Assembly (NCBI GenBank): GCA_013177935.1
Contig: JABLXZ010000001.1
Span: 574,191-638,190, forward strand
Direction of reading: 5' to 3'
Source of the DNA: a candidate division WOR-3 bacterium
GTDB lineage: Bacteria > Hydrothermota > Tepidihabitantia > Tepidihabitantales > Tepidihabitantaceae
Length of the DNA: 64,000 bases
Below the pieces are notes generated by a model that was not told the DNA's origin, searched no databases, and saw only the letters and a program-made list of their open reading frames with translations. The position numbers and the translations under genes were made by a program. Within the stretch, counting starts at the first letter, position 1, and each line of letters begins with the position of its first letter. Shown piece after piece: positions 1-64,000 of the stretch.

Positions 1-845
1 TTAACATTATGCTTGTCATCGGCAAACTTTTTGCCGGTCTTATAAGTAACTCCAGTGCGATAATCGCCGATGGCCTGCACTCCTTTTCCGACCTTGCCAG
101 TGACATTGCGGTGCTCTGGGGTATCCGCGCCGCAAAACAACCTCCGGATTATGACCATCACTACGGACACCATCGTTACGAAGCAATCACCGCCCTTGGC
201 GTCGGCATCCTCCTTATCGGTGCCGCCCTATTCATCGCCTACGAAGCGCTCATCACCATCAGCCAGCGCCACACCGCACTGCGCAACTGGCTACCATTCT
301 ACATCGCCCTCGCCTCAATTGTTCTCAAAGAAATACTTTACTGGTTCACTCGTGCCGTTGGCAAACGCTATCACAATCAGGCGCTCATTGCCAACGCCTG
401 GCACCACCGCTCTGATGCCTTCTCCTCTATTGCCGCAGCACTTGGTATCCTTGGTGCCCTTATCGGCGGTGAAAAATGGTCTTTCCTTGACCACCTCACC
501 GCGGTCCTGCTTGCCGCCTTTCTCGTGTACATCGGCATTCGCATCGTCCGGGGTGCGCTCCACAAACTTTCGGACCGTGCTCCAGACCAGCAGACGCTGA
601 CAAAAATCCACCAGGCAATTAGCGCTATCCCCGGCGTAAAAAGCTTCCACGCCTTCCGTGCCCGTTCTGCTGGTTCGGGTAACAAAATTGAAATGGATGT
701 TCATGTTCTTGTTGACCCGAATATAACTGTTCAGGCTGGACACGAAATCGCCACCCAGGTCGAGGAGCAAATCAAAATTGCCAACCCTGATGTTACCAGC
801 ATCGTTATCCACATTGAACCGGAACAGGAGGACGAAGCAACTTAA
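1..845 (+). CDS. Cation diffusion facilitator (CDF) family transporter, 5' truncated by the window edge
   Basis: Membrane antiporter of the CDF family, which exports divalent metals (Zn2+, Fe2+, Co2+ or Mn2+) in exchange for protons. The reading frame is open to the window edge and the first visible ATG (position 9) sits inside what is normally TM1, so the true start lies upstream. Visible family hallmarks are the TM2 metal-site segment 'ADGLHSFSD', the 'DHHYGHHRYE' loop, and the TM5 'HHRSDAFSS' segment (second half of the HxxxD site). About 90 C-terminal residues form the cytoplasmic ferredoxin-like domain ('IHQAISAIPGVKSFHAFRARSAG'). The metal cannot be deduced. The family call is secure; the N-terminus is missing. 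Confidence 0.93.
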   Translation, partial: NIMLVIGKLFAGLISNSSAIIADGLHSFSDLASDIAVLWGIRAAKQPPDYDHHYGHHRYEAITALGVGILLIGAALFIAYEALITISQRHTALRNWLPFYIALASIVLKEILYWFTRAVGKRYHNQALIANAWHHRSDAFSSIAAALGILGALIGGEKWSFLDHLTAVLLAAFLVYIGIRIVRGALHKLSDRAPDQQTLTKIHQAISAIPGVKSFHAFRARSAGSGNKIEMDVHVLVDPNITVQAGHEIATQVEEQIKIANPDVTSIVIHIEPEQEDEAT

Positions 846-1186
846 CCAATCCCCATCACTCTTGCCGGATAAACCTGATGCGCCCGTTTCTCCTAAACTC
901 AGTACCCCACCCGTTTCACTGCCAAAACGCGCACCAACCCGGTAACTATCCCGGGGATTACTCCTGGTCTGCCCTGTGCTTTGTAGTAATGTCTATAATA
1001 AAATCGGCTAACCTGTTCATTAATCAAATATTACAAAAATTCTACGCCGCAACCGCGTTCGTTCTCCGTTAAAATTTCGACCTTTAAGGCTCTTACATTA
1101 ATAGAACCCCTATGCATGTTTCACCATTTTCCCCGACTAATTTATCAATTTATTCTCTTTTCTCAAAACCGCCGGTGCTAAAATCC
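846..1186. other. Intergenic region without a convincing gene
   Basis: About 340 bases between the CDF gene and the rmuC promoter. A 64-codon open frame at 878-1072 has no ribosome binding site or recognisable domain and I do not call it. The only structure I see is a short element at 944-973 that recurs near 14756. Confidence 0.5.
944..973 (+). repeat. Short intergenic repeat, copy 1
   Basis: The motif CTATCCCGGG-G-ATTAC-T-CCTGG-T-CTGC occurs here and again at 14756-14785 with only three substitutions over about 26 bases. A degenerate relative on the other strand lies near 49421-49450. All copies are intergenic. Function unknown. Confidence 0.5.
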
Positions 1187-1214
1187 TTGACCTCTGTTCA
1201 GATTGGCTTATCCT
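1187..1214 (+). promoter_or_regulatory. Sigma70-type promoter of rmuC (leaderless type)
   Basis: TTGACC at 1187-1192, 16 bp spacer, TATCCT at 1209-1214, then six bases to the GTG start at 1221. The predicted transcription start coincides with the start codon, and no Shine-Dalgarno sequence is present. Confidence 0.6.
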
Positions 1215-1220
1215 AAATAG

Positions 1221-2267
1221 GTGGTCTTTGTTTACATCGCCGCTGCCCTTGCCCTGATAATAAGCATCGTGGTTCTGTTGCTGTATCTTACCCGCTCCCG
1301 GCAACCGGCAAGCGACCTGCATCTGCTCCTCCAGCAGTTTGAGTCGCTCCGCCAGCAACAGATTCAGGCGCTTGACAACAACGCCCAGCTCTTGAATCAG
1401 CGTTTAAGTGAAATCAACCGGCTCCTTGCCGAAAACACCGGTCAGATTAACACCCGGCTCGACAATGCGGCGCGTATGGTAAGTGATGTTTCCCGTGCCC
1501 TGGGCGAACTGTCTCAGGCATCACAGCAAATTTACGAAATCGGGAAAAACATCGCCTCCTTACAGGAAATTTTGCGCGCCCCTAAACCGCGCGGTGTCCT
1601 CGGCGAACTTTTCCTGGGCAACCTGCTTCAGGAGATGGTCCCGAACAACTACGAACTACAATACCGTTTTCGTTCTGGTGTCAAAGTTGATGCGGTGGTC
1701 CGGCTTGGTAACCGGCTGGTGCCGATTGATGCCAAATTCCCGCTGGAAAACTTCCAGCGCCTGCTCGCCGCTCCGGACGACACCAGCCGGCGCAGTTTAC
1801 GAAAACAGTTCCTGAACGACATTAAAAAACATATCGACACCATCGCGGACAAATACATCCTGCCCGATGAAGGGACTTTTGACTTTGCCTTGATGTACAT
1901 CCCGGCAGAAAATGTGTACTACGAAACAATCGTCGCCAATCCCACCGAAGAAAAAGAGACCATTTTGGATTACGCCTTTTCCCGTCGGGTAATTCCGGTT
2001 TCGCCGGGAACCATCTACGCATATCTCCAGACCCTGATTCTTGGTTTGCGCGGGCTGGAAATTGACCGCAAGGCAATTGAAATCCTTGACCACCTCAACC
2101 GGCTCCAGGCTGAAATCAGCCGGTTTCGGGAAAAGTTTGAGACCATTGGCTCCCATCTAACCAACGCCCACAACCGTTACGAAGAGGCGGCGCGGGAGCT
2201 GGTAAGGTTGACCGAAAAGGTTGCGTTAAACATTGATGAAAAGATTGACACAGGAGGTCAAAAATGA
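1221..2267 (+). CDS. rmuC: DNA recombination protein RmuC family
   Basis: RmuC-family protein, thought to restrain recombination at inverted repeats; the RmuC domain is nuclease-like. The 348 residues comprise one N-terminal membrane segment (about 2-24), a Gln/Leu-rich coiled coil (about 30-115), and the conserved RmuC domain from about 125 ('PRGVLGELFLGNLL', 'VDAVVRLGNRLVPIDAKFP', 'YIPAENVYYE'), ending in a second coiled coil. The start is GTG with no Shine-Dalgarno but a promoter directly in front, which suggests a leaderless mRNA. The stop overlaps the next start (ATGA). The family assignment is strong; the cellular role here is inferred from homologues. Confidence 0.93.
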   Translation: MVFVYIAAALALIISIVVLLLYLTRSRQPASDLHLLLQQFESLRQQQIQALDNNAQLLNQRLSEINRLLAENTGQINTRLDNAARMVSDVSRALGELSQASQQIYEIGKNIASLQEILRAPKPRGVLGELFLGNLLQEMVPNNYELQYRFRSGVKVDAVVRLGNRLVPIDAKFPLENFQRLLAAPDDTSRRSLRKQFLNDIKKHIDTIADKYILPDEGTFDFALMYIPAENVYYETIVANPTEEKETILDYAFSRRVIPVSPGTIYAYLQTLILGLRGLEIDRKAIEILDHLNRLQAEISRFREKFETIGSHLTNAHNRYEEAARELVRLTEKVALNIDEKIDTGGQK

Positions 2268-4453
2268 AATTGGTGACCATTGTCCTTTTTACCGCCGTGG
2301 CTCTCGCCACCGGTAACTGGCAGCAACTTGGACCGAATGGTGCTGCCATCACCGCTTTAACCCCGGTCCCGGGTTATCCTGATGAACTTTACATTGCGGT
2401 CGGCAGCTTCCCCACTCTAATATTTCATACCACCGATGCCGGCCTTTCCTGGGGAACCCCGGAAACCATCCCGGACATCATTACCGCCTTGACCATCAAT
2501 CCGAACAATATCCAGACTCTTTACGCCGGGGGCAAAACCCGGCGGATTTACAAAAGCACCAACGCCGGAGCAACCTGGCAGGTGGTCGCAAATCTGCCCT
2601 CATCGTACGACCTCTGGGTCCAGCAGATTGTGGTCAACCCGTCAAACAGCAACGAACTCTGGGCAGCGGCTGAAACCTATTCCGGTGATTCGATCGGTAT
2701 CTACTTGCTCAACAGCACCGATGCCGGTGCCACCTGGAACCTCAGCCGGGTCATAAACTCTTTTGAAGCCCGTGCCCGACTCCTTGCCATTAACCCGGCA
2801 AACCCGGGAACCGGATTCATTGGCGGCTCAGTTGCCAATCGTGCCCGAGTTTTTTACACCACCGACTATGGTGCCTCCTGGCAGGATAAATCGAGCGGAT
2901 TAGGCGGTAGATGTGCCTATGCCCTTGCGTTTAGTCCCGCAAACAGTTCAACCGTTATCTGCGCCACCGACACTGGCATCTTCCACTCATTTAATCTTGG
3001 GTCAGACTGGACACGCCGGCTCACAGCACCGACCTACGCCATCGCCTTTTCTCCAACATCACCTTACTACGCATATGCTGGCGGCGAAAACCTCGTTTAC
3101 CGTTCAACCGACCTCGGCTTGACCTGGAACGCCGATACCACCCTTTTTACCGGCACAAACACCCGCTGGCTCGCACCGGTCCGTCCCTTAGAAGTTTATG
3201 CGGGTAACTCTTACGGAATTTTTTACTCCACAAACGGCGGTTATGACTGGACCTATCGCACCCCGGGGCTGAAACACCTCCGGGTGTTGACGCTCAACTT
3301 CTCTATTCCCGAAACGGTATTCGCCTGTGTTGAAGGGGTCGGTGTAATGAAAACATCCGCCCGCAACCAGAACTGGCAACCGTGGGGCAAAAGATTCCCG
3401 GGTTCAGCCTGGATTAAAGATGTTGCGGTCAACCCGCGCCATCCCGACACAATAGTCTGTGTCACCACATTTGACTCACGCCTGCACCGAACGATAAACC
3501 GCGGTGACTCCTGGGAAACTCCTCTCATCGCGCAACATTTTGAACCACAGGGCATCGCCTATCATCCAGCCGGTTCGGACACGCTTTATACCTGGGGTGG
3601 CAAAAGGGACTCCTCTGCTGGACCTCTCAGATTTGCCATTATGCGTTCCACCGACCAGGGCCAAACCTGGAACACAGTAATGTTGCGCGACCCGGGATTG
3701 TGCCTGGGAATGTACTTCTCCCGTAATGCCGACACCATCTTCGCCTTCGGGAAAACCGGTTCCGCACCGGCGCTTTTCCGTTCAATTGACCGGGGCAGAA
3801 ACTGGACATTGACCAACACCGGTATCACCGGCACTCCGGTCACCGACCTCAAACGGTTTCCCGGAAATGGCGCAATCTGGTTCTGCACCACCCCTGCCGG
3901 TGTTTTCAAGTCTGAAAACAACGGACTAACCTGGACCACTATTGGACTCAATGGGACGACCTGCGTCCTTCCTGATACCGCAATTTCAACCCGGGTCTGG
4001 GCAGGAACCGACACCCAGGGCGTATTTTACACAACCAACAACGGAATCATCTGGAACCGGGATACACTGGGAATAGCCGGCAGAACAAACTCCTTTATTA
4101 TGCGTCATCCTGACAACACCAGCGCAGTATACTTAGGCGTTTATGGCTTCAGCCTTGCGGGCAAAAATGTGTTTGGGATAGAAGAGCCTGCATTTATCCC
4201 TAAAACAAAACCCGAACTACAGATTTTCCCCACCCCGATAACCAGATATGTCCGGATTGTCGCACCCCGTGATATTATCCGTTTAGAGCTTTACAACGCC
4301 ACTGGCAGACTGGTTCAAATTATTCCAATTCCCCAAAACCACAGCGGACCGCTTCTCTGGCAGCGTCCGGAAAACCTTGGGGCTGGTGTCTATATGCTAA
4401 AAGCCCGGGGAAACAACCAACAAGAGATTGTCAAACTTATTCTCCTGCGCTGA
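2264..4453 (+). CDS. Secreted BNR/beta-propeller repeat protein with C-terminal sorting domain
   Basis: Exported protein of 729 residues. A signal peptide (about 1-17) is followed by about 600 residues of repeats built on 'STDxGxTW' (for example 'TTDAGLSWG', 'STNAGATWQ', 'STDLGLTWN', 'SIDRGRNWT'), the BNR/sialidase-type beta-propeller signature seen in photosystem-stability-factor-like proteins. The last 80 residues ('IFPTPITRYVRI', 'ELYNATGRLVQI', 'GAGVYMLKARG', 'EIVKLILL') match type IX secretion C-terminal sorting domains. No catalytic residues are evident; a structural or binding surface protein is likely. The ATG overlaps the rmuC stop and is preceded by GGAGGTC, so it is probably translationally coupled to rmuC, although the functions look unrelated. 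Confidence 0.85.
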   Translation: MKLVTIVLFTAVALATGNWQQLGPNGAAITALTPVPGYPDELYIAVGSFPTLIFHTTDAGLSWGTPETIPDIITALTINPNNIQTLYAGGKTRRIYKSTNAGATWQVVANLPSSYDLWVQQIVVNPSNSNELWAAAETYSGDSIGIYLLNSTDAGATWNLSRVINSFEARARLLAINPANPGTGFIGGSVANRARVFYTTDYGASWQDKSSGLGGRCAYALAFSPANSSTVICATDTGIFHSFNLGSDWTRRLTAPTYAIAFSPTSPYYAYAGGENLVYRSTDLGLTWNADTTLFTGTNTRWLAPVRPLEVYAGNSYGIFYSTNGGYDWTYRTPGLKHLRVLTLNFSIPETVFACVEGVGVMKTSARNQNWQPWGKRFPGSAWIKDVAVNPRHPDTIVCVTTFDSRLHRTINRGDSWETPLIAQHFEPQGIAYHPAGSDTLYTWGGKRDSSAGPLRFAIMRSTDQGQTWNTVMLRDPGLCLGMYFSRNADTIFAFGKTGSAPALFRSIDRGRNWTLTNTGITGTPVTDLKRFPGNGAIWFCTTPAGVFKSENNGLTWTTIGLNGTTCVLPDTAISTRVWAGTDTQGVFYTTNNGIIWNRDTLGIAGRTNSFIMRHPDNTSAVYLGVYGFSLAGKNVFGIEEPAFIPKTKPELQIFPTPITRYVRIVAPRDIIRLELYNATGRLVQIIPIPQNHSGPLLWQRPENLGAGVYMLKARGNNQQEIVKLILLR

Positions 4454-4462
4454 TGTAAACTG

Positions 4463-4491
4463 TTGACAGCAGGGCTTAATTTGGCTAATTT
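4463..4491 (+). promoter_or_regulatory. Promoter of the rpsP-khpA-trmD-rplS operon
   Basis: TTGACA at 4463-4468, 17 bp spacer, TAATTT at 4486-4491. The predicted transcription start near 4498 leaves a leader of about 18 bases carrying AAAAAGGAG just ahead of the TTG start of rpsP. Confidence 0.55.
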
Positions 4492-4515
4492 TATTAATAA
4501 AAAAAGGAGTTGCAC

Positions 4516-4827
4516 TTGGTCAAAATTCGACTTACGCGTCTGGGTGCTCGTAATAAGCCGGCCTATCGAGTGGTCGCGATTGATTCGCGACGGGCACGCG
4601 ACAGCAAGTACCTCGAAGCGCTGGGACATTACGACCCGCGCCGGAAAATACTGAAACTTAATCTTGAGCGGGTGGACTACTGGTTATCCAGAGGAGCCCA
4701 ACCCTCTAATACTGTTGACCGATTAATAAAACGTTATCGGAAAATGGTTCCGGCTTCATCGGTTCCAGAAGAGGGTGGAACCGGTGCTCAACCGGACCTC
4801 GTTCCGCCTACAGAACCTACAAACTAA
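4516..4827 (+). CDS. rpsP: 30S ribosomal protein S16 (TTG start)
   Basis: Ribosomal protein S16, needed for 30S assembly. The N-terminus '[24 protein letters not shown]' and the following '[10 protein letters not shown]' are diagnostic. I place the start at TTG 4516: it gives the canonical M-V-K-I-R-L and lies six bases after GGAG (4506-4509). The in-frame TTG at 4510 abuts that site directly and would be unusable. The C-terminal 25 residues are a Pro/Glu/Gly-rich extension typical of thermophilic or deep-branching lineages. First gene of the ribosomal/tRNA-modification operon. Confidence 0.95.
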
Positions 4828-4840
4828 CAAAGGAGGTAGT

Positions 4841-5077
4841 ATGAATCTGAAGGAACTCATCGAATACATCGCGAAAGCCCTCGTTGACCATCCAGACCGT
4901 GTTGAGGTCAAAGAGATCGCGGGCGAAAAGACGCTGATTTACGAACTGCGTGTTGGTCAGGGCGACCTGGGCAAAGTAATCGGCAAAGAAGGTCGCACCG
5001 CCAAATCAATCCGGGCGATTATCTCAGCAGCTGCGATGAAGCAGGGCAAACGGGCGCAACTGGAAATTCTTGAGTAG
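4841..5077 (+). CDS. khpA: KH-domain RNA-binding protein (KhpA/YlqC family)
   Basis: Small 78-residue single KH-domain protein that binds RNA, in other bacteria usually paired with KhpB and linked to cell division and translation control. It contains the GXXG loop in '[15 protein letters not shown]'. The start at 4841 is fixed by a perfect AGGAGG at 4831-4836; an upstream in-frame extension overlapping rpsP is not needed. It lies 13 bases after rpsP, the standard rpsP-khpA pairing. In many bacteria rimM follows here, but this operon goes straight to trmD. Confidence 0.93.
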
Positions 5078-5130
5078 CCCGCTCCCCTGTTTTCTTCAGC
5101 GCTGAGTTAAAAAGAGGACGGAATAAGCCG

Positions 5131-5883
5131 GTGAAAGTCCATATTGTCACCATTTTCCCGGAGTTTTTCTCGGGACCGTTTGATTGCGGACCCACGAGAA
5201 TTGCCCGGGAAAAAGGGGTTCTTGAAATCAATCTGGTCAATCCCCGGGACTTTACAACCGATTTGCACCGCACCGTCGACGACTACCCGTTTGGTGGTGG
5301 TGCAGGAATGGTGATGAAACCAGAGCCAATATGTGATGCGGTCGAATCGGTGCGTACACCTGACTCCCGGGTAATTTTGCTCTCACCGCAGGGCAAAAGA
5401 TTTGACCAGGCGATGGCACACCGGCTTAAAGAACTACCTCATATCGTCCTTATCTGCGGACGATATAAAGGGGTAGATGAACGCGTCCGGGTCTTGCTGG
5501 TTGACGAAGAGGTGTCAATCGGTGACTATGTCCTTGCTGGTGGAGAAGCCGCGGCGGTGGTGGTCATTGAAGCCATCGCCCGGCTTCTTCCCGGTGCCGT
5601 GGGCGATGAAGACTCGGTCGCAACCGACTCTTTTGCCCAGGGCTTGCTTGATGCACCTCTTTACACTCGCCCCCGTGAATTCCGGGGTCTTGCGGTGCCT
5701 GAAGTTCTCATTTCCGGTAACCATGCTGCGGTGGCAAAATGGCGCCGCGAACAAGCACTGCTCGCCACCGCGCGACGCCGACCCGATTTGTTAAATAAAG
5801 TAACCCTGACCCCGGAAGACCAAGAGTTTCTCCGCAAATCTCTGGGAAAGGAGTTTGTTTATGGCACGGAAGCCGAAAAATGA
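5131..5883 (+). CDS. trmD: tRNA (guanine37-N1)-methyltransferase TrmD
   Basis: SPOUT-family enzyme that methylates G37 next to the anticodon using S-adenosylmethionine and so prevents +1 frameshifting. Diagnostic segments are '[10 protein letters not shown]', '[17 protein letters not shown]', '[12 protein letters not shown]', the trefoil-knot AdoMet site '[13 protein letters not shown]', and '[29 protein letters not shown]'. The 250-residue length is normal. GTG start, with GAGGACGG about 10 bases upstream. Its last 23 bases overlap the start of rplS. Confidence 0.96.
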
Positions 5884-6253
5884 TAACGAGCCGTCGACCA
5901 CTGCTCAACAGACTGCGCCGGTAACATTACCGGAACCGGGTGACCTGGTTGATGTCCACATCCGGATAAAAGAAGGCGACAAGGAACGTATCCAGGTATT
6001 TCGCGGAACGGTCATCGCCGTTCGCGGTAAAGGCGCAGGTAAAACCTTCACCGTACGCCGGGTTAGCCGCGGTGTGGGAATTGAACGCATCTTCCCTATC
6101 AACGCCCCGGTGATTGCAAAGGTTGACATCCGCCGAAAGAGCAAGGTCCGCCGGGCAAAGCTGTACTACCTGCGTGAAAAAAGTGGCCGCGAAGCGGCGC
6201 TCAAAGAACTTAAGCCCGGTGACAAACCTCGACCAGAAACTGTGGCGCAATAA
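5861..6253 (+). CDS. rplS: 50S ribosomal protein L19
   Basis: Ribosomal protein L19, located at the 30S-50S interface. The conserved core '[27 protein letters not shown]', '[19 protein letters not shown]', '[16 protein letters not shown]' is complete. ATG 5861 is preceded by AAAGGAG with seven bases spacing, and this site lies inside the trmD coding region. The N-terminus carries about 20 extra low-complexity residues (Thr/Gln/Pro) and the C-terminus a short charged tail. The 130-residue length is slightly above the usual 115. Confidence 0.96.
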
Positions 6254-6881
6254 CCACCTTGTCTGTGGTGTTGACGAGGTGGGAAGGGGAGCGCTTGCTG
6301 GACCGGTAGTTGCTGCTGCAGTTGTACTATCCCCTGGCACCAGAATCCCCGGCGTTCGTGACTCCAAAATTCTTACCCCAACAACCCGAAAGTATCTGGC
6401 GGGTATCATAAAACGCCGCGCCCTTGCCTGGTCAATCGGTGCTGCCGGACATCGCTTTATCGACCGCTACAACATCGCCCAGGCAACATTCTACGCAATG
6501 CGCCGGGCGGTAATGCAAGTCCAATCCAAACTCGCCCATTCCGGTAACCCGGCACAACTGCTTGTCATCGCTGATGGCTGGGAAATACCTGATTTGCCCC
6601 TCCCCTGTCAGGGCATAATTGATGGCGACAACAAGAGTCTATCCATTGCCAGCGCCTCAATCATCGCCAAAGTGTTTCGCGACGAACTGATGGAAAGTTT
6701 TGACCGCCGGTTCCCGGGTTATGGCTTGGCTCAGCACAAAGGCTATGGAACCCCCCAGCACATTCAGGCGATCAAACAACTGGGCATCACCTCAATTCAT
6801 CGCCGGACCTTCGAACCAATTAAAACCATGATTCAAAACAATTCCAGCCCGTCTTCAGCGATTTATGAACAACCCGGATAA
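6219..6881 (+). CDS. rnhB: Ribonuclease HII
   Basis: Endonuclease that cleaves RNA in RNA/DNA hybrids and removes misincorporated ribonucleotides. The acidic active site is visible: 'GVDEVGRG' (D19, E20), Asp in 'VIADGWE', and Asp in '[15 protein letters not shown]'; 'DSKILT' and 'HKGYGT' are also conserved. I choose GTG 6219 (220 residues), 18 residues before the catalytic motif. The open frame extends back to 6114, but that would add an unconserved Arg/Lys-rich extension overlapping rplS. Overlaps rplS by 35 bases and yraN by 17. Confidence 0.94.
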
Positions 6882-7239
6882 AACCGGTAAAAATTACCAA
6901 GAGCTCGGTGCAACCGGCGAACAGATCGCCCGCCGTTTTCTCGCTAATAAAGGTTATCGCATCCTAACAACCAATTATCGCTCCCGGCGCGGCGAAATCG
7001 ATATTGTATGTCAGGACGGCGACACCATTGTCTTCGTCGAGGTTAAAACCCGCTCTTCCGAAAAGTTCGGTTCACCCGCTGAAGCGGTCACCGCGGTCAA
7101 ACAACACCGTTTGTTGCGACTTGCCCAGGAGTATCTCATCGGGCACAACCTTGAAAATCGACCGGTCCGGTTTGATGTTCTAACCCTGCTCTGTTCTGCT
7201 AACAATATTGAAATCGAACATCTAATTGGAGCATTTTGA
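6865..7239 (+). CDS. yraN: UPF0102 (YraN) family nuclease-like protein
   Basis: YraN/UPF0102 proteins have a PD-(D/E)XK nuclease-like fold. The motif is seen here as 'RRGEIDIVCQDGDTIVFVEVKTR' (D in 'EIDIV', ExK in 'VEVKTR'). The N-terminal 'LGATGEQIARRFLANKGYRIL' and 'AVTAVKQHRLLRLAQEYL' are typical. 124 residues is normal. It sits in the classic rnhB-yraN-comM order, overlapping rnhB, and shares its last base with the comM start. The biochemical role in cells is not established. Confidence 0.92.
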   Translation: MNNPDKTGKNYQELGATGEQIARRFLANKGYRILTTNYRSRRGEIDIVCQDGDTIVFVEVKTRSSEKFGSPAEAVTAVKQHRLLRLAQEYLIGHNLENRPVRFDVLTLLCSANNIEIEHLIGAF

Positions 7240-8780
7240 TGCTTGCCACAGTACTCTCCAGTGCCGTACTTGGGGTTGACGGATATCTCGTTTCAGTAGA
7301 AACCGATGTTGCTCCTGGTATTCCGGTCTTCAACATTGTGGGCTTGCCCGACACCGCGGTTAAAGAGTCGCAACATCGAGTCCAAGCGGCAATAAAAAAC
7401 TCGGGCCTTTTCTTCCCAAACCGACGCATCACCGTCAACCTTGCGCCCGCCGATATTAAGAAAGAAGGTCCCTCTTTTGACCTTCCCATCGCCCTCGGCA
7501 TCCTTGCTGCATCTGGTGTCATCCCCCCTGCGGCGATTGAAGGCTATGTAATCCTTGGTGAACTTTCCCTTAACGGTTCACTACGCCCGGTTCGCGGAAC
7601 GGTTGCGATGGCGCTTGCCGCACGGGCGGCAAAAGCAAAAGGGATTCTGGTACCCGAACAAAACGCGGTCGAGGCAGCACTCGTTCCTGACCTACCGGTT
7701 TTTCCGCTTAACTCCCTTGTTCAAACCATCAACTTCCTGAAGGGTGCTGACACCATTACCCCGCTGAAAACTGATGCCCTAAAACTTTTTGCCCGGGCAG
7801 CGCTATTTGATGTGGACTTTGCCGAAGTTCATGGTCATGCCCATGCCAAACGAGCACTGGAGATTGCTGCGGCGGGCGGACACAATGTGTTAATGCTTGG
7901 ACCACCGGGCAGTGGTAAAACGATGCTTGCCCGACGCCTGCCCACTATTCTGCCTCCCCTTACCATTGAAGAAGCACTGGAAGCGACTAAAGTCCATTCG
8001 GTTGCCGGAACACTGCCCGATGGCATTCCCATCGTTGCGACCCGGCCCTTCCGGGCTCCGCATCACAACATCTCAGAATCGGGCTTGATTGGCGGAGGCG
8101 CTATTCCGCGGCCAGGTGAGGTGTCCCTTGCCCATAACGGTGTCCTGTTTCTTGATGAACTACCCGAGTTTCACCGTGATGCCCTGGAAGCGCTCCGTCA
8201 ACCGCTTGAAGATGGTGAAGTGACCATCGGTCGGGCGCGATCCACAATTACCTTTCCTGCCCGCTTTATGCTGGTCTGTGCGATGAACCCCTGTCCTTGT
8301 GGGTTTCTTGGTGACCCACGGCATACCTGCACCTGCACACCCTTGAAAGTTCGCCACTATCGCAGCCGGATTTCTGGTCCACTTCTTGACCGCATCGATA
8401 TTCACATTGAAGTCCCGGCACTAAAATACTCGGAAATTGCCACGCGCCGCCCGAGCGAAAACTCCGCAGCAATTCGGCAACGGGTTGCACAGGCGCGTGC
8501 CATCCAGCAAGAACGGTTCCGCACCCTGAATTTGCGTCGTAAAATATATGCCAACGCCCAGATGACACCAGCCCTTATCAAACGTTTTTGCCCGATAACA
8601 CCACAGGGCGAAGAGATTCTCCGCGCCGCAATTGACCGTCTTGGTCTTTCCACCCGGGCTTATCACCGGATATTAAAGGTTGCCCGGACAATCGCCGACC
8701 TCGAAAACTCGGAAACAATCCAACCCAGTCACCTTACCGAGGCGGTGCAGTATCGAAGTTTTGACCGCAGTGTACTGTAA
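7239..8780 (+). CDS. comM: YifB/ComM family Mg-chelatase-like AAA+ ATPase
   Basis: AAA+ helicase of the ComM/YifB family; in Vibrio ComM promotes branch migration during natural transformation. The protein of 513 residues has an N-terminal Lon-protease-like domain ('GIPVFNIVGLPDTAVKESQHRV'), Walker A 'GPPGSGKT' at about 221-228, 'FRAPHHNISESGLIGGG', Walker B 'VLFLDELPEF' near 302, the Cys-rich 'NPCPCGFLGD' loop, and a C-terminal lid. The start is ATG 7239, overlapping the yraN stop by one base, with GGAG seven bases upstream. Presence of comM alone does not prove competence. Confidence 0.95.
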   Translation: MLATVLSSAVLGVDGYLVSVETDVAPGIPVFNIVGLPDTAVKESQHRVQAAIKNSGLFFPNRRITVNLAPADIKKEGPSFDLPIALGILAASGVIPPAAIEGYVILGELSLNGSLRPVRGTVAMALAARAAKAKGILVPEQNAVEAALVPDLPVFPLNSLVQTINFLKGADTITPLKTDALKLFARAALFDVDFAEVHGHAHAKRALEIAAAGGHNVLMLGPPGSGKTMLARRLPTILPPLTIEEALEATKVHSVAGTLPDGIPIVATRPFRAPHHNISESGLIGGGAIPRPGEVSLAHNGVLFLDELPEFHRDALEALRQPLEDGEVTIGRARSTITFPARFMLVCAMNPCPCGFLGDPRHTCTCTPLKVRHYRSRISGPLLDRIDIHIEVPALKYSEIATRRPSENSAAIRQRVAQARAIQQERFRTLNLRRKIYANAQMTPALIKRFCPITPQGEEILRAAIDRLGLSTRAYHRILKVARTIADLENSETIQPSHLTEAVQYRSFDRSVL

Positions 8781-8798
8781 AAGGAAGGAGGAAAACCA

Positions 8799-10130
8799 AT
8801 GGAAAGGAGTCCAATGAAAAAACTCACCGAAAAAATCGTAAATAAGCAGGCAAAGGTGGCGATCATCGGCATCGGCTATGTGGGATTACCGCTGGCATTG
8901 GAAATTGCCCGCAGCAACTATGACACCATTGGCATCGATATTGACGAAAACAAAGTGCAGGCGGTAAACCGCGGTGAAAGCTTCATCGGCGATGTTCCGT
9001 CCAGCGAACTGGCTGAGGTGGTCAAGGCGGGCAAACTTCGGGCAACAAAAAACTATCAGGTGTGCCGCGATGCTGACATCATCAACATCTGCGTGCCGAC
9101 CCCTTTTACCGCTTCCAAAGACCCTGATGTCTCATACATCATCGAAGCCGGCAAATCTATTGCCCGCTACCTCAAACCGGGCAAGCTTATCGTCCTCCGC
9201 AGCACCACCTATCCGGAAACCACGGAAAAAATCCTTTTGCCCATCCTCGAAGCAACCGGTTTAAAAGTTGGTAAAGATTTCTACCTTTCCTTTGCTCCGG
9301 AGCGCATTGACCCCGGCAATCGTGTCTGGACAACCCGCACAACCCCGGTTGTCGTCGGCGGCGTTACCCGAAAATGCACCGAATTGACCGCCCTGTTTTA
9401 CCGCCAGTTTGTTGATAAAGTGGTGCCGGTATCATCACCGCGCGTCGCCGAGATGTCAAAACTACTCGAAAACATCTTCCGCAGCGTCAACATCGCGCTC
9501 GTCAATGAACTCGCCCGAATGTGCGACCGAATGGGCAACATTGACATCTGGGAGGTCATCAATGCCGCGGCAACCAAACCGTTTGGCTTTATGCCCTTTT
9601 ATCCAGGACCGGGCATTGGGGGGCATTGCATTCTGATTGACCCCTACTACCTTGCCTGGAAGGCGCGGGAGTTTGACTTTCACTCCAACTTCATCGAACT
9701 AGCAGCTGAGACTAATGAAGCGATGCCCTTCTTCGTCGTTGACCGGCTGTTCGAAATTCTCGGCACAAACGGCGTGGCGGCGAAAAAGGCAAAACTTCTA
9801 ATACTTGGTGCCGCGTTTAAACGCAATGTTGAGGACACCCGGCACTCACCGGCAATCAAGGTAATGGAACTCCTTCAAGACAAAGTTCAGAAAATTGACT
9901 ACATCGACCCTTATGTACCGGAGATTCAAATCAACGGCAAAAAGTTCCGGGCGAAACCGCTGACCCCGGCAATAATCCGGCAGGCAGACTGTGTTTTGAT
10001 TCTCACCGACCACTCCTGTTTCGACTACGACCTGATTCTCAAAGAGAGTAAACTGATTCTTGATACCCGCAATGCGATACACCGCCGCGGGATAAAAAAA
10101 CTTTACACTCTTGGCTATCGCCGGCAGTAG
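8799..10130 (+). CDS. Nucleotide-sugar (UDP-N-acetyl-D-glucosamine-type) dehydrogenase
   Basis: NAD-dependent four-electron dehydrogenase oxidising the 6-OH of a UDP-hexose to the uronic acid for surface polysaccharide. The Rossmann motif is 'IIGIGYVGLPLALEIA' (about 22-37); catalytic Cys277 lies in 'GPGIGGHCILIDPYYLAWKA', a spacing typical of the WbpA/WecC branch (UDP-GlcNAc/ManNAc) rather than UDP-glucose dehydrogenase. The C-terminal UDP-binding domain contains 'AFKRNVEDTRHSPAI'. 443 residues. Start ATG 8799 follows AAGGAGG by seven bases; ATG 8814 is a weaker alternative. It follows comM by 18 bases. The CapD-type dehydratase at 54821 may feed the same pathway. Confidence 0.92.
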   Translation: MERSPMKKLTEKIVNKQAKVAIIGIGYVGLPLALEIARSNYDTIGIDIDENKVQAVNRGESFIGDVPSSELAEVVKAGKLRATKNYQVCRDADIINICVPTPFTASKDPDVSYIIEAGKSIARYLKPGKLIVLRSTTYPETTEKILLPILEATGLKVGKDFYLSFAPERIDPGNRVWTTRTTPVVVGGVTRKCTELTALFYRQFVDKVVPVSSPRVAEMSKLLENIFRSVNIALVNELARMCDRMGNIDIWEVINAAATKPFGFMPFYPGPGIGGHCILIDPYYLAWKAREFDFHSNFIELAAETNEAMPFFVVDRLFEILGTNGVAAKKAKLLILGAAFKRNVEDTRHSPAIKVMELLQDKVQKIDYIDPYVPEIQINGKKFRAKPLTPAIIRQADCVLILTDHSCFDYDLILKESKLILDTRNAIHRRGIKKLYTLGYRRQ

Positions 10131-10131
10131 C

Positions 10132-10617
10132 CTAACATCCTTTCAGCCACTGTCGGACAGAATCGATTATTCTGGGTAAGGCGGTTTCAACCGGAGCAGA
10201 AAGTCCTTCACCTGACGCCACTCTTCCCGGTTGAACCCCCAACAACCAGACCCGAGCACCACAGGTCTCTGTTATCAACCTTGCCAGCATATTCAAAGGC
10301 AGCGTATGAGTCGAAAAACCTTTAAAATCCAACCGGTCAAGCTCTTCCGCCGCGAAAATCCTGAACTCTCCCGCTATTGCGCCAAAATCGCAGGCATCGA
10401 CTAAAAGCACCCGTTCAGGGTTCGCTCGCTCTATTACACCAAGAAAATTCTCAGGAACGGTACCGGCATCAACCGCCCGCACCCCCTGTTCCTGCAAAAG
10501 ATGGGCAACCCGACAGCCAACACCATCGTCACCCCGCCATTGATTACCGACCCCAACCACCATAACACCGCACTTTGTGTCTTCCATCCCTGACGCTTTG
10601 TCCTTGCCTTTACTCAA
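10132..10617 (-). CDS. Hydrogenase maturation protease (HyaD/HycI family)
   Basis: Endopeptidase that clips the C-terminus of a [NiFe]-hydrogenase large subunit after nickel insertion. Recognised by 'VGVGNQWRGDDGVGCRVAHLL', 'LLVDACDFGAIAGEFRIF' and 'FSTHTLPLNMLARLI'; the Asp, Asp and His in these three segments are the family's nickel-sensing ligands. 161 residues, normal. No hydrogenase structural genes lie within the window, so the partner must be elsewhere. It runs convergent to the sugar dehydrogenase and starts five bases after the TPR-protein stop, so the two are probably co-transcribed. Confidence 0.9.
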   Translation of the reverse strand: MSKGKDKASGMEDTKCGVMVVGVGNQWRGDDGVGCRVAHLLQEQGVRAVDAGTVPENFLGVIERANPERVLLVDACDFGAIAGEFRIFAAEELDRLDFKGFSTHTLPLNMLARLITETCGARVWLLGVQPGRVASGEGLSAPVETALPRIIDSVRQWLKGC

Positions 10618-10622
10618 ATGAT

Positions 10623-11684
10623 TTACTTCTTCCTTCGCTGCGCCCGCTCCTTCAATCCCTTCGCCTCCCGCACATAATTCCGCAACCAGGGCACCCGATT
10701 TTGGAAACCCTCCCAGGCGATAATCCGTTCACTGTACACACGCACACTATCCGGCTGATTCAACTTCTCCCAGGCATAAGCCATCTTCAACCAGTTTTCG
10801 GCAAGTCCGTAGCGATTGTCGGGAAACTGCTTGCGAATGTCCGCCTCCAACCCTCTGGCTACCACAATTGCGTCCTGACATCGGTTCATATCAAGATACA
10901 CATCCCGCAACAAACGGCGCGCGGCGCGATTATCAGGATACCGTGCAAGAAGCCGCTCACAGCACTTTACCGCGCAGGTATAAAGTTTATCCTCCTTCAT
11001 CATAAAACCTAATAGGAACTCTGCCATCGGAACCATCAAAACGCCTTTGCGCTGCGCCTCTTTTACCAGCTCATAAGCCCGTTCTCGAGAACCAATCAAC
11101 CCCAGACCAAAACAGTACCGGTCAGCGGTTGCTTTAAAATATTCAATTACCCCTAACCCGAACCGTGCATCTGCCAGCTCAGGCTCCAATTCCAGCGCCC
11201 GTTGCAAACGACCCGGCACCTTGAGCATCGTTATAAATGCCGGCAACTTCCTGTTTTGCCAGCTCAAACAATTTGCCCGATTCAGTTCAGTCAACCCCCA
11301 GTACAACCACGCCCGGGCATCGTGCGGTGAACTTTCCAGCCTCTTCCGGCACAACGCTACCACCCGGTCACTTGTCCGATAAAAAGAGTCTAAAAGCCCG
11401 GCATTTCCTGAATCGTAGATGAGCATCTGCAAAAGACACGCCTGCCAGAACAGTCCTGCCGGGTCATCCTTGTTCTGACATATTAAACCGCTTACTCTTT
11501 GTTGCGCCTCTTGATAATTTTGTAGATAGCACAGATCGCGCGCCCGGATTACCTCATCATCCCCCGCCATTGCCTGCTTAACTGGCGCCGTTGCCACAAA
11601 GAACAGCAACAACAACACCGTCAACTTCCCTCTCCCCTTGCGGGAGAGGGTCAGGGTGAAGGTGTTTGCTACAGAAAACAGCAC
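10623..11684 (-). CDS. Exported TPR-repeat protein
   Basis: No specific function recognised. After a hydrophobic export signal the protein is alpha-helical with tetratricopeptide-like repeats ('AWLYWGLTELNRANCL', 'ADARFGLGVIEYFKATADRYCFGLGL', 'YGLAENWLKMAYAWEKL'), suggesting a periplasmic or surface scaffold. The GTG at 11684 adds a 20-residue leader partly encoded by a palindromic repeat (11628-11662). The TTG at 11624, directly after a GGGAGAGGG stretch, would give a more normal signal peptide ending 'KQAMA' and may be the true start. The Cys-rich composition (10 or more Cys) is unusual for an exported protein. Similar in style to the TPR protein at 27644. Confidence 0.75.
   Translation of the reverse strand: MLFSVANTFTLTLSRKGRGKLTVLLLLFFVATAPVKQAMAGDDEVIRARDLCYLQNYQEAQQRVSGLICQNKDDPAGLFWQACLLQMLIYDSGNAGLLDSFYRTSDRVVALCRKRLESSPHDARAWLYWGLTELNRANCLSWQNRKLPAFITMLKVPGRLQRALELEPELADARFGLGVIEYFKATADRYCFGLGLIGSRERAYELVKEAQRKGVLMVPMAEFLLGFMMKEDKLYTCAVKCCERLLARYPDNRAARRLLRDVYLDMNRCQDAIVVARGLEADIRKQFPDNRYGLAENWLKMAYAWEKLNQPDSVRVYSERIIAWEGFQNRVPWLRNYVREAKGLKERAQRRKK
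11628..11662. repeat. REP-like palindrome overlapping a gene start
   Basis: Inverted repeat CCCTCTCCC (11628-11636) and GGGAGAGGG (11642-11650), followed by TCAGGGTGAAGG. This composition is typical of widespread palindromic intergenic elements. Here it supplies codons for the extreme N-terminus of the TPR protein if the upstream GTG start is used. Confidence 0.55.
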
Positions 11685-11761
11685 CTACAACTCCGTCAAC
11701 CGCTTATAAGACAATTGCCGGCGTAAGCACCAGTCCATAACTCACCTAAATCCGCCTGTAG

Positions 11762-12142
11762 CTACTCCCGCCTCGTGGCAACAACCTCAATTTCAACCAG
11801 TGCGCCCTTAGGCAGTGCTCCGACCTCAACTGTTGACCTTGCTGGAAACGGCTCCTTGAAAAAGCGGGCATAAATCTCATTCACCCTAACAAAATCTTTC
11901 ATATTGGTGATAAAAACCGTTGCCTTAATAACCTGGTCCAACCCACTACCCGCCTTTTCAAGCACCACCTTCAGATTCTTAAAAATCTGTTCGGTTTGCT
12001 GCTCCAGCCCTTCAACCAGCAACCCGGTTTTAGGGTCAATGCCAATCTGCCCGGAACACCACACCAGTGAGCCAGCAATTACCGCCTGACTGTAAGGGCC
12101 CACCGGCTTTGGTGCCTGGTCACTGAACACCGCTTCTTTCAT
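11762..12142 (-). CDS. ridA: RidA family (YjgF/UK114) reactive-intermediate deaminase
   Basis: RidA hydrolyses reactive enamine/imine intermediates released by PLP enzymes such as threonine dehydratase. The 126-residue length is standard. Motifs: 'KPVGPYSQAV', 'VWCSGQIGIDPKTG', 'TVFITNMKDFVRVNEIYARFF', and the key 'FPARSTVEVGALPKGALVEIEVVA', containing the Arg that binds the substrate carboxylate and the closing Glu. The ATG is preceded by AAAGGAG at six bases. It lies 13 bases after the glutamine synthetase stop in the same orientation, so they are probably one nitrogen-metabolism operon. Confidence 0.95.
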   Translation of the reverse strand: MKEAVFSDQAPKPVGPYSQAVIAGSLVWCSGQIGIDPKTGLLVEGLEQQTEQIFKNLKVVLEKAGSGLDQVIKATVFITNMKDFVRVNEIYARFFKEPFPARSTVEVGALPKGALVEIEVVATRRE

Positions 12143-12155
12143 ATCTTCTCCTTTC

Positions 12156-13535
12156 TTAACACCCGTAATAAAGGTTAAACTCCCAGGGATGAGGTCTTCT
12201 TTCTATCGCCTCGACCTCCCGCATCTTCAAACCAATCCACTTCTCAATCGTCTCTTTTTGAAATACCCCTGGTTCAACTAAATAACTATTGTCCCGCTCC
12301 AGCTCCCTTAAAGCCTCTGCCAGCGAAGTGGGAACTGGTTTACCGCGCGAACGCATCTCCTTTGTTCCACCCCGCCCGGAAACAGGTAGACCCGGGTCAA
12401 TCTGCTTCTTTACCCCATCCAGCCCCGCGAGCAGTATTGCTGCCAGTGCCAGATAAGGGTTTGCGCTCGCGTCTGGCACCCGAAACTCAATTGCCATCTT
12501 CCTTGTTCCTCTTATGTAGCCGGGAATCCGAATCGCAGCGGTCCGATTGGCAATCCCGAAAAACGCCTCGGTTGGTGCTTCATAACCCGGAACTAACCGC
12601 CGATATGAATTTGTGCTGGCATTCGTCAGGGCGCAAAGCGAACGGAGATGTTCAATTATCCCCCCGATAAAATAAAGCGCCAATTGTGACAACCCGGTTG
12701 AACTCTTACCATCACCAAAAAGTGAAACTCCGTCACGGCAAAGATACAGATGGATATGCATCCCAGAACCTGGCTCATTGTAGATTGGCTTCGGCATAAA
12801 TGTTGCGCTCTTTCCCTGCCGGAAAGCCAGATTACGCACCAGATACTTCGTCAAAATCACACCGTCCCCGGCTTTGAACGCCGGCATAAAAACCGGCTCC
12901 ACCTCCACCTGTGAAAACCTCCCACCCTCATGATGGTGATACTTTACCTCAATCCCACAACTCGCCATCAAGCCCGCCAGTTCCGAACGAAAATCGCTAC
13001 TCCGGTCAAATGGGGGCGCAACCTCATAGGCGCTGCCCTTAAAAAGTGCCACCCCGGTCTGGTCATCGTGCTTTAACTCATCGGTCTCAATCTTGTAAGT
13101 AGCCGATGTTTCATCGGTCCAGAACTCTGCTGAATTAAAAAGGTAGAACTCAAACTCGGGCCGAACCATCACATCATCGCAACCAACCGCATCCTTGATA
13201 ACCGCCACCGCCTTCTCGAGAATAAATCGCGGGTCATTTCCATAACGCTCGCCGGTTTCGGCGTCGTAAATTTCGGCGAAACAGGAGACCGTCGGCTCTG
13301 CGGCAAAAGGCTCAACAAACGCAGAATTCAGGTCCGGCTTCAAAATCATATCGCTCCCCTCAACCTTTCCGAATCCGGCAACCGAAGAACTGTCAAAACC
13401 GACCCCGCTCTCCACTATCTCTTCAAACCGTTCTATTGGCAGGGTGATATGACGCAATCTGCCCCACAGGTCACAATACTTTAAATCAAAAAACTTAACC
13501 TTCTGTTCACCGACCACATCTTTGATCCTTTTCAT
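12156..13535 (-). CDS. glnA: Glutamine synthetase, type I (divergent)
   Basis: ATP-dependent ligation of ammonia to glutamate. 459 residues, close to the short GSI form; I see no adenylylation Tyr segment, so covalent regulation is unlikely. Conserved: 'GVGFDSSSVAGF', 'MVRPEFEFYLF' (metal-binding Glu), 'PGSGMHIHLYL', 'NSYRRLVPGYEAP', 'FRVPDASANPYLALAAIL', C-terminal 'HPWEFNLYY'. Odd: the usual 'HHEVGPGQHEI' is replaced by 'HHHEGGRFSQVEVE', changing the loop although the Glu ligands can still be aligned. A glutamine-synthetase-like ligase acting on another amine is therefore possible. No Shine-Dalgarno; a promoter lies directly before ATG 13535. Confidence 0.88.
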   Translation of the reverse strand: MKRIKDVVGEQKVKFFDLKYCDLWGRLRHITLPIERFEEIVESGVGFDSSSVAGFGKVEGSDMILKPDLNSAFVEPFAAEPTVSCFAEIYDAETGERYGNDPRFILEKAVAVIKDAVGCDDVMVRPEFEFYLFNSAEFWTDETSATYKIETDELKHDDQTGVALFKGSAYEVAPPFDRSSDFRSELAGLMASCGIEVKYHHHEGGRFSQVEVEPVFMPAFKAGDGVILTKYLVRNLAFRQGKSATFMPKPIYNEPGSGMHIHLYLCRDGVSLFGDGKSSTGLSQLALYFIGGIIEHLRSLCALTNASTNSYRRLVPGYEAPTEAFFGIANRTAAIRIPGYIRGTRKMAIEFRVPDASANPYLALAAILLAGLDGVKKQIDPGLPVSGRGGTKEMRSRGKPVPTSLAEALRELERDNSYLVEPGVFQKETIEKWIGLKMREVEAIERRPHPWEFNLYYGC

Positions 13536-13541
13536 AGATGT

Positions 13542-13570
13542 AAGATTGCCACAAATTCAGTTTCTGTCAA
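13542..13570 (-). promoter_or_regulatory. Candidate leaderless promoter of glnA-ridA
   Basis: On the minus strand TTGACA (13570-13565), 17 bp spacer, AATCTT (13547-13542), then six bases to the ATG at 13535. The -10 box matches only 3/6, but its position relative to the start codon repeats the pattern of the other leaderless genes. Confidence 0.4.
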
Positions 13571-13587
13571 CCACTGCCACCTCCTAT

Positions 13588-13615
13588 TTGACATCCGATA
13601 GCAGAAAAATACAAT
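13588..13615 (+). promoter_or_regulatory. Promoter of the DMT transporter gene
   Basis: TTGACA 13588-13593, 16 bp spacer, TACAAT 13610-13615. Transcription should begin near 13621-13622, giving a leader of only about ten bases that carries GAGG five bases before the GTG start. An out-of-frame ATG (13621) opens a six-codon frame overlapping that GTG. Confidence 0.5.
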
Positions 13616-13631
13616 CCCCAATGAGGCAAAT

Positions 13632-14528
13632 GTGCCTTTGAGACTCCCTTACTTAGGCGAAATACTGGCGCTGCTCAGCGCCCTTTTCTGGGCATTCGCT
13701 GTCATTTTGTTCAAAAAAAGTGGCGAAACCCGACACCCCCTGACCCTCAACATATTCAAAAACCTCCTTGCCACCATTCTTCTTATCCCCACCATCGTTC
13801 TTTTCCGTGAACCATTACTTCCCCGATTATCGCTTCACGATTATGTCTGTTTTATTGCCAGCGGTATTCTCGGAATGGCAATTGGTGACACCCTATTCTT
13901 CGCCAGCCTGAACCGAATCGGCGCCAGCCTCTCAGCAATCGTCAGTTATATGTATAGCCCGGCACTCGTAATTTTATCCATTTTGCTTCTCAAGGAAACC
14001 CTATCCCCATTCCAGTTCATCGGTATCTTTTTGATACTTGCTGCACTTTTAACCGCCACCCGCATTGAACTACCCCAAAACCTCACCCGTGGCCGCCTGT
14101 TAACCGGCGTCCTTCTCGGTGTTCTTTCAACCCTTGCCACCGCAATCGGCGTTATCATCATCAAACCGCTTCTTGCCCAAAACTCCATACTCTGGGTAAC
14201 ACTAATTCGCCTTTTTGCTGCACTCATCAGCCTTTTCATCATTACCCTCCTCCTTCCCCAACGCCGGGTACTGCTTTCTTCCCTGTTTATCCGCAAAGGC
14301 ATTGGCTATCCGATTCTTGCTACTGTCCTGGGCATCTACCTTGCCCTAACGGTGTGGCTGGGTGGCATGAAATTCACCCGGGTATCAATTGCCGCACCCT
14401 TAAATCAGCTCAGCAACATCTTTATCTTTATCCTCGCTGCGCTTCTGCTAAAAGAACCAATCACCTTAAGAAAAATCGGCGCCATCGTCATCGCCTTCGC
14501 AGGCGCACTTCTTGTTGTGTTCGCATAA
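13632..14528 (+). CDS. DMT superfamily (EamA domain) transporter
   Basis: Inner-membrane drug/metabolite transporter with ten predicted helices in two EamA repeats (about 5-138 and 150-297). Typical segments are 'GEILALLSALFWAFAVILFKKSG' at the N-terminus, 'SGILGMAIGDTLFFASLNRIGASLSAIVSYMYSPALVILSILLLKETLS' and 'NQLSNIFIFILAALLLKEPIT'. The substrate (metabolite or amino-acid efflux is common) cannot be read from the sequence. GTG start, supported by GAGG five bases upstream and by the N-terminus entering TM1 immediately. Divergent from glnA. Confidence 0.9.
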   Translation: MPLRLPYLGEILALLSALFWAFAVILFKKSGETRHPLTLNIFKNLLATILLIPTIVLFREPLLPRLSLHDYVCFIASGILGMAIGDTLFFASLNRIGASLSAIVSYMYSPALVILSILLLKETLSPFQFIGIFLILAALLTATRIELPQNLTRGRLLTGVLLGVLSTLATAIGVIIIKPLLAQNSILWVTLIRLFAALISLFIITLLLPQRRVLLSSLFIRKGIGYPILATVLGIYLALTVWLGGMKFTRVSIAAPLNQLSNIFIFILAALLLKEPITLRKIGAIVIAFAGALLVVFA

Positions 14529-14653
14529 ACATACCCAGTTAGCCGGGAAATAACCCTGACAGATACACCAGACACAAACCCGGTAAACACCTTCTCTAAA
14601 ATTACAGAAACCACTTCTCCGAAACGGGCTTTTGAACTGTTATCGGGCATAAC

Positions 14654-14672
14654 CTCATTGATTATCAATGAG
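14654..14672. terminator. Hairpin downstream of the DMT transporter, possible terminator
   Basis: CTCATTGA (14654-14661), 3-base loop, TCAATGAG (14665-14672). There is no clear T-run, so termination is uncertain; it lies 125 bases past the stop. Confidence 0.25.
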
Positions 14673-14755
14673 ATAACGTATACAACCCCATCTTAAATCA
14701 GTCCATTAGAGATAATGAAACTGGTAAAAGAAACGACTTAAAACAGGGTGTCGAA

Positions 14756-14785
14756 GACTATCCCGGGAATTACCCCTGGACTGCT
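14756..14785 (+). repeat. Short intergenic repeat, copy 2
   Basis: CTATCCCGGG-A-ATTAC-C-CCTGG-A-CTGC, three differences from the copy at 944-973. Both are plus-strand oriented and intergenic. Confidence 0.5.
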
Positions 14786-14948
14786 GAGTGGGTACAAAAA
14801 GTGATGCTCCGACTTTCCAACTTCTGCGCCATTCAACCCTTCCCAGTAAACCTTATACTTTGTACCCAAATCCGTTTTCACAAATGGTATTGTGTTAGCA
14901 GGTGGCAGGATAGTGATTCGAATACAAATTTGCGAAACCCTCTAAAAT

Positions 14949-14977
14949 TTGACAACAGAAAAATCTTAATATATTGT
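14949..14977 (+). promoter_or_regulatory. Promoter of the SIMPL-domain gene
   Basis: TTGACA 14949-14954 with TATTGT at 14972-14977 (17 bp) or TATATT at 14970-14975 (15 bp). A short leader then carries GGAGG (14995-14999) before ATG 15004. Confidence 0.45.
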
Positions 14978-15003
14978 TATATCAACCAAATTTTGGAGGA
15001 TTT

Positions 15004-15705
15004 ATGAAGACCAAGGAGATTCTTATTATCAGCACTGGTCTAGTGGTTTGTGCCTTGATTCTTGGCATCTTCTTTTATGCAGGTAGAAAAGCCGAAAAGA
15101 CAATCAGGGTAATCGGCTACGCCAGTAAGGGTTTTGAGTCGGACATTGTCAAATGGACCCTCACCGTTACCAGTAACACATCACTCAACGATGTAACCAG
15201 TGGTTATCGTAAACTTAAAGAGCAGGTGAACAGCCTCATTGAAGCGCTGGGCAAAAAAGGGCTTGAAAGCAAAGAGGTCACTGTTCAACCACCATCGGTC
15301 AGTCCAATCTGGGAAGATGGCAGACAGACTGGTTATGCAATCCGCCAATCACTTTTTATTATCACCAAAAATGTTAGCCGGGTGGAAAGTCTGGCAAGCG
15401 ACCCGGACTTTATTTACGAAAAGGGTATCCTTCTGGAAAACTCGGTACTTGAATACAACTACACGAAAATTGACGAGTTAAAGAAAGAACTGCTCGCTGC
15501 GGCAACAAAAGACGCCATCAGCCGGGCACAGGAAATTGCGCGTAGCGCTGGTGCCCGAATCGGCAAAATCACCTCTGCCCGTCAGGGTGTGTTCCAGATT
15601 ACCGAACCGTACTCAACCGAAGTTTCCGACTATGGTATTTACAGCACCGCAACCAAAAATAAGGACATTCGGGTCACCGTAACTGTCACCTTTGCCATCA
15701 GATAA
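15004..15705 (+). CDS. SIMPL (DUF541) domain protein, membrane-anchored
   Basis: Member of the SIMPL/DUF541 family (periplasmic or surface proteins related to BP26/OMP28 and SIMPL). 233 residues: one N-terminal membrane anchor (about 5-24), then the alpha/beta domain with 'IRVIGYASKGFESDIVKWTLTVTS', 'QVNSLIEALGKKGLESKEVTVQPPSV', 'AATKDAISRAQEIARSAGARIGKITSARQGVFQIT' and the terminal 'DIRVTVTVTFAIR'. The start is ATG 15004, four bases after GGAGGA; an in-frame upstream ATG (14974) lies inside the promoter region. Molecular function unknown. Monocistronic. Confidence 0.88.
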   Translation: MKTKEILIISTGLVVCALILGIFFYAGRKAEKTIRVIGYASKGFESDIVKWTLTVTSNTSLNDVTSGYRKLKEQVNSLIEALGKKGLESKEVTVQPPSVSPIWEDGRQTGYAIRQSLFIITKNVSRVESLASDPDFIYEKGILLENSVLEYNYTKIDELKKELLAAATKDAISRAQEIARSAGARIGKITSARQGVFQITEPYSTEVSDYGIYSTATKNKDIRVTVTVTFAIR

Positions 15706-15743
15706 CAACAAACGACTTTTTTAACGCCGACCATTCTAGACGC

Positions 15744-15772
15744 TTGACCGCTTTATCTTTTCCTGTTAATCT
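15744..15772 (+). promoter_or_regulatory. Leaderless-type promoter of the HEAT-repeat gene
   Basis: TTGACC 15744-15749, 17 bp, TAATCT 15767-15772, then six bases to ATG 15779. There is no Shine-Dalgarno sequence. Confidence 0.55.
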
Positions 15773-15778
15773 TACTTA

Positions 15779-17506
15779 ATGAGATGGCTTTTTGGCAAAA
15801 AGGAGCCGGGTGCAAAACTCCTCAGCCTCTTGTCATTGTGGCACACCTTTGAAACGGTGGATTTGAACCAGCCCGGACTGGAGGATAAACTTCACGACTT
15901 CACAACCCAGCTGGAACAACAGATGGATGAGGCAAAGAGTATTGTTACCAGTCGGGCTCAAGCCGGTACCCCGGACGATATCAACTTCATCTTTGACATC
16001 CTGTTACGGATTCCTGCGCCTCCTGCCCAACTTAAAACCCTGCCCTCTGACCCTGATTTTCAATGGGAAAAGGCTGAAACCGGTTTAGGAACTGTTGCCC
16101 GGGTTGTGCGCGACATCAGAGTGGCGGTGCAGAAACGGATTGTTGCCCCGTATGAGAAGGAGTTGAGCCGTCGTAAATCCAGTGAAAGAGAAATTTTGCA
16201 AAACGAGCTACACTGTCGCTTACAGGAAGTTGACCAGGAATACCGCACCTACCTGACAAAACTCTTGAAACTGTATGAACTTTATGACCACTGCCTGGAG
16301 GCACTGGCGCAGGTAGAATCGCCCGCGGCACAGCAGGAAATTGTTAATCGGCTTTGCGCCCCTTCTCCTCAAGAGCGCTTGATCGCTCTGAAAACACTTT
16401 CGCGCCGGCATTGGGAACCGAAGAATCTTGAGCAGGCGCTGAATTTTCATCTCGCCCGGATAAAGTTGAGCGATGACGAAACTGAACGTAAGGCAGCCAC
16501 TAAGACGCTCGAGAAGTTAATCCGAACGATGAGCGATGCCCGAGTACTAAGAGAAGATATTGAACCCAGGCTGGCTGAAGAAGGTTTAACCAACCTTCAG
16601 GCACTGGCGCTCATCCGGTTGGCAGAGATTGCCCCTCAAGCAGCACAGGAACGATTTGCCGAACTGTTCCGCAGCGGTGATGAACCGGATGAACTCAAAG
16701 TTGCAGCACTCAAAGCAATTGGTGAATCGATTTTGCCCCAATCACCAGATTCGGCAATAGAATTGCTTTTGACCGCACTTGATGACCTTGATGTTGAAAC
16801 CCGGGTTCGTGCCGCTGCCACCCTTGGCCATCTACCAGAAAAAACCGCGCCCGAATACCGGATTCGGGCCCAGGAACGGTTGATATTTGCCCTCAGGGAC
16901 GGCGACCTTGAGGTTCGAGAGGCAGCAGCAACGGCGCTTAACCCCAAAACCTATCCTGATGCCGGCACCAAACTTGCCCAGTTCCTTTTAACCGAAACTA
17001 ACCCCAATGGCAGAGAGTATGCTGCCCGTGCCCTTGGGCTGAACTTTCCTCCTCAGGCAGAAACAACGCCGGCACTGGTCAGGGCACTGACCGATGAAGA
17101 TGCTGCGGTGCGCAAAGCCGCCGCTGATGCACTTGCCGCTCAAGGCGCAGTTCCCACCGAACCCGAAACCCGATTGCAGTTTCTCTGTGCCCGTCAGGAA
17201 TGGCAGAGTCTAATTAACGCTGGAAAACCAGCCCTGAACTGCCTTATTCCCCGTTTGCGTGACCAGCGCGAAGAAATCCGGCTCGCTGTGGTTAAAACGC
17301 TGGGTAAAATCGGCGCTCCGGAGGCGGTAAAGGAACTCTGCATTGCCCTCTCCGATTCAAGCCGTGAAGTCCGCAAAGCTGCTGCCAATGCCCTTGCCGC
17401 GATTGGCGACCCGCAGGCAGCTCCTGCACTGAAAAGTGCCATCAGCCGCGAAGGATTTGCCGAAGTTCGCGCCGAGATGGAACGGGCACTCCGCCGTTTA
17501 TGTTGA
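15779..17506 (+). CDS. HEAT/PBS-lyase-like repeat protein
   Basis: 575 residues, cytoplasmic, no signal peptide. The N-terminal 200 residues are helical and charged, probably coiled coil ('KELSRRKSSEREILQNELH'). From about 200 onward come HEAT-type repeats, clearest in the second half ('DVETRVRAAATLGHLPEK', 'DLEVREAAATALNP', 'DAAVRKAAADALAAQG', 'REEIRLAVVKTLGKIGAPEAVKELCIAL', 'SREVRKAAANALAAIGDPQAAPAL'). Such solenoids act as protein-protein scaffolds; no enzymatic motif is visible. It starts without a ribosome binding site behind a promoter placed six bases upstream. secA follows after 44 bases. Confidence 0.85.
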   Translation: MRWLFGKKEPGAKLLSLLSLWHTFETVDLNQPGLEDKLHDFTTQLEQQMDEAKSIVTSRAQAGTPDDINFIFDILLRIPAPPAQLKTLPSDPDFQWEKAETGLGTVARVVRDIRVAVQKRIVAPYEKELSRRKSSEREILQNELHCRLQEVDQEYRTYLTKLLKLYELYDHCLEALAQVESPAAQQEIVNRLCAPSPQERLIALKTLSRRHWEPKNLEQALNFHLARIKLSDDETERKAATKTLEKLIRTMSDARVLREDIEPRLAEEGLTNLQALALIRLAEIAPQAAQERFAELFRSGDEPDELKVAALKAIGESILPQSPDSAIELLLTALDDLDVETRVRAAATLGHLPEKTAPEYRIRAQERLIFALRDGDLEVREAAATALNPKTYPDAGTKLAQFLLTETNPNGREYAARALGLNFPPQAETTPALVRALTDEDAAVRKAAADALAAQGAVPTEPETRLQFLCARQEWQSLINAGKPALNCLIPRLRDQREEIRLAVVKTLGKIGAPEAVKELCIALSDSSREVRKAAANALAAIGDPQAAPALKSAISREGFAEVRAEMERALRRLC

Positions 17507-17550
17507 CAAACTTTACAAACCGTAAATAAATTGCTAAAATTATTAATATA

Positions 17551-20500
17551 ATGCTTCAAGCGCTCAGGAAGTTGATTCCAACTAAGAGTGAGAGGGAGGT
17601 AAGGCGACTGCGGAAAATCGTCGCCGAGATTAATGATATTTACGAATCATATCACAAACTCACTGATGCCGACCTACCCCGCAAAACTGAAGAGTTTATC
17701 GCCCGTATTAAGGACGGCGAATCTCTGGACAACATCCTGCCCGAAGCGTTTGCCCTGGTTAAGGAAACCTGCCGGCGGCTGGTTGGCAAACGATGGACCG
17801 TAACCAATCAGGAAATCACCTGGGATATGGTGCCGTTTGATGTCCAGTTAATCGGTGGCATTGTTTTACACGAAGGTAAAGTAGCGGAGATGAAGACCGG
17901 TGAAGGAAAAACGCTGGTCGCGACTATGCCCCTTTATCTCAACGCCCTAACCAAAAAGGGGTGTCACCTCGTTACAGTCAACGATTACCTTGCCCGCCGT
18001 GACCGGGAATGGATGGGACCGATATTTGAATCGCTTGGTTTGACCGTTGGCTACATTCAATCCGGTATGACACCGGAAGAGCGCCGACCCCAGTATGCCT
18101 GTGACATCACTTACGGGACTAACAACGAATTTGGTTTTGATTATCTACGGGACAATATGGTCCTAAACTATGAAGATAAGGTGCAACGGGACCACTATTA
18201 CGCCATTATTGACGAAGTTGATATTATCCTCGTTGATGAAGCTCGAACCCCGCTCATCATCTCTGGACCGGTTGGTTTTTCCAAACAAAAGCAGTTGCAG
18301 GAACTGGTGCCGCTCGTCAGCCGACTTTTTCGGGAACAGGATAGACTTGTTGACCGGATTGTCGCTGAAGGAGAAAGGCTTTTACGCCAGGGCAAAAACT
18401 TTGAAGCCGGGGTTAAACTCCTCCAGGCGTTGCGGGGTGCACCAAAAAACAAAAATCTGATGCGTCTCCGCCAGCAGGAAGGGGTGATGCGCCTGATTGA
18501 ACAGGCGGACGGCATCCTGCGCCGGGATAAAAGGCTGCACGAAATTGACCGCGAGTTGTTCTTTATAATTGATGAACGCGACCACTCAGTAGACCTCACC
18601 GACAAGGGGCGTGCTGCCCTTGCCCCCAACAACCCCAATCTGTTTGTTTTACCCGACATCGCCAGCGAACTTGCCCAGTGGGATGTTGACCCAACCCTGA
18701 CTCCAGAAGAACGTGCACGGCGTAAAGAAGAAACCTACCGGCGTTATGCCGAACAGAGCGACCGCTTGGCAAATATTCATGCCCTCTTGAAAGCCTATGC
18801 TCTGTTTGAAAAGGATGTTGACTATGTAGTGACGCCGGACGGCAATGTGGTGATTGTCGACGAGTTTACAGGCAGGCTGATGCCGGGACGCCGGTTCTCA
18901 GACGGTTTGCACGAAGCGCTCGAAGCAAAAGAACAGGTTCAGGTGCGTGAAGAGACCCAGACCTTTGGAACTATCACCATTCAAAACTACTTCCGGATGT
19001 ATGAGAAGATTGCGGGGATGTCCGGCACCGCGATGACGATTGCCGCTGAACTTTATAATGTATATAAACTGGAGGCGATAGAGATTCCAACTAACGCGCC
19101 GGTACGCCGGATTGACTATCCTGATGTGGTGCTGCGTACAAAAAAGGCAAAGTATCGAGCAGTAGTCGATGAAATTGTCAAATGGCACAAACTGGGCCGA
19201 CCAATTCTCGTCGGCACCACCTCGGTGCAGGCGTCAGAAGAACTGGACCGAATGCTGCGGCCCACTGGTATCCGCTACTCAATTCTCAACGCCAAAAACC
19301 ATGAAGCCGAAAGCCAGATTATCGCCCGTGCCGGTGAACCGGGCGCGGTCACCATCGCCACCAATATGGCGGGCCGAGGCACTGATATCAAACTGGGCAA
19401 AGGGGTGGTAAAAGGTGAAAGGTGTTATCTAATTTCGGGTGACGGCAAGTGCTCCTACTGGGAAGAAAAACCAGGAAGATGTTACGAAGAGGTACCCTGT
19501 GGGTTGTATGTGATTGGTACCGAAAGACACGAAGCCCGGCGCATTGACGACCAGTTGCGCGGTCGCTCGGGCCGGCAAGGCGACCCTGGCTCCTCCCGTT
19601 TCTTCATATCGTTTGAAGACGACCTCTTACGTCTTTTTGGAAGCGACCGGCTCGCCAGCATTATGGACCGCTGGGGCGGTAAAGAAGACGAACCAGTCCA
19701 GAGCGGACTTGTTACCCGGGTTATCGCCAACGCCCAGAAACGGGTGGAGATTCGCAACGCCGAAATCCGGCGTCATCTTTTAGAGTACGATGATGTAATG
19801 AACCGCCAGCGCGAGGTGATTTATACCCTGCGGGATACCATCTTAAAAGAAAAAGATTTAACCCCGGTCTTTACCGATATCGTGCTAGGCTTCACCGAAC
19901 AACTACTCAATCGGTTCGCAACCGAACGTCACCCTGAAGACTGGGATTGGGCTGGGTTACGCGAAGAGTTATTGAAAACTTTTCTCGCCGACCTTTCGAT
20001 ATCCGAAGCGGAGCGGAGCCGGGTTACTCCGGCGCAGATCAAGGAACATGTCAACAGCATCGCCCAAAACCGCTACGAAGCACTTAAAGAGGAATTGGGG
20101 CAAGAACTGTTTTTTGAATGGTGCCGCCGGGTTTTCCTCGCGACCCTTGACGAAGCGTGGCGGGACCATTTACATCAACTGGATATATTGCGTGAAGGAA
20201 TTGGCTTACAGGCATATGGCCAGAAAGACCCGCTTGTGGAATACAAACAGGAGTCTTTCCGGCTTTTCAGTGAAACAATGCAACAATTTTATCAGAGCGC
20301 TTTACGCTTACTTTTCCGGGTTGACCCGAAGAGTAGCAAGGACCGAGTGCAACAGCGCCCTGCTGCGGCGGTGCAAGCCTATAAACCGACAGCCGCGACA
20401 TCAGTTGAAGGCAGTCCAGAGCCTGCTGCTGCACCGGCAACGGCACCGGTCCGCCGCCAAACGCCGAAAGTAGGAAGAAATGACCCCTGTCCTTGTGGGT

Positions 20501-20577
20501 CGGGAAAGAAGTACAAACACTGCTGCGGTAAGGTTGTACAAACCGAACCACGCAGTAAAACAGGTGCTAAACCATAA
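17551..20577 (+). CDS. secA: Preprotein translocase ATPase SecA
   Basis: Motor ATPase that pushes unfolded preproteins through SecYEG; required for all the Sec-type signal peptides in this window. 1008 residues. Walker A '[11 protein letters not shown]' near 114, Walker B/DEAD '[17 protein letters not shown]' near 219, '[12 protein letters not shown]', '[27 protein letters not shown]', and a C-terminal zinc-binding SEC-C motif '[20 protein letters not shown]'. Two insertions: about 100 extra residues after 'RTPLIISGP' (known from several phyla) and a Cys-rich insert in NBD2 with C625, C634, C644, C650. The ATG has no Shine-Dalgarno and an AT-rich approach; TTGACA at 17503 may belong to its promoter. 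Confidence 0.97.
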
Positions 20578-20590
20578 AAAGGAGGAGTAA

Positions 20591-20962
20591 ATGGCAAAAA
20601 TCCCAACTGGCCGAATCGTTTTATATGCGATTCTCGGCGTCGTCGTCATCGTCCTCGCTGTCGTGATGATAAGAACCCGCTCGCAGGAAGCAAAATTAGG
20701 TAAGCGCGTGATGGAGGTCGAGGATGTTCCAAAATTCATCAAAAACATTACCAAGCGCGTTGAGAAACTGGACGGTGAACTGGCAGGCTTGAGTGGTCCC
20801 AGTGCTGACCAGGCACGCCAATTGCTTCAGGAAGTACGTACTGGTATAGACGAAATTCAGACGATGAACAACCCCGATGAACTGGGCAAAAAGCGCGACG
20901 AAATAATGGACAAACTGACCGAGGCTCAAAAACTGAAACGCAAAGCGGAAAAGGGAGAGTAA
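20591..20962 (+). CDS. Small membrane-anchored coiled-coil protein
   Basis: 123 residues, family not recognised. One N-terminal TM helix (about 9-27), a short basic turn, then a predicted helical coiled coil rich in Lys/Glu ('RVEKLDGELAGLSGPSADQARQLLQEVRTGIDEI', 'KLTEAQKLKRKAEKGE'), presumably cytoplasmic. Excellent ribosome site (AAGGAGGAG), 13 bases after secA, so co-transcribed. It shares architecture and weak sequence similarity with the next gene, which suggests a diverged tandem duplication. Confidence 0.75.
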   Translation: MAKIPTGRIVLYAILGVVVIVLAVVMIRTRSQEAKLGKRVMEVEDVPKFIKNITKRVEKLDGELAGLSGPSADQARQLLQEVRTGIDEIQTMNNPDELGKKRDEIMDKLTEAQKLKRKAEKGE

Positions 20963-20973
20963 GTAAGTTTAAT

Positions 20974-21003
20974 AGAGGGCTGCTCGCTATCGAGCAGCCC
21001 TCT
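20974..21003. terminator. Strong hairpin between two small membrane-protein genes
   Basis: A perfect 13-bp stem, AGAGGGCTGCTCG (20974-20986) / CGAGCAGCCCTCT (20991-21003), with a 4-base loop. Only TT follows before AAAGGAGG of the next gene, so it is a weak terminator at best; an mRNA processing or stability hairpin is equally possible. Confidence 0.5.
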
Positions 21004-21016
21004 TAAAGGAGGCGGC

Positions 21017-21424
21017 ATGAAACTTCGAGTTGTAGTTTGGCTTGTAGTCGGGATTGTCGTGGTCATCGGTGTTCTGTTTCTAATCCTCACCGGTAAAAGC
21101 ACCCGGAGCAAAAAAGTAACTCTTGAAGACCTCAAGCGTCAGGCGACCCGGACCGAAACCACCGTGAATGAACTAACCGCCCGATTAGCTCAGGCAAAAG
21201 CAGTCCCGCTTCCGCCCGAAAAAAAACAGTTGTTATCCGAAGTAGAAAACAACCTTAATCAGGCGCGGGAACTGGTCCACAAGACAAAAAATAGCACCAA
21301 TCTGCGCGAGGCTGAAGAGGCGCTGCGTAAAGCACATCGGCTCATCCGCCAATCGCGGCGACTCTTGCGTGAAGCAACAAATCCGAAACCGCTGCGTCCT
21401 GCTACCGGTCTAACCGGGGCCTGA
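21017..21424 (+). CDS. Small membrane-anchored coiled-coil protein, second copy
   Basis: 135 residues: N-terminal TM helix (about 5-27) followed by a basic helical segment ('TRTETTVNELTARLAQAK', 'LLSEVENNLNQARELVHKTKNS', 'EEALRKAHRLIRQSRRLL') ending in a short Pro/Thr tail. Same layout as the preceding gene, with alignable 'LLxEV...A...L..A..L.R' positions. Strong AAAGGAGG ribosome site directly after the hairpin. No known domain; a scaffold or SecA-associated role would be speculation. Confidence 0.75.
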   Translation: MKLRVVVWLVVGIVVVIGVLFLILTGKSTRSKKVTLEDLKRQATRTETTVNELTARLAQAKAVPLPPEKKQLLSEVENNLNQARELVHKTKNSTNLREAEEALRKAHRLIRQSRRLLREATNPKPLRPATGLTGA

Positions 21425-21438
21425 CATTAACTCTTGAG

Positions 21439-22320
21439 TTAAAACAGACGAAAAAGCAATCGGGGATATTGCGGTACCCCAAGAACTCGTGCTACCGCTT
21501 CATCGAGAATTTTTTCCAGCCAAACCTGAATGCGTTTTCTGGGCTTTATCCACCTCGGCTCACCTTTAATTCCACACCGGTCGGCTAAAATCCGTTTTGC
21601 ATCTTCCAGCGTTCCCAGTGTGTCAACCAGCCCCCAGGCTTTTGCCTGTCGCCCGGTCAGAATTCGACCATCGGCAATTTTTTCCAGACTATCAATCGGG
21701 ATTGAACGTTCAACACTCACCACCTCAAGAAACTGTCGATACACATCGCTCACCACCCCTTGTAAAAGCCGACGGTCAAAATCGGTCATCTCCCGAAACG
21801 GTGACCCGATATCCTTCGCTTCCTTAGACTTTATCACCTCAACCTTCATCCCGAGCTTATCCAGTAACCCACGCACAATTGGCAGCTCCATAATCACGCC
21901 AATCGAACCCGTTAAAGTTCCGGGATTCGCAACGATTACTGTTGCCGGTGCCGCAACATAATAACCACCTGATGCGGCAATCGTTCCCATCGAAACCACT
22001 ACCGGTTTACCACTATCCCGGATCCGTTTTATCTCCTGATAAATTTCATGTGCCGCGGTTACACCACCACCAGGACTTTCAACCCTAATAAGAATCCCTT
22101 TTACCGCAGGATTTTTGGAGAGAATCTGCAACTGCCGCACAGTTTCACGAGAATCGGTCAGGGTACCTTCAATCGTCACATAACCTAACGCCCGATTAGA
22201 AGAGCTGACAAGCGAGTCCTCTTTCAAACCGGCGATAAAAAAAAGAACCGTGAGGACCGTGGTGAACAATGTTACCACAACTCCACCCACAATCAGAATG
22301 ATCAAAGTCCGCCGACTCAT
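21439..22320 (-). CDS. sppA: Signal peptide peptidase SppA
   Basis: Membrane-anchored serine protease that degrades cleaved signal peptides. 293 residues, the short Bacillus-type form. N-terminal TM (about 6-30). The Ser/Lys dyad is visible: S117 in 'MGTIAASGGYYVAAPA' and K169 in 'SKEAKDIGSP'; 'ESPGGGVTAAHEIY' and 'NPGTLTGSIGVI' are conserved. The start codon lies only ten bases after the 3' end of the tRNA-Ile gene, with the AT-only spacer TTTTAATTTT and no ribosome binding site, so it must be transcribed through the tRNA. Convergent with the preceding gene. Confidence 0.94.
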   Translation of the reverse strand: MSRRTLIILIVGGVVVTLFTTVLTVLFFIAGLKEDSLVSSSNRALGYVTIEGTLTDSRETVRQLQILSKNPAVKGILIRVESPGGGVTAAHEIYQEIKRIRDSGKPVVVSMGTIAASGGYYVAAPATVIVANPGTLTGSIGVIMELPIVRGLLDKLGMKVEVIKSKEAKDIGSPFREMTDFDRRLLQGVVSDVYRQFLEVVSVERSIPIDSLEKIADGRILTGRQAKAWGLVDTLGTLEDAKRILADRCGIKGEPRWIKPRKRIQVWLEKILDEAVARVLGVPQYPRLLFRLF

Positions 22321-22330
22321 AAAATTAAAA

Positions 22331-22403
22331 TGGGCCCTAGTGGACTCGAACCACTGGCCCCTGCGTTATCAGCACAGTGCTCTACCACCTGAGCTAAGGG
22401 CCC
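22331..22403 (-). tRNA. tRNA-Ile (anticodon GAU)
   Basis: Seventy-three bases that fold as a cloverleaf: acceptor GGGCCCT/AGGGCCC, D-arm with TAGCTCAGGTGGTAGAGC, anticodon loop CTGATAA (GAT), T-arm AGTGG-TTCGAGT-CCACT, discriminator A. CCA is not encoded (AT-rich DNA follows), so a CCA-adding enzyme is needed. A promoter lies upstream within the end of cysS, and sppA follows after ten bases. Confidence 0.96.
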
Positions 22404-22413
22404 ACAATGGTTT

Positions 22414-22441
22414 ATCATACCCAAAAAATATATTATGTCAA
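22414..22441 (-). promoter_or_regulatory. Promoter of tRNA-Ile and sppA
   Basis: Minus strand TTGACA (22441-22436), 16 bp, TATGAT (22419-22414). The start would fall a few bases before the mature tRNA. The -35 overlaps the last codons of cysS. Confidence 0.6.
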
Positions 22442-23820
22442 GCACGTTTCAATCGCCACCCGTTTACAGTATCTTCAACAACCCAGCCCCGTCGCCTGAT
22501 CTCATCCCGTAACCGATCGGCACGAGTCCAATCTTTTGCCTTCCTTGCCGCTTCCCGCTCAACCGCCATTTGATAGATATCTGCCGGTATCACATTCTCC
22601 TCTTCAGTTTCTTTCAAACCCAACCCAAGAACCCGGTCAAAATCTAATAGGATTTGCCATGCCCTGCGGTCCTGACGGCGATTACCTTCCCGAACTAAAT
22701 TCCAGACAGTCGCCATCGCCTGGGGCATATTCAAATCGTCCTCAATTGCCGCCTTAAACTCCTTTTTTGCCTGCGCTAACCAGTCTTGCTCATTACCTTC
22801 CTGCCAGAACTGGGCATTTCGCCCCAGTTCGCGTAAACCCCGCAACCCATTCTGCGCCGCGCTCAACGCCTCCCTTGTAAAGTTAAGCGGCATCCGATAG
22901 TGTGCAGTCAAACACAGGTAGCGAAACGCCAATGGTTCAAACCCCTGCTCTTCCAGTTCGGTTATCGTCACGATATTACCCTCCGACTTTCCCATTCGCG
23001 CCTCACCAATTTGAAGAAATGCATTGTGCATCCAGTAGTGAACGACCTCCTTACCGGTAGCGGCAAAGTTTTGCGCCCGTTCATTGGTGTGGTGAATCGG
23101 AATGTGGTCAATGCCCCCGGTATGGATATCAAACTCTTCGCCAAGATACTTCATCGACATCGCCGAACACTCAATGTGCCAGCCCGGAAAACCTCTACCC
23201 CAAGGTGAATCCCACTGCATCAAATGCTTGGGCTGATTTGTTATCCAGAGGGCAAAGTCCGACAGATTTTTCCGCTCCGGGTCAACCTCTACCCTGGCAC
23301 CGGCGCGCTGCTCTTCAAGGTTTAACCTGCCCAATCGCCAGTAATCCTGATACTTTGCGGTGTCAAATATTAAACCGACCTGGGTCTTGTAAGCAAAACC
23401 GTTCTTTTCAATCCGCTTAATCAACTCAATCATATCGCTGATGTGTTCGGTCGCCCGGCACACGATATGGGGTCTTAAAATGTTCAACTTTGCCGCATCT
23501 TGAAAAAATGCCGCCTCATAAAATCGGGCAATCTCTTCGGGGGTCTTACCCTCTCTTCGGGCACCAGCCTCCAGTTTATCCTCACCCAAGTCATCATCAG
23601 TCGTCAAATGCCCCACATCGGTAATGTTCATAACCTGGTACACCTTATAACCTAAATACTCAAACACGCGGCGCAGAGTATCGGCAAAAATATAAGCCCG
23701 GAAGTTGCCGGTATGGGCGTACCAGTAAACGGTTGGACCACAGGTGTATATCTTAACCTTACCCGGTTCCACCGGGACAAAATCCTCTTTCCTTCTGGTA
23801 AGTGTGTTATAAACCTTCAT
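22438..23820 (-). CDS. cysS: Cysteinyl-tRNA synthetase
   Basis: Class I synthetase charging tRNA-Cys. Recognised by 'TCGPTVYWYAHTGNFRAYIFAD' (HIGH-type motif, here H-T-G-N, with the first zinc Cys), 'MNITDVGHLTTDDDLGEDKLEAGA', 'GWHIECSAMS' (zinc Cys), 'DIHTGGIDHIPIHHTNERAQ' (zinc His), and 'ARMGKSEGNIVT' (KMSKS-type motif). About 460 residues, normal. I use ATG 23820 (MKVYNTLT). In-frame TTG codons at 23829, with GAGG six bases upstream, and at 23841 are possible alternatives. Last gene of the ybbR-tsaD-cysS operon. Confidence 0.95.
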   Translation of the reverse strand: MKVYNTLTRRKEDFVPVEPGKVKIYTCGPTVYWYAHTGNFRAYIFADTLRRVFEYLGYKVYQVMNITDVGHLTTDDDLGEDKLEAGARREGKTPEEIARFYEAAFFQDAAKLNILRPHIVCRATEHISDMIELIKRIEKNGFAYKTQVGLIFDTAKYQDYWRLGRLNLEEQRAGARVEVDPERKNLSDFALWITNQPKHLMQWDSPWGRGFPGWHIECSAMSMKYLGEEFDIHTGGIDHIPIHHTNERAQNFAATGKEVVHYWMHNAFLQIGEARMGKSEGNIVTITELEEQGFEPLAFRYLCLTAHYRMPLNFTREALSAAQNGLRGLRELGRNAQFWQEGNEQDWLAQAKKEFKAAIEDDLNMPQAMATVWNLVREGNRRQDRRAWQILLDFDRVLGLGLKETEEENVIPADIYQMAVEREAARKAKDWTRADRLRDEIRRRGWVVEDTVNGWRLKRA

Positions 23821-23857
23821 TGTGGGCAATTTTATCCTCAAAGAGCGTGTCGGTCAA

Positions 23858-24853
23858 TTACGGGGAAACCTCAAGCGACTGTCGGGCAAAGGCAGGGAGG
23901 TTAAGGGGCGACGGTCCGAACCGCTTGAATCGTTCGTAACCTGCCGCAGCAATCATTGCGGCATTATCGGTGCAGTATCCCGGTCTTGGGAAAAAAAGTT
24001 TAAACCCAAGGCGCTGGCTTAAAAGCCCGAGTTGCTCCCGCAGATACCCATTTGCTGCGACACCGCCGGAAACACCAACCACCTCAAAACCCTTGCTTAA
24101 CACCGCCTCTTCGACACTTTTGGTTACGGAACGAACCGCTGCAACCTGGAATGACGCCGCCACATCGGCTTGACTGGCATCAGGATTGTCCCGTAAATAG
24201 TAAAGCACCGCGGTCTTTAATCCTGAAAAACTGAAGTCCAAGCCTCCCGGGTCTGGAACGGGAAACGAAATGTTCGGCGTACCTTGCTTTGCCAGTTTTT
24301 CAATTTCTGCACCTCCGGGATAGGGCAATCCTAAAAGTTTTGCCACCTTGTCAAACGCTTCACCGCAAGCATCATCAACCGTTGAACCAAGAACTTGATA
24401 TACGCACCAATCCTGAACAATCAGCAACTCAGTATGTCCACCCGAAAGAATTGCCGCAAGAAAAGGCGGCTCCAGATCAGGATATTCAAGGCGCAGGGCA
24501 AAGATGTGCCCTTCAAGATGATTCACCCCAACAAACGGAACTCCAAGTCCGAAACTCACCGCCTTGGCAAAAGGCAATCCCACCAGTAAAGCACCCAAAA
24601 GTCCTGGGGCATAGGTTGCCGCGACAAGATGCAAATCCTCATAACTAACCCCGGCTTTTGCCATCGCCTCACTAACCACTGGCACAATCGTCCTGATATG
24701 CGCCCTTGCTGCCAGTTCTGGTACAACACCACCATAAATCGAATGCACCAGTTGCGACGAAACAACACTTGAACAAACCTCTATTCCATCCCTCACCACA
24801 CTCGCTGCGGTCTCATCGCAGGATGTTTCTATTCCCAGAGTAAGAAAACTCAT
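23858..24853 (-). CDS. tsaD: tRNA N6-threonylcarbamoyladenosine transferase TsaD
   Basis: ASKHA-fold enzyme (Gcp/YgjD) that transfers threonylcarbamoyl to A37 of ANN-decoding tRNAs, including the tRNA-Ile nearby. The metal site 'NHLEGHIFA' (H112, H116) is present, as are 'GIETSCDETAASVV', 'ELAARAHIRTIVPVV', 'SGGHTELLIV', 'DDACGEAFDKVAKLLGLPYPGG', 'VSGGVAANGYLREQL' and 'TDNAAMIAAAGYERF'. 331 residues. ATG overlaps the ybbR stop (ATGA). No tsaB, tsaC or tsaE lies in the window. Confidence 0.96.
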   Translation of the reverse strand: MSFLTLGIETSCDETAASVVRDGIEVCSSVVSSQLVHSIYGGVVPELAARAHIRTIVPVVSEAMAKAGVSYEDLHLVAATYAPGLLGALLVGLPFAKAVSFGLGVPFVGVNHLEGHIFALRLEYPDLEPPFLAAILSGGHTELLIVQDWCVYQVLGSTVDDACGEAFDKVAKLLGLPYPGGAEIEKLAKQGTPNISFPVPDPGGLDFSFSGLKTAVLYYLRDNPDASQADVAASFQVAAVRSVTKSVEEAVLSKGFEVVGVSGGVAANGYLREQLGLLSQRLGFKLFFPRPGYCTDNAAMIAAAGYERFKRFGPSPLNLPAFARQSLEVSP

Positions 24854-25761
24854 CGGATGGTAACATCAAAAAGCTGCGGTTCAATCTTCACCATACGGAA
24901 CCGCTCGGGCAGACTCACATCGGCTCCTAACCGATACGACCCTGGACCTAAACCCGAAATCTTTATCTGAACTGTAATATCCGAAGGTTTAAGCGAGTCA
25001 ATCCTATTTGCGGGTCCAGCAACCGCAATCTGTGCCTCATTCGGTACCACCTGAACATCAATCGTCGGCGGTGCGACAATTTGCACCGGCAGACCTAAAA
25101 ATATTCTTGCTGCTTCCTTCTCTAAAACCAACTCCACATCTACCGATTCCGGGATACAGAAAAATCCCCCGGGTGGTGGTACAACCCGCAAACGTCTGAT
25201 TTCATTCTGCTGCACGGTGCTTAAATCAAGCGTCTCGGTCCAAACCGAAGTATAACTCTGTAACTCCTCTATCGGACCAACCAACCTCACTCCAGATAGA
25301 ACCTTAATCTGTGATGTCATCATACCTGCTCCAGGATGGTTCTTTGTGGGAACAGAAACCGCTACATCTTTTGCCCGTGCCGGTCCCAGCTTTATCTCAA
25401 TGATTTCCGGCTCTATCGAACGCACCACCAAACCCGGTGGTAGTTTCAGGTCCGAAGGGTTCAACCGCACCTGTCTCGTTCCAAATTTACCCTCGGGCAC
25501 AACCGGTTTAAACTCCAGTGCCGACCTTTTCACTCGCAGTAACTCCTTCCCCTTACCACTCAAAACCACCGCAGCAACTTTTGCGTCAACATCGCTAATC
25601 ACCCGCTCGCTCCTGCCCTTTTCCACCACCTTGACCGGAACATCAACTTTAACCTCATAAGTCCGGTCAAGAACCGCCAGTACCCAGAGAAACAGGGCAA
25701 AAACGAAAGCAAGAACCTTTAACGGGATATTCCCGAAAACCAGTCGCAAAACATCCGACAT
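24850..25761 (-). CDS. ybbR: YbbR-like domain protein
   Basis: Membrane-anchored extracytoplasmic protein with repeated YbbR domains; in Firmicutes YbbR (CdaR) regulates the diadenylate cyclase CdaA. 303 residues: 'NIPLKVLAFVFALFLWVLAVLDRTYEV' anchor, then about three YbbR repeats ('RTYEVKVDVPVKVVEKG', 'VTVQIKISGLGPGSYRLGADVSLP', terminal 'RMVKIEPQLFDVTI'). No cdaA is adjacent here; the gene is instead coupled to tsaD by a four-base overlap. No ribosome binding site; a near-consensus promoter ends seven bases before the ATG, so the mRNA is probably leaderless. Confidence 0.88.
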   Translation of the reverse strand: MSDVLRLVFGNIPLKVLAFVFALFLWVLAVLDRTYEVKVDVPVKVVEKGRSERVISDVDAKVAAVVLSGKGKELLRVKRSALEFKPVVPEGKFGTRQVRLNPSDLKLPPGLVVRSIEPEIIEIKLGPARAKDVAVSVPTKNHPGAGMMTSQIKVLSGVRLVGPIEELQSYTSVWTETLDLSTVQQNEIRRLRVVPPPGGFFCIPESVDVELVLEKEAARIFLGLPVQIVAPPTIDVQVVPNEAQIAVAGPANRIDSLKPSDITVQIKISGLGPGSYRLGADVSLPERFRMVKIEPQLFDVTIR

Positions 25762-25767
25762 CGATAC

Positions 25768-25796
25768 AATATAAAAATTCCCTGCCGACCTGTCAA
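25768..25796 (-). promoter_or_regulatory. Leaderless promoter of ybbR-tsaD-cysS
   Basis: Minus strand TTGACA (25796-25791), 17 bp, TATATT (25773-25768), then six bases to the ATG at 25761. One of the clearest examples in the window. Confidence 0.65.
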
Positions 25797-25846
25797 TTAC
25801 ACCTTATTCTCACTTGACTTTTCCGGTATAAATGCCATCATCTTCT

Positions 25847-27643
25847 ATGGCTGAAACGCTCTATTTCTCTTTTCTTGAAACTGCCCAGCGTTTACCATCG
25901 CAACCCGCTTTAATGCACAAAGTGGGCAACAAATTTAGAACAATTACCTATGGCGAATTGAACCGCTTCGTTGACGAAACTGCTGCCGGTCTCCAGGCTC
26001 AGGGCGTCAAACCCGGGATGCGGGTCGGCATCTACTCCTACAATAGGCCTGAATGGCCCATCGCCGACCTTGCCGCTATCAAACTGGGTGCAGTGGTCGT
26101 GCCCATCTACCACACCCTTTCTGTTGATGCCGTTTGTTACATTCTTAACGAAGCCGAGGTCAGTCATCTGTTCATCGAGAGTCCGGAACTACTCGCACCA
26201 CTTGTTCCTTGCCTTCCCCAACTCTCCAATCTCCAGCTCATCATAACCTTCTTTGAACAGTTGCCGGGTAACTTCAATGGTAAACCGTTTGTATCTCTGA
26301 CCAAACTTCGCGAACAGGGTGCTCGTTTCCTAAAACAGCACCCGGATGATGTAAAACCGCACCAAGCCCAGCCCGATGACTTGCTGACAATCTGTTACAC
26401 CTCGGGCACAACCGGTGAACCCAAGGGTGCGATGCTCTCCCATCGCAATATCCTGACCAACGCCCGGGCAGCGATTGAGCGCTTTAACATTACCGAAAAA
26501 GACCGGTTCGTATCCTTCTTACCGCTCTGCCATATGTTTGAACGCACCTGTGGCTATTACACAATGCTCCTTGCCGGAGCAACGATTGCTTACGCTCAAT
26601 CGATTCAAACAATTCGCGAAGATGTTGCGCAAATCAAACCCACGGTCTTACTTGTTGTTCCTCGGGTTCTCGAAAAAGTTTACAATGCGGTTCAGGAAAA
26701 GGTTTTGACCGGACCGCCCCTGCAGCGCCGGCTGATGATTGCCACCCTGAAAACATCAACCCGGTGTGCCATCCTGCGCTCCCAGAAAAAAAACATCCCC
26801 TTGGGATTGAAGCTTAAGAAAAAAATCCTTGACCTTCTTGTTGTCAGAAAATTGCGCCGGCTCGGCGGAGGTAGAATTCGCATCATTATGTCCGGTGGCG
26901 CACCTCTTGAGCGAAAACTCGCCCGAACCTTCCGGAATCTCGGCTTCAACCTCCTTGAAGGCTATGGATTGACCGAAACCGCACCGGTCGTCTGTGCTGC
27001 CGTGCCCGGCGAAGAGAAAGTCGGCACGGTTGGCAAACCTTTCCCCGGTGTCCAGGTAAAAATCGGAGAAAATGACGAAATCCTCGTCCGCGGTGTCAAT
27101 GTAATGAAAGGCTATTTTAAAAAACCCGAGGAAACCGCTCGAGCAATCGACGCCGAAGGCTGGTTCCACACCGGCGACCAAGGACGATTTGACGCCGATG
27201 GCAATCTAATCATCACCGGCAGAATCAAAGAACTCATTGTCAACTCCTATGGTAAAAACATACCGCCGGTCCCAATTGAACAGGCGCTCATTAACTCCAA
27301 GTACATTGAACAGGCGGTTGTATTCGGCGACCGAAAACCATATCTTGTCGCATTGATTGTCCCGGCTCGTTTGACCCTTGAAGACTATGCCCGTCAGGAG
27401 AAAATCCCTTTCGGTAAATTTGAGGAACTGCTTAACCATCCTAAAATCATCGAACTTTTCCGCACCGAAGTCGCCCGTGCTACCGCCCATTTCGCCTCGT
27501 ACGAACAGGTACGCAAATTCCGCCTCATCCCCGAACCATTAACAGTAGAAAATAACCTCTTGACTCCAACCCTCAAAGTCCGGCGCCAGCCAACTTATGA
27601 AATGTACAAAGACCTGATTGAATCAATGTATCAGGAGGAGTAG
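25847..27643 (+). CDS. Long-chain acyl-CoA synthetase (AMP-forming)
   Basis: ANL-superfamily ligase activating fatty acids to acyl-CoA through an acyl-adenylate. P-loop 'CYTSGTTGEPKGAMLSH' (about 183-199), 'EGYGLTETAPVV', 'GWFHTGDQGRFDADGNLIITGRIKELIVNSYGKNIPP' (adenylate binding, hinge). The catalytic Lys in the C-terminal lid follows the FadD15/long-chain pattern 'LTPTLKVRR'. I choose ATG 25847: an in-frame ATG at 25832 lies within a TATAAA that looks like the -10 box of this gene. About 598 residues. Overall sequence resembles the bacterial long-chain group rather than acetyl-CoA synthetase. Divergent from ybbR. Confidence 0.9.
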   Translation: MAETLYFSFLETAQRLPSQPALMHKVGNKFRTITYGELNRFVDETAAGLQAQGVKPGMRVGIYSYNRPEWPIADLAAIKLGAVVVPIYHTLSVDAVCYILNEAEVSHLFIESPELLAPLVPCLPQLSNLQLIITFFEQLPGNFNGKPFVSLTKLREQGARFLKQHPDDVKPHQAQPDDLLTICYTSGTTGEPKGAMLSHRNILTNARAAIERFNITEKDRFVSFLPLCHMFERTCGYYTMLLAGATIAYAQSIQTIREDVAQIKPTVLLVVPRVLEKVYNAVQEKVLTGPPLQRRLMIATLKTSTRCAILRSQKKNIPLGLKLKKKILDLLVVRKLRRLGGGRIRIIMSGGAPLERKLARTFRNLGFNLLEGYGLTETAPVVCAAVPGEEKVGTVGKPFPGVQVKIGENDEILVRGVNVMKGYFKKPEETARAIDAEGWFHTGDQGRFDADGNLIITGRIKELIVNSYGKNIPPVPIEQALINSKYIEQAVVFGDRKPYLVALIVPARLTLEDYARQEKIPFGKFEELLNHPKIIELFRTEVARATAHFASYEQVRKFRLIPEPLTVENNLLTPTLKVRRQPTYEMYKDLIESMYQEE

Positions 27644-28384
27644 ATGCTTCATCTGTTTATCATTTCTTTTTTCTTTAGTTCTCTGCCCGCCAATGATATC
27701 AACACTCTGTGCGACCGAGCGCAATTTTTCCTCTTCAATCGCCACTTAAACCGCACCTATCTTGACTCCGCCTACACAATTCTCGCCCACTGCCGCACCC
27801 TTGATGCCAAGCACGAGCGCACCCTTTACCTCTGGTCCCGAATTCACACCCAGATGGGCGAAGATGCCCGTAATGCCGCCGAAAAAATCCGCCTCTTTGA
27901 AAGGGCAAAGGCGATTGCGGAAACGCTCCAGGCAATCAACCCGAACAACCCGGACGGCTATTTGTGGTGGGCAATTCCTCAAGGTAGAATCGGCCAGGTG
28001 CGGGGCGTGCTCAACTCCCTTTTTATGGTTCCCGACCTCAAAAAGATGTTCAACAAAACCCTGGAACTTGACTCCGGTTACGCCGCTGCCTATGATGCCT
28101 TGGGTGTACTCTATTACGAACTGCCTTCATTTGCCGGTGGTGACTTGAAAAAAGCGGAAAAATTCCTGATTCAAGGGTTAAGGGTCGACCCCAACTACAC
28201 CGTCATCCGACTCGATCTTGCAAAGGTATACATCAAACAACGCCGTTATGAAGACGCCAAGCGCGAACTTCAGTACATCCTTAAAACATCCAAACCAACT
28301 TATCCGGCAGACTACTTTTTAGATGACAAACCCGCCGCCGAAAAACTGTTAGAAGAGCTAACCCAGAAAAAATGCAAGTCCTGA
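27644..28384 (+). CDS. Exported TPR-repeat protein
   Basis: 246 residues with a short signal peptide (about 1-16) and tetratricopeptide-like repeats ('AAYDALGVLYYELPSFAGGDLKKAEKFLIQGLRVDPNYTVIRLDLAKVYIKQRRYEDAKRELQYIL'). The 'NPDGYLWWAIPQGRIGQVRGVLNSLFMVPDLKKMFNKTLELD' block resembles TPR proteins related to the TRAP-transporter T-component and RMDN1-like proteins. No enzymatic motif. It begins at the base after the ligase stop, with AGGAGGAG inside the ligase's 3' end, so it is co-translated with it. Precise role unknown. Confidence 0.8.
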   Translation: MLHLFIISFFFSSLPANDINTLCDRAQFFLFNRHLNRTYLDSAYTILAHCRTLDAKHERTLYLWSRIHTQMGEDARNAAEKIRLFERAKAIAETLQAINPNNPDGYLWWAIPQGRIGQVRGVLNSLFMVPDLKKMFNKTLELDSGYAAAYDALGVLYYELPSFAGGDLKKAEKFLIQGLRVDPNYTVIRLDLAKVYIKQRRYEDAKRELQYILKTSKPTYPADYFLDDKPAAEKLLEELTQKKCKS

Positions 28385-28386
28385 AA

Positions 28387-28689
28387 TTAACTGCTCTTAT
28401 GCCCGGTCCGGGCGCGGGCTACCGTTGAAGTTTCAATCGGTGTTTCGGCTGCTTTCTCTCCGACCTTTTTAAGGGCATCATTGAGCAATCTGATTTTGGT
28501 CGCAACCGATACCCGGCGGTTCACAATCAACCAGAATCGCTCCCTTACTCGGCACAACCCCCCTTCACCGCGCAGGTCGTCATAGACTACCTTTATTCCC
28601 AGTTCCTGACACCGCGCTTCCAGTTCAGCAAGTGCCGACTCTTTACCCCTCAACTTGCTTTTGTCTTGATGCATCCCTTTGCCAGCCAT
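28387..28689 (-). CDS. Conserved hypothetical protein with 'GGLCRVR' motif
   Basis: 100 residues, soluble, basic ends, no export signal. The central 'LGIKVVYDDLRGEGGLCRVRERFWLIVNRRVSVATKIRLLNDAL' looks like a small conserved family of unknown function found scattered among anaerobes (recalled from pattern only; no name known to me). It starts inside the 3' end of the epimerase gene (40-base overlap). An alternative ATG at 28674 would give a shorter N-terminus. Last gene of the 30472-28387 minus-strand operon, convergent with the TPR gene two bases away. Confidence 0.65.
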   Translation of the reverse strand: MAGKGMHQDKSKLRGKESALAELEARCQELGIKVVYDDLRGEGGLCRVRERFWLIVNRRVSVATKIRLLNDALKKVGEKAAETPIETSTVARARTGHKSS

Positions 28690-29636
28690 CCTTTCTCCTT
28701 ATACCACTGCAAAGTCCTTTCCGCCCCTTTTCTTAAATCAAACTCCGGCTTAAACCCCAATTCCGTTTCTGCCCTTGGGTCGGTGCAGACCCAGCATTCC
28801 TGACATAACTCCCGCACCTTGTCCGGGTTGAAAATCGCCCCTTCCCGATTCAACCATTGATTCAAACCTGCGGCAAGAAATGCCAGCACTTTCGGCAAAC
28901 GAAAGCATAAAACCCTCTTACCCGTTATTTCCTGCCACACCTTTGCCAGTTCGTAATAACTGTAACAGTTACCGTCCGAAATAAAGAAAACTGCGCCTGA
29001 AGGACAGTCTTTCTCTCCGGCAAGAACTGCGGCACGAACCGCATCCTCCACATAAACTAAAGAAAATGTTCCACCCATTATCGGTGCCAAACCGCGGCAA
29101 AACATTCGCCACATCAAAAGACCATCGCGGTCTCTGGGACCGTAAACCGCCGGAAACCGCAAAATCACCAGATGTAGACTTTCCTTATATTTTAGCACCG
29201 CCCGTTCCGCTTCCAGTTTTGCACGACCGTAAAAACTCACTGGCGTTGGTGCCTCTTTATCACTTAAACTTCTGCCGGTTTGCACCGGACCAGCCGCTGC
29301 TACCGAAGAAAAAAGCACAAACCGTTTTACACCCGCCGTGACCGCCACCCTTGCCAGTCGCTCCGAACCCTCGTAATTCACCCGTAAAAAATCTGTCTTC
29401 CGTCGTGCCCGCACCACCGCCGCCGTATGAAACACCACCTCAACACCTTCAACTGCCCGGGAAAGCGAATCCTCATCCTCAAGAGAGCCGTAAACCAATT
29501 CTAAATCCAGACCTTCCAGCCACTCTAAGTTACTTGTCTTCCGCACCAGACCCCGCACTTCATAACCTCTTTTGAGCAATACAGCGCACAGATGGGAACC
29601 GATAAATCCGTTAGCCCCGGTCACAAGCACCTTCAT
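28650..29636 (-). CDS. NAD(P)-dependent epimerase/dehydratase (extended SDR)
   Basis: Extended short-chain dehydrogenase fold, 328 residues. The nucleotide site 'VLVTGANGFIGSHLCAVLLKRGYEVRGLVR' starts at residue 3; 'VFHTAAVV', 'FVLFSSVAAAGP', and the YxxxK pair in 'FYGRAKLEAERAV' are visible, and 'LRFPAVYGPRDRDGLLMWRMF' is typical of nucleotide-sugar or dihydroflavonol-4-reductase-like members. The substrate cannot be decided. Its ATG overlaps the stop of the TIM-barrel gene (four bases), suggesting a joint carbohydrate-related pathway. Confidence 0.88.
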   Translation of the reverse strand: MKVLVTGANGFIGSHLCAVLLKRGYEVRGLVRKTSNLEWLEGLDLELVYGSLEDEDSLSRAVEGVEVVFHTAAVVRARRKTDFLRVNYEGSERLARVAVTAGVKRFVLFSSVAAAGPVQTGRSLSDKEAPTPVSFYGRAKLEAERAVLKYKESLHLVILRFPAVYGPRDRDGLLMWRMFCRGLAPIMGGTFSLVYVEDAVRAAVLAGEKDCPSGAVFFISDGNCYSYYELAKVWQEITGKRVLCFRLPKVLAFLAAGLNQWLNREGAIFNPDKVRELCQECWVCTDPRAETELGFKPEFDLRKGAERTLQWYKEKGWLAKGCIKTKAS

Positions 29637-30472
29637 CTCAACTTCGGCACTACCCTCACAAAATAGTCCCGGGCAGCAAGTGCTGCCTCTTTTGGCCTTG
29701 TCTCCATCACCAGCCAGGCATTACTGTTAACCAACAAACGCAGATAACGGCGGACATCGGTACTACCCGCACCAAGCGGCAGGTGTTCATCCCTTGTTCC
29801 ATGATTGTGATGGATGTGCGAATGAAATATCTGCTGTTTATACCTCTGGAAAAACTCAAACTCTTCCTCTTTACGCTCATCGGGCAAAATTGCAATATGT
29901 CCAATGTCAAAGCACAGCCCTAAACTGCCGCCCAGTAGTTTGGGTAAAACCCGCTTGGTCGGCGCAAACCTGAACCCGCCGACATTTTCGATGCACAATC
30001 TTGCTTTGCCCCGGGCAAACTCTTTCAGCTCGGCAAGCGCCTCAAAAAGCGCATCGTCATAATAGTCCGGAAACTCCTCATGGGTATAACGATTGCCGCC
30101 TGTACCCAACCCGTAATGCATATCAAACCCTAAATGCATCACCACATTCCGGGCACCAATCTCCTCAGCCCAGTTTAAAGTTTGCTTCAACTCGGCAACC
30201 GCGCATCTTCGTACCCGTCGGCTCGGAATAAAAAACGAAGGACCCTCCAGCGCATGGATTGCCAGTTTTACACCCAGCCGCGCGGCACTTTTTCTAACCT
30301 CCTGTCGCTCCCGAATATGGCGTAACTGCTCCCCAAAGCGGATATTACCCAGGTTAATTTCGAGAACCCCAAAACCGGCACCGGCGGCGAACTCAACCGC
30401 ATCGATTACATCCGAGAAGTCAAAGAGAATTTGAATCCCGAGCCGTCTTCTTAGCCTCTCATCTTCAGGCAC
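29633..30472 (-). CDS. Sugar phosphate isomerase/epimerase (xylose-isomerase-like TIM barrel)
   Basis: 279-residue AP-endonuclease-2-type TIM barrel. Likely metal-binding segments are 'ARNVVMHLGFDMH', 'RLCIENVGGFRF', 'LGLCFDIGHIAILPDE', 'QIFHSHIHHNHGTRDEHLPLGAG' and 'WLVMETRP', each bearing the His, Glu or Asp found at barrel ends in this family. The sugar substrate is not predictable, and an endonuclease IV-like activity is less likely given the epimerase neighbour. GTG start (30472) without a ribosome site; a perfect-consensus promoter ends five bases upstream, so the mRNA is probably leaderless. Confidence 0.87.
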   Translation of the reverse strand: MPEDERLRRRLGIQILFDFSDVIDAVEFAAGAGFGVLEINLGNIRFGEQLRHIRERQEVRKSAARLGVKLAIHALEGPSFFIPSRRVRRCAVAELKQTLNWAEEIGARNVVMHLGFDMHYGLGTGGNRYTHEEFPDYYDDALFEALAELKEFARGKARLCIENVGGFRFAPTKRVLPKLLGGSLGLCFDIGHIAILPDERKEEEFEFFQRYKQQIFHSHIHHNHGTRDEHLPLGAGSTDVRRYLRLLVNSNAWLVMETRPKEAALAARDYFVRVVPKLR

Positions 30473-30477
30473 AACCG

Positions 30478-30505
30478 ATTATAAGTTTAACTCTGCCTTT
30501 GTCAA
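30478..30505 (-). promoter_or_regulatory. Perfect-consensus leaderless promoter
   Basis: Minus strand TTGACA (30505-30500), 16 bp, TATAAT (30483-30478), then five bases to the GTG start at 30472. The initiating nucleotide should lie within or next to the start codon. Confidence 0.7.
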
Positions 30506-30561
30506 TATGTTCAGCATCGATTCGAACACACGCGCCTTTATTACCCTTCACCAGAATAGAA

Positions 30562-30589
30562 TTGACAGTTCAATTTTCCTGATTAACAT
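30562..30589 (+). promoter_or_regulatory. Leaderless-type promoter of the PLDc_N gene pair
   Basis: TTGACA 30562-30567, 16 bp, TAACAT 30584-30589, five bases to ATG 30595. No Shine-Dalgarno sequence precedes this ATG. Confidence 0.55.
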
Positions 30590-30594
30590 AAGTT

Positions 30595-30852
30595 ATGAAG
30601 GAGTTAATCGGGCTGTTAACTCTGAGTTCGCTCGGCTGGCTCTGGTTCTCCCTGCTCACATTCGCCATCGCGATAAGTGTTGGTGCAACAGTATTCTGGA
30701 TATGGATTCTTATTGAAATCCTTACCCGGGAAACCGATGAAAATAACACCCGGCTCATCTGGACCATGGTGGTAATATTTACCCACTGGCTGGGAGCGCT
30801 CATCTACTTATTTGCCCGTCGGAGCGAACGAATCAATAAACTCGGGAGGTAA
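30595..30852 (+). CDS. Small membrane protein, PLDc_N-like domain (copy 1)
   Basis: 85 residues with two membrane helices (about 13-43 and 56-74) joined by 'TRETDENNTRLIWTMVV' and ending 'IYLFARRSERI', the pattern of the phospholipase-D N-terminal (PLDc_N) domain, which on its own occurs in many small membrane proteins of unknown role. Leaderless start. Six bases before the next gene, a clear paralogue. Confidence 0.78.
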   Translation: MKELIGLLTLSSLGWLWFSLLTFAIAISVGATVFWIWILIEILTRETDENNTRLIWTMVVIFTHWLGALIYLFARRSERINKLGR

Positions 30853-30857
30853 ACAAT

Positions 30858-31118
30858 ATGTTGAATTGTACACCGGTACCGGTCTGCACTTGCGGACCTT
30901 TACCCCATCGTTTCTGGGGAGGACCTTTAACCGGAATCATCGGCTTGGGGCTATTTGTCCTTTGGATATGGGTGTTGATTGACCTTTTGACCAAAGAGAC
31001 TGACGAAAACAACCAACGCCTTATCTGGGGACTTGTTGTTGGACTCACTTATGTAATTGGTGCCATTTTATACATAATTATTCGCCGGCCCGAACGCATC
31101 AAAACCCTGGGAAGATAA
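30858..31118 (+). CDS. Small membrane protein, PLDc_N-like domain (copy 2)
   Basis: 86 residues. Same core as copy 1 ('LFVLWIWVLIDLLTKETDENNQRLIWGLVVGL', 'GAILYIIIRRPERIKTLGR'), but the first 25 residues are replaced by a Cys/Pro-rich stretch with three Cys ('NCTPVPVCTCGPLPHRFWGG'). A tandem duplication with a new N-terminus. GGGAGG ribosome site, contributed by the last codons of copy 1. Function unknown. Confidence 0.78.
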   Translation: MLNCTPVPVCTCGPLPHRFWGGPLTGIIGLGLFVLWIWVLIDLLTKETDENNQRLIWGLVVGLTYVIGAILYIIIRRPERIKTLGR

Positions 31119-31192
31119 CACCGCAAGTCGCTTATACTGAGCAAACTTTGGTCGACTTTTGTCTACTTCATCCATCCAATCGGGAGTATTGC

Positions 31193-31220
31193 TTGACCTT
31201 CATTACTTAGCGTATAAAAT
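31193..31220 (+). promoter_or_regulatory. Leaderless-type promoter of the DUF59 gene
   Basis: TTGACC 31193-31198, 16 bp, TAAAAT 31215-31220, seven bases to ATG 31228. No Shine-Dalgarno is present. Confidence 0.55.
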
Positions 31221-31227
31221 CACAAAA

Positions 31228-31641
31228 ATGACAGACAGAAATGCGCTTCTCGTTCGCACCATCCTCATCATCATCCTTCTCATCGCCGGTATTGCCATAA
31301 CGCTCCTTCCTCACTGGCTCCGTTCAGCAAAAAATGTTCAGCCCGTTACCCTCGAAGCCAAGGGCTGGTCTTATACCGGTGCCGCTTCCCCGGACTCGCT
31401 CTTGATAATCCACCGCCTGCATCGGGTAATTGACCCGGAACTGGGTACCGACCTGATTAACATCGGTTTACTTGAAACGCTTAAAATTGACACTGCCGGC
31501 AATGTCCGGGTTGTGTTCAACCTTACCACCCCTTTTTGTCCCTACATAAAACAACTGGCTAAATCAACCCTTGATACATTAGTGGCAACACCTGGTGTCC
31601 GCCGCGTCACCGTGAAATTTGACCCCGGCATTAAACATTAG
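31228..31641 (+). CDS. Membrane-anchored MIP18/DUF59 (PaaD-like) iron-sulfur maturation protein
   Basis: 137 residues. An N-terminal TM helix (about 9-29) precedes a DUF59 domain: 'HRVIDPELGTDLINIGLLETLKID' and 'VRVVFNLTTPFCPYIKQLAKSTLDTLVATPGVRRVTVKF', with the conserved DPE and the invariant Cys after 'TTPF'. DUF59 proteins (SufT, PaaD, CIA2) help transfer Fe-S clusters; a membrane-tethered version is unusual, and the orientation implied (N-in, domain outside or the reverse) is undetermined. I choose ATG 31228 because the promoter ends seven bases before it. It precedes the SafE-like gene by 19 bases. Confidence 0.82.
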   Translation: MTDRNALLVRTILIIILLIAGIAITLLPHWLRSAKNVQPVTLEAKGWSYTGAASPDSLLIIHRLHRVIDPELGTDLINIGLLETLKIDTAGNVRVVFNLTTPFCPYIKQLAKSTLDTLVATPGVRRVTVKFDPGIKH

Positions 31642-31660
31642 CCTCTAACCCTGTCCCGAG

Positions 31661-32290
31661 ATGGAAAAAATATTTCTCCGCGCCCTGATGCTCGGTTTAT
31701 CATCGGGCGCATCCTGCCTTGGTTTCTGCCTACCGGTGGCACTTCCGACCATCGCCGGTGCTCACCGTCCCGGGTTCAAATCTACCGCTTTGAACCTTGC
31801 GTTTTTTCTCCTGGGTCGCCTTTTTGCCTATCTCATCTCCGGTCTTATTTTTGGCTTGCTCGGCTCTACCATTTCCCGTTTCGCGCCCTTCCACCGTTTA
31901 ATTTTACCATTTCTCTATATCGTTCTTGCCGCCCTTCTCATCCTCTATGGCATTACAAGCCTCAACCCCTTTGCCCGTTACACCTTCTGCCGAGTAATTC
32001 GTTTTGGCACCGAATCCCGCTGGTTCATCTTCTTGATGGGCATCCTCATCGGACTTTCTCCCTGCCCACCTTTCCTGCTTGCCCTTACCAGCGTCGTTGA
32101 CATCGGAGGTATCATAAATGGCATCATCTTCTTTCTTTTGTTCTTCTCCGCCACCACGATATTCTTCATTCCCCTTCTCCTTATTGGCATATTCAACCGC
32201 TTTGCAACTGTTCGCCTCGCCTCACGCATCCTCGCCATTATCACCGGCTACTACTTCCTCATTATTGGCATCCGCATTTTCTTAGTTTAA
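31661..32290 (+). CDS. Sulfite exporter TauE/SafE- or CcdA-like membrane protein
   Basis: 209 residues, about six TM helices. Two internally similar halves each begin with a Cys/Pro-containing helix: 'LGLSSGASCLGFCLPVALPTIAG' and 'MGILIGLSPCPPFLLALTSV'. Paired Cys in these positions are typical of DsbD-gamma/CcdA-type thiol transporters and of SafE-like members. With the preceding membrane DUF59 protein it may serve thiol, sulfur or Fe-S handling at the membrane. No strong ribosome site (CCGAG); it probably relies on coupling to the upstream gene. Confidence 0.78.
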   Translation: MEKIFLRALMLGLSSGASCLGFCLPVALPTIAGAHRPGFKSTALNLAFFLLGRLFAYLISGLIFGLLGSTISRFAPFHRLILPFLYIVLAALLILYGITSLNPFARYTFCRVIRFGTESRWFIFLMGILIGLSPCPPFLLALTSVVDIGGIINGIIFFLLFFSATTIFFIPLLLIGIFNRFATVRLASRILAIITGYYFLIIGIRIFLV

Positions 32291-32315
32291 CCCCTAATAA
32301 ACTAACCCGCCTTAA

Positions 32316-32343
32316 TTGACACTAAAAAGTATTTTGATAAAAT
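32316..32343 (+). promoter_or_regulatory. Promoter of the first surface-protein cassette
   Basis: TTGACA 32316-32321, 16 bp, TAAAAT 32338-32343. Transcription near 32350 leaves a leader of about 64 bases with AAAGGAGG before ATG 32414, unlike the leaderless genes. Confidence 0.55.
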
Positions 32344-32413
32344 AAGATGTTTTGGAGGGTAAAAAACAAGGCTCTATACTGTGAACGACATAACTTAAAA
32401 CAAAGGAGGTCCA

Positions 32414-35400
32414 ATGAAGCCAGTAGTGGCTCTATTGCTACTCCTTGTCCTCAATATCTCTGCCTGGGCAGGAGAAGAAGATGCAATTGCGTTAGATAGA
32501 CCAATCGCAACTCCGATAAATAAAGCGCACCCAACATTCAGTATATCAACCGACGCCATTACCATCCCCCGCCTTATATCTTATCAGGGAAAACTAACCG
32601 ACACCCTGGGAGTTCCAGTACCGGACGGCAACTACTCATTAACCTTCCGGCTCTACACTCAGGAAACCGGTGGCACCCCTTTCTGGAGCGAAGCTCAGAC
32701 TGTTCCGGTTAGAAACGGGATTTTTTCGGTACTGTTAGGTGCAGCAATACCAATCCCCCAGGTGCCGGACGCCGGCGATTTATACCTAAGTATGCAGGTG
32801 GGCGCAGGTAGTGAATTAACTCCCCGTTTGCGCATTGGTAGTGTTCCCTATGCTTATCTTGCCGAAAGAGCCGGCAACGCCGATGCCTTGCAGGGCAGGG
32901 ACACCACCTACTTTGCCACGGCAACACACACCCATCCTTATGTTGACAGCGCCCGGATTTCCGCAAACACCTACCAGATTGAAGGCAACAACCTCACCAC
33001 CCTTGATGCCCGCTGGATTAACGAAGGACAGGCAAACGCCATCACCAGCGCAATGATTCAGGACAACACAATCCTCCGGGCTGATGTGGCAACAAACTTC
33101 AAGGCACCCTACTCCGACACCGCCGATTATGCCCGAACCGCACCAGCGGTTGACAGCGCCCGGATTGCGGCAAACTCCTATCGCTGGAACAACAACCTCT
33201 GGGGTGCAGTTGACTATCCCAGAGCCGATCGGGCAGACACCGCACTCTATGTTGCCGGTGCCAATGTGGTCGGTGAAGTGGCTTATGCCAACTGGGCAGA
33301 CACCGCCACCACGGTAACCGGCACAATCACCTTTGCCGATTCGGCACGGATTGCGGCAAACAGCCACAAACTGCAGGGAAAGGACACACTCGCCTTGAGC
33401 AGCAAGTTTGTTGACGAAGGACAGACTGCAGGTGGTGACCTGACCGGCACCTATCCAAATCCGACAATCGCCAGCAATGCGATAACATCAGCACAGATAC
33501 AGGATGGCACGATAGCCGCTGCTGACCTGAGCCAGATGGGCGCTGCCAGTGGCCAGGTGTTAAAGTGGACTGGTAGTGCTTGGGCACCGGCAAACGACAG
33601 TGTTGGTCAGGGTGACGACGCCTGGGTGCGTGGTACGCCAGACTCGGTGCTTTATACCATCCGGTATCTGGGAATTGCCCGGGGCGGTGCCAGCAATTAT
33701 CTTTATGGCAACTACCGCTACACCCACACCAACCTTGGCAACGCTTCAACCACTGGAACAAATGGCGAGGATAAATCCTACTGCACAGTGAGCGGCGGCT
33801 ATAACAACAGCGCAAGTAACGATTATTCCACGGTCGCCGGTGGCTTAACCAATACCGCAAGCGGTGCCTACGCCGCAGTTGTTGGAGGGAACGGGAATGT
33901 CGCCGCTGACACTTACGCAATCGTTGCCGGTGGTCGGTTAAATACAGCGAACGAGTTTTCGGCGACTGTTGGTGGTGGCTATCGGAACACAGCAAGTGGT
34001 AGATATGCCACCGTTGCCGGCGGTGAAGCGGATTCCGCAACTGCCGAACACGCAACGGTTGGCGGTGGTTACTATAATAGGGCAACACAGGCTGGAGCGA
34101 CAGTTGCCGGTGGTAACACGAACAGAGCAAGTGGTGTGTTTGCTACAGTTGGTGGTGGTTTCACCAACACCGCCAGCAACACATACGCCCTGGTTGGCGG
34201 CGGTTACTACAATAGTGCATCCGGGTACGCCGCAACCGTTGCCGGCGGCTATAGCAACACCGCAAGCGGTATAAATGCCACAGTTAGCGGCGGATTGTCT
34301 AATGTCGCATCAGACACTTGCGCCCTCGTTGCCGGTGGTTACGGTAATAGCGCGGACAGGTATGCTGCAACGGTTAGTGGCGGCACTAACAACAAAGCAA
34401 GCGGAAGATACGCGACAGTGAGTGGTGGCGGATATGATAGCGCAACTGCCGACTACGCCACAGTTGCCGGCGGCTATTACAACAAGGCGAATGGCAGGTT
34501 CGCAACTGTCTGTGGCGGAAATAATAATCTTGCATCAGACTCTTTTGCCATTGTTGGCGGTGGTGCGCAAAACACCGCAAGCAGGTACGGATCGACAGTT
34601 GGAGGGGGCACTTTCAATTTCGCGAGCGGCAGACTCACCACGATTGGTGGTGGCGGATATGATAGCGCAACTGCCGAATACGCTACGGTTGGAGGTGGCT
34701 ATGCCAACACAGCGAGCGGAAGGTACGCTACGATTGGCGGCGGAAGGAGAAACACCGCAAGAGACACATACGCCATAATTGGTGGTGGTTACTATAATGA
34801 TGCGTTTGAGTACGCCGCAACAATTGGTGGTGGATACGACAACACAGCAAGTGGCAGATACTCTACAGTCGGAGGCGGTAGCATTAACATAGCAAGCGGC
34901 GAATACGCCACCGTTGGCGGGGGAAGAAGCAACTCCGCCGAAACATCCTATGCCACAGTGGCTGGTGGTTTGAACAACGAAGCAAGTAATGAAGCAGCAA
35001 CGGTTGGTGGTGGAGGAGGAAATACTGCCAGCGGTTATGGCGCTACAATTGCAGGAGGGGCATATAATATAGTAAGCGGCAGGTATGCCACGGTTCCAGG
35101 TGGTTATTACAACAACGCTACCGAGTACTGTAGTTTTGCTGCAGGAACATATGCCCGTGCGAACCATACCAACAGTTTCGTATGGGCTGATTCGGCGATT
35201 ACCCCACTTGATTCAGTTTATACCACGGGTCCGAACCAGTTCCGGGTGCGAGCGCGGGGCGGAGTCTGGTTCTTTTCCAACCGCGCAATGACTTCCGGTG
35301 TCTACCTTGCTTCCGGCTCCAACTCCTGGGCATCTGCCTGTGACAGAGCAAACAAAACCGACTTTCAGCCGGTTGACCACAAAGCACTGCTCAAAAAACT

Positions 35401-35641
35401 GGCTACGGTGCCAGTGCACTACTATCGAATGAAAGACCAGCACGACGGCACAAAGCACATCGGACCGGTGGCGCAGGACTTCTATGCCGCTTTCGGCGTT
35501 GGTGAAAACGATAAAAGCATCAATATGGCGGATGCCGATGGTGTGCTCTTCGCGGCAATTCAGGCGCTGTATCAGGAAAACCAGGAACTGCGTCAGGAAC
35601 TGGAACTCCTGAAGGCAAAACTTAACAACCGGGGGCGGTAA
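32414..35641 (+). CDS. Large secreted YadA-head-repeat surface protein with C-terminal S74-type chaperone domain
   Basis: 1075 residues. Order: signal peptide (about 1-19); 'ITIPRLISYQGKLTD' domain (about 45-155), also in the next cassette; a region of short 'DSARI.AN' and 'AITSAQIQDGTI' repeats; the stalk-like 'QVLKWTGSAWAP' segment; 30 uninterrupted 15-residue YadA-head repeats (456-905, consensus YATVGGGYxNTASGR); then a C-terminal domain matching the intramolecular chaperone/peptidase S74 of phage tail fibres ('ACDRANKTDFQPVDHKALLKKL', 'KHIGPVAQDFYAAFG', 'DADGVLFAAIQALYQENQELRQELELLKAKL', a trimer-forming coiled coil). It probably assembles as a trimer. The Ser nucleophile position of S74 is Cys976. 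No CTD sorting domain of its own. Confidence 0.88.
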   Translation: MKPVVALLLLLVLNISAWAGEEDAIALDRPIATPINKAHPTFSISTDAITIPRLISYQGKLTDTLGVPVPDGNYSLTFRLYTQETGGTPFWSEAQTVPVRNGIFSVLLGAAIPIPQVPDAGDLYLSMQVGAGSELTPRLRIGSVPYAYLAERAGNADALQGRDTTYFATATHTHPYVDSARISANTYQIEGNNLTTLDARWINEGQANAITSAMIQDNTILRADVATNFKAPYSDTADYARTAPAVDSARIAANSYRWNNNLWGAVDYPRADRADTALYVAGANVVGEVAYANWADTATTVTGTITFADSARIAANSHKLQGKDTLALSSKFVDEGQTAGGDLTGTYPNPTIASNAITSAQIQDGTIAAADLSQMGAASGQVLKWTGSAWAPANDSVGQGDDAWVRGTPDSVLYTIRYLGIARGGASNYLYGNYRYTHTNLGNASTTGTNGEDKSYCTVSGGYNNSASNDYSTVAGGLTNTASGAYAAVVGGNGNVAADTYAIVAGGRLNTANEFSATVGGGYRNTASGRYATVAGGEADSATAEHATVGGGYYNRATQAGATVAGGNTNRASGVFATVGGGFTNTASNTYALVGGGYYNSASGYAATVAGGYSNTASGINATVSGGLSNVASDTCALVAGGYGNSADRYAATVSGGTNNKASGRYATVSGGGYDSATADYATVAGGYYNKANGRFATVCGGNNNLASDSFAIVGGGAQNTASRYGSTVGGGTFNFASGRLTTIGGGGYDSATAEYATVGGGYANTASGRYATIGGGRRNTARDTYAIIGGGYYNDAFEYAATIGGGYDNTASGRYSTVGGGSINIASGEYATVGGGRSNSAETSYATVAGGLNNEASNEAATVGGGGGNTASGYGATIAGGAYNIVSGRYATVPGGYYNNATEYCSFAAGTYARANHTNSFVWADSAITPLDSVYTTGPNQFRVRARGGVWFFSNRAMTSGVYLASGSNSWASACDRANKTDFQPVDHKALLKKLATVPVHYYRMKDQHDGTKHIGPVAQDFYAAFGVGENDKSINMADADGVLFAAIQALYQENQELRQELELLKAKLNNRGR
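33779..35128 (+). repeat. Thirty in-frame 45-bp repeats (YadA head repeats)
   Basis: Exactly 1350 bases = 30 units of 15 codons without a gap, encoding Y/F/A-A-T-V-G/A-G-G-x-x-N-T-A-S-G-x. Units 13, 18 and 23 (A-L/I-V after Asp-Thr/Ser), 14, 19, 24 and 29, and the 'GYDSATA' units 15 and 20 recur every five units, suggesting a five-unit (225-bp) higher-order duplication. Confidence 0.9.
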
Positions 35642-36165
35642 TGAAGTACGCGCTTCTTCTACTCGCGCTGACATTTCTTTCTCTTTCTGCCCAGCCTTAT
35701 CGGTGTGACTGGAGTGTGAGCGGGATTGGCGGCGGTGATATGAGCGGTGGCAACATTCGTTCATCGGTTACCGCGGGTCAGACTGCGATTGGCAGGCTTA
35801 CCGGTACCAATCTTTTTGCCCTGATTGGCTTCTGGCAGCCTGATGTCCAGGTGGGCATTGCCGAAGAGCAGGAGTCGGTTGTAGGGGTGGGATTAAAGAC
35901 CAGCCTGGCGCGGCTACCCAATCCGTCTCGTTTGCCATTGCGGCTTGCCTATTCACTCGCTCAAAAGGCGGATGTCCGGCTTGAGATTTTTGACCTTACC
36001 GGCAGACTAATTGCCCGACCGGTGAACTCCTTTCAGAATCCGGGCAGATACAGCGTGCTCTGGAACGGCAGGGACACAAAGGGCAGAAAACTGCCCTGTG
36101 GTGTGTACTTCTTGCGGTTTAGGGCAGGCGAGCATCAAGAGAAACGAAAACTCATCATCCACTAA
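35641..36165 (+). CDS. Small secreted CTD protein, cassette 1
   Basis: 174 residues: signal peptide (about 1-17), a 60-residue domain 'YRCDWSVSGIGGGDMSGGNIRSSVTAGQTAIGRL...LIGFWQ' (a 'GQ.aiG ... GFW' module common beside such surface proteins), then a type IX-like sorting domain ('LPNPSRLPLRLAYSL', 'LEIFDLTGRLIARPV', 'PCGVYFLRFRAGEHQEKRKLII'). ATG overlaps the stop of the large repeat protein (TAATG), so the two are translationally coupled and likely partners. The large protein has no sorting domain, so this small one could anchor or escort it. Near-identical to the gene at 38378. Confidence 0.85.
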   Translation: MKYALLLLALTFLSLSAQPYRCDWSVSGIGGGDMSGGNIRSSVTAGQTAIGRLTGTNLFALIGFWQPDVQVGIAEEQESVVGVGLKTSLARLPNPSRLPLRLAYSLAQKADVRLEIFDLTGRLIARPVNSFQNPGRYSVLWNGRDTKGRKLPCGVYFLRFRAGEHQEKRKLIIH

Positions 36166-36213
36166 CCGAGCCATCACAACCTGACAGACAGGGCGGTAAA
36201 CCCCGTCCTGCCT
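35698..36213 (+). repeat. Long direct repeat, copy 1 (small CTD gene plus downstream hairpin)
   Basis: This segment recurs at 38439-38959. Over about 320 bp in the middle of the gene (from roughly 35735) I see no difference. Similarity continues past the stop codon through the hairpin, so the duplicated unit includes the transcription end. Confidence 0.85.
36189..36213 (+). terminator. Hairpin after cassette 1
   Basis: AGGGCGG ... CCGTCCT with one G-T pair and a short loop, followed by GCCTTACTTTC. It is the diverged counterpart of the 11-bp hairpin after cassette 2. Confidence 0.45.
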
Positions 36214-36240
36214 TACTTTCTAACTGATACCGAATCGGCA

Positions 36241-36268
36241 TTGACATAAACCTGTAATCGTTTACAAT
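36241..36268 (+). promoter_or_regulatory. Promoter of the second surface-protein cassette
   Basis: TTGACA 36241-36246, 16 bp, TACAAT 36263-36268. It gives a leader of about 100 bases ending in AAAGGAGG before ATG 36374. Confidence 0.6.
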
Positions 36269-36373
36269 TTATTTAGAGGCTCTGGAAGAGATGCAACAGG
36301 TCCGGTCTCAGTGTCCCTTCCACTGCACAGGAAAAAAAGGAGTTATATAACCCATCCAAGAAAGGAGGAAAAG

Positions 36374-38374
36374 ATGAAAAACATAACTCCTTTTTTATCT
36401 CTTACCCTGTGCCTGTTTACTCTCGCAATGGCACAAGATGACACCAAGGATGCAATAGTAGTAAGCACGGTGGTAAAACAGGAGCCTGTGCTTCTTGCCG
36501 ACCAGATTACCATTCCTAACCTTATCTCCTATCAGGGGAGACTGACCGACAACTCAGGCAATCCGGTTCCAGACTCAACATATTCCATCACCTTCAGGCT
36601 CTTCACCACACCCACTGGTGGCACCGCATTCTGGAACGAGACCCAGACCGATGTTTCCACCCGTTCTGGTTTATTCAACTGCCTGCTTGGAGATATCACG
36701 CCGATTCCGTATATTCCTGAAGGTGGTAGTGTCTATCTTGAGATGCAGGTCAACCCTTATGCGCCGATGAGTCCAAGGATTCGGCTGGTGAGTGCAGCCT
36801 ATGCCTATCTTGCGCGTAAGTCTGATAGTGCCAACTATGCGACCAATGCCCAGCCAAGTGGACCTGCTGGTGGTGACCTTACTGGAACATATCCCAACCC
36901 CACGATTGCTAACAATGCGATAACATCGGCAAAGATTCAGGATGGCACGATTGCCAATGCTGACCTTGCCAGTAATGCGGTCACGAGTGATAAGGTTCTT
37001 GATGGCACAATCACCGTTGCCGATATCCGGGATACAACAATAACCGCAGCCAAACTCAAGGACGGTGCGGTAACATCGGCAAAGATTCTTGATGCAACGA
37101 TTGTGGCAGCAGACCTCAATCAGATGGGCGCTTCCAGCGGTCAGGTGTTGAAGTGGACAGGTAGCGCGTGGGCACCAGGGAATGACAGTGTTGGTCAGGG
37201 TGATAACGCCTGGGTGCGTGGCACACCGGACTCGGTGCTTTATACTATTCGGCAATTAGGAATTGCCCGTGGCGGTTCAAACAATATGCTTTATGGAACC
37301 TACCGTTTCACTCATACCAACCTTGGAGTTGCCTGCACCACTGGAACAATCTCACAGTACTCCTCTTACTCCACGGTTGCCGGCGGATATAGGAACAAGG
37401 CAGGTGGCGATGGTGCCACGGTTGGCGGCGGGGCTCGCAATTCGGTAAATAACAATTATGCCACGGTTGGCGGCGGGAGGTTCAACACGGCAAGTGGCGA
37501 TGATGCCGTAGTTGGCGGCGGGAGGTTCAACACGGCAAGTGGCTATGCTGCCACGGTTGGCGGCGGGTATGCGGACACCGCAAGTGGCGACTATGCCACG
37601 GTTGGCGGCGGGAGGTTCAACACGGCAAGTGGCACTTATGCCACGGTTGGCGGTGGGGACCAAAACATGGCGAGTGGCTGGTGTGCCACGGTTGCTGGCG
37701 GGCGCGAGGACACATCTGCTGGTAATTACAGTTTTACAACCAATAATAACTCGGTTGTTCCCGGTAGTTACTCCAACTCCGCCGCATTCAACGGTCAGAC
37801 CGCCACCGCATCAGACCAGACCAGAGTCGGTATATTGTCCAAAGCATCAGGGTCATTTACCATTGACCATCCGCTTGACCCCTATGGTAAGATTCTCAAC
37901 CACTACTTCATTGAAGGTCCGGAGATGCTGAATATCTATCGTGGTAGCGTTGTCCTTGATGCTAAAGGCAGGGCAGAGGTAATGTTGCCGGACTACTTTG
38001 AAGCGCTCAATAGAAACCCGCACATCCAACTTACCGGTGTTGGCAGTGCTGATGTCGTCTATGTTGCCGAAAAGATATCGGGTAATCGTTTTGTGATTGG
38101 CGGCAAGCCGGGAATGGAAGTTTACTGGCTTGTTACCGGTGAGCGCAAGGATGTCTCGGCAGAAGTCACCAGGCGGATGATGCCGGTTGAGCAACCCAAG
38201 ACCGGAGAACTTGCCGGCAGGATGCTGGATGATGAGTTCCTTGCCGGCTGTATGGAGCAACTGGAGCGTGAGGGCAAGGCATCAGGTATTGACTTCCGCA
38301 CCCCTGGCGGCAGACAGCGCTATGAGCGGATGAAAAGGGCGCTGCAGGAAAAGCCCGAAGAGATAAGGAGGTAA
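36374..38374 (+). CDS. Secreted YadA-head-repeat surface protein, second cassette
   Basis: 666 residues. Start ATG 36374, after AAAGGAGG, gives a clean signal peptide (MKNITPFLSL..., about 20 residues); an upstream in-frame ATG at 36311 lies in the leader. Domains: 'ITIPNLISYQGRLTD' (about 40-145), 'GGDLTGTYPNPTIANNAITSAKIQDGTI' repeats, the shared 'QVLKWTGSAWAP' segment, eight YadA-head repeats (332-451), then a different C-terminal domain ('SFTIDHPLDPYGKILNHYFIEGPEMLNIYRG', 'VYVAEKISGNRFVIGGKPGMEVYWLVTGER') with a charged helical tail. Homologous to the 32414 product at both ends of the N-terminal half, but the S74 chaperone is replaced. Confidence 0.87.
   Translation: MKNITPFLSLTLCLFTLAMAQDDTKDAIVVSTVVKQEPVLLADQITIPNLISYQGRLTDNSGNPVPDSTYSITFRLFTTPTGGTAFWNETQTDVSTRSGLFNCLLGDITPIPYIPEGGSVYLEMQVNPYAPMSPRIRLVSAAYAYLARKSDSANYATNAQPSGPAGGDLTGTYPNPTIANNAITSAKIQDGTIANADLASNAVTSDKVLDGTITVADIRDTTITAAKLKDGAVTSAKILDATIVAADLNQMGASSGQVLKWTGSAWAPGNDSVGQGDNAWVRGTPDSVLYTIRQLGIARGGSNNMLYGTYRFTHTNLGVACTTGTISQYSSYSTVAGGYRNKAGGDGATVGGGARNSVNNNYATVGGGRFNTASGDDAVVGGGRFNTASGYAATVGGGYADTASGDYATVGGGRFNTASGTYATVGGGDQNMASGWCATVAGGREDTSAGNYSFTTNNNSVVPGSYSNSAAFNGQTATASDQTRVGILSKASGSFTIDHPLDPYGKILNHYFIEGPEMLNIYRGSVVLDAKGRAEVMLPDYFEALNRNPHIQLTGVGSADVVYVAEKISGNRFVIGGKPGMEVYWLVTGERKDVSAEVTRRMMPVEQPKTGELAGRMLDDEFLAGCMEQLEREGKASGIDFRTPGGRQRYERMKRALQEKPEEIRR
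37367..37726 (+). repeat. Eight in-frame 45-bp repeats (YadA head repeats)
   Basis: 360 bases, 8 units of 15 codons. Several units share the almost identical stretch GGCGGGAGGTTCAACACGGC, indicating recent expansion, unlike the more diverged 30-unit array upstream. Confidence 0.88.
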
Positions 38375-38377
38375 GGT

Positions 38378-38911
38378 ATGGCGCGTATTGGCGCCTGTTT
38401 AGCATCGGTACTACTCTCTTTCGTTTTGGTATCTGCCCAGCCCTACCGGTGTGACTGGAGTGTAAACGGGATTGGCGGTGGTGATATGAGCGGTGGCAAC
38501 ATTCGTTCATCGGTTACCGCGGGTCAGACTGCGATTGGCAGGCTTACCGGTACCAATCTTTTTGCCCTGATTGGCTTCTGGCAGCCTGATGTCCAGGTGG
38601 GCATTGCCGAAGAGCAGGAGTCGGTTGTAGGGGTGGGATTAAAGACCAGCCTGGCGCGGCTACCCAATCCGTCTCGTTTGCCATTGCGGCTTGCCTATTC
38701 ACTCGCTCAAAAGGCGGATGTCCGGCTTGAGATTTTTGACCTTACCGGCAGACTAATTGCCCGACCGGTGAACTCCTTTCAGAATCCGGGCAGATACAGC
38801 GTACTCTGGAACGGCAGGGACACAAAGGGCAGAAAACTGCCCTGTGGTGTGTACTTCTTGCGGTTTAGGGCAGGCGAGCATCAGGAAAAGAGAAAACTCA
38901 TCCTGCAATAG
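38378..38911 (+). CDS. Small secreted CTD protein, cassette 2
   Basis: 177 residues. Signal peptide differs from copy 1 (MARIGACLASVLLSF...), but from 'PYRCDWSV' onward the two proteins differ at only a handful of residues near the two ends. GQ...GFW module followed by the sorting domain. Own ribosome site (AAGGAGG), three bases after the stop of the large protein. The DNA identity in the middle exceeds that of the neighbouring large genes, which suggests gene conversion or a very recent duplication. Confidence 0.85.
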   Translation: MARIGACLASVLLSFVLVSAQPYRCDWSVNGIGGGDMSGGNIRSSVTAGQTAIGRLTGTNLFALIGFWQPDVQVGIAEEQESVVGVGLKTSLARLPNPSRLPLRLAYSLAQKADVRLEIFDLTGRLIARPVNSFQNPGRYSVLWNGRDTKGRKLPCGVYFLRFRAGEHQEKRKLILQ

Positions 38912-38959
38912 CCAAGCCATCACAACCTAACAGGCAGGGCGGTAAACCCCGCCCTGCCT
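38439..38959 (+). repeat. Long direct repeat, copy 2
   Basis: Counterpart of 35698-36213, covering most of the small CTD gene and the downstream hairpin. Confidence 0.85.
38932..38959 (+). terminator. Hairpin terminator after cassette 2
   Basis: AGGCAGGGCGG (38932-38942), 6-base loop, CCGCCCTGCCT (38949-38959): 11-bp perfect GC-rich stem followed by ATTTTG. The opposing gene ends 30 bases further, so it may serve both strands. Confidence 0.6.
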
Positions 38960-38988
38960 ATTTTGCTGGCTGGAGGATAATCGCGGAG

Positions 38989-40437
38989 TTATTTTACAAC
39001 CGTCAGCCGCTTTTTCTCCATACCGTATTTTGTTTGTACCATCAACATATAGGTCCCTGTTGTGAGGCAGTTTATCGCAAAACGGTGTGTCCCTTCTAAC
39101 AGATAACCGTTATAAACATCGGACACCTTCCTGCCAGTCATATCCCAGAGCGTAAGCTGGTATTCTCCTGAACGATAAGCCAATAGCCGAACTGGCTCTC
39201 CGCGCCGTAATAGGCTTGGGCTCAAAAGGCGTAAAGTTGCACTCGGTGCCGAGGTAGCGATTGGGACACCAATTCCAGAGGGGTATCGGATTTTCATTGC
39301 TAAAAAATCGCTGGGGTCATAGTTTTCATTGTAGACCTGGCCAAATGCGTATAGCACCCCTGATGACGGGGTAGCAATATCGGTAAAACCGCAACTGTAA
39401 GGTTCGGGGCAGTACAGCCAGTGCCATTCTTGTGTTCCGTCTGTTTGGTAATTGATGAGAAGGGCATTTGATGAATAACCCAAGCTGTCATATGCACTGC
39501 CCGCCACGATAAGTTTGCCCAAACTGTCGTATATAATAGCCGAACCCTCGGAGCAATCATCAAACCCAGTGAGGCGCACCCACAAAAACTCTCCATCCGG
39601 ACTATACTTGAAGGTAACACAGGAATCTGGAACAATCCAGCCGTTTAAATACTGACACGCGTCACCGGTCCCATATACATTACCGAAATAGTCCACCGCA
39701 ACACCAGCGCCCCAGTCCTCATTTTTGACATTTAAACGCCGGGTCCAGATAGTATCCCCATTTCTGGTAAACTTGGCGATAAAAAAGTCGAAGGTCCAGT
39801 ATTCCCAACTGCCGATAGTTCCGCATCCCACTATATTGCCGTCCGGTGTCAAGGCAAGAGCATTTATGCCCTCGCAATCGTTTCCGAAATCGTAGGTCCG
39901 TGACCAGAGCAAGTTGCCATTGGCGTCGTATTTACGTAGTAACCAATCTTCATTTCCTCTAACTTCAGTAATACCGCTGGCATAGATATTGAGCGATTCA
40001 TCAATGGTCACACCCATAAAATAAGACCGGTAGTTTGCTGGGTTTGTGTCAGAACGAACCCACAGCAGGTTACCATTCCGGTCGTATTTGATCAACTCAC
40101 ATCCGGTTGAAGGGTAATAGTAGCCGGCAACTACTACTCCCCCTTCATTACCGACAGCACAACGATTACACACATCGTCTTTTTCGCTGTCATAAGTGCG
40201 GGTCCAGAGCGTTTCACCGTCCGGAGTGTACTTAATAATGGTAATTACCGGGTTTGTACCCACATTATCGTCCGAAGTCTGGCCACATAAAATCACATTA
40301 CCCCAGGGGTCAATTGCACCCGAGGGCCAGTGATCATACTTACCAGTGTCGTAAGAGGTTACCCATTCAATCTGTTGAGCAGAAACCGCAAATACTGCAA
40401 TCGAGAAGGGCACTATTAAGGACGCCCAGGATGTCAT
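38989..40437 (-). CDS. Secreted beta-propeller (SBBP-like) protein with sorting domain
   Basis: 482 residues: signal peptide (about 1-20), then about seven repeats of the form 'KYdxNGxxLWxRtyd...D..ega.aia.D..gNiy..G' ('KYDRNGNLLWVRSD', 'KYDANGNLLWSRTYD', 'KFTRNGDTIWTRRL', 'KYSPDGEFLWVRL'), a beta-propeller of unknown ligand. The final 90 residues form a sorting domain ('LWDMTGRKVSDVY', 'TTGTYMLMVQTKYGMEKKRLTVV'). The start lies two bases after the stop of the frameshifted gene upstream, so they form one operon. Confidence 0.85.
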   Translation of the reverse strand: MTSWASLIVPFSIAVFAVSAQQIEWVTSYDTGKYDHWPSGAIDPWGNVILCGQTSDDNVGTNPVITIIKYTPDGETLWTRTYDSEKDDVCNRCAVGNEGGVVVAGYYYPSTGCELIKYDRNGNLLWVRSDTNPANYRSYFMGVTIDESLNIYASGITEVRGNEDWLLRKYDANGNLLWSRTYDFGNDCEGINALALTPDGNIVGCGTIGSWEYWTFDFFIAKFTRNGDTIWTRRLNVKNEDWGAGVAVDYFGNVYGTGDACQYLNGWIVPDSCVTFKYSPDGEFLWVRLTGFDDCSEGSAIIYDSLGKLIVAGSAYDSLGYSSNALLINYQTDGTQEWHWLYCPEPYSCGFTDIATPSSGVLYAFGQVYNENYDPSDFLAMKIRYPSGIGVPIATSAPSATLRLLSPSLLRRGEPVRLLAYRSGEYQLTLWDMTGRKVSDVYNGYLLEGTHRFAINCLTTGTYMLMVQTKYGMEKKRLTVVK

Positions 40438-40439
40438 TG

Positions 40440-41034
40440 TTAATATTCAAGCCTGGCTTGAGTTTTGATAAAAGCCTCGGGCGGAACCTCGAAGGCGTGT
40501 TTACCATCTACAAGATGAATCTTCGACCGGCTTCGAGAATAGCCCAGACGATATTGAATGGCTTCACCATCTCCGTGATGTGAAAAGAGGGGCGCGTCAT
40601 GGATTATATGTATTTCGCCGTCATAGTACTGCCGGTAAAAGCAATGCACATACCACGGTCCGCTATAAGGCCGTATCGTTTTTGAACCCGCCCAGACCCG
40701 TTTTTTGGTTTGGTCCGGAATCGGCGTAGCCCAGGACGCTGCCTCAAAACCTGATTCATTCGTGTATTGGGAAACGCTATCAGGTGGTGTTATTTGCCAT
40801 TGTTCAGCACAGGTAAGATAGCCGCGTGCATGGAGTTCGTCAAGTGTTACCTCTTCAAACTCCGGTCCCGGGCTTCCTTCTGGTTCGCCGTAAATTTCTA
40901 TAATACACACGACGGAATCTTCTTCTGAACCGGACTCATAGATATAATAATGAGCGGTGCTGGTTCCCTGTGCTACCAGCAATAAGGGGGGGGGTAAAAA
41001 GCAGGGTCAGGATGATGTTTTTGATGTTACTCAT
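40440..41034 (-). pseudogene. Exported protein gene with a frameshift at a poly-C(9) tract in its signal peptide
   Basis: The 180 C-terminal codons (from 40982) are open but lack a start: only a TTG without ribosome site. In the adjacent frame, ATG 41034 has a perfect AAGGAGG six bases upstream and a promoter (41064-41092), and encodes 'MSNIKNIILTLLFTPP', a signal peptide that runs into nine consecutive C (minus strand, 40994-40986). With eight C the frames join as '...FTPPLLLVAQGTSTAHYY', a complete signal peptide and a 197-residue protein. The mature part has no known domain ('YIYESGSEEDSVVCIIEIYGEPEGSPG', 'PWYVHCFYRQYYDGEIHIIHDAP'). Either a sequencing error or a phase-variable switch. Confidence 0.75.
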
Positions 41035-41063
41035 ATATACCTCCTTATGCTTAACTTCGTTTA

Positions 41064-41092
41064 ATCATACAACTAAATTTTACTTTTGTCAA
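41064..41092 (-). promoter_or_regulatory. Promoter of the frameshifted gene and propeller operon
   Basis: Minus strand TTGACA (41092-41087), 17 bp, TATGAT (41069-41064). A leader of about 23 bases contains AAGGAGG before ATG 41034, supporting that ATG as the genuine start. Confidence 0.6.
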
Positions 41093-41609
41093 ACAGTATT
41101 TCACTGGATTGCAAATGATGGGTGGAATGTCAGAGCTTAAGTGGAATTATATCGATGAAATAGGCTATCTACCTATCAACCAATCGGTATTGTGAGTACC
41201 GATTTATTCTTAGCTTTAACTCTCAACAAAAATCGCGTAGTATATGGCAGGTCATTTAGAGAGGCTGAATTACGGTTGTTCTATTGTTTAACTTACTCAG
41301 ATTTCATTAGATAGCGCCATAAGCAATTTAGAATTTCATCGCCAAAACCGTGCTGGCAACAGCCTCATACCGGACAAGGGATATAATCCTGATAAGGATT
41401 CAAGGGACGGTTCCCCCAGCGGTTCTGGGAACGGTTTACCAAACCGCTCTGCCAACGACTAACCAATTGATTTACCGAATGATACCCGACACCCATTTAT
41501 CCTCAATAATTAAATCCACCTTACAATTTCACTTTTCCGCTTCTGCCCTATCCAACTTCCACTCTTCTGCGCTACCTCACTTCTGCTCTAATTTACCCCT
41601 GCCCATTTC
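41093..41609. other. Intergenic region rich in hairpins, no gene
   Basis: About 500 bases without a credible gene. It contains an 8-bp hairpin AATCGGTA/TACCGATT (41182-41204) followed by TATTCTT, and three consecutive hairpins at 41385-41446: AATCCT-GATA-AGGATT, an imperfect GTTCCCCCAG/CTGGGAAC, and CGGTTT-ACC-AAACCG. These could be an RNA element or palindromic repeats. Confidence 0.45.
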
Positions 41610-41637
41610 TTGACCCCTAAGAAAAATTTGTTATAAT
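41610..41637 (+). promoter_or_regulatory. Promoter of a candidate small RNA
   Basis: TTGACC 41610-41615, 16 bp, TATAAT 41632-41637, predicted start near 41644. The -10 context TTATAATTTTAC(A/G)AT is repeated at the rarA promoter 120 bases downstream. Confidence 0.6.
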
Positions 41638-41643
41638 TTTACA

Positions 41644-41729
41644 ATATACCCTGTAGGGCGTGGGTGCCAGATAAAGAGGCGGCTCCTCTTATGTGTGGGG
41701 TCAGGATAACCTCCTGACCCCGTTTTATT
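41644..41729 (+). ncRNA. Candidate small RNA (about 86 nt)
   Basis: Bounded by a near-consensus promoter and a strong hairpin-plus-T terminator, with no sizeable reading frame. It contains a GGC-GTGGGT-GCC or ACCC/GGGT helix, AGAGG-CGGCT-CCTCT, and the terminal 10-bp hairpin. I do not recognise 6S, SRP, tmRNA or a known riboswitch in it. It ends three bases before the -35 box of rarA's own promoter, so it is a separate unit and not a rarA leader. Confidence 0.55.
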
Positions 41730-41730
41730 T
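41697..41730 (+). terminator. Rho-independent terminator of the small RNA
   Basis: GGGGTCAGGA (41697-41706), loop TAACC, TCCTGACCCC (41712-41721), then GTTTTATTT. Ten-base perfect stem with a T-rich tail. Confidence 0.75.
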
Positions 41731-41731
41731 A

Positions 41732-41758
41732 TTGACTTCACAATCCCCTGATTATAAT
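41732..41758 (+). promoter_or_regulatory. Leaderless-type promoter of rarA
   Basis: TTGACT 41732-41737, 15 bp, TATAAT 41753-41758, six bases to ATG 41765. No Shine-Dalgarno sequence precedes that ATG. Confidence 0.6.
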
Positions 41759-41764
41759 TTTACG

Positions 41765-43066
41765 ATGCATCCAGCCGACCCCAATACGCCTCTTGCCGAC
41801 CGAATGCGGCCAATATCCCTTGACGACATCGTGGGTCAGGAACACCTCCTTGCCCGCGACAAACCGTTCCGCAAGATGCTGGAACGCGGAGAACTCCATT
41901 CAATGATTCTCTGGGGTCCACCGGGCTCGGGCAAAACCACCCTTGCCCGGGCAATCGCCCATTACACCCAGGCGGAGTTCATCACCATCTCAGCGGTCAC
42001 TTCGGGCGTTGCTGACATCCGCCGCACCGTAAAAATTGCCGAACAGAACCGCCGGATGTTTCAAAAGCAGACCATTTTGTTCATCGATGAAATCCACCGC
42101 TTTAACAAGGCGCAGCAGGATGCCCTTCTCCCCTATGTGGAATCCGGTTTACTAATCTTAATCGGCGCCACAACCGAAAACCCATCCTTTGAAGTCATCG
42201 CACCCCTTTTGTCCCGCACCCGGGTTTATCTCCTCAACCAGCTCTCCCCGGACAACCTGAAAACCCTGATGCGCCGGGCGCTCCAGTCCGAGCAGGGTCT
42301 GGCAGCGCTCAAACCAGCGGTTGACGACCGGGCGCTTGAATACTTCACCATTATCGCCCAGGGCGATGCCCGTGTTGCCCTGACCGCGCTCGAAATCTCG
42401 GTCATCTCTGCCGAACCGGACGAAAACGGCATCCGCCGGGTCACGCTGGAACTGGCACAGGACATCGTCCAGCGCAAATTTCTCCTTTACGACAAAAGCG
42501 GTGAAGAACATTACAACCTGATTTCTGCCCTGCACAAATCTTTGCGCGACTCGGACCCGGACGCTGCTCTGTACTGGCTGGCAAGAATGCTCGAGGCGGG
42601 CGAAGACCCGCTCTACATCGCCCGGCGCCTGGTCCGATTTGCCTCCGAAGACATCGGAATGGCAAACCCCAACGCCCTCTTAATCGCCAACGCTGCCAAA
42701 GATGCGGTTCACTTCATCGGAATGCCCGAAGGCAACACCGCTCTGGCACAGGCGGTCATCTACCTTGCTTTAGCACCGAAATCAAATGCGGTCTATCGCG
42801 CCTATACAATGGCAAAAAAGGACGCCTTAAACAGTTTGACCGAACCGGTGCCGCTCCATCTGCGCAACCCGGTAACACCCTTAATGGAACAACTGGGCTA
42901 TGGCAAAGATTACAAATACGCCCACGACTTTCCTAATGCGCAGGTTGACCAGGAGCACTTTCCCGAATCCTTGAAAGGCAGAAAATACTACTTCCCAACC
43001 GACCGGGGCTTTGAAGGCGAACTCAAAAAACGGTTGGGCAAACAAAAGCCGGGAAAAGAAAAATAA
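41765..43066 (+). CDS. rarA: Replication-associated recombination protein A (RarA/MgsA AAA+ ATPase)
   Basis: Clamp-loader-related AAA+ ATPase acting at stalled replication forks. 433 residues: 'PLADRMRPISLDDIVGQEHLL', Walker A 'LWGPPGSGKTTLARAIA', 'SAVTSGVADIR', Walker B 'ILFIDEIHRFNKAQQDALLP', sensor 'LIGATTENPSFEV', arginine finger region 'LLSRTRVY', and the C-terminal tetramerisation domain ('LISALHKSLRDSDPDAALYWLARMLEAGEDPLYIARRLVRFASEDIGMA'). Start ATG 41765 follows the promoter by six bases; upstream in-frame codons lie in the small-RNA terminator region and are rejected. Confidence 0.96.
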   Translation: MHPADPNTPLADRMRPISLDDIVGQEHLLARDKPFRKMLERGELHSMILWGPPGSGKTTLARAIAHYTQAEFITISAVTSGVADIRRTVKIAEQNRRMFQKQTILFIDEIHRFNKAQQDALLPYVESGLLILIGATTENPSFEVIAPLLSRTRVYLLNQLSPDNLKTLMRRALQSEQGLAALKPAVDDRALEYFTIIAQGDARVALTALEISVISAEPDENGIRRVTLELAQDIVQRKFLLYDKSGEEHYNLISALHKSLRDSDPDAALYWLARMLEAGEDPLYIARRLVRFASEDIGMANPNALLIANAAKDAVHFIGMPEGNTALAQAVIYLALAPKSNAVYRAYTMAKKDALNSLTEPVPLHLRNPVTPLMEQLGYGKDYKYAHDFPNAQVDQEHFPESLKGRKYYFPTDRGFEGELKKRLGKQKPGKEK

Positions 43067-43128
43067 CAAGTAACAATTAGAAAACTAATCAGCGCAGACT
43101 TGTAATTAGCCCTATGTTATGTCCTTCT

Positions 43129-44520
43129 CTATCTGCCGATAATTATCACCTTTCTGGTGCTTGCCTCTTTGCCGGTACCAATCTTTACCAGATAGACACC
43201 GGGCACAACACGCCGGTTGTAGATGTCGGTGCCGTTCCAGACTTTGACACCAGCGCCGGATAACTCTTTTATCAGCCTGCCCTGGACATCGTAAATCCAG
43301 ACCGGTTGCGCGCTGTTAATATGAAGTGGTGTACCAAGCCGGCAAGGATTGGGATACAAGGCTGGCGAAATGAGCGGTTTACCTGCCACCTCTTCAACCG
43401 CCAGTATCCGCTGCCACACCTGCTCTGCCCACCAGGCACGCAACGCTAACTGAGTGGTGTCCCTTTGCTGGGGTGGCTGAGCGCTGTCGCCATAGGGCGC
43501 GGCGATTACCGCATACCAGAAGGTCAGAACCGAATCGGGCGCAAGGTCAAACGGACCGGTGGCAAAAAGCGCCCTTTTGTCTGCGGGTACCAAATCAATA
43601 GAGTCAAAAGGCTCATACTCACGGGTAAAGTAGTTGTAGCCCATCAGGGTCAAATACTGCTCGCCATCGGTTGTTGGGTCACCCTCAATCGTAAGCCGTT
43701 TGAATGCGGTCAAGCCGAGGTTGTTGGGCGCCTGTAACAACCGGAGCGCAATCGCACCCGGAACACCGCGTTCCCAATTTTGATGGGGCACTTCAATATT
43801 GTCATAATCATAAAAGAAGCCAAGGTTTTTCACCCAGAAGGTATCGCCACCAACCTGAAACCGTTTATTGAGAATCAAGCCGGTCATATCCTCTGAAAAA
43901 TAGCCGATGTCCGCATCAACCACAATTCCAAAACAAACACCATTGCGGGCGACCCCGGATGCGTTGGCAAGTTCATACTTCAAGAAAAACATATCCCGGG
44001 CAATAGAGTCGGAAAAGCCATAAACCGTAACATAGATGTCAATACCCAATGGTCTGCCTGGTACAGTGTGCGCGGCGGGATTGGAATCGCCGGAACCAAA
44101 CCACAAATCCATCTCCGAGCGGTTTACCTGTGGTGCCATCGGAAACCGGGAAAGTGGCGCAGGCCAATCACCCGGATACTTGTAAATGCGGTCCGCAGAA
44201 TCTAACGGAGTCTGGCGCCAGTAACGGCAGAGGCTGGGGTGCATTTCAGTCCCGCCCGTGTTCGGGTTGTAGCCCACGGTCACCAGCGTATCTGAACCGA
44301 CAACCGCACCAATCCAGGGTCCGGCACCAAAGATATACACATTGTGTAGCGGATAGGGCCAGGTGCCGCCACCAACGCCGCTGCCCTGAGTGATGTCAAT
44401 GCCCCAGCGGCTGTCGTTGTAGAACGGGCAGCGCCAGTTGTTCAGGTCAAACCACTCCATATCGTAGATGGCGAGACATAAGGCGGGCAGGAAAAAGAGC
44501 ACAACAAACCGTTTCATCAA
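43129..44520 (-). CDS. Secreted protein with C-terminal sorting domain
   Basis: 463 residues. Signal peptide (about 1-17), a large beta-rich region without a domain I can name ('NVYIFGAGPWIGAVVGSDTLVTVGYNPNTGGTEMHPS', 'GICFGIVVDADIGYF'-like stretch near 215, 'PDSVLTFWYAVIAAPYGDS'), and a sorting domain ('LYPNPCRLGTPLHI', 'IYDVQGRLIKEL', 'VVPGVYLVKIGTGKEASTRKVIII'). The pattern resembles large secreted proteins of unknown function in the same lineage. AAAGGAGG ribosome site and a perfect-consensus promoter with a leader of about 43 bases. Confidence 0.82.
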   Translation of the reverse strand: MMKRFVVLFFLPALCLAIYDMEWFDLNNWRCPFYNDSRWGIDITQGSGVGGGTWPYPLHNVYIFGAGPWIGAVVGSDTLVTVGYNPNTGGTEMHPSLCRYWRQTPLDSADRIYKYPGDWPAPLSRFPMAPQVNRSEMDLWFGSGDSNPAAHTVPGRPLGIDIYVTVYGFSDSIARDMFFLKYELANASGVARNGVCFGIVVDADIGYFSEDMTGLILNKRFQVGGDTFWVKNLGFFYDYDNIEVPHQNWERGVPGAIALRLLQAPNNLGLTAFKRLTIEGDPTTDGEQYLTLMGYNYFTREYEPFDSIDLVPADKRALFATGPFDLAPDSVLTFWYAVIAAPYGDSAQPPQQRDTTQLALRAWWAEQVWQRILAVEEVAGKPLISPALYPNPCRLGTPLHINSAQPVWIYDVQGRLIKELSGAGVKVWNGTDIYNRRVVPGVYLVKIGTGKEASTRKVIIIGR

Positions 44521-44569
44521 ACACCTCCTTTAAAAAACTGCCCAAACTCGCCCTTTGCAGGCTGATTCA

Positions 44570-44597
44570 ATTATATACCAAACTTCAATTTTGTCAA
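44570..44597 (-). promoter_or_regulatory. Perfect-consensus promoter of the 43129-44520 gene
   Basis: Minus strand TTGACA (44597-44592), 16 bp, TATAAT (44575-44570). It gives a leader of about 43 bases with AAAGGAGG. The next 50 bases (44610-44660) hold AT-rich CCTATTATAT repeats flanked by GCACCT/AGGTGC. Confidence 0.65.
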
Positions 44598-44717
44598 TGC
44601 ACCGGTCTGAATGCACCTATTATATATACCTATTATATACCTATATCATAACAAGGTGCGAGCCGATACTTTACAGTAAAGCACAGCAGAAAGCCGCCAA
44701 CCTATAACATTGCAAAC

Positions 44718-46034
44718 TTATTGGACAATCAATTTCCGGGTTATTTCGCCCCGTTTGGTGTCAAATCCGAGAAAATACACCCCAGGATTTATTCCCTTCA
44801 GCGAATACTGTGCCGGTTGGGATACCTGATAGGTGCGGATTAGTTTCCCCGTAGCATCATAAAGCCGCAGGTTTTGTATTGAACTGCTGGTTTGAACTGT
44901 AAACACATCTTTTGCCGGGTTAGGGAAAACTGTAACATGGGGTTCGCCCGGAGCATACTGCTCCATCTGTTCAATACCGGGAACCAGATCCCGAATAACA
45001 GTGATACCTGAATGTGAAGCCACATAGATTTTACTCTGGTTTAGGTTCAGACAGGAAGGGTTAGGATAGCGACCGACCTGAATCGTTGTTAACACCTCAT
45101 CAGTTGCTCCATCAATCACCGTAATCGAATCACTCCCTAAATTACCACAATAAACTCTGTTGGTTATTGGGTTCCATAAAAGAGCCCCGGGTGAAGTTCC
45201 CACCCGCACCGTCGCCACCACCTCATCGGTTACACCATCAATCACCGTCACAGTATTATCCACCTCATTAGCACAGTAAACCTTGTTGTTGGTAGCGTTC
45301 CAGACCAGGGCACGAGGCGCCCGACCCACCGGCACCATTGCCACAACCTCATTACTCTCACCATCAATCACCGTCACTGTATCATTATCATAATTGGCAC
45401 AATAGACCTTGTTGTTCGTGGCGTTCCAGAACAGCGCATAGGGCGACCTTCCCACTGGCACTGTCGCCAGCACCTCGTCAGTTGCTCCATCAATCACCGT
45501 AACACTACTACTCCTTATGTTGTAATTGGCACAATACACTTTATTGGTGGGTGTCCAGATTATGCTCCAGGGTTCAATTCCTACCGGAACATTTTTTAGC
45601 ACCTGGTTTGTTGCACCATCAATCACCGTAACACCATGGATGTTGGTGGTGTAAACCTTGTTATTGATGGCGTTCCAGGTGAGGTCTACACCGTCAGCCG
45701 GTATAAACGCTTGGATCCGGTGGGTGGAACAACTAATCGCTATGACCCTTGAGTAGATTATGCCTATACCGAAAAGTTTGTTATCAATGGAATCCCAGGT
45801 AAGGAATTTGAGTCGGTCCCCGATAAGAATTTGTTGCAGCACCTCATTCGATGCGCCGTCTATTACCAGAACATCACCCAGACTGGGGGAACAGTAAACC
45901 TTATTGTTAGCGGCATTCCAACACAATGATAAGGGCCCATACCTGATTGGAATTGTTGTTTCGATATACTGGGCAAAAATAACTGCAGGTAGAATTCCCC
46001 CGTATGTTAAAAATAGCCGCGCAAATATTTTCAT
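44718..46034 (-). CDS. Secreted YVTN-type beta-propeller protein with sorting domain
   Basis: 438 residues: signal peptide (about 1-21), then about seven repeats of 'WNATNNKVYCAN...VTVIDGATDEVLATVPVG' type, the YVTN/NHL-like (YncE-type) propeller signature, and a sorting domain ('VFPNPAKDVFTVQT', 'RLYDATGKLIRTY', 'NPGVYFLGFDTKRGEITRKLIV'). The repeats are very regular, so recent expansion is likely. A GAGAGGAAG ribosome site precedes the ATG. Downstream member of the operon starting at 49100. Confidence 0.87.
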   Translation of the reverse strand: MKIFARLFLTYGGILPAVIFAQYIETTIPIRYGPLSLCWNAANNKVYCSPSLGDVLVIDGASNEVLQQILIGDRLKFLTWDSIDNKLFGIGIIYSRVIAISCSTHRIQAFIPADGVDLTWNAINNKVYTTNIHGVTVIDGATNQVLKNVPVGIEPWSIIWTPTNKVYCANYNIRSSSVTVIDGATDEVLATVPVGRSPYALFWNATNNKVYCANYDNDTVTVIDGESNEVVAMVPVGRAPRALVWNATNNKVYCANEVDNTVTVIDGVTDEVVATVRVGTSPGALLWNPITNRVYCGNLGSDSITVIDGATDEVLTTIQVGRYPNPSCLNLNQSKIYVASHSGITVIRDLVPGIEQMEQYAPGEPHVTVFPNPAKDVFTVQTSSSIQNLRLYDATGKLIRTYQVSQPAQYSLKGINPGVYFLGFDTKRGEITRKLIVQ

Positions 46035-46072
46035 CTTCCTCTCCTTTGCCCATCGTTTGGTTCCTCATCAAG

Positions 46073-47659
46073 TTAAGGCAAGAATAGGCAGGGTTGAGTA
46101 GCGCCGAAGATGGGTGTTTCAAATTTGATGAAGTAGATACCCCGGGCAAGTTGTTTCGGGTCCCAGACAAACTCATAACTGCCCGGAGATTGATTTTGGT
46201 CTAACAGAGTGGCAACGGTCCTGCCGGCGATGTCAAAAGCGGTAATGCGGACCGAAGCGGCTGTAGGCAATTGGTAGCAGATTTTTGTTCGGGTGGTGAA
46301 CGGGTTGGGTAATACAGAAAGTGCCCGTTGCTGGTCAAAACGACTTATCTCCTCATTCACGCCGGAATTGACCAGACCGTTGGAGTCAGTTTTAATAACA
46401 TAGATAGGACCTCCCCACCAAAGTTGTCCCAAAATGACAAAACCACCATCCCTGGTATTTTTAACTGCCCAACCGTACTCCCAGGTTGTGTCAGTGCCAT
46501 AAAGTCTGCACCAGACTGAGTCGCCATTGGCATCAAGACGGACAAGACCAATAGAAATCGAGTCCCCGGAATGCCCCGTAGCCACTTCCCCAATCATCAC
46601 AAAACCACCATCCGGTGTTGTAGTGCCACCGCGGAAGAAAACCCAGGGGTCAGGTGGATGGGGTGCTGGCAACCTTCTAACCATCACCGTTTTATCTAAA
46701 AGTTTTTCGCCATCAGGGGTGTAAACCTTTAGAAAACCGGCGACAGAGTCTCCAGGATTTCCAGGACCACCCACCGTCCCCTGTATCGCAATGTTACCTT
46801 CTGGTGTAAATGCTGAAGTAGACCATGTATAGTCGTAGTCCGGCGGGGTAGGCTCAATCACTATCCAGACCGGTTCACCAAAAGAGTCAAGCCGCATTAC
46901 ATACATCCAATAGTCCCAGTCAAACTCATTCTGCTCCGGGCTTTTAACCTGAAACCCGGCGGTTACCGCACAACCACTTCGCTGTTTTAGGGGATTGTTA
47001 GGAGGTGGTGTTGGTCCTTCAACTTGAAACCCAGCCGCGACCACACAACCACCATCAGGCATTGATAGAACATTTCCACCAGTGGCGTACAGTTCGGGCC
47101 GAGACCTTGGCCGGTAGATGTGAAGCCACCGGACCGTTCCATCTTGATTAAACCTAACAACGCCGGTTCCAATAACAGTATCGCTGCTGAATTCACCAAC
47201 GGCAAAACAGCCACCATCAGGAGTGGGGTCAACATCATCAAACCAGTCCATTCCCGGGCCACTGTAAATGTAGCGCCAGATAACCGTACCGCGGTTTGGA
47301 CTCAACTTGAGCAGTAGCGCATCGGTGATGCCTCTCGCACCGGCACCTTCGTCCAATATTCCGGGAACCAAATAGTTCCCATCAGCGGTCGTATCCACAC
47401 CCCTATAAGCGAAAGTTCCGGTTTCATACATATTTAACCATTCAATAAATCCAGACGAATCAAGTTTCGCTGTTCTTATATGACATCTATGCCTGCTATC
47501 CATTGTCGTTGCTGGTACAAGATAGCCGCCATCCTGAGTCACTGTGATGCCGCCCAGGTCCTGCGCATACCCTGGAGGGAAGCCAAAGAGCCTTTCAAAG
47601 GTTATGATTCCGAACACTGACGACGGTAAAAGAAGAATGAAAGTTAAAAGGAAAGGCAT
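46073..47659 (-). CDS. Secreted propeller-type protein with a shortened sorting domain
   Basis: About 528 residues from ATG 47659, which gives a normal signal peptide (MPFLLTFILLLPSSVFG); the frame is open back to 47797, but that part overlaps the upstream gene and a hairpin. Repeats of the type 'TPDGGcfavGe...xxxxgvVRfnqdGtvrW' ('TQDGGYLVPATT', 'TPDGGCFAVGEF', 'TPDGGFVMIGEV', 'TRDGGFVILGQL'). The sorting domain 'VLPNPFTTRTKICYQL', 'AFDIAGRTVATLL', 'ARGIYFIKFET' ends with 'PIFGATQPCLFLP' instead of the usual final Lys-rich strand, so its last strand seems lost. No ribosome site. Confidence 0.8.
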   Translation of the reverse strand: MPFLLTFILLLPSSVFGIITFERLFGFPPGYAQDLGGITVTQDGGYLVPATTMDSRHRCHIRTAKLDSSGFIEWLNMYETGTFAYRGVDTTADGNYLVPGILDEGAGARGITDALLLKLSPNRGTVIWRYIYSGPGMDWFDDVDPTPDGGCFAVGEFSSDTVIGTGVVRFNQDGTVRWLHIYRPRSRPELYATGGNVLSMPDGGCVVAAGFQVEGPTPPPNNPLKQRSGCAVTAGFQVKSPEQNEFDWDYWMYVMRLDSFGEPVWIVIEPTPPDYDYTWSTSAFTPEGNIAIQGTVGGPGNPGDSVAGFLKVYTPDGEKLLDKTVMVRRLPAPHPPDPWVFFRGGTTTPDGGFVMIGEVATGHSGDSISIGLVRLDANGDSVWCRLYGTDTTWEYGWAVKNTRDGGFVILGQLWWGGPIYVIKTDSNGLVNSGVNEEISRFDQQRALSVLPNPFTTRTKICYQLPTAASVRITAFDIAGRTVATLLDQNQSPGSYEFVWDPKQLARGIYFIKFETPIFGATQPCLFLP

Positions 47660-47670
47660 TTTCTGGTTCA

Positions 47671-47700
47671 GGGCAGGGCTGGGAAGCCCGAGCCCTGCCC
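47671..47700. other. GC-rich intercistronic hairpin just before a start codon
   Basis: GGGCAGGGCT (47671-47680) pairs with AGCCCTGCCC (47691-47700), and GGG/CCC inside extends the stem. On the minus-strand mRNA it ends 11 bases before ATG 47659. No T-run follows, so an mRNA stability or translation-control hairpin is more likely than a terminator. Confidence 0.5.
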
Positions 47701-47726
47701 AAACTGTTTTGTGATGCTCTGAAGCA

Positions 47727-49100
47727 CTATTTCGTAATAACCAGTTTACCATTGGTAACTCCGGAGGTACTGGAAACTTTCCAGAAATAAACACCACTTG
47801 GTATTATCGGGTGGTTCCAGATTATGTCAACCACTTCGTTCCGGCATTCTGCTGATAAATAGGCTACCGTTCTGCCGGTAATATCCATAATTAACAGCCT
47901 TACCGCTCCGGATGCACATTTAACCGTAAAAATGTGGAAAGTTCGGTGCGGTTGGAGAACAACATTTATCCCGGCGTTCAGATTGGTACTTGTTCCCTGA
48001 CTACCCTCTTGGTAAGGTGGAGAATTGTGCCGAGAGAACCCAGGAGCCGGAGGAGCTAGCTGCCTGCCGAATTCGGCATAGATGGTATCGTTTTTCGGTA
48101 GTAGCCCAGCAAGAGCGGTTCCCTCTCTCACCTTTTGGGGAGTTGAAGTTGCACTGTATATAGTTCCCCTTATCACATCGTAGAAGTTGTAATATTCCGT
48201 GCCTCCACCTTCAAGAAACATTGTGCTGTCCCGATAATGAGCGGTCATACAGGCACCATCATACAACCGCCGATAACCAACGATAGGCCTGACATCCCAC
48301 CAAGTATTGCGTACCGGGTCGTAGTGGTAGATCCAACCCTGGCCGTCTTCGTTGTTTTTTAATCCAATCACCAAACCCATCGGGTATGCAATCGGACTAT
48401 CCGGAGACATTGGCACCCAGGCAAGTGCCGCCTCTTCTTCTACATGGCCAACAATATCTGCCAGTCTTTCCCAACTACCCCGAATGGGCGCCGAGTTACG
48501 GCCAAGCCCTTTGTTTATATAAGGGACGATTTCAAAGATATAACGGAAGAAGTGGCCCCGGTAATAACCCGGAGAAATTTCGTGCTCCTTACCGGTGAAG
48601 GCGTAAAGCACAGCATAGGACCTGCCATATATCTCCTGGAATCCACCAAAGCACAGCGCTGCTCCTTCTTCAACCGTTTCAGGAACGGGGGGTCCTTGTA
48701 CCCAGGCACCGTCTTCTGGATAAAATACCCAGAATTCCCGCGTCTCGTTTCCTCTCAAACAAAGAACCCACCCGTTCTCAGGAAAGGCATAAGGGTCGGG
48801 AACAAATGCAATCGCGCCATCTGGTCCAAGTGGAACAAATGGTACTATTCCGTAACTTCTCCATAAGAAGTCATCAATGTCGTATCTGGAAAAAATGTCG
48901 TTCCCATAATAGCCGTCCTGCAGGAACCAAACAGACCTTCTGGTCCTTCCATCCTCTTCAGTTGCTATTCCGGCACAAAGTGCACTGCCGGCATAGGCAT
49001 TATACTGCGGTGGTGGTGGTAAAGGTTCCCAGTAACCTTGAACATTAGCAAAACAGAGAAGGCAAATAATTATTACAAATGCGGCTTTAAAGTTTCTCAT
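47727..49100 (-). CDS. Secreted protein with C-terminal sorting domain (kelch-like)
   Basis: 457 residues from ATG 49100, six bases after GGGAGG; a TTG two codons upstream is not needed. Signal peptide (about 1-21). The body has loosely repeated 'GxALCxG', 'W.fyP.dg.Wv.gp.vPe.v..GaaLcfgg', 'W.yhYdPvrntWwdv' units that resemble kelch-type propeller blades. Sorting domain near the end: 'LLIMDITGRTVAYL', 'IIPSGVYFWKVSSTSGVTNGKLVIT'. First gene of the 49100-44718 operon. Confidence 0.8.
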   Translation of the reverse strand: MRNFKAAFVIIICLLCFANVQGYWEPLPPPPQYNAYAGSALCAGIATEEDGRTRRSVWFLQDGYYGNDIFSRYDIDDFLWRSYGIVPFVPLGPDGAIAFVPDPYAFPENGWVLCLRGNETREFWVFYPEDGAWVQGPPVPETVEEGAALCFGGFQEIYGRSYAVLYAFTGKEHEISPGYYRGHFFRYIFEIVPYINKGLGRNSAPIRGSWERLADIVGHVEEEAALAWVPMSPDSPIAYPMGLVIGLKNNEDGQGWIYHYDPVRNTWWDVRPIVGYRRLYDGACMTAHYRDSTMFLEGGGTEYYNFYDVIRGTIYSATSTPQKVREGTALAGLLPKNDTIYAEFGRQLAPPAPGFSRHNSPPYQEGSQGTSTNLNAGINVVLQPHRTFHIFTVKCASGAVRLLIMDITGRTVAYLSAECRNEVVDIIWNHPIIPSGVYFWKVSSTSGVTNGKLVITK

Positions 49101-49250
49101 CTTCAACCTCCCTTCTTTTTTATTTAATTTATTTCTTCCTATTGCCGCATTTAGTCATAAGACTCCAGCCCGGTTCTGGACCGGAGTCGCACCCTGCCAC
49201 CAATTACCTCCCCGGATTTGTTGTAAAACTGGAAATCACAATATAAAACG

Positions 49251-49275
49251 AGTAGAGTAGAGTAGAGTAGAGTAA
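49251..49275. repeat. AGTAG tandem repeat (about five units)
   Basis: AGTAG repeated about five times within the predicted 5' leader of the minus-strand operon beginning at 49100. Confidence 0.7.
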
Positions 49276-49304
49276 GTCGGTCATCTTAATTCCTAAGTAC
49301 TACT

Positions 49305-49332
49305 ATTATACAACAAAAACCTGTTCTGTCAA
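49305..49332 (-). promoter_or_regulatory. Perfect-consensus promoter of the four-gene secreted-protein operon
   Basis: Minus strand TTGACA (49332-49327), 16 bp, TATAAT (49310-49305). The leader would be about 195 bases, the longest I infer in the window, and contains the pentanucleotide repeat. Confidence 0.6.
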
Positions 49333-49420
49333 GTCACCGGTATTTCCCAATGGAAAAAGCGATAATGCCCTATTTTAATATACGAAAAATTAACGAGAAG
49401 TGACAAACACCATCACCCAA

Positions 49421-49450
49421 GAGTCCGGGGGCAGTTCTGGGGATAGCCCC
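49421..49450 (-). repeat. Degenerate intergenic repeat, copy 3
   Basis: Read on the minus strand: CTATCCC-CA-GAA-CTG-CCCCC-GGACT, matching about 20 of 26 positions of the 14756 copy. Confidence 0.3.
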
Positions 49451-49709
49451 TAACACTCCTTGGCACGCGCCCAGTGCGGTAGCGCGGAAGCCTGATAGCG
49501 CGGTAGTCGGAACTGCGCCATGCGGTTCTATCTTATGGGTAATTTATATGGTTATAACCAAACTTCTATCAGAAACTCTATCCCGTCAAATAGACCTGAC
49601 AATCTAACGACCTGTTTCTGATGCCGCTTATGGTTATGTCTGCAGTTGTGCTTCAAGGTTTGCCATAAACAATAACAAATCTGCTGGCTATTAGACCCGC
49701 CGATGTTAA

Positions 49710-49737
49710 TTGACTGCCCTTTCTTTCGGGTTAAAAT
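49710..49737 (+). promoter_or_regulatory. Leaderless-type promoter of the solute-binding lipoprotein gene
   Basis: TTGACT 49710-49715, 16 bp, TAAAAT 49732-49737, six bases to ATG 49744. No Shine-Dalgarno precedes it. Confidence 0.6.
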
Positions 49738-49743
49738 TGAGCG

Positions 49744-51012
49744 ATGCGTCAATCAACAGCCTACTATCTTTTAGTTGCTTTTCTGGTTTTTGTTTTGCTG
49801 ACCGGTTGCGGACCACGCGGACAGTCCCCAAAAGAGGCTAAGATTAAGATAACCTTCTGGCATGCGATGGGTGGACCTTTGGGTGATGCGCTGGATGGGA
49901 TGATTAACGAGTTTGAAAAGGCGAATCCGGATGTTGACATCCAGCCGGTGTCAATGGCAAACTACTCCAGCCTTTCCCAGAAGTTGATGGGTGCGGTGCA
50001 GGTGAATGCGCCACCGAACCTTGCCCAGATGTACGAGTCGTGGACCACGCAGTTTTATGCCCTGAACAAACTGGTCATCATTGACTCATTGATTCATAGC
50101 CCGGATGGGTTTACAGCCGAAGAACTTGCCGACTTCTATCCCCCATTCATTGAAGGCAACACCTGGGACGGCAAAATCGTCACCCTGCCGTTTAACAAAT
50201 CACTGCCCGTCTTCTTTTACAATATTGATATGCTTGCCCAATCGGGCTATCAAGAATTTCCCCGCACCTGGGAAGAGTTGCGCACGATGCTTTTGCGTCT
50301 CACCGACCGAAAAAACGGCCGGTATGGCGGCGCCGGTTTGGTTAACGAAGGGGTGTTTGGCGCTCTGCTGCTCCAAAAGGGTGGTGAGTATCTGGATGAA
50401 CAGAACAAAAAACCGCTATTCAACTCCGTGGCTGGAGTTCACGCCGCCCAGTTTCTTGCCGATTTGGTTAACAAAGACTCCAGCGTCTATTACGGCGCGG
50501 GCTATGAACCGCAGAACGACTTTCTTGCGGGACGTATCGCCTGCATTCAGAGCACATCGGTTTCCTGGGCGTTTTTAAAGCCTAATTTCACCTTCAAGAT
50601 TGGCATTGCGCCCCTGCCGATTGCGGATAAGCCAGCGGTTATCGGTTACGGCACCAATATCGGCATCTTCCGTACTGGCACCGCCGAACAAATTCGGGCT
50701 GCCTGGCGTTTTGTCAAGTGGTTTACCAGTCCGGAACAGCAGGCAAAATGGGCAACGCTAACCTTTTATGTACCGGTGCGGAAAAGTGCTCTGAACATCC
50801 CGGAATATCAGAAGTTGATTCAGGAAACACCCGGACTAAGTGCCGTATTAAAGCAACTTGAATACCTGCGGTTTGAACCGCGCAGTGAAGCCTGGTTTGC
50901 CGGCAGAAGGGTGCTGGGTGACGCCCTTGAGAAAATCATCCGCGCCGGTGTTGAACCGAAAAACGCCCTTGACCAGGCTGCCGCTGAGGTGGAAAAGGAG
51001 TTGAAGAAGTGA
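49744..51012 (+). CDS. ABC transporter solute-binding lipoprotein (family 1, sugar type)
   Basis: 422 residues. Lipoprotein signal peptide with lipobox 'VLLTGC' (Cys about 22). Family 1 extracellular solute-binding fold (UgpB/MalE-like): 'KITFWHAMGGPLGDALDGMINEFEKANPDVDIQPV', 'YSSLSQKLMGAVQVNAPPNLAQMYE', 'LPFNKSLPVFFYNIDML', 'FPRTWEELRTMLLRLTD', 'AWRFVKWFTSPEQQAKWA'. The closest style is glycerol-3-phosphate or oligosaccharide binding. No permease or ATPase genes follow, so it is an orphan; the next gene (overlapping by four bases) encodes a secreted OB-fold protein. Probably a leaderless mRNA. Confidence 0.9.
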   Translation: MRQSTAYYLLVAFLVFVLLTGCGPRGQSPKEAKIKITFWHAMGGPLGDALDGMINEFEKANPDVDIQPVSMANYSSLSQKLMGAVQVNAPPNLAQMYESWTTQFYALNKLVIIDSLIHSPDGFTAEELADFYPPFIEGNTWDGKIVTLPFNKSLPVFFYNIDMLAQSGYQEFPRTWEELRTMLLRLTDRKNGRYGGAGLVNEGVFGALLLQKGGEYLDEQNKKPLFNSVAGVHAAQFLADLVNKDSSVYYGAGYEPQNDFLAGRIACIQSTSVSWAFLKPNFTFKIGIAPLPIADKPAVIGYGTNIGIFRTGTAEQIRAAWRFVKWFTSPEQQAKWATLTFYVPVRKSALNIPEYQKLIQETPGLSAVLKQLEYLRFEPRSEAWFAGRRVLGDALEKIIRAGVEPKNALDQAAAEVEKELKK

Positions 51013-52628
51013 GAAACTTTATCTTTGTGTTGTCTTTGGTGACATTTGCCCTCGCTCAGGTTGTGCCGATAAGATGGGTAACCGAAGATGCCGATGGCGA
51101 TGGCAAGCCGGACCGTCGGGGCCAGACCGTAACCGTAACCGGTATCGTCACCGCACCGGACAGCATCTTTGACAACCGTTATACCGATATCTATATCCAG
51201 GACACCAGTGGCGGTGTCAATGTGTTCAGTTATACGCTGCAGAACGCCGACCTCGGCGACAGCGTACTTGTGAACGGAACAGTGGACTGGTATCGGGGCA
51301 AAACCGAAATCTCCGGTGCCACCATAACTTTACTTGCCCGCAATCGGACTTTGCCCCAGCCAAGGGTCATCAACTGCCGGGAAATGAACTCTGAACAGTA
51401 CGAAGGCGAACTCGTCGCGATTCCCGGTGTGAAAATCAGCAGTCTGTTTCTTGCCGGTAACACAAACTACAACCTTGAAGACTCAACCGGCACAACTCAG
51501 GTGCGTATCGACGGCCAGACCGAAATCCCGGGACTTATTCTTTCTCCGGACACATTCACCATCATTGGGATCAAAGGGCAGTACACATCGGACACAACCC
51601 AGCCTTTGACCGGATATCAACTTCTCCCCCGTTTTCGCCAAGACTTTTCTGCCAGTGCCGAAGACTATCCCCTTATCACCATCCGTGAAGCCCAGCAGCC
51701 CGGACCGGACGGCTTCACACCACTACTTGTTGACCAGTGGGTGCGAGTCAAAGGCAAAATAATCGGTCCGGCACGCATCTTCACCACCGGCAGCGCCAAG
51801 AGCCTTTATATCCAGGATGAGACCCGCGGAATAAATGTTTACAACTGCTCCTATCCAGATAACCAGGCACCATTCTTTGACAGCCTTGGCATAGAAATCT
51901 CGGTCCTTGGTATGGTAACAGAGTACAACGGCTTAACCGAACTCGCCTCGGGCGTGATGTGGGTCAGTGACACATTTGCAACTCCCATCGCACCAAAACT
52001 TCTGCCTTTCAACACCCCGCTTACCGAAACGATGGAGTCCGATTTGTTAACTGTCGTAGGCGATGTCATCTCAGCACCGGTGCGCTCCGGCTCCGGCTAC
52101 AATATGGTGCTCAAGAACGGCACCCCGGCAATATCAGTTCGCATCTATGACAACACCGGAATTCAGACATCATGGCTGACCACGGGTCGCAGAGTGCGCA
52201 TCACCGGCATCGTGGGCCAGTACGACTACGAACCACCCTACAACACCGGCTATCAGTTGATGCCAAGATTTCCTGAAGACATCAGCGACACCACCGCCGC
52301 CTTTCCCCCAGCGGAACGGCTCCAGATTGACTCCATATTTCCCAACCCGTTTGCCCCGAATGAAGGTGAAGTCGCTACCATTCAACTCAACAGTCCGCGT
52401 ACCGGCTACCGTATTTCTGTTACGATTTACGACCTCCAAGGCAGGCTGAGAAAGCAACTGTTGAATAACGCACCGGGCGGCTACTACGACCTGAAATGGG
52501 ATGGTACTGACGACCGGCTCCAGCGTTTGCCCGCAGGAATTTACCTTCTGAACATCAAGGCGTCAAAAGGTGACGGTACAACCGAAACCTTCAATCGTCC
52601 AATTGTCCTTGCCGTAAAACTGAAGTGA
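51009..52628 (+). CDS. Secreted protein with repeated OB-fold domains and sorting domain
   Basis: 539 residues: signal peptide (about 1-16), then about four OB-fold-like modules ('GQTVTVTGIVTAPDSIFDNRYTDIYIQDTSGGVNVF', 'YEGELVAIPGVKIS', 'VDQWVRVKGKIIGPARIFTTGSAKSLYIQDETRGINVY', 'TVVGDVISAPVRSGSGYNMVLKNG'), similar to the OB modules found beside secreted nucleases and phosphodiesterases, but no catalytic domain is present. The last 90 residues are a sorting domain ('IFPNPFAPNEGEVATIQL', 'IYDLQGRLRKQL', 'PAGIYLLNIKAS'). GTG start overlapping the lipoprotein stop, after AAAAGGAG, so co-expressed with it; ligand unknown. Confidence 0.82.
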   Translation: MRNFIFVLSLVTFALAQVVPIRWVTEDADGDGKPDRRGQTVTVTGIVTAPDSIFDNRYTDIYIQDTSGGVNVFSYTLQNADLGDSVLVNGTVDWYRGKTEISGATITLLARNRTLPQPRVINCREMNSEQYEGELVAIPGVKISSLFLAGNTNYNLEDSTGTTQVRIDGQTEIPGLILSPDTFTIIGIKGQYTSDTTQPLTGYQLLPRFRQDFSASAEDYPLITIREAQQPGPDGFTPLLVDQWVRVKGKIIGPARIFTTGSAKSLYIQDETRGINVYNCSYPDNQAPFFDSLGIEISVLGMVTEYNGLTELASGVMWVSDTFATPIAPKLLPFNTPLTETMESDLLTVVGDVISAPVRSGSGYNMVLKNGTPAISVRIYDNTGIQTSWLTTGRRVRITGIVGQYDYEPPYNTGYQLMPRFPEDISDTTAAFPPAERLQIDSIFPNPFAPNEGEVATIQLNSPRTGYRISVTIYDLQGRLRKQLLNNAPGGYYDLKWDGTDDRLQRLPAGIYLLNIKASKGDGTTETFNRPIVLAVKLK

Positions 52629-52656
52629 CCGTTGCGCACTTTGGGCTAACCCTTTT

Positions 52657-54555
52657 GTGCCGAAAATAAGTCTCCCGAAGGCGAAACCAATTTACCCCCT
52701 TCTTGCTTTTTTCGCACCGTTCACGCTATATTTTTTAACCGCCTGCCGGGACCTTTACTGGTTTGATTCAGCCGAGTTTGTCCTTGCCACCCGCACCTTT
52801 GGCTTGGTTCATCCGCCCGGTTATCCGTTACTCCTCAACATACTCAGTCTTGTCTCTTTACTGCCGGTCTTTACCCTTCCTTTTCGCATCAACCTGATAT
52901 CGACTCTTGCTGCAGCAGGCTCCTGTTTCATGCTCTTTCACATTATCAACCACCTGACAAAAGATTTGAAAACCGCCCTTTTGAGCGCCCTTATCTGGGC
53001 GCTATCGTTTGAACTGTGGCAGCAGGCAACCGCGATTGAAGTGTACGCCCTCCAGGTCTTTCTCTTTGCCTTAACCCTTTGGGCTTTATTACTCTGGCGG
53101 GAAACATCTGCCATCAACTACCTCTATTTCTTCTGTTTTAGTTTCGGGCTGGCTCTTGCCAACCATTTGTTCATTTTAATCTGGATTCCAGCGTTTTTGC
53201 TGTTGCTCAAAACACCTGCTTTAAAAACAGTTCGTCTTCGTCACTGGTTCTTCCTGATTTTACTTCTGCTGCCCGGACCGCTGCTCTACCTTTCCTTGCT
53301 TTTCCGCTCGCAACTACCGCCCTCCTGGGCAGGTATCAATTCCGCAAACGAGTTCTTTCGTTACATCACCGCCGCGGTTTACCGTTACCGCTTCCTTGCC
53401 GGTGGTACCGGCTATCTTGTGCAACAGTTTGCTAATGTGCCTCAAACCTTACTCAAACAGTTTACCCTGTTCTGGCTTTTGCTTTTACCGGGTGTTATCT
53501 GGCTCTTCAAAAAAAACAGGATTTTGTTTGTTGCCTTACTCACCGGCGCCGTCCTTTCTGTCGGCGCCGCACTCCTCTACAACATTTCGGACAAGGAAGG
53601 CTATTTTTTACCGGCATACTTTTGCCTGGCGATTTTTATTGGCACCTCTTTTCAAATTTTCCGGGGAAGCAAAACCCGCCTTACCTTTTTCACCATCATC
53701 CTGTTTGCGCTCATCGGAATCGCCATCTGGAACTATCCCCGGCAAAACCGCGCCCATCTCACCGCGCTCTCTGACCTTGCCCGCTCAATAATTGCGGAAA
53801 TGCCTGACCGTGCCGTTCTCTTTACCGACGACTACAGCCTGTTTCAGGCGCTAAACTGGTACAACATTGTTGAACACCCCAAACATCACATCACCGTCAT
53901 CAGTGAACACCACCTGGCGTTTCCCTGGTACCTCAAACAGCTCTCCCAGACAGTGCCTGTTCCTGACACCTGCTTTACCCTTGCCCGTACTCTGTGGCAA
54001 AAACCATCGGGCATGAACAACACCCGATTTGGCACACTTGCCGCAGAAAGGGTCCAGGAGATTAAGTTTCACCTGCTCCTAAACCTTGCACCCCGACCGG
54101 CATTCTACTTTCCCCGGGATTTTTCCAATGTGCTCGAAGGATGGTACGGGTTTCGGTTAAGGTTACACGGACTCACTTATCAGTTTCGCCCTTTTGAAGA
54201 CACCACACTTGAACCCAACATCAAATTCACATTTCCTGGACCGGATAAATACTCTACAGAAAAATTCTACGACCCCTATGCTGAAGACCTGTGCCGCCGC
54301 TTTGCTGCAACCGCCAATCGTCGCGGCATGCTCCGATACGCCCGGGGCGATGAAATAGGTGCCATCGCCGATTTCAATCTTGCATTACAGTACTATCCTG
54401 ACTATCCTGCCGCTATTGAAAACAAAGGGCTGGTATTTACGCTGGAAGGGAAATCGGACAGCGCCCGATTCTACTTAACAAAATTTATCAAATTAGAGCC
54501 TAACTCACCAGAAATCAACAAAGTAAAATCTTTTCTCAATAAGTTAAACAATTAA
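52657..54555 (+). CDS. DUF2723 membrane protein (glycosyltransferase-like) with C-terminal TPR
   Basis: 632 residues. The first about 370 form ten or more TM helices with the DUF2723 hallmarks: 'LYWFDSAEFVLATRTFGLVHPPGYPLLL' (Asp/Glu in the first loop), 'FELWQQATAIEVYALQVFLFALTLWALLLW', 'SFGLALANHLFILIWIPAFLLLL'. DUF2723 proteins resemble GT-C/PMT protein mannosyltransferases using polyprenyl-phosphate sugars. A soluble region follows, with two TPR-like repeats at the end ('GDEIGAIADFNLALQYYPDYPAAIENKGLVF'). GTG start without a clear ribosome site, 28 bases after the previous gene. It may glycosylate secreted proteins made by this region (inference). Confidence 0.85.
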   Translation: MPKISLPKAKPIYPLLAFFAPFTLYFLTACRDLYWFDSAEFVLATRTFGLVHPPGYPLLLNILSLVSLLPVFTLPFRINLISTLAAAGSCFMLFHIINHLTKDLKTALLSALIWALSFELWQQATAIEVYALQVFLFALTLWALLLWRETSAINYLYFFCFSFGLALANHLFILIWIPAFLLLLKTPALKTVRLRHWFFLILLLLPGPLLYLSLLFRSQLPPSWAGINSANEFFRYITAAVYRYRFLAGGTGYLVQQFANVPQTLLKQFTLFWLLLLPGVIWLFKKNRILFVALLTGAVLSVGAALLYNISDKEGYFLPAYFCLAIFIGTSFQIFRGSKTRLTFFTIILFALIGIAIWNYPRQNRAHLTALSDLARSIIAEMPDRAVLFTDDYSLFQALNWYNIVEHPKHHITVISEHHLAFPWYLKQLSQTVPVPDTCFTLARTLWQKPSGMNNTRFGTLAAERVQEIKFHLLLNLAPRPAFYFPRDFSNVLEGWYGFRLRLHGLTYQFRPFEDTTLEPNIKFTFPGPDKYSTEKFYDPYAEDLCRRFAATANRRGMLRYARGDEIGAIADFNLALQYYPDYPAAIENKGLVFTLEGKSDSARFYLTKFIKLEPNSPEINKVKSFLNKLNN

Positions 54556-54820
54556 AAGCAAAATTGCAACCTCATATCAGGCATTACCAACAGATGTCGC
54601 ACAGTTAGTTATGCTAAATCAATAAGTTATAAAAATAGCACAACACTCCTGCTTCCGTGTCTCACCAATTGTAAGAGAGGAACTGTTTTATAACATATTA
54701 AAAAACCCACGCTTATAAAATTGGGTTCGAAGTATAATTTGGGGCATAATCGTTGCACTTATCTTTTTCAGGAGGGAGCGAATTGTATTTTACCAATAAA
54801 TCCCCCAGAGGGGAAGAAGA
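54556..54820. other. Intergenic leader region of the CapD-type gene
   Basis: About 265 bases. A TATAAT (54733-54738) and a sigma54-like GGGCAT-AATCG-TTGCA (54742-54757) are both possible promoter elements; I cannot choose. Between 54771 and 54824 lies a short upstream frame with its own ribosome site. Confidence 0.4.
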
Positions 54821-54824
54821 ATGA
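54783..54824 (+). other. Candidate 13-codon leader peptide upstream of the CapD-type gene
   Basis: GGAGG (54771-54775) is followed after seven bases by TTG, opening a 13-residue frame (MYFTNKSPRGEEE) whose TGA overlaps the ATG of the next gene (ATGA). The arrangement suggests translational coupling. Confidence 0.4.
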
Positions 54825-56821
54825 GTATTAGCGCCACCGTAGAAAGGGGCGGCAGAATAGAACGCCGCACTTTCAAGGAATTGATTACCCAGGCGCAAAA
54901 AATTGCCGGGCAGTACCTGTCAGTAAAAGCAACCCGGCGCCGGGTTTTCTTTTTGCTGGGTGATGCGCTGGTTGCTACTCTCACAATAGCGGTAGTTAAT
55001 CTCCTTGCCCCCCAACCGGTGATAAGTTTCTCTGTTTCCCAGCCCCAGCGGCTCTTAATCCTCGCCACTGCCAATATCATTCTTACAATCGGTGCCAACT
55101 TTGTCCTGCGTAACTATTCACTCGCCTGGGTCACATTCTCCCTCTCCGACTTACGGAAACTGTTTGCCGCCAGTTCGCTGGTAACAATGTGCCAATTTCT
55201 CCTGCGTCTCTTTCCCGCATGGCGCGCCCTTTCGCCTGTCAGCCCGGTACTCATCGGATTGATACTTTTCTTTTTCCTTGCTGCCTTTCGGGGCAGCAAA
55301 AGGTTGCTCGTTGAACCGCTTTTTACCAGTGTTGAAGGCAAACGAACCCTGCTCGCCATCTCAGCACGCTGTGGTTATTTTATTCCCAACATTTTGCGCC
55401 GCTTAACCAACTTTAACTACTACATCGTTGGTATCGTTACCCCGGACCCAAATCAGGTCGGCAACTATGAGCAAGGTATCGAAGTGGTAGGCACAACCGA
55501 CGATATCGAGGCGATTGTTGAACGGTACCGAATAGAAGTGGTAATGGTGATGCTCGAATCCAACCCGGGATTCAGTTTAGGCGACTTTTATGCTCGACTC
55601 CATCAGATTGGCAAAGTTGAGGTAAAAACGATGCCTTCGCTGGTTGACATTCTTGAAGACCGTTCTGACCTCGGCGCCCTTGAAAAACTGTGTATCCACG
55701 AACTGACCGGCAGACCTCCGGTAACAGTTGATGTGAATCAGATGCGCCGAATTTTTTCTGGCAAAAGGATTCTCGTAACCGGCGCAGGTGGTTCTATCGG
55801 CTCGGAACTGTGCCGGCAACTTGCCCGCTTTAGTCCAGAACTACTGGTCCTGTTTGAGCGCGACGACTCCAACCTGTTTTACATCGAACGCGAACTCCGG
55901 ATGTTCTACCCCAACCTGCGGATTCAACCTTTCCTCGGCGACATCAATCATACCCAGGACCTGGAGCGGGCATTTGCTGAATCCCGTCCCGAAATAGTGT
56001 TCCATGCCGCTGCTTACAAACATGTACCGGTACTGGAATTTCACCCCGAAGAGGCAATTAGAGCCAATGTCTTAGGAACCCATTTTGTTGCCAAAACCGC
56101 CATCCGTTACCATACCCGCACCTTCATATACATCTCTACCGACAAAGCGGTCAATCCCACCAGTGTAATGGGCGCAACCAAACGGCTCGGCGAGATGCTC
56201 GTCACCGCAATGAACGAAGTGAGCGATATGAAAGTGGTTGTTGTTCGGTTTGGCAATGTCCTTGACAGTCGGGGCAGCGTTTCAACCATCTTTCGCGATG
56301 CCATTGTGAAGCGTCAGCCCATCACCGTTACCCATCCGGAGATGAAGCGGTATCTTATGTTAACCAGTGAAGCAGTCACTCTCGTGCTGCAGGCAGCGGC
56401 ACTGGGCAAAGGTGGTGAGGTCTTTGTCCTTGATATGGGTAAACCGGTGCGCATCTGGGACCTGGCACATCGTATGGTCGAACTTGCCGGCTTAACTCCC
56501 AATGTTGACATCCCGATAATCGTTACCGGTGTCCGCCCCGGTGAAAAACTATTTGAAGAACTGTTGACGGCGGAAGAGGGTACTATCGCCACTGAGCACG
56601 AGCGTATCTACCGGGCGCGAATTTCTCAAAACCACTCTTACCCCGAACTACTGGGTAAAATATCGGAACTTGAGGCAAAACTGGAATTTCTTAATCCGGA
56701 CGAAATCAAAAAAGCGTTAACTCAATTTGTCCCTACTTACCGCCCATCGGCGGTTTCAGGTACTATTCCGGCGCGTCCGGTTTCGATTTTCTCCCCTTCC
56801 GGAATTGAGAAAGCAGAATAA
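54821..56821 (+). CDS. Polysaccharide biosynthesis nucleoside-diphosphate-sugar 4,6-dehydratase (CapD/WbpM/PglF family)
   Basis: 666 residues. The N-terminal four TM helices (about 40-165) are followed by a CoA-binding-like domain and an extended SDR domain. 'ILVTGAGGSIGSELCRQLARF' (about 316-336), 'FHAAAYKHVPVLEFHPEEAIRANVLGT', and 'ISTDKAVNPTSVMGATKRLGEMLV', the WbpM-type active site with Met instead of Tyr before the Lys. This enzyme class converts UDP-GlcNAc to the 4-keto-6-deoxy sugar for capsule, LPS or glycoprotein sugars. It likely shares a surface-glycan pathway with the dehydrogenase at 8799 and the DUF2723 enzyme next door. Its end overlaps the convergent gene by 59 bases. Confidence 0.93.
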   Translation: MSISATVERGGRIERRTFKELITQAQKIAGQYLSVKATRRRVFFLLGDALVATLTIAVVNLLAPQPVISFSVSQPQRLLILATANIILTIGANFVLRNYSLAWVTFSLSDLRKLFAASSLVTMCQFLLRLFPAWRALSPVSPVLIGLILFFFLAAFRGSKRLLVEPLFTSVEGKRTLLAISARCGYFIPNILRRLTNFNYYIVGIVTPDPNQVGNYEQGIEVVGTTDDIEAIVERYRIEVVMVMLESNPGFSLGDFYARLHQIGKVEVKTMPSLVDILEDRSDLGALEKLCIHELTGRPPVTVDVNQMRRIFSGKRILVTGAGGSIGSELCRQLARFSPELLVLFERDDSNLFYIERELRMFYPNLRIQPFLGDINHTQDLERAFAESRPEIVFHAAAYKHVPVLEFHPEEAIRANVLGTHFVAKTAIRYHTRTFIYISTDKAVNPTSVMGATKRLGEMLVTAMNEVSDMKVVVVRFGNVLDSRGSVSTIFRDAIVKRQPITVTHPEMKRYLMLTSEAVTLVLQAAALGKGGEVFVLDMGKPVRIWDLAHRMVELAGLTPNVDIPIIVTGVRPGEKLFEELLTAEEGTIATEHERIYRARISQNHSYPELLGKISELEAKLEFLNPDEIKKALTQFVPTYRPSAVSGTIPARPVSIFSPSGIEKAE

Positions 56822-57443
56822 CTGTCAAGCCCAACGCCGCAATTACCGCACCCCACCAGCCCAGAAGGGAGAGCGCGGTAACAATCCCGGCTGCTATCAA
56901 CACCCCTAAAAATATCCCGAGCAACGCTCGGGGATAAGACATACCCAACAACATCGCAGCAACCGCACCGGTCCAGGCACCGGTAACCGGCAATGGAATA
57001 CCGACAAAAATCGCCAGACCCCAGAACTCAAATCGCTCAATCACCCCGCTTTTCCTGCGCGTCCGCCTAAATAACCAGTCAAAAAAACGCTTGAAAAGAG
57101 TAAACCGGCTGAGGAGTAAAACCATCCGTTCCAGAATAAGTAAAATCAAAATTATCGGCAGGATATTTCCGGCAACCGACAAAACCAGTGTCTTCCATAA
57201 CGGCAGGTGAAAAAGGTTGTTCCCGATAGGCACCGCCCCGCGCAACTCAACAATCGGCAGCATTGCAACTACGAAAACCACCAGTTCTGGACTCAACCCC
57301 TGCGCCCACAACTTTTCGGCAACCCGTTCTCCCGTACTCGCTTCAGCCGGTGTAACACCCAAAATCAAAATCGCCATTAGCAGCCCGCCAAGAAGCAATT
57401 TCCGGCTTAACTCTCGAGTTATCTGCCGCACTGGACTATTCAT
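56763..57443 (-). CDS. Small multidrug export-like membrane protein (COG2426)
   Basis: 226 residues. An N-terminal signal-like helix ends near 'ATP...EASTG', then the COG2426 core: 'LSPELVVFVVAMLPIVELRGAVPIGN', 'SVAGNILPIILILLILERMV', 'EFWGLAIFVGIPLPVTGAWTGAVAAMLLGMSYPRALLGIFLGVLIAAGIV'. The half-hairpin motifs with Pro/Gly-rich loops resemble the DedA/SNARE-associated type membrane fold. 'Multidrug export' is the historical family name and the substrate is unverified. The ATG directly follows the stop of the VWA gene (57444), so coupled. Confidence 0.85.
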   Translation of the reverse strand: MNSPVRQITRELSRKLLLGGLLMAILILGVTPAEASTGERVAEKLWAQGLSPELVVFVVAMLPIVELRGAVPIGNNLFHLPLWKTLVLSVAGNILPIILILLILERMVLLLSRFTLFKRFFDWLFRRTRRKSGVIERFEFWGLAIFVGIPLPVTGAWTGAVAAMLLGMSYPRALLGIFLGVLIAAGIVTALSLLGWWGAVIAALGLTVILLSQFRKGRKSKPDAPE

Positions 57444-59447
57444 TTACAACAACCCCCTTTGACGCCTTAAAACTATTTCCGTCCCAAATAGCGCTGCAAG
57501 AAGCCCATAAATTATTAAACTTCTTCTCGGGTCCACAGAAAATCGTTTATGGTAAACTCCCAATCGGAACTCAAGGGTGTCAACCTCATCGATACTCTCT
57601 GCCTTCACAAACCAGCCGCCACTGAGCAGGGCGATTCGGGACATTAAATCCTGATTAAGACCCAGTTGCGTCATTTCAACGCTCTCTTCTGTTACTCGAA
57701 ACTCAACCGGACCAGCCTTGCTCATTAGCCGATCCTGCTCTCGCACCTCAATATAGACAAAATATCGCCCTGGAGCCAGGCCATCAATTTCTGTTTTGTA
57801 ACGCCCGAATCCGGTTTCCTGCATCGGGACATCAAAACTACCACCACCGGAATCTTTCACAACCGCTCGCGCATCTAACCCTTCCCAGGGTGTTGCGTCC
57901 GGTCTTTGCGCCTGAAGTGTCAGCGTTATTCGCTCACCAGTAAGATAGCTAAGCGCATCCGTCTCAATAATAAACTGCCCGGTATCTTTTTCGCTGAGAT
58001 AGCGCACTATCCCGGAAAGGAAAATATCAAGCGGTGTTAGTTTATCGGGCGGCGCATCGGCAAGAAATCCCCAGCGCCACAATGGGTATGCCGCAAGATA
58101 AACAACCTTTCCTTTACCGGTTCTGCCCGCCACGAGAATCGGTGCTTGATTCTCCTGAGCCGTCATCCACACTGTCGCCCTTTCGTCTTCGACCGTGCCC
58201 ATCCAGATGCTATTAAATGGCGGCACCGAACTCAAGTTAACACCATTTTCCCTCAACCAGGGCAGAAACAGTCCCGGCTCGGTACTCGCCGGTGTCCACT
58301 CCCCGCGCATAAGTTTCCCACCTTTTACCGGTAGTAATCGCTCCAACTGCTCGCCGGCTTGAAACGCATCTCCTGCCAGCACCAACACACCCGCACCCCT
58401 TTCAACCCATTCCCGCAGCGCGGACCAGAACTCTTTATCCCGCGGCGTCTCCTCAGCGCCGTCAACAATGAAAACATCGGCACTGTCCAGTGCTCTTCGT
58501 TCGCTTGAAAAACCGCCGGTTACCTTAATCGCCGCTTTGACATCAAGCCGAGGGTCTTTTTCCAGTGCTCGTCGGATAAATCTTGTCTGAGGACCAGGAT
58601 GGTTCGTAATATAGAAAATTGCCAGTCGCGCCGGTTTAACCTCCACCGAACCGGACCGGCGATTGTCCTGATAACTCAATTCACCGGGCAGGCTTTCACC
58701 AATAACCTGGACTGTCTTGCGTCCGCTTTCGGTGAAGACCATCTGGAAAAACACATCCTGCTCACTCCAACCCGCACCTAAGGGAACCTCTTTTGTTTGT
58801 CCGTCCAGGCGCAACCGGCACCGCTCCTGATTGGCAAATCCGGAACTCGCCAGCCGCACTCTAATCCTAAAGGTATCCCGGGCATAGACAACAGCCGGTA
58901 ATTCCAGTTCTTCTATTGTCAAATTTCTTCCTCCTTTGGCACCGAAACCCACCGCATATACGGGAACTGTTAACCGCTGAACAACCGGGATCACAGCGCG
59001 TTCACCGTTATCTTGACCATCACTGAGCAGTACAATCGCACCCGGATTGGTTTGTCCGACAACTTCGAGTGCCTTTCCCAATCGGGTGCGCTCCTTGCCT
59101 AACTTCACCACCTCATCGCGCTGCCCCGATTTTATCGCCGTATCACCAAACCACCAAACCTCCTGCTTAACCCCTTTTATCCTTTCCTGTAAAAGGGTAA
59201 TTACCTGGTCAACGACCGTGTCTACCCCAGCCATTTCCATACTCTGGGAACGGTCTACAAGAAATACTACGCGGCGGGGCTGGCGATTCCATTGCAGGGT
59301 CAGGACTTTGCCAACCCCTATCCAGCCCAGAAGTAGAACTACCAAAAGACGAAGGACAAGCAACCAATAATTCCCTTTCGTCCCTGACTCCCTCAGGTAA
59401 AGGAAAAATGCCAGGATTAATAGAATAAAACTAATGGCGATAATCAT
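57444..59447 (-). CDS. VWA-domain membrane protein (BatA/DUF1355-like)
   Basis: 667 residues. Two N-terminal TM helices (about 2-18, 27-48), a von Willebrand A domain with MIDAS 'FLVDRSQSM' (DxSxS) and 'IVLLSDGQDN', then Ig-like beta domains and a glutamine-amidotransferase-like fold region ('RLAIFYITNHPGPQTRFIRRAL', 'DVFIVDGAEETPRDKEFW', 'GAGVLVLAGDAF'), and a C-terminal TM (about 648-663). This architecture is common in bacterial VWA/GATase1-like membrane proteins of unknown function in FCB bacteria and planctomycetes. Its start overlaps the 3' end of the preceding gene by 17 bases. Confidence 0.88.
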   Translation of the reverse strand: MIIAISFILLILAFFLYLRESGTKGNYWLLVLRLLVVLLLGWIGVGKVLTLQWNRQPRRVVFLVDRSQSMEMAGVDTVVDQVITLLQERIKGVKQEVWWFGDTAIKSGQRDEVVKLGKERTRLGKALEVVGQTNPGAIVLLSDGQDNGERAVIPVVQRLTVPVYAVGFGAKGGRNLTIEELELPAVVYARDTFRIRVRLASSGFANQERCRLRLDGQTKEVPLGAGWSEQDVFFQMVFTESGRKTVQVIGESLPGELSYQDNRRSGSVEVKPARLAIFYITNHPGPQTRFIRRALEKDPRLDVKAAIKVTGGFSSERRALDSADVFIVDGAEETPRDKEFWSALREWVERGAGVLVLAGDAFQAGEQLERLLPVKGGKLMRGEWTPASTEPGLFLPWLRENGVNLSSVPPFNSIWMGTVEDERATVWMTAQENQAPILVAGRTGKGKVVYLAAYPLWRWGFLADAPPDKLTPLDIFLSGIVRYLSEKDTGQFIIETDALSYLTGERITLTLQAQRPDATPWEGLDARAVVKDSGGGSFDVPMQETGFGRYKTEIDGLAPGRYFVYIEVREQDRLMSKAGPVEFRVTEESVEMTQLGLNQDLMSRIALLSGGWFVKAESIDEVDTLEFRLGVYHKRFSVDPRRSLIIYGLLAALFGTEIVLRRQRGLL

Positions 59448-60390
59448 TGAACCGCTTGGGTATTGATTCTGTTACCATAATCAGTTTTAAACTCTCAAGG
59501 GCCGTGTTAAACTCAACCGGTGAACTTATCAGGTCAACGAAACCGTCACTATTGGTATCGCTGACCCCGAACACCGAATAAACACCAGCCGGCACTTTAA
59601 CCTCAAAAGAGCCATCCACTAAAATCGGTGCCACCGCCTTTGTCTTCTCCTGTTCGAAGAACACCACCCCGCTCGGCACATCTGTTTTGCCCTTAACCAA
59701 GACGCCGTTAAAAACTGAATCTGTTGTCCAGAAAGTCCATGCCGGCGTCAAACCGATATTACCTTCCAGGTCCTGAAACCCGGGAAGTAGTAAAAAGTAA
59801 AAAACCTGTCCCGGACCAATCGAATCCCGGCAGACAAAATGCACCTCCTGCCAGTTGGGTTCCCAGACCCGATGAAAAAGCGTCTCGAACTCCGCGGGCA
59901 CAATCAGATAGTTGAGCGGTAATGTAGTATCAACCGGTTCGCTGAATCGGACGATTATACGAGTTCCACGCCAGAGATTGGCACTACCCGGCGCTGGTAA
60001 AACCGATACAACCCGGGGAGAAATTGTGTCAATTCGGGTTGACCCCAGAAAACCGGTGCGAAATCGACCCGCATTGCCCGCCATATCCCATACCAGCCCT
60101 TGAAGGAGATAACGCTGGGATGTTTGCGGCTCAGTCCACACAAGTACACGCATTCGGTCCCTTCCCATTGAAATCCCTCTTATGCGCAGCCCGGTGATAT
60201 TCAAACTCTCAGGAGCAAACCTTGCCGGGTCAATTTCTTCATCAAAAACCAGTTCGACCTGGACCCGGCTTCGGGCGTTAACCTCAACGATACGGGGCGG
60301 AAATCGGTCCGGACTGGGAGGCAGCATCTTCTTGGCGCACTGCCCGCACAATAGCAGCAATAAACTGAATGATAAAAGATACCTTTTCAT
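59431..60390 (-). CDS. Exported Ig-like (Big_5/SbsA-type) domain protein
   Basis: 319 residues. Signal peptide (about 1-18) with Cys at 'LLCGQCAKK', perhaps a noncanonical lipobox. Two Big_5-type Ig domains: 'DRFPPRIVEVNARSRVQVELVFDEEIDPA' and 'DTISPRVVSVLPAPGSANLWRGTRIIVRFSEPVDTT', then a carboxypeptidase-regulatory-like/prealbumin-like domain ('FEVKVPAGVYSVFGVSDTNSDGFVDLISSPVEF'). Proteins of this layout are often annotated as 'Ig-like domain-containing' lipoproteins of FCB bacteria. ATG overlaps the stop of the DUF2520 gene by four bases. Confidence 0.83.
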   Translation of the reverse strand: MKRYLLSFSLLLLLCGQCAKKMLPPSPDRFPPRIVEVNARSRVQVELVFDEEIDPARFAPESLNITGLRIRGISMGRDRMRVLVWTEPQTSQRYLLQGLVWDMAGNAGRFRTGFLGSTRIDTISPRVVSVLPAPGSANLWRGTRIIVRFSEPVDTTLPLNYLIVPAEFETLFHRVWEPNWQEVHFVCRDSIGPGQVFYFLLLPGFQDLEGNIGLTPAWTFWTTDSVFNGVLVKGKTDVPSGVVFFEQEKTKAVAPILVDGSFEVKVPAGVYSVFGVSDTNSDGFVDLISSPVEFNTALESLKLIMVTESIPKRFNDYRH

Positions 60391-61169
60391 CTCATCTCCT
60401 CAAGAAATCTGGTTAACTGCTTATAAAGTTTCACCAATTCGGGTTGATGCTCTTTCAGGGCTTTAAGATGCCGTTTAACCGTTATCCAGTCCCCGCGTTT
60501 TACCGGTCCGGTCAGACTCGTGACCGCTCCCTGCTTTTTTATGTTTCGAATCACCCCAACAGTTAACGGCATAATAATCTCCCTCGCCTTTTGCGGTGCA
60601 AAACCAATCTCCTTGCCAATCTGCTCCACCGCGTAAAACAACGGATGGATAAAATTGCTCCCGAAAACACACATGGCGTGATAAAGTGGTCGAACTTCAG
60701 AACAAACAAGCACCGCCTTTCCTTTTAACTGCGCTACCAGTTGCCTGCCCAAGCGCAAACCTTTTTTCGTACCGTCCAGCGCAAAGTATCCTCCGGGCAG
60801 GTCTTTTTTCGCCTGCTGACAACTGAAAAAACTCTTGATCGGATGCAGGGCTAAAGTTTCTATACCTCGCTCAGCCGCACCTTTAAAAAGTTCAACCCCA
60901 TAGGCACCGGAAAGGTGAACTACCAGGGTCCCGGGTTTAATGTACCGCCTTAACCGTAAAAACAGTTTCTGAATCTGCCGGTCCGGCACCGCAAAAAAAA
61001 TCACATCAACATCCGGCACCAAGTAGCGGGCATCTTCGGTCCGACGCCTTACGGTTAGAACCTTATATCCCAGTCGGGAAAGATGCCAGCCAAGCGCACT
61101 ACCAACTTTCCCATAACCAACAACTAAAACCCGAATCTCTGCCCTTCTACTCTTTTGCGCTTTTGCCAT
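60387..61169 (-). CDS. DUF2520 / Rossmann-like dehydrogenase-family protein
   Basis: 260 residues. N-terminal NAD(P)-binding fold 'IRVLVVGYGKVGSALGWHLSRLGYKVLTV' and 'DVIFFAVPDRQIQKL', followed by 'VVHLSGAYGVELFKGAAERGIETLALHPIKSF' and the all-helical DUF2520 domain ('PLYHAMCVFGSNFIHPLFYAVEQIGKEIGF', 'TSLTGPVKRGDWITVKRHLKAL'), as in ketopantoate-reductase/ProC-like proteins. The substrate is unknown. I choose ATG 61169, whose promoter ends six bases upstream, over an in-frame ATG at 61193, which lies within the promoter. First gene of the 61169-56763 minus-strand operon. Confidence 0.87.
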   Translation of the reverse strand: MAKAQKSRRAEIRVLVVGYGKVGSALGWHLSRLGYKVLTVRRRTEDARYLVPDVDVIFFAVPDRQIQKLFLRLRRYIKPGTLVVHLSGAYGVELFKGAAERGIETLALHPIKSFFSCQQAKKDLPGGYFALDGTKKGLRLGRQLVAQLKGKAVLVCSEVRPLYHAMCVFGSNFIHPLFYAVEQIGKEIGFAPQKAREIIMPLTVGVIRNIKKQGAVTSLTGPVKRGDWITVKRHLKALKEHQPELVKLYKQLTRFLEEMR

Positions 61170-61175
61170 TTTCCT

Positions 61176-61204
61176 ATAATACCCATTTGACAAACCAAAT
61201 TCAA
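61176..61204 (-). promoter_or_regulatory. Leaderless-type promoter of the DUF2520 operon
   Basis: Minus strand TTGAAT (61204-61199), 17 bp, TATTAT (61181-61176), six bases to ATG 61169. It interleaves with the opposite-strand promoter of the C25-like gene. Confidence 0.5.
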
Positions 61205-61214
61205 GAAGTAAAAT
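61187..61214 (+). promoter_or_regulatory. Promoter of the C25-like secreted protein gene
   Basis: TTGACA 61187-61192, 16 bp, TAAAAT 61209-61214, predicted start near 61221, giving a leader of about 70 bases with GGAGG before ATG 61293. Confidence 0.5.
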
Positions 61215-61224
61215 ATAGTGCGTG

Positions 61225-61296
61225 ATGAACTGGCTCGGTCAAAAAATTTTACTAAATCAGGTGCGCGACACCTTCAACCTCTGGAGGCTTAGATGA
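61225..61296 (+). other. Candidate near-leaderless 23-codon upstream frame
   Basis: ATG 61225 lies about four bases after the predicted transcription start and opens a 23-residue frame whose TGA overlaps the ATG of the C25-like gene (ATGA). It contains the ribosome site of that gene. Possible coupling peptide. Confidence 0.35.
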
Positions 61297-62921
61297 AAAG
61301 ATTTTTGCTGCCCATCATACTGGGTGTCTGTTCTCTTGTTTTTGCAGAAGAAGGGGCAAGGTATCTTATCATTACCACCGACGCACTTGCTCCGGTAATT
61401 AAACCCCTTGCCGACTGGAAGCACTATTCTGGTATGCAGTGTAAGGTGGTAAAATTGTCCGAAATCGGCAGTCCGGCTGACACCACCGCAATAAAAAACT
61501 ATATTAGAAACGCCTACAACAACTGGCCCGTTCGACCGGAATACATCCTCCTGGTCGGGTCACCATCATCTCTTCCCGCACGCTTTTATCGAATCCAGCA
61601 AGGGTATGGTTACTATTCCGACAATGTTTATGGCGATATAAACAGCGACCTGTATATGGACATTCCAGTTGGCAGGTTCATTGCCAGTACTGCGTCCCAA
61701 TGCAGTGTGATGGTCGCAAAAACCCTTGCCTATGAACGATACCCTGACCTTACCGACAGCCTCTGGATGCGCCGTCTCACCACAGTTATCCGCGAAAATA
61801 GCGACTCCGACGACACCATTTACTGGAACGACATCCGAATACTCGCCAGCCTCGCGGGCGCTAATGGATTTGTCAGTTGCGACTCTCTCTCCTATTTGCG
61901 TGGCCACACCGCGAATAATGTCATTAACTCGGTAAACAACGGCACCGCAATAGTTCTTTATCGGGGCAGTGGTGTCAGTAACTGGTATCAGCCTTTTAGT
62001 GTCAACCCTTATTTGACAAACAACGGCAAAAAACTGCCTATTATCCTTTCCATCACCTGTGAAACGATGACTCTGGCACCAGGGGAACAGATGGTTGGTG
62101 ACTCCTGGGTGAAAGCCGGAACTGTAACTAACCTTAAAGGTGCGGTCGCATTTTTTGGTAACACCCATTCGCTTGCCTCCAGCACCATTACAGTCCGGAA
62201 AAGAAGCGCTGTTGCCCGTGCCTTTGCCAGGGCGTTGTTCCTTGAAGGGAAAACTAAACTTGGTCAGGCGATGATTCGCGCCAAAGATTCGCTTTACCGG
62301 GCATTCGCCGATGCCGCTGATTACCGTGGTTTTAATCTTCTGGGCGACCCCGACCTTGATATCTGGACTGCTACTCCGAAACTTCCAACCGTTGAGCATC
62401 CAACTGTAATCCCGCCCGAGCCTCAGGAACTTGCAGTCCGCGTCTTACTTAATGAACAACCCATTGCCAACGCCTTAGTATGCATCTCAATGGACACGAC
62501 AATTTATGAATATGGCTACACCGACAATTATGGCGCCATCGCCTTTAACATCAACCCAACCGATACCGGTAGACTGCGCCTCGTGGTAACAGGCCATAAC
62601 CTCTACCCTTATGATACTCTAATTCCAGTCGGACAGGTTGGCATACAGGAAACACCGGTACTTCTGTCAACAACTAAGGTTATTGCCACACCCCAGGTCT
62701 TTCGGCAGACAACTCGCCTGGTCCTCGCCAATTCATCTACCCCAGGCACCGAAATTGTCATCTACGATGCCAGTGGCAGACCGGTACGCACGCTAAAACA
62801 CATTAAAACTGATGCTATCTGGGATGGCACCGATGACAATGGAACGCCCTGTCCGGCAGGCGCTTACCTTTGCTGGGTCAAAAACGGTACGAGCCCGACA
62901 AAAGTTCTGAAACTGAGATAA
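61293..62921 (+). CDS. Secreted gingipain-like (peptidase C25) family protein with sorting domain
   Basis: 542 residues: signal peptide (about 1-18), then a C25-type fold: 'RYLIITTDALAPVIKPLADWKHYSGMQCKVVKLSEIG', 'IKNYIRNAYNNWPVRPEYILLVGS', 'DLYMDIPVGRFIASTASQ', 'AIVLYRGSGVSNW', 'LPIILSITCETM'. In active gingipains the fourth segment carries the catalytic His (YxGHG); here it is Ser226 (RGSG), while the Cys (C256) remains, so the protein may be catalytically altered or inactive. A carboxypeptidase-regulatory-like domain (about 380-450) and a sorting domain ('VIYDASGRPVRTL', 'PAGAYLCWVKNGTSPTKVLKL') follow. Confidence 0.85.
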   Translation: MKRFLLPIILGVCSLVFAEEGARYLIITTDALAPVIKPLADWKHYSGMQCKVVKLSEIGSPADTTAIKNYIRNAYNNWPVRPEYILLVGSPSSLPARFYRIQQGYGYYSDNVYGDINSDLYMDIPVGRFIASTASQCSVMVAKTLAYERYPDLTDSLWMRRLTTVIRENSDSDDTIYWNDIRILASLAGANGFVSCDSLSYLRGHTANNVINSVNNGTAIVLYRGSGVSNWYQPFSVNPYLTNNGKKLPIILSITCETMTLAPGEQMVGDSWVKAGTVTNLKGAVAFFGNTHSLASSTITVRKRSAVARAFARALFLEGKTKLGQAMIRAKDSLYRAFADAADYRGFNLLGDPDLDIWTATPKLPTVEHPTVIPPEPQELAVRVLLNEQPIANALVCISMDTTIYEYGYTDNYGAIAFNINPTDTGRLRLVVTGHNLYPYDTLIPVGQVGIQETPVLLSTTKVIATPQVFRQTTRLVLANSSTPGTEIVIYDASGRPVRTLKHIKTDAIWDGTDDNGTPCPAGAYLCWVKNGTSPTKVLKLR

Positions 62922-63007
62922 TGCAGTAATCCCGGCATCACCCGCGTAATAAAGAGGTACGCCTGAAACTGGGCAACACTGATAAAAGGGCAATCATTCT
63001 CAATTTC

Positions 63008-63035
63008 TTGACTTGTTTTTCTCTAATGGTACACT
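63008..63035 (+). promoter_or_regulatory. Promoter of etfA
   Basis: TTGACT 63008-63013, 16 bp, TACACT 63030-63035. Leader of about 57 bases with AGGAGG before ATG 63099. Confidence 0.5.
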
Positions 63036-63098
63036 GAATATTCTGATAGATTTCTTTGTTATTATGAAGTTAACAACCAACATAGCAGGAGGAATCTA

Positions 63099-64000
63099 AT
63101 GGTAATGGTTTTTTGCGAACAGCGTGAAGGCAGTCTAAAGAAAGTTGCTTTTGAAGCACTGCTTGCCGGTTTCAAAATTGCCGAAAAGAAGCAGGATGAA
63201 CTCACCGCGGTCGTTTTAGGGAAAAACATCTCAACCCTCGCTCAGGAAGTTGTTAAATTCGGCGTTAATAAAGTTATCACCGTTGATGACCCGACACTCG
63301 AATTTTACACCCCGGACGGCTATGGCAGTGTCCTGGAGAGACTGGCGCGCGAACACAAACCGTATGCAATCATCCTCAGCGCCACCGCGCTAGGTAAAGA
63401 CCTCGCCGCCACCATCGCTTCCCGGTTGGAAACCGCGCTGTTATCAGACTGTACCGCAATTGACTTTGATGAAGAGGGAAATGTCGTTGCCACTCGCCCA
63501 ATCTATGCCGGTAAAGCACTCGCGACCGTTAAAGCGCCGGGAGCACAACCGCTGGTCATAAGCCTGCGACCCCGGGCGGTAGGCGCTCAAGGAGAACTAA
63601 ACCGCGGCGGGCAGATTGTCGCCGCCCAGTTAACACCCGAAGAGTTGCGAATGAAAGTTGCGGAAATCGTCAAAACAGTTACTAAAACGGTAGAACTGAC
63701 CGAAGCCGACATCGTCGTGTCCGGTGGTCGGGGAATGAAAGCACCGGAAAACTACGCCCTGCTTGAAGAACTGGCAGCGGTTATTGGCGCGGCTGTGGGC
63801 GCCTCCCGTGCTGCGGTCGATGCCGGCTGGCGCGACCACCAATTCCAAGTAGGACAGACCGGCAAAGTTGTAGCACCTTCACTCTATATAGCCTGCGGTA
63901 TTTCCGGTGCCATCCAGCACCTGGTTGGAATGATTAACTCAAAATGCATCGTGGCAATCAACAAAGACCCTGAGGCGAATATCTTTAAGGTTGCCGATTA
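63099..64000 (+). CDS. etfA: Electron transfer flavoprotein subunit alpha, 3' truncated by the window edge
   Basis: ETF-alpha carries the FAD and, with EtfB, passes electrons between acyl-CoA or other dehydrogenases and the quinone pool, or bifurcates them in anaerobes. The frame runs from ATG 63099 (AGGAGG eight bases upstream) to the window edge, 300 codons. N-terminal domain '[26 protein letters not shown]'; FAD domain '[73 protein letters not shown]' and '[18 protein letters not shown]', which is the canonical signature. EtfB is not seen upstream (the order is usually etfB-etfA), so it may follow outside the window. It may functionally pair with the acyl-CoA ligase at 25847. Confidence 0.94.

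Follow-up and report, generated by a model that had tools for sequence, protein, structure and literature searches.

The window analysed here is a 64,000-nucleotide stretch of the genome of a candidate division WOR-3 bacterium (G000, 1.96 Mb; contig 1, positions 574191–638190). A 0.7-kb intergenic stretch, flanked on one side by a minus-strand gene and on the other by rarA, a DNA-repair/replication-repair gene, contains a compact unit in the order promoter (P1), predicted RNA of ~85 nt, terminator, and second promoter (P2), which is followed by the ATG of rarA at 41765 (Table 1). This arrangement of promoter, short RNA, and terminator 5′ of rarA is real and above chance. A sequence-only reading had proposed a self-contained small-RNA unit here, with a near-consensus promoter (TTGACC-16-TATAAT), ~86 nt between the elements, a 10-bp hairpin with a T-rich tail, and the promoter of rarA directly after the unit; we find each of these elements, with the RNA predicted at ~85 nt and the stem counted as 12 bp. 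Both ends of the RNA are predicted, that is, the start was set 7 nt past the -10 element and the end was placed inside the T tract. In the neighboring minus-strand gene (40440–41033), a run of nine G residues (40986–40994) breaks the frame within an apparent signal peptide; this run is a variable tract or else reflects an error in the assembly.

Table 1. Features of the RNA unit and rarA (window coordinates; G001 is the second species of the genus).
Feature	Position	Strand	Basis or remark
P1, sigma-70-type promoter of the RNA, TTGACC-16-TATAAT	41610..41637	+	sequence; hexamers and spacing the same in G001
Predicted ~85-nt RNA	41644..41728	+	fold; 87% identity to G001, gapless
Hairpin 1	41645..41662	+	7 bp in G001; one A-C mismatch in G000
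Hairpin 2, AAGAGG-CGGCU-CCUCUU	41674..41690	+	G001 copy identical
Intrinsic terminator, 12-bp hairpin (41695-41723) plus T tract	41695..41731	+	
P2, rarA promoter, TTGACT-15-TATAAT	41732..41758	+	kept in G001; -10 position kept across the class
rarA, 433 aa, probably leaderless mRNA from its ATG	41765..43066	+	

The hexamers of P1 (41610–41615 and 41632–41637) match the consensus at 11 of 12 positions. Sites of this quality occur 59 times in 424 kb of G000, as compared with 5.2 times in shuffled sequence (~11-fold excess), so approximately nine in ten of them are above chance and this type of promoter is in real use; other sites in the list stand before tRNA genes and gene starts. Within the surrounding 2-kb region, eight promoter-like sites were found (2.2 expected). 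A promoter of its own, the first feature expected of a stand-alone small RNA gene, is therefore present as judged from sequence alone, that is, from the consensus match, the enrichment of its class, and its retention in G001.

The second feature, an own terminator, is also present. The hairpin GTGGGGTCAGGA-TAACC-TCCTGACCCCGT (12 pairs, 5-nt loop) is followed by TTTATTTATT; the T tract occurs after the hairpin on the + strand only, so the terminator is directional. Strong terminators are infrequent in the same 424 kb (about a dozen, this one included). The predicted fold energy of the RNA is -34.7 kcal/mol (z -2.3) in G000 and -39.1 kcal/mol (z -4.0) in G001, with the excess in stability over shuffled sequences coming mainly from the terminator; hairpin 1 in G000 may also adopt an alternative local fold. 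In the alignment of the two sequences (25 pairs, 98% of cells paired), no pair has changed on both sides; because there are only two homologues, both similar, the alignment provides no evidence from covariation. No ORF of at least 60 aa lies inside the RNA, and the sole long frame that passes through it is an extension of rarA (vide infra).

Among 147 genomes of the phylum, the unit was found in one other, G001, where it occupies the equivalent place by rarA; thus, the conservation check proposed in the sequence-only reading yields one congener, without gaps. The 87% identity over the RNA compares with 73% for intergenic DNA overall, 78% for third codon positions of rarA, and 70–79% for adjacent promoter regions, and the segment that separates the promoter from the terminator has 83% identity and is gapless. 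Farther upstream (41380–41544, 165 nt) the identity is 55% with 33 gapped positions, so the unit evolves more slowly than its flank. Identity between the two species is higher than that of the unit in a tRNA and in a few further stretches that lie outside called genes, and part of the conservation of the unit could stem from P2 and the terminator. A short block well upstream of P1 (41460–41490) is 80–90% identical in otherwise diverged DNA. The upstream neighbor in G001 is the counterpart of the window gene at 38378–38911; the intervening 2.4 kb of the window (38989–41380, two genes) have no counterpart in G001, yet the unit stays at rarA. The corresponding place in G001 likewise has no counterpart of the segment 44598–49704.

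A third genome from the genus, G002, is uninformative, since rarA is not detectable in its assembly. A covariance model of the unit has no match in the three genomes of the sister genus; in two of these (G014 and G010), the upstream coding sequence extends to within ~50–60 nt of rarA, so there is no room for the unit. Matches to the model outside the genus (G033, G019, and G035) are marginal or fall chiefly on the terminator hairpin and were discarded, and a search for RarA in the genome contigs added more distant relatives only. A repeat family based on the linker CTTATGNGNGGG was also rejected (three sites in G000, as compared with one for the control); its site at ~58302 in the window has no terminator hairpin after it.

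The -10 element of P2 ends 6 nt before the rarA ATG (41753–41767). In 24 of 30 rarA loci (L039–L068, G000 included), a TATAAT-like hexamer (at least 5/6) lies 5–7 nt before an in-frame start, and the spacer lacks any Shine-Dalgarno-like motif; in G014, the same arrangement was identified by eye. Such spacing is characteristic of leaderless mRNAs, and most members of the class probably transcribe rarA without a leader. The 424 kb of G000 contain eight start codons, rarA counted, with such a -10 spacing. Leaderless promoters with the -10 element next to the ORF have been described for Deinococcus-Thermus (PMC12340547), and they share with rarA the TATAAT 5–7 nt before the start; that case is from another phylum and bears on P2 and rarA, not on the RNA. 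The stretch TTATAATTTTAC(A/G)AT shared by the two promoters is the -10 element plus discriminator, which at rarA runs directly into the start codon. Its occurrence at both had been taken to suggest promoter duplication or a shared regulator; this part of the proposal is not supported, because in G001 the two stretches differ (P1 reads TATAATAATATAATATG, P2 reads TATAATTTTACGATG), which contradicts duplication and leaves a shared regulator unsupported, and because the rarA TATAAT is kept in most members of the class that lack the RNA.

The position of the unit directly 5′ of rarA on the same strand, a linkage kept in both species, allows P1 to be viewed as a second, regulated promoter of rarA; the RNA would then be a 5′ leader in which the terminator attenuates transcription, with read-through in response to some signal adding to the rarA mRNA. 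We regard this as possible although unlikely. An attenuator or riboswitch is expected to have mutually exclusive terminator and antiterminator folds, and none were found: the terminator stem is predicted to form in full (9.0 of 9 pairs expected) with no competing pairing, the best fold without its stem is 9–13 kcal/mol worse, and no riboswitch or leader family matches. Furthermore, rarA has its own conserved promoter, and relatives without the RNA keep the -10-to-start arrangement, so P2 suffices for rarA. The lack of a competing fold and the sufficiency of P2 disfavor attenuation; the persistent linkage of unit and rarA is what keeps it under consideration.

In its 3′ half, the unit looks like the ordinary ends of other genes in the class. 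Following a protein gene in G000 (C2:152364–152440; L162:1501–1577), the tandem hairpins GATAAAGG-loop-CCTTATGCGCGGGG..CCCCGTTTTATTT are like this 3′ half, and the stem GGGTCAGGA-N5-TCCTGACCC terminates a gene in G033 and occurs between the ends of genes in G059; we therefore read the third hairpin as a terminator rather than a special motif. This resemblance also speaks for a reading in which the unit has no RNA function and is either a promoter-terminator pair left behind when a gene was lost or a terminator insulating rarA against transcription from upstream. We consider this improbable, although not negligibly so: insulation needs no promoter, and P1 is nonetheless conserved, as is the gapless interval between promoter and terminator, in which hairpin 2 is unchanged.

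The frame of rarA is open from 41693 in both species (457 aa), which would allow the hairpin region to encode an N-terminal extension of RarA. However, the 23 codons of this extension carry five non-synonymous changes and one synonymous change, RarA proper is 96% identical, and the extension would cover both the terminator and P2; from the substitution pattern in 41693–41764, we conclude that the extension is not coding, and we assign this reading a very low probability. Automatic start calling would lengthen rarA to 457 aa over 41693–41764 in both species.

The sequence-only reading recognized no known RNA family, and the searches agree. In an Rfam scan of the whole window, only a tRNA (22331–22403) exceeds the gathering cut-off; searches of the unit for a tRNA or tmRNA and for a phage origin gave no match. 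The strongest known candidate is 6S RNA (RF00013), because it often adjoins rarA in Firmicutes: 6S RNA is the neighbor of rarA in B. subtilis and, lying downstream of it, in almost all lactic acid bacteria (PMC8414754). Like the unit, it is encoded next to rarA by a non-coding RNA gene that has a terminator of its own, but the unit has no match to it in sequence or structure; RF00013 gives no match at 41500–41850 at E values up to 10. A whole-genome search with RF00013 first missed the 6S RNA in this genus; synteny via RNase Y then located the canonical 6S, flanked by zapA and rny (RNase Y), in both G000 (58.7 bits) and G001 (56.0 bits; loci L154:1314–1481 and L155:1314–1481). The sister genus also has its 6S there, between genes that we take from their translations to be zapA and rny. 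With the true 6S of both species elsewhere, the unit is a different RNA; despite the linkage documented in lactic acid bacteria (PMC8414754), it is not a shortened or diverged 6S RNA, and it is half the length and not rod-shaped.

On balance, we lean towards the reading that the unit is a stand-alone non-coding RNA gene of ~85 nt confined to one WOR-3 genus, with rarA transcribed separately. The most economical arrangement has two independent units one after the other, with P1-RNA-terminator followed by P2-rarA. Sigma-70 RNA polymerase would start at ~41644 from P1, the RNA would fold into two small hairpins and the terminator hairpin, and transcription would stop at ~41728; rarA would be transcribed apart, from P2, as a leaderless mRNA. 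The sequence elements, their conservation in the second species, and the exclusion of known families are observed, whereas transcription, the RNA ends, and the independence from rarA are what we infer. Known intergenic sigma-70 small RNAs likewise have their own promoter, a length of 50–200 nt, hairpins, a Rho-independent terminator, and no ORF; the unit differs from them in its confinement to one genus and in being known from its sequence only. As the core of the earlier proposal (promoter, terminator, no family, retention in G001) stands, the unit is a credible predicted orphan small RNA gene at the genus level.

As a guess, the RNA would be a trans-acting regulator, stable and structured, that works via base pairing or protein binding; we assume this because it is the default for such units, and we propose no target. 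A further possibility, which we consider doubtful, is that it represents an undescribed genus-specific WOR-3 regulatory RNA functionally tied to rarA, paralleling the 6S-rarA association of Firmicutes with an unrelated RNA. A literature search for leaderless or non-coding RNAs in WOR-3 found nothing in the collection searched. If transcribed, the unit would give an uncultivated phylum whose RNA biology is little known an RNA gene that belongs to no Rfam family, and it illustrates how synteny could lead to an RNA adjacent to rarA being mistaken for 6S. That rarA appears to be leaderless in most of the class can be tested and is perhaps the more general finding.
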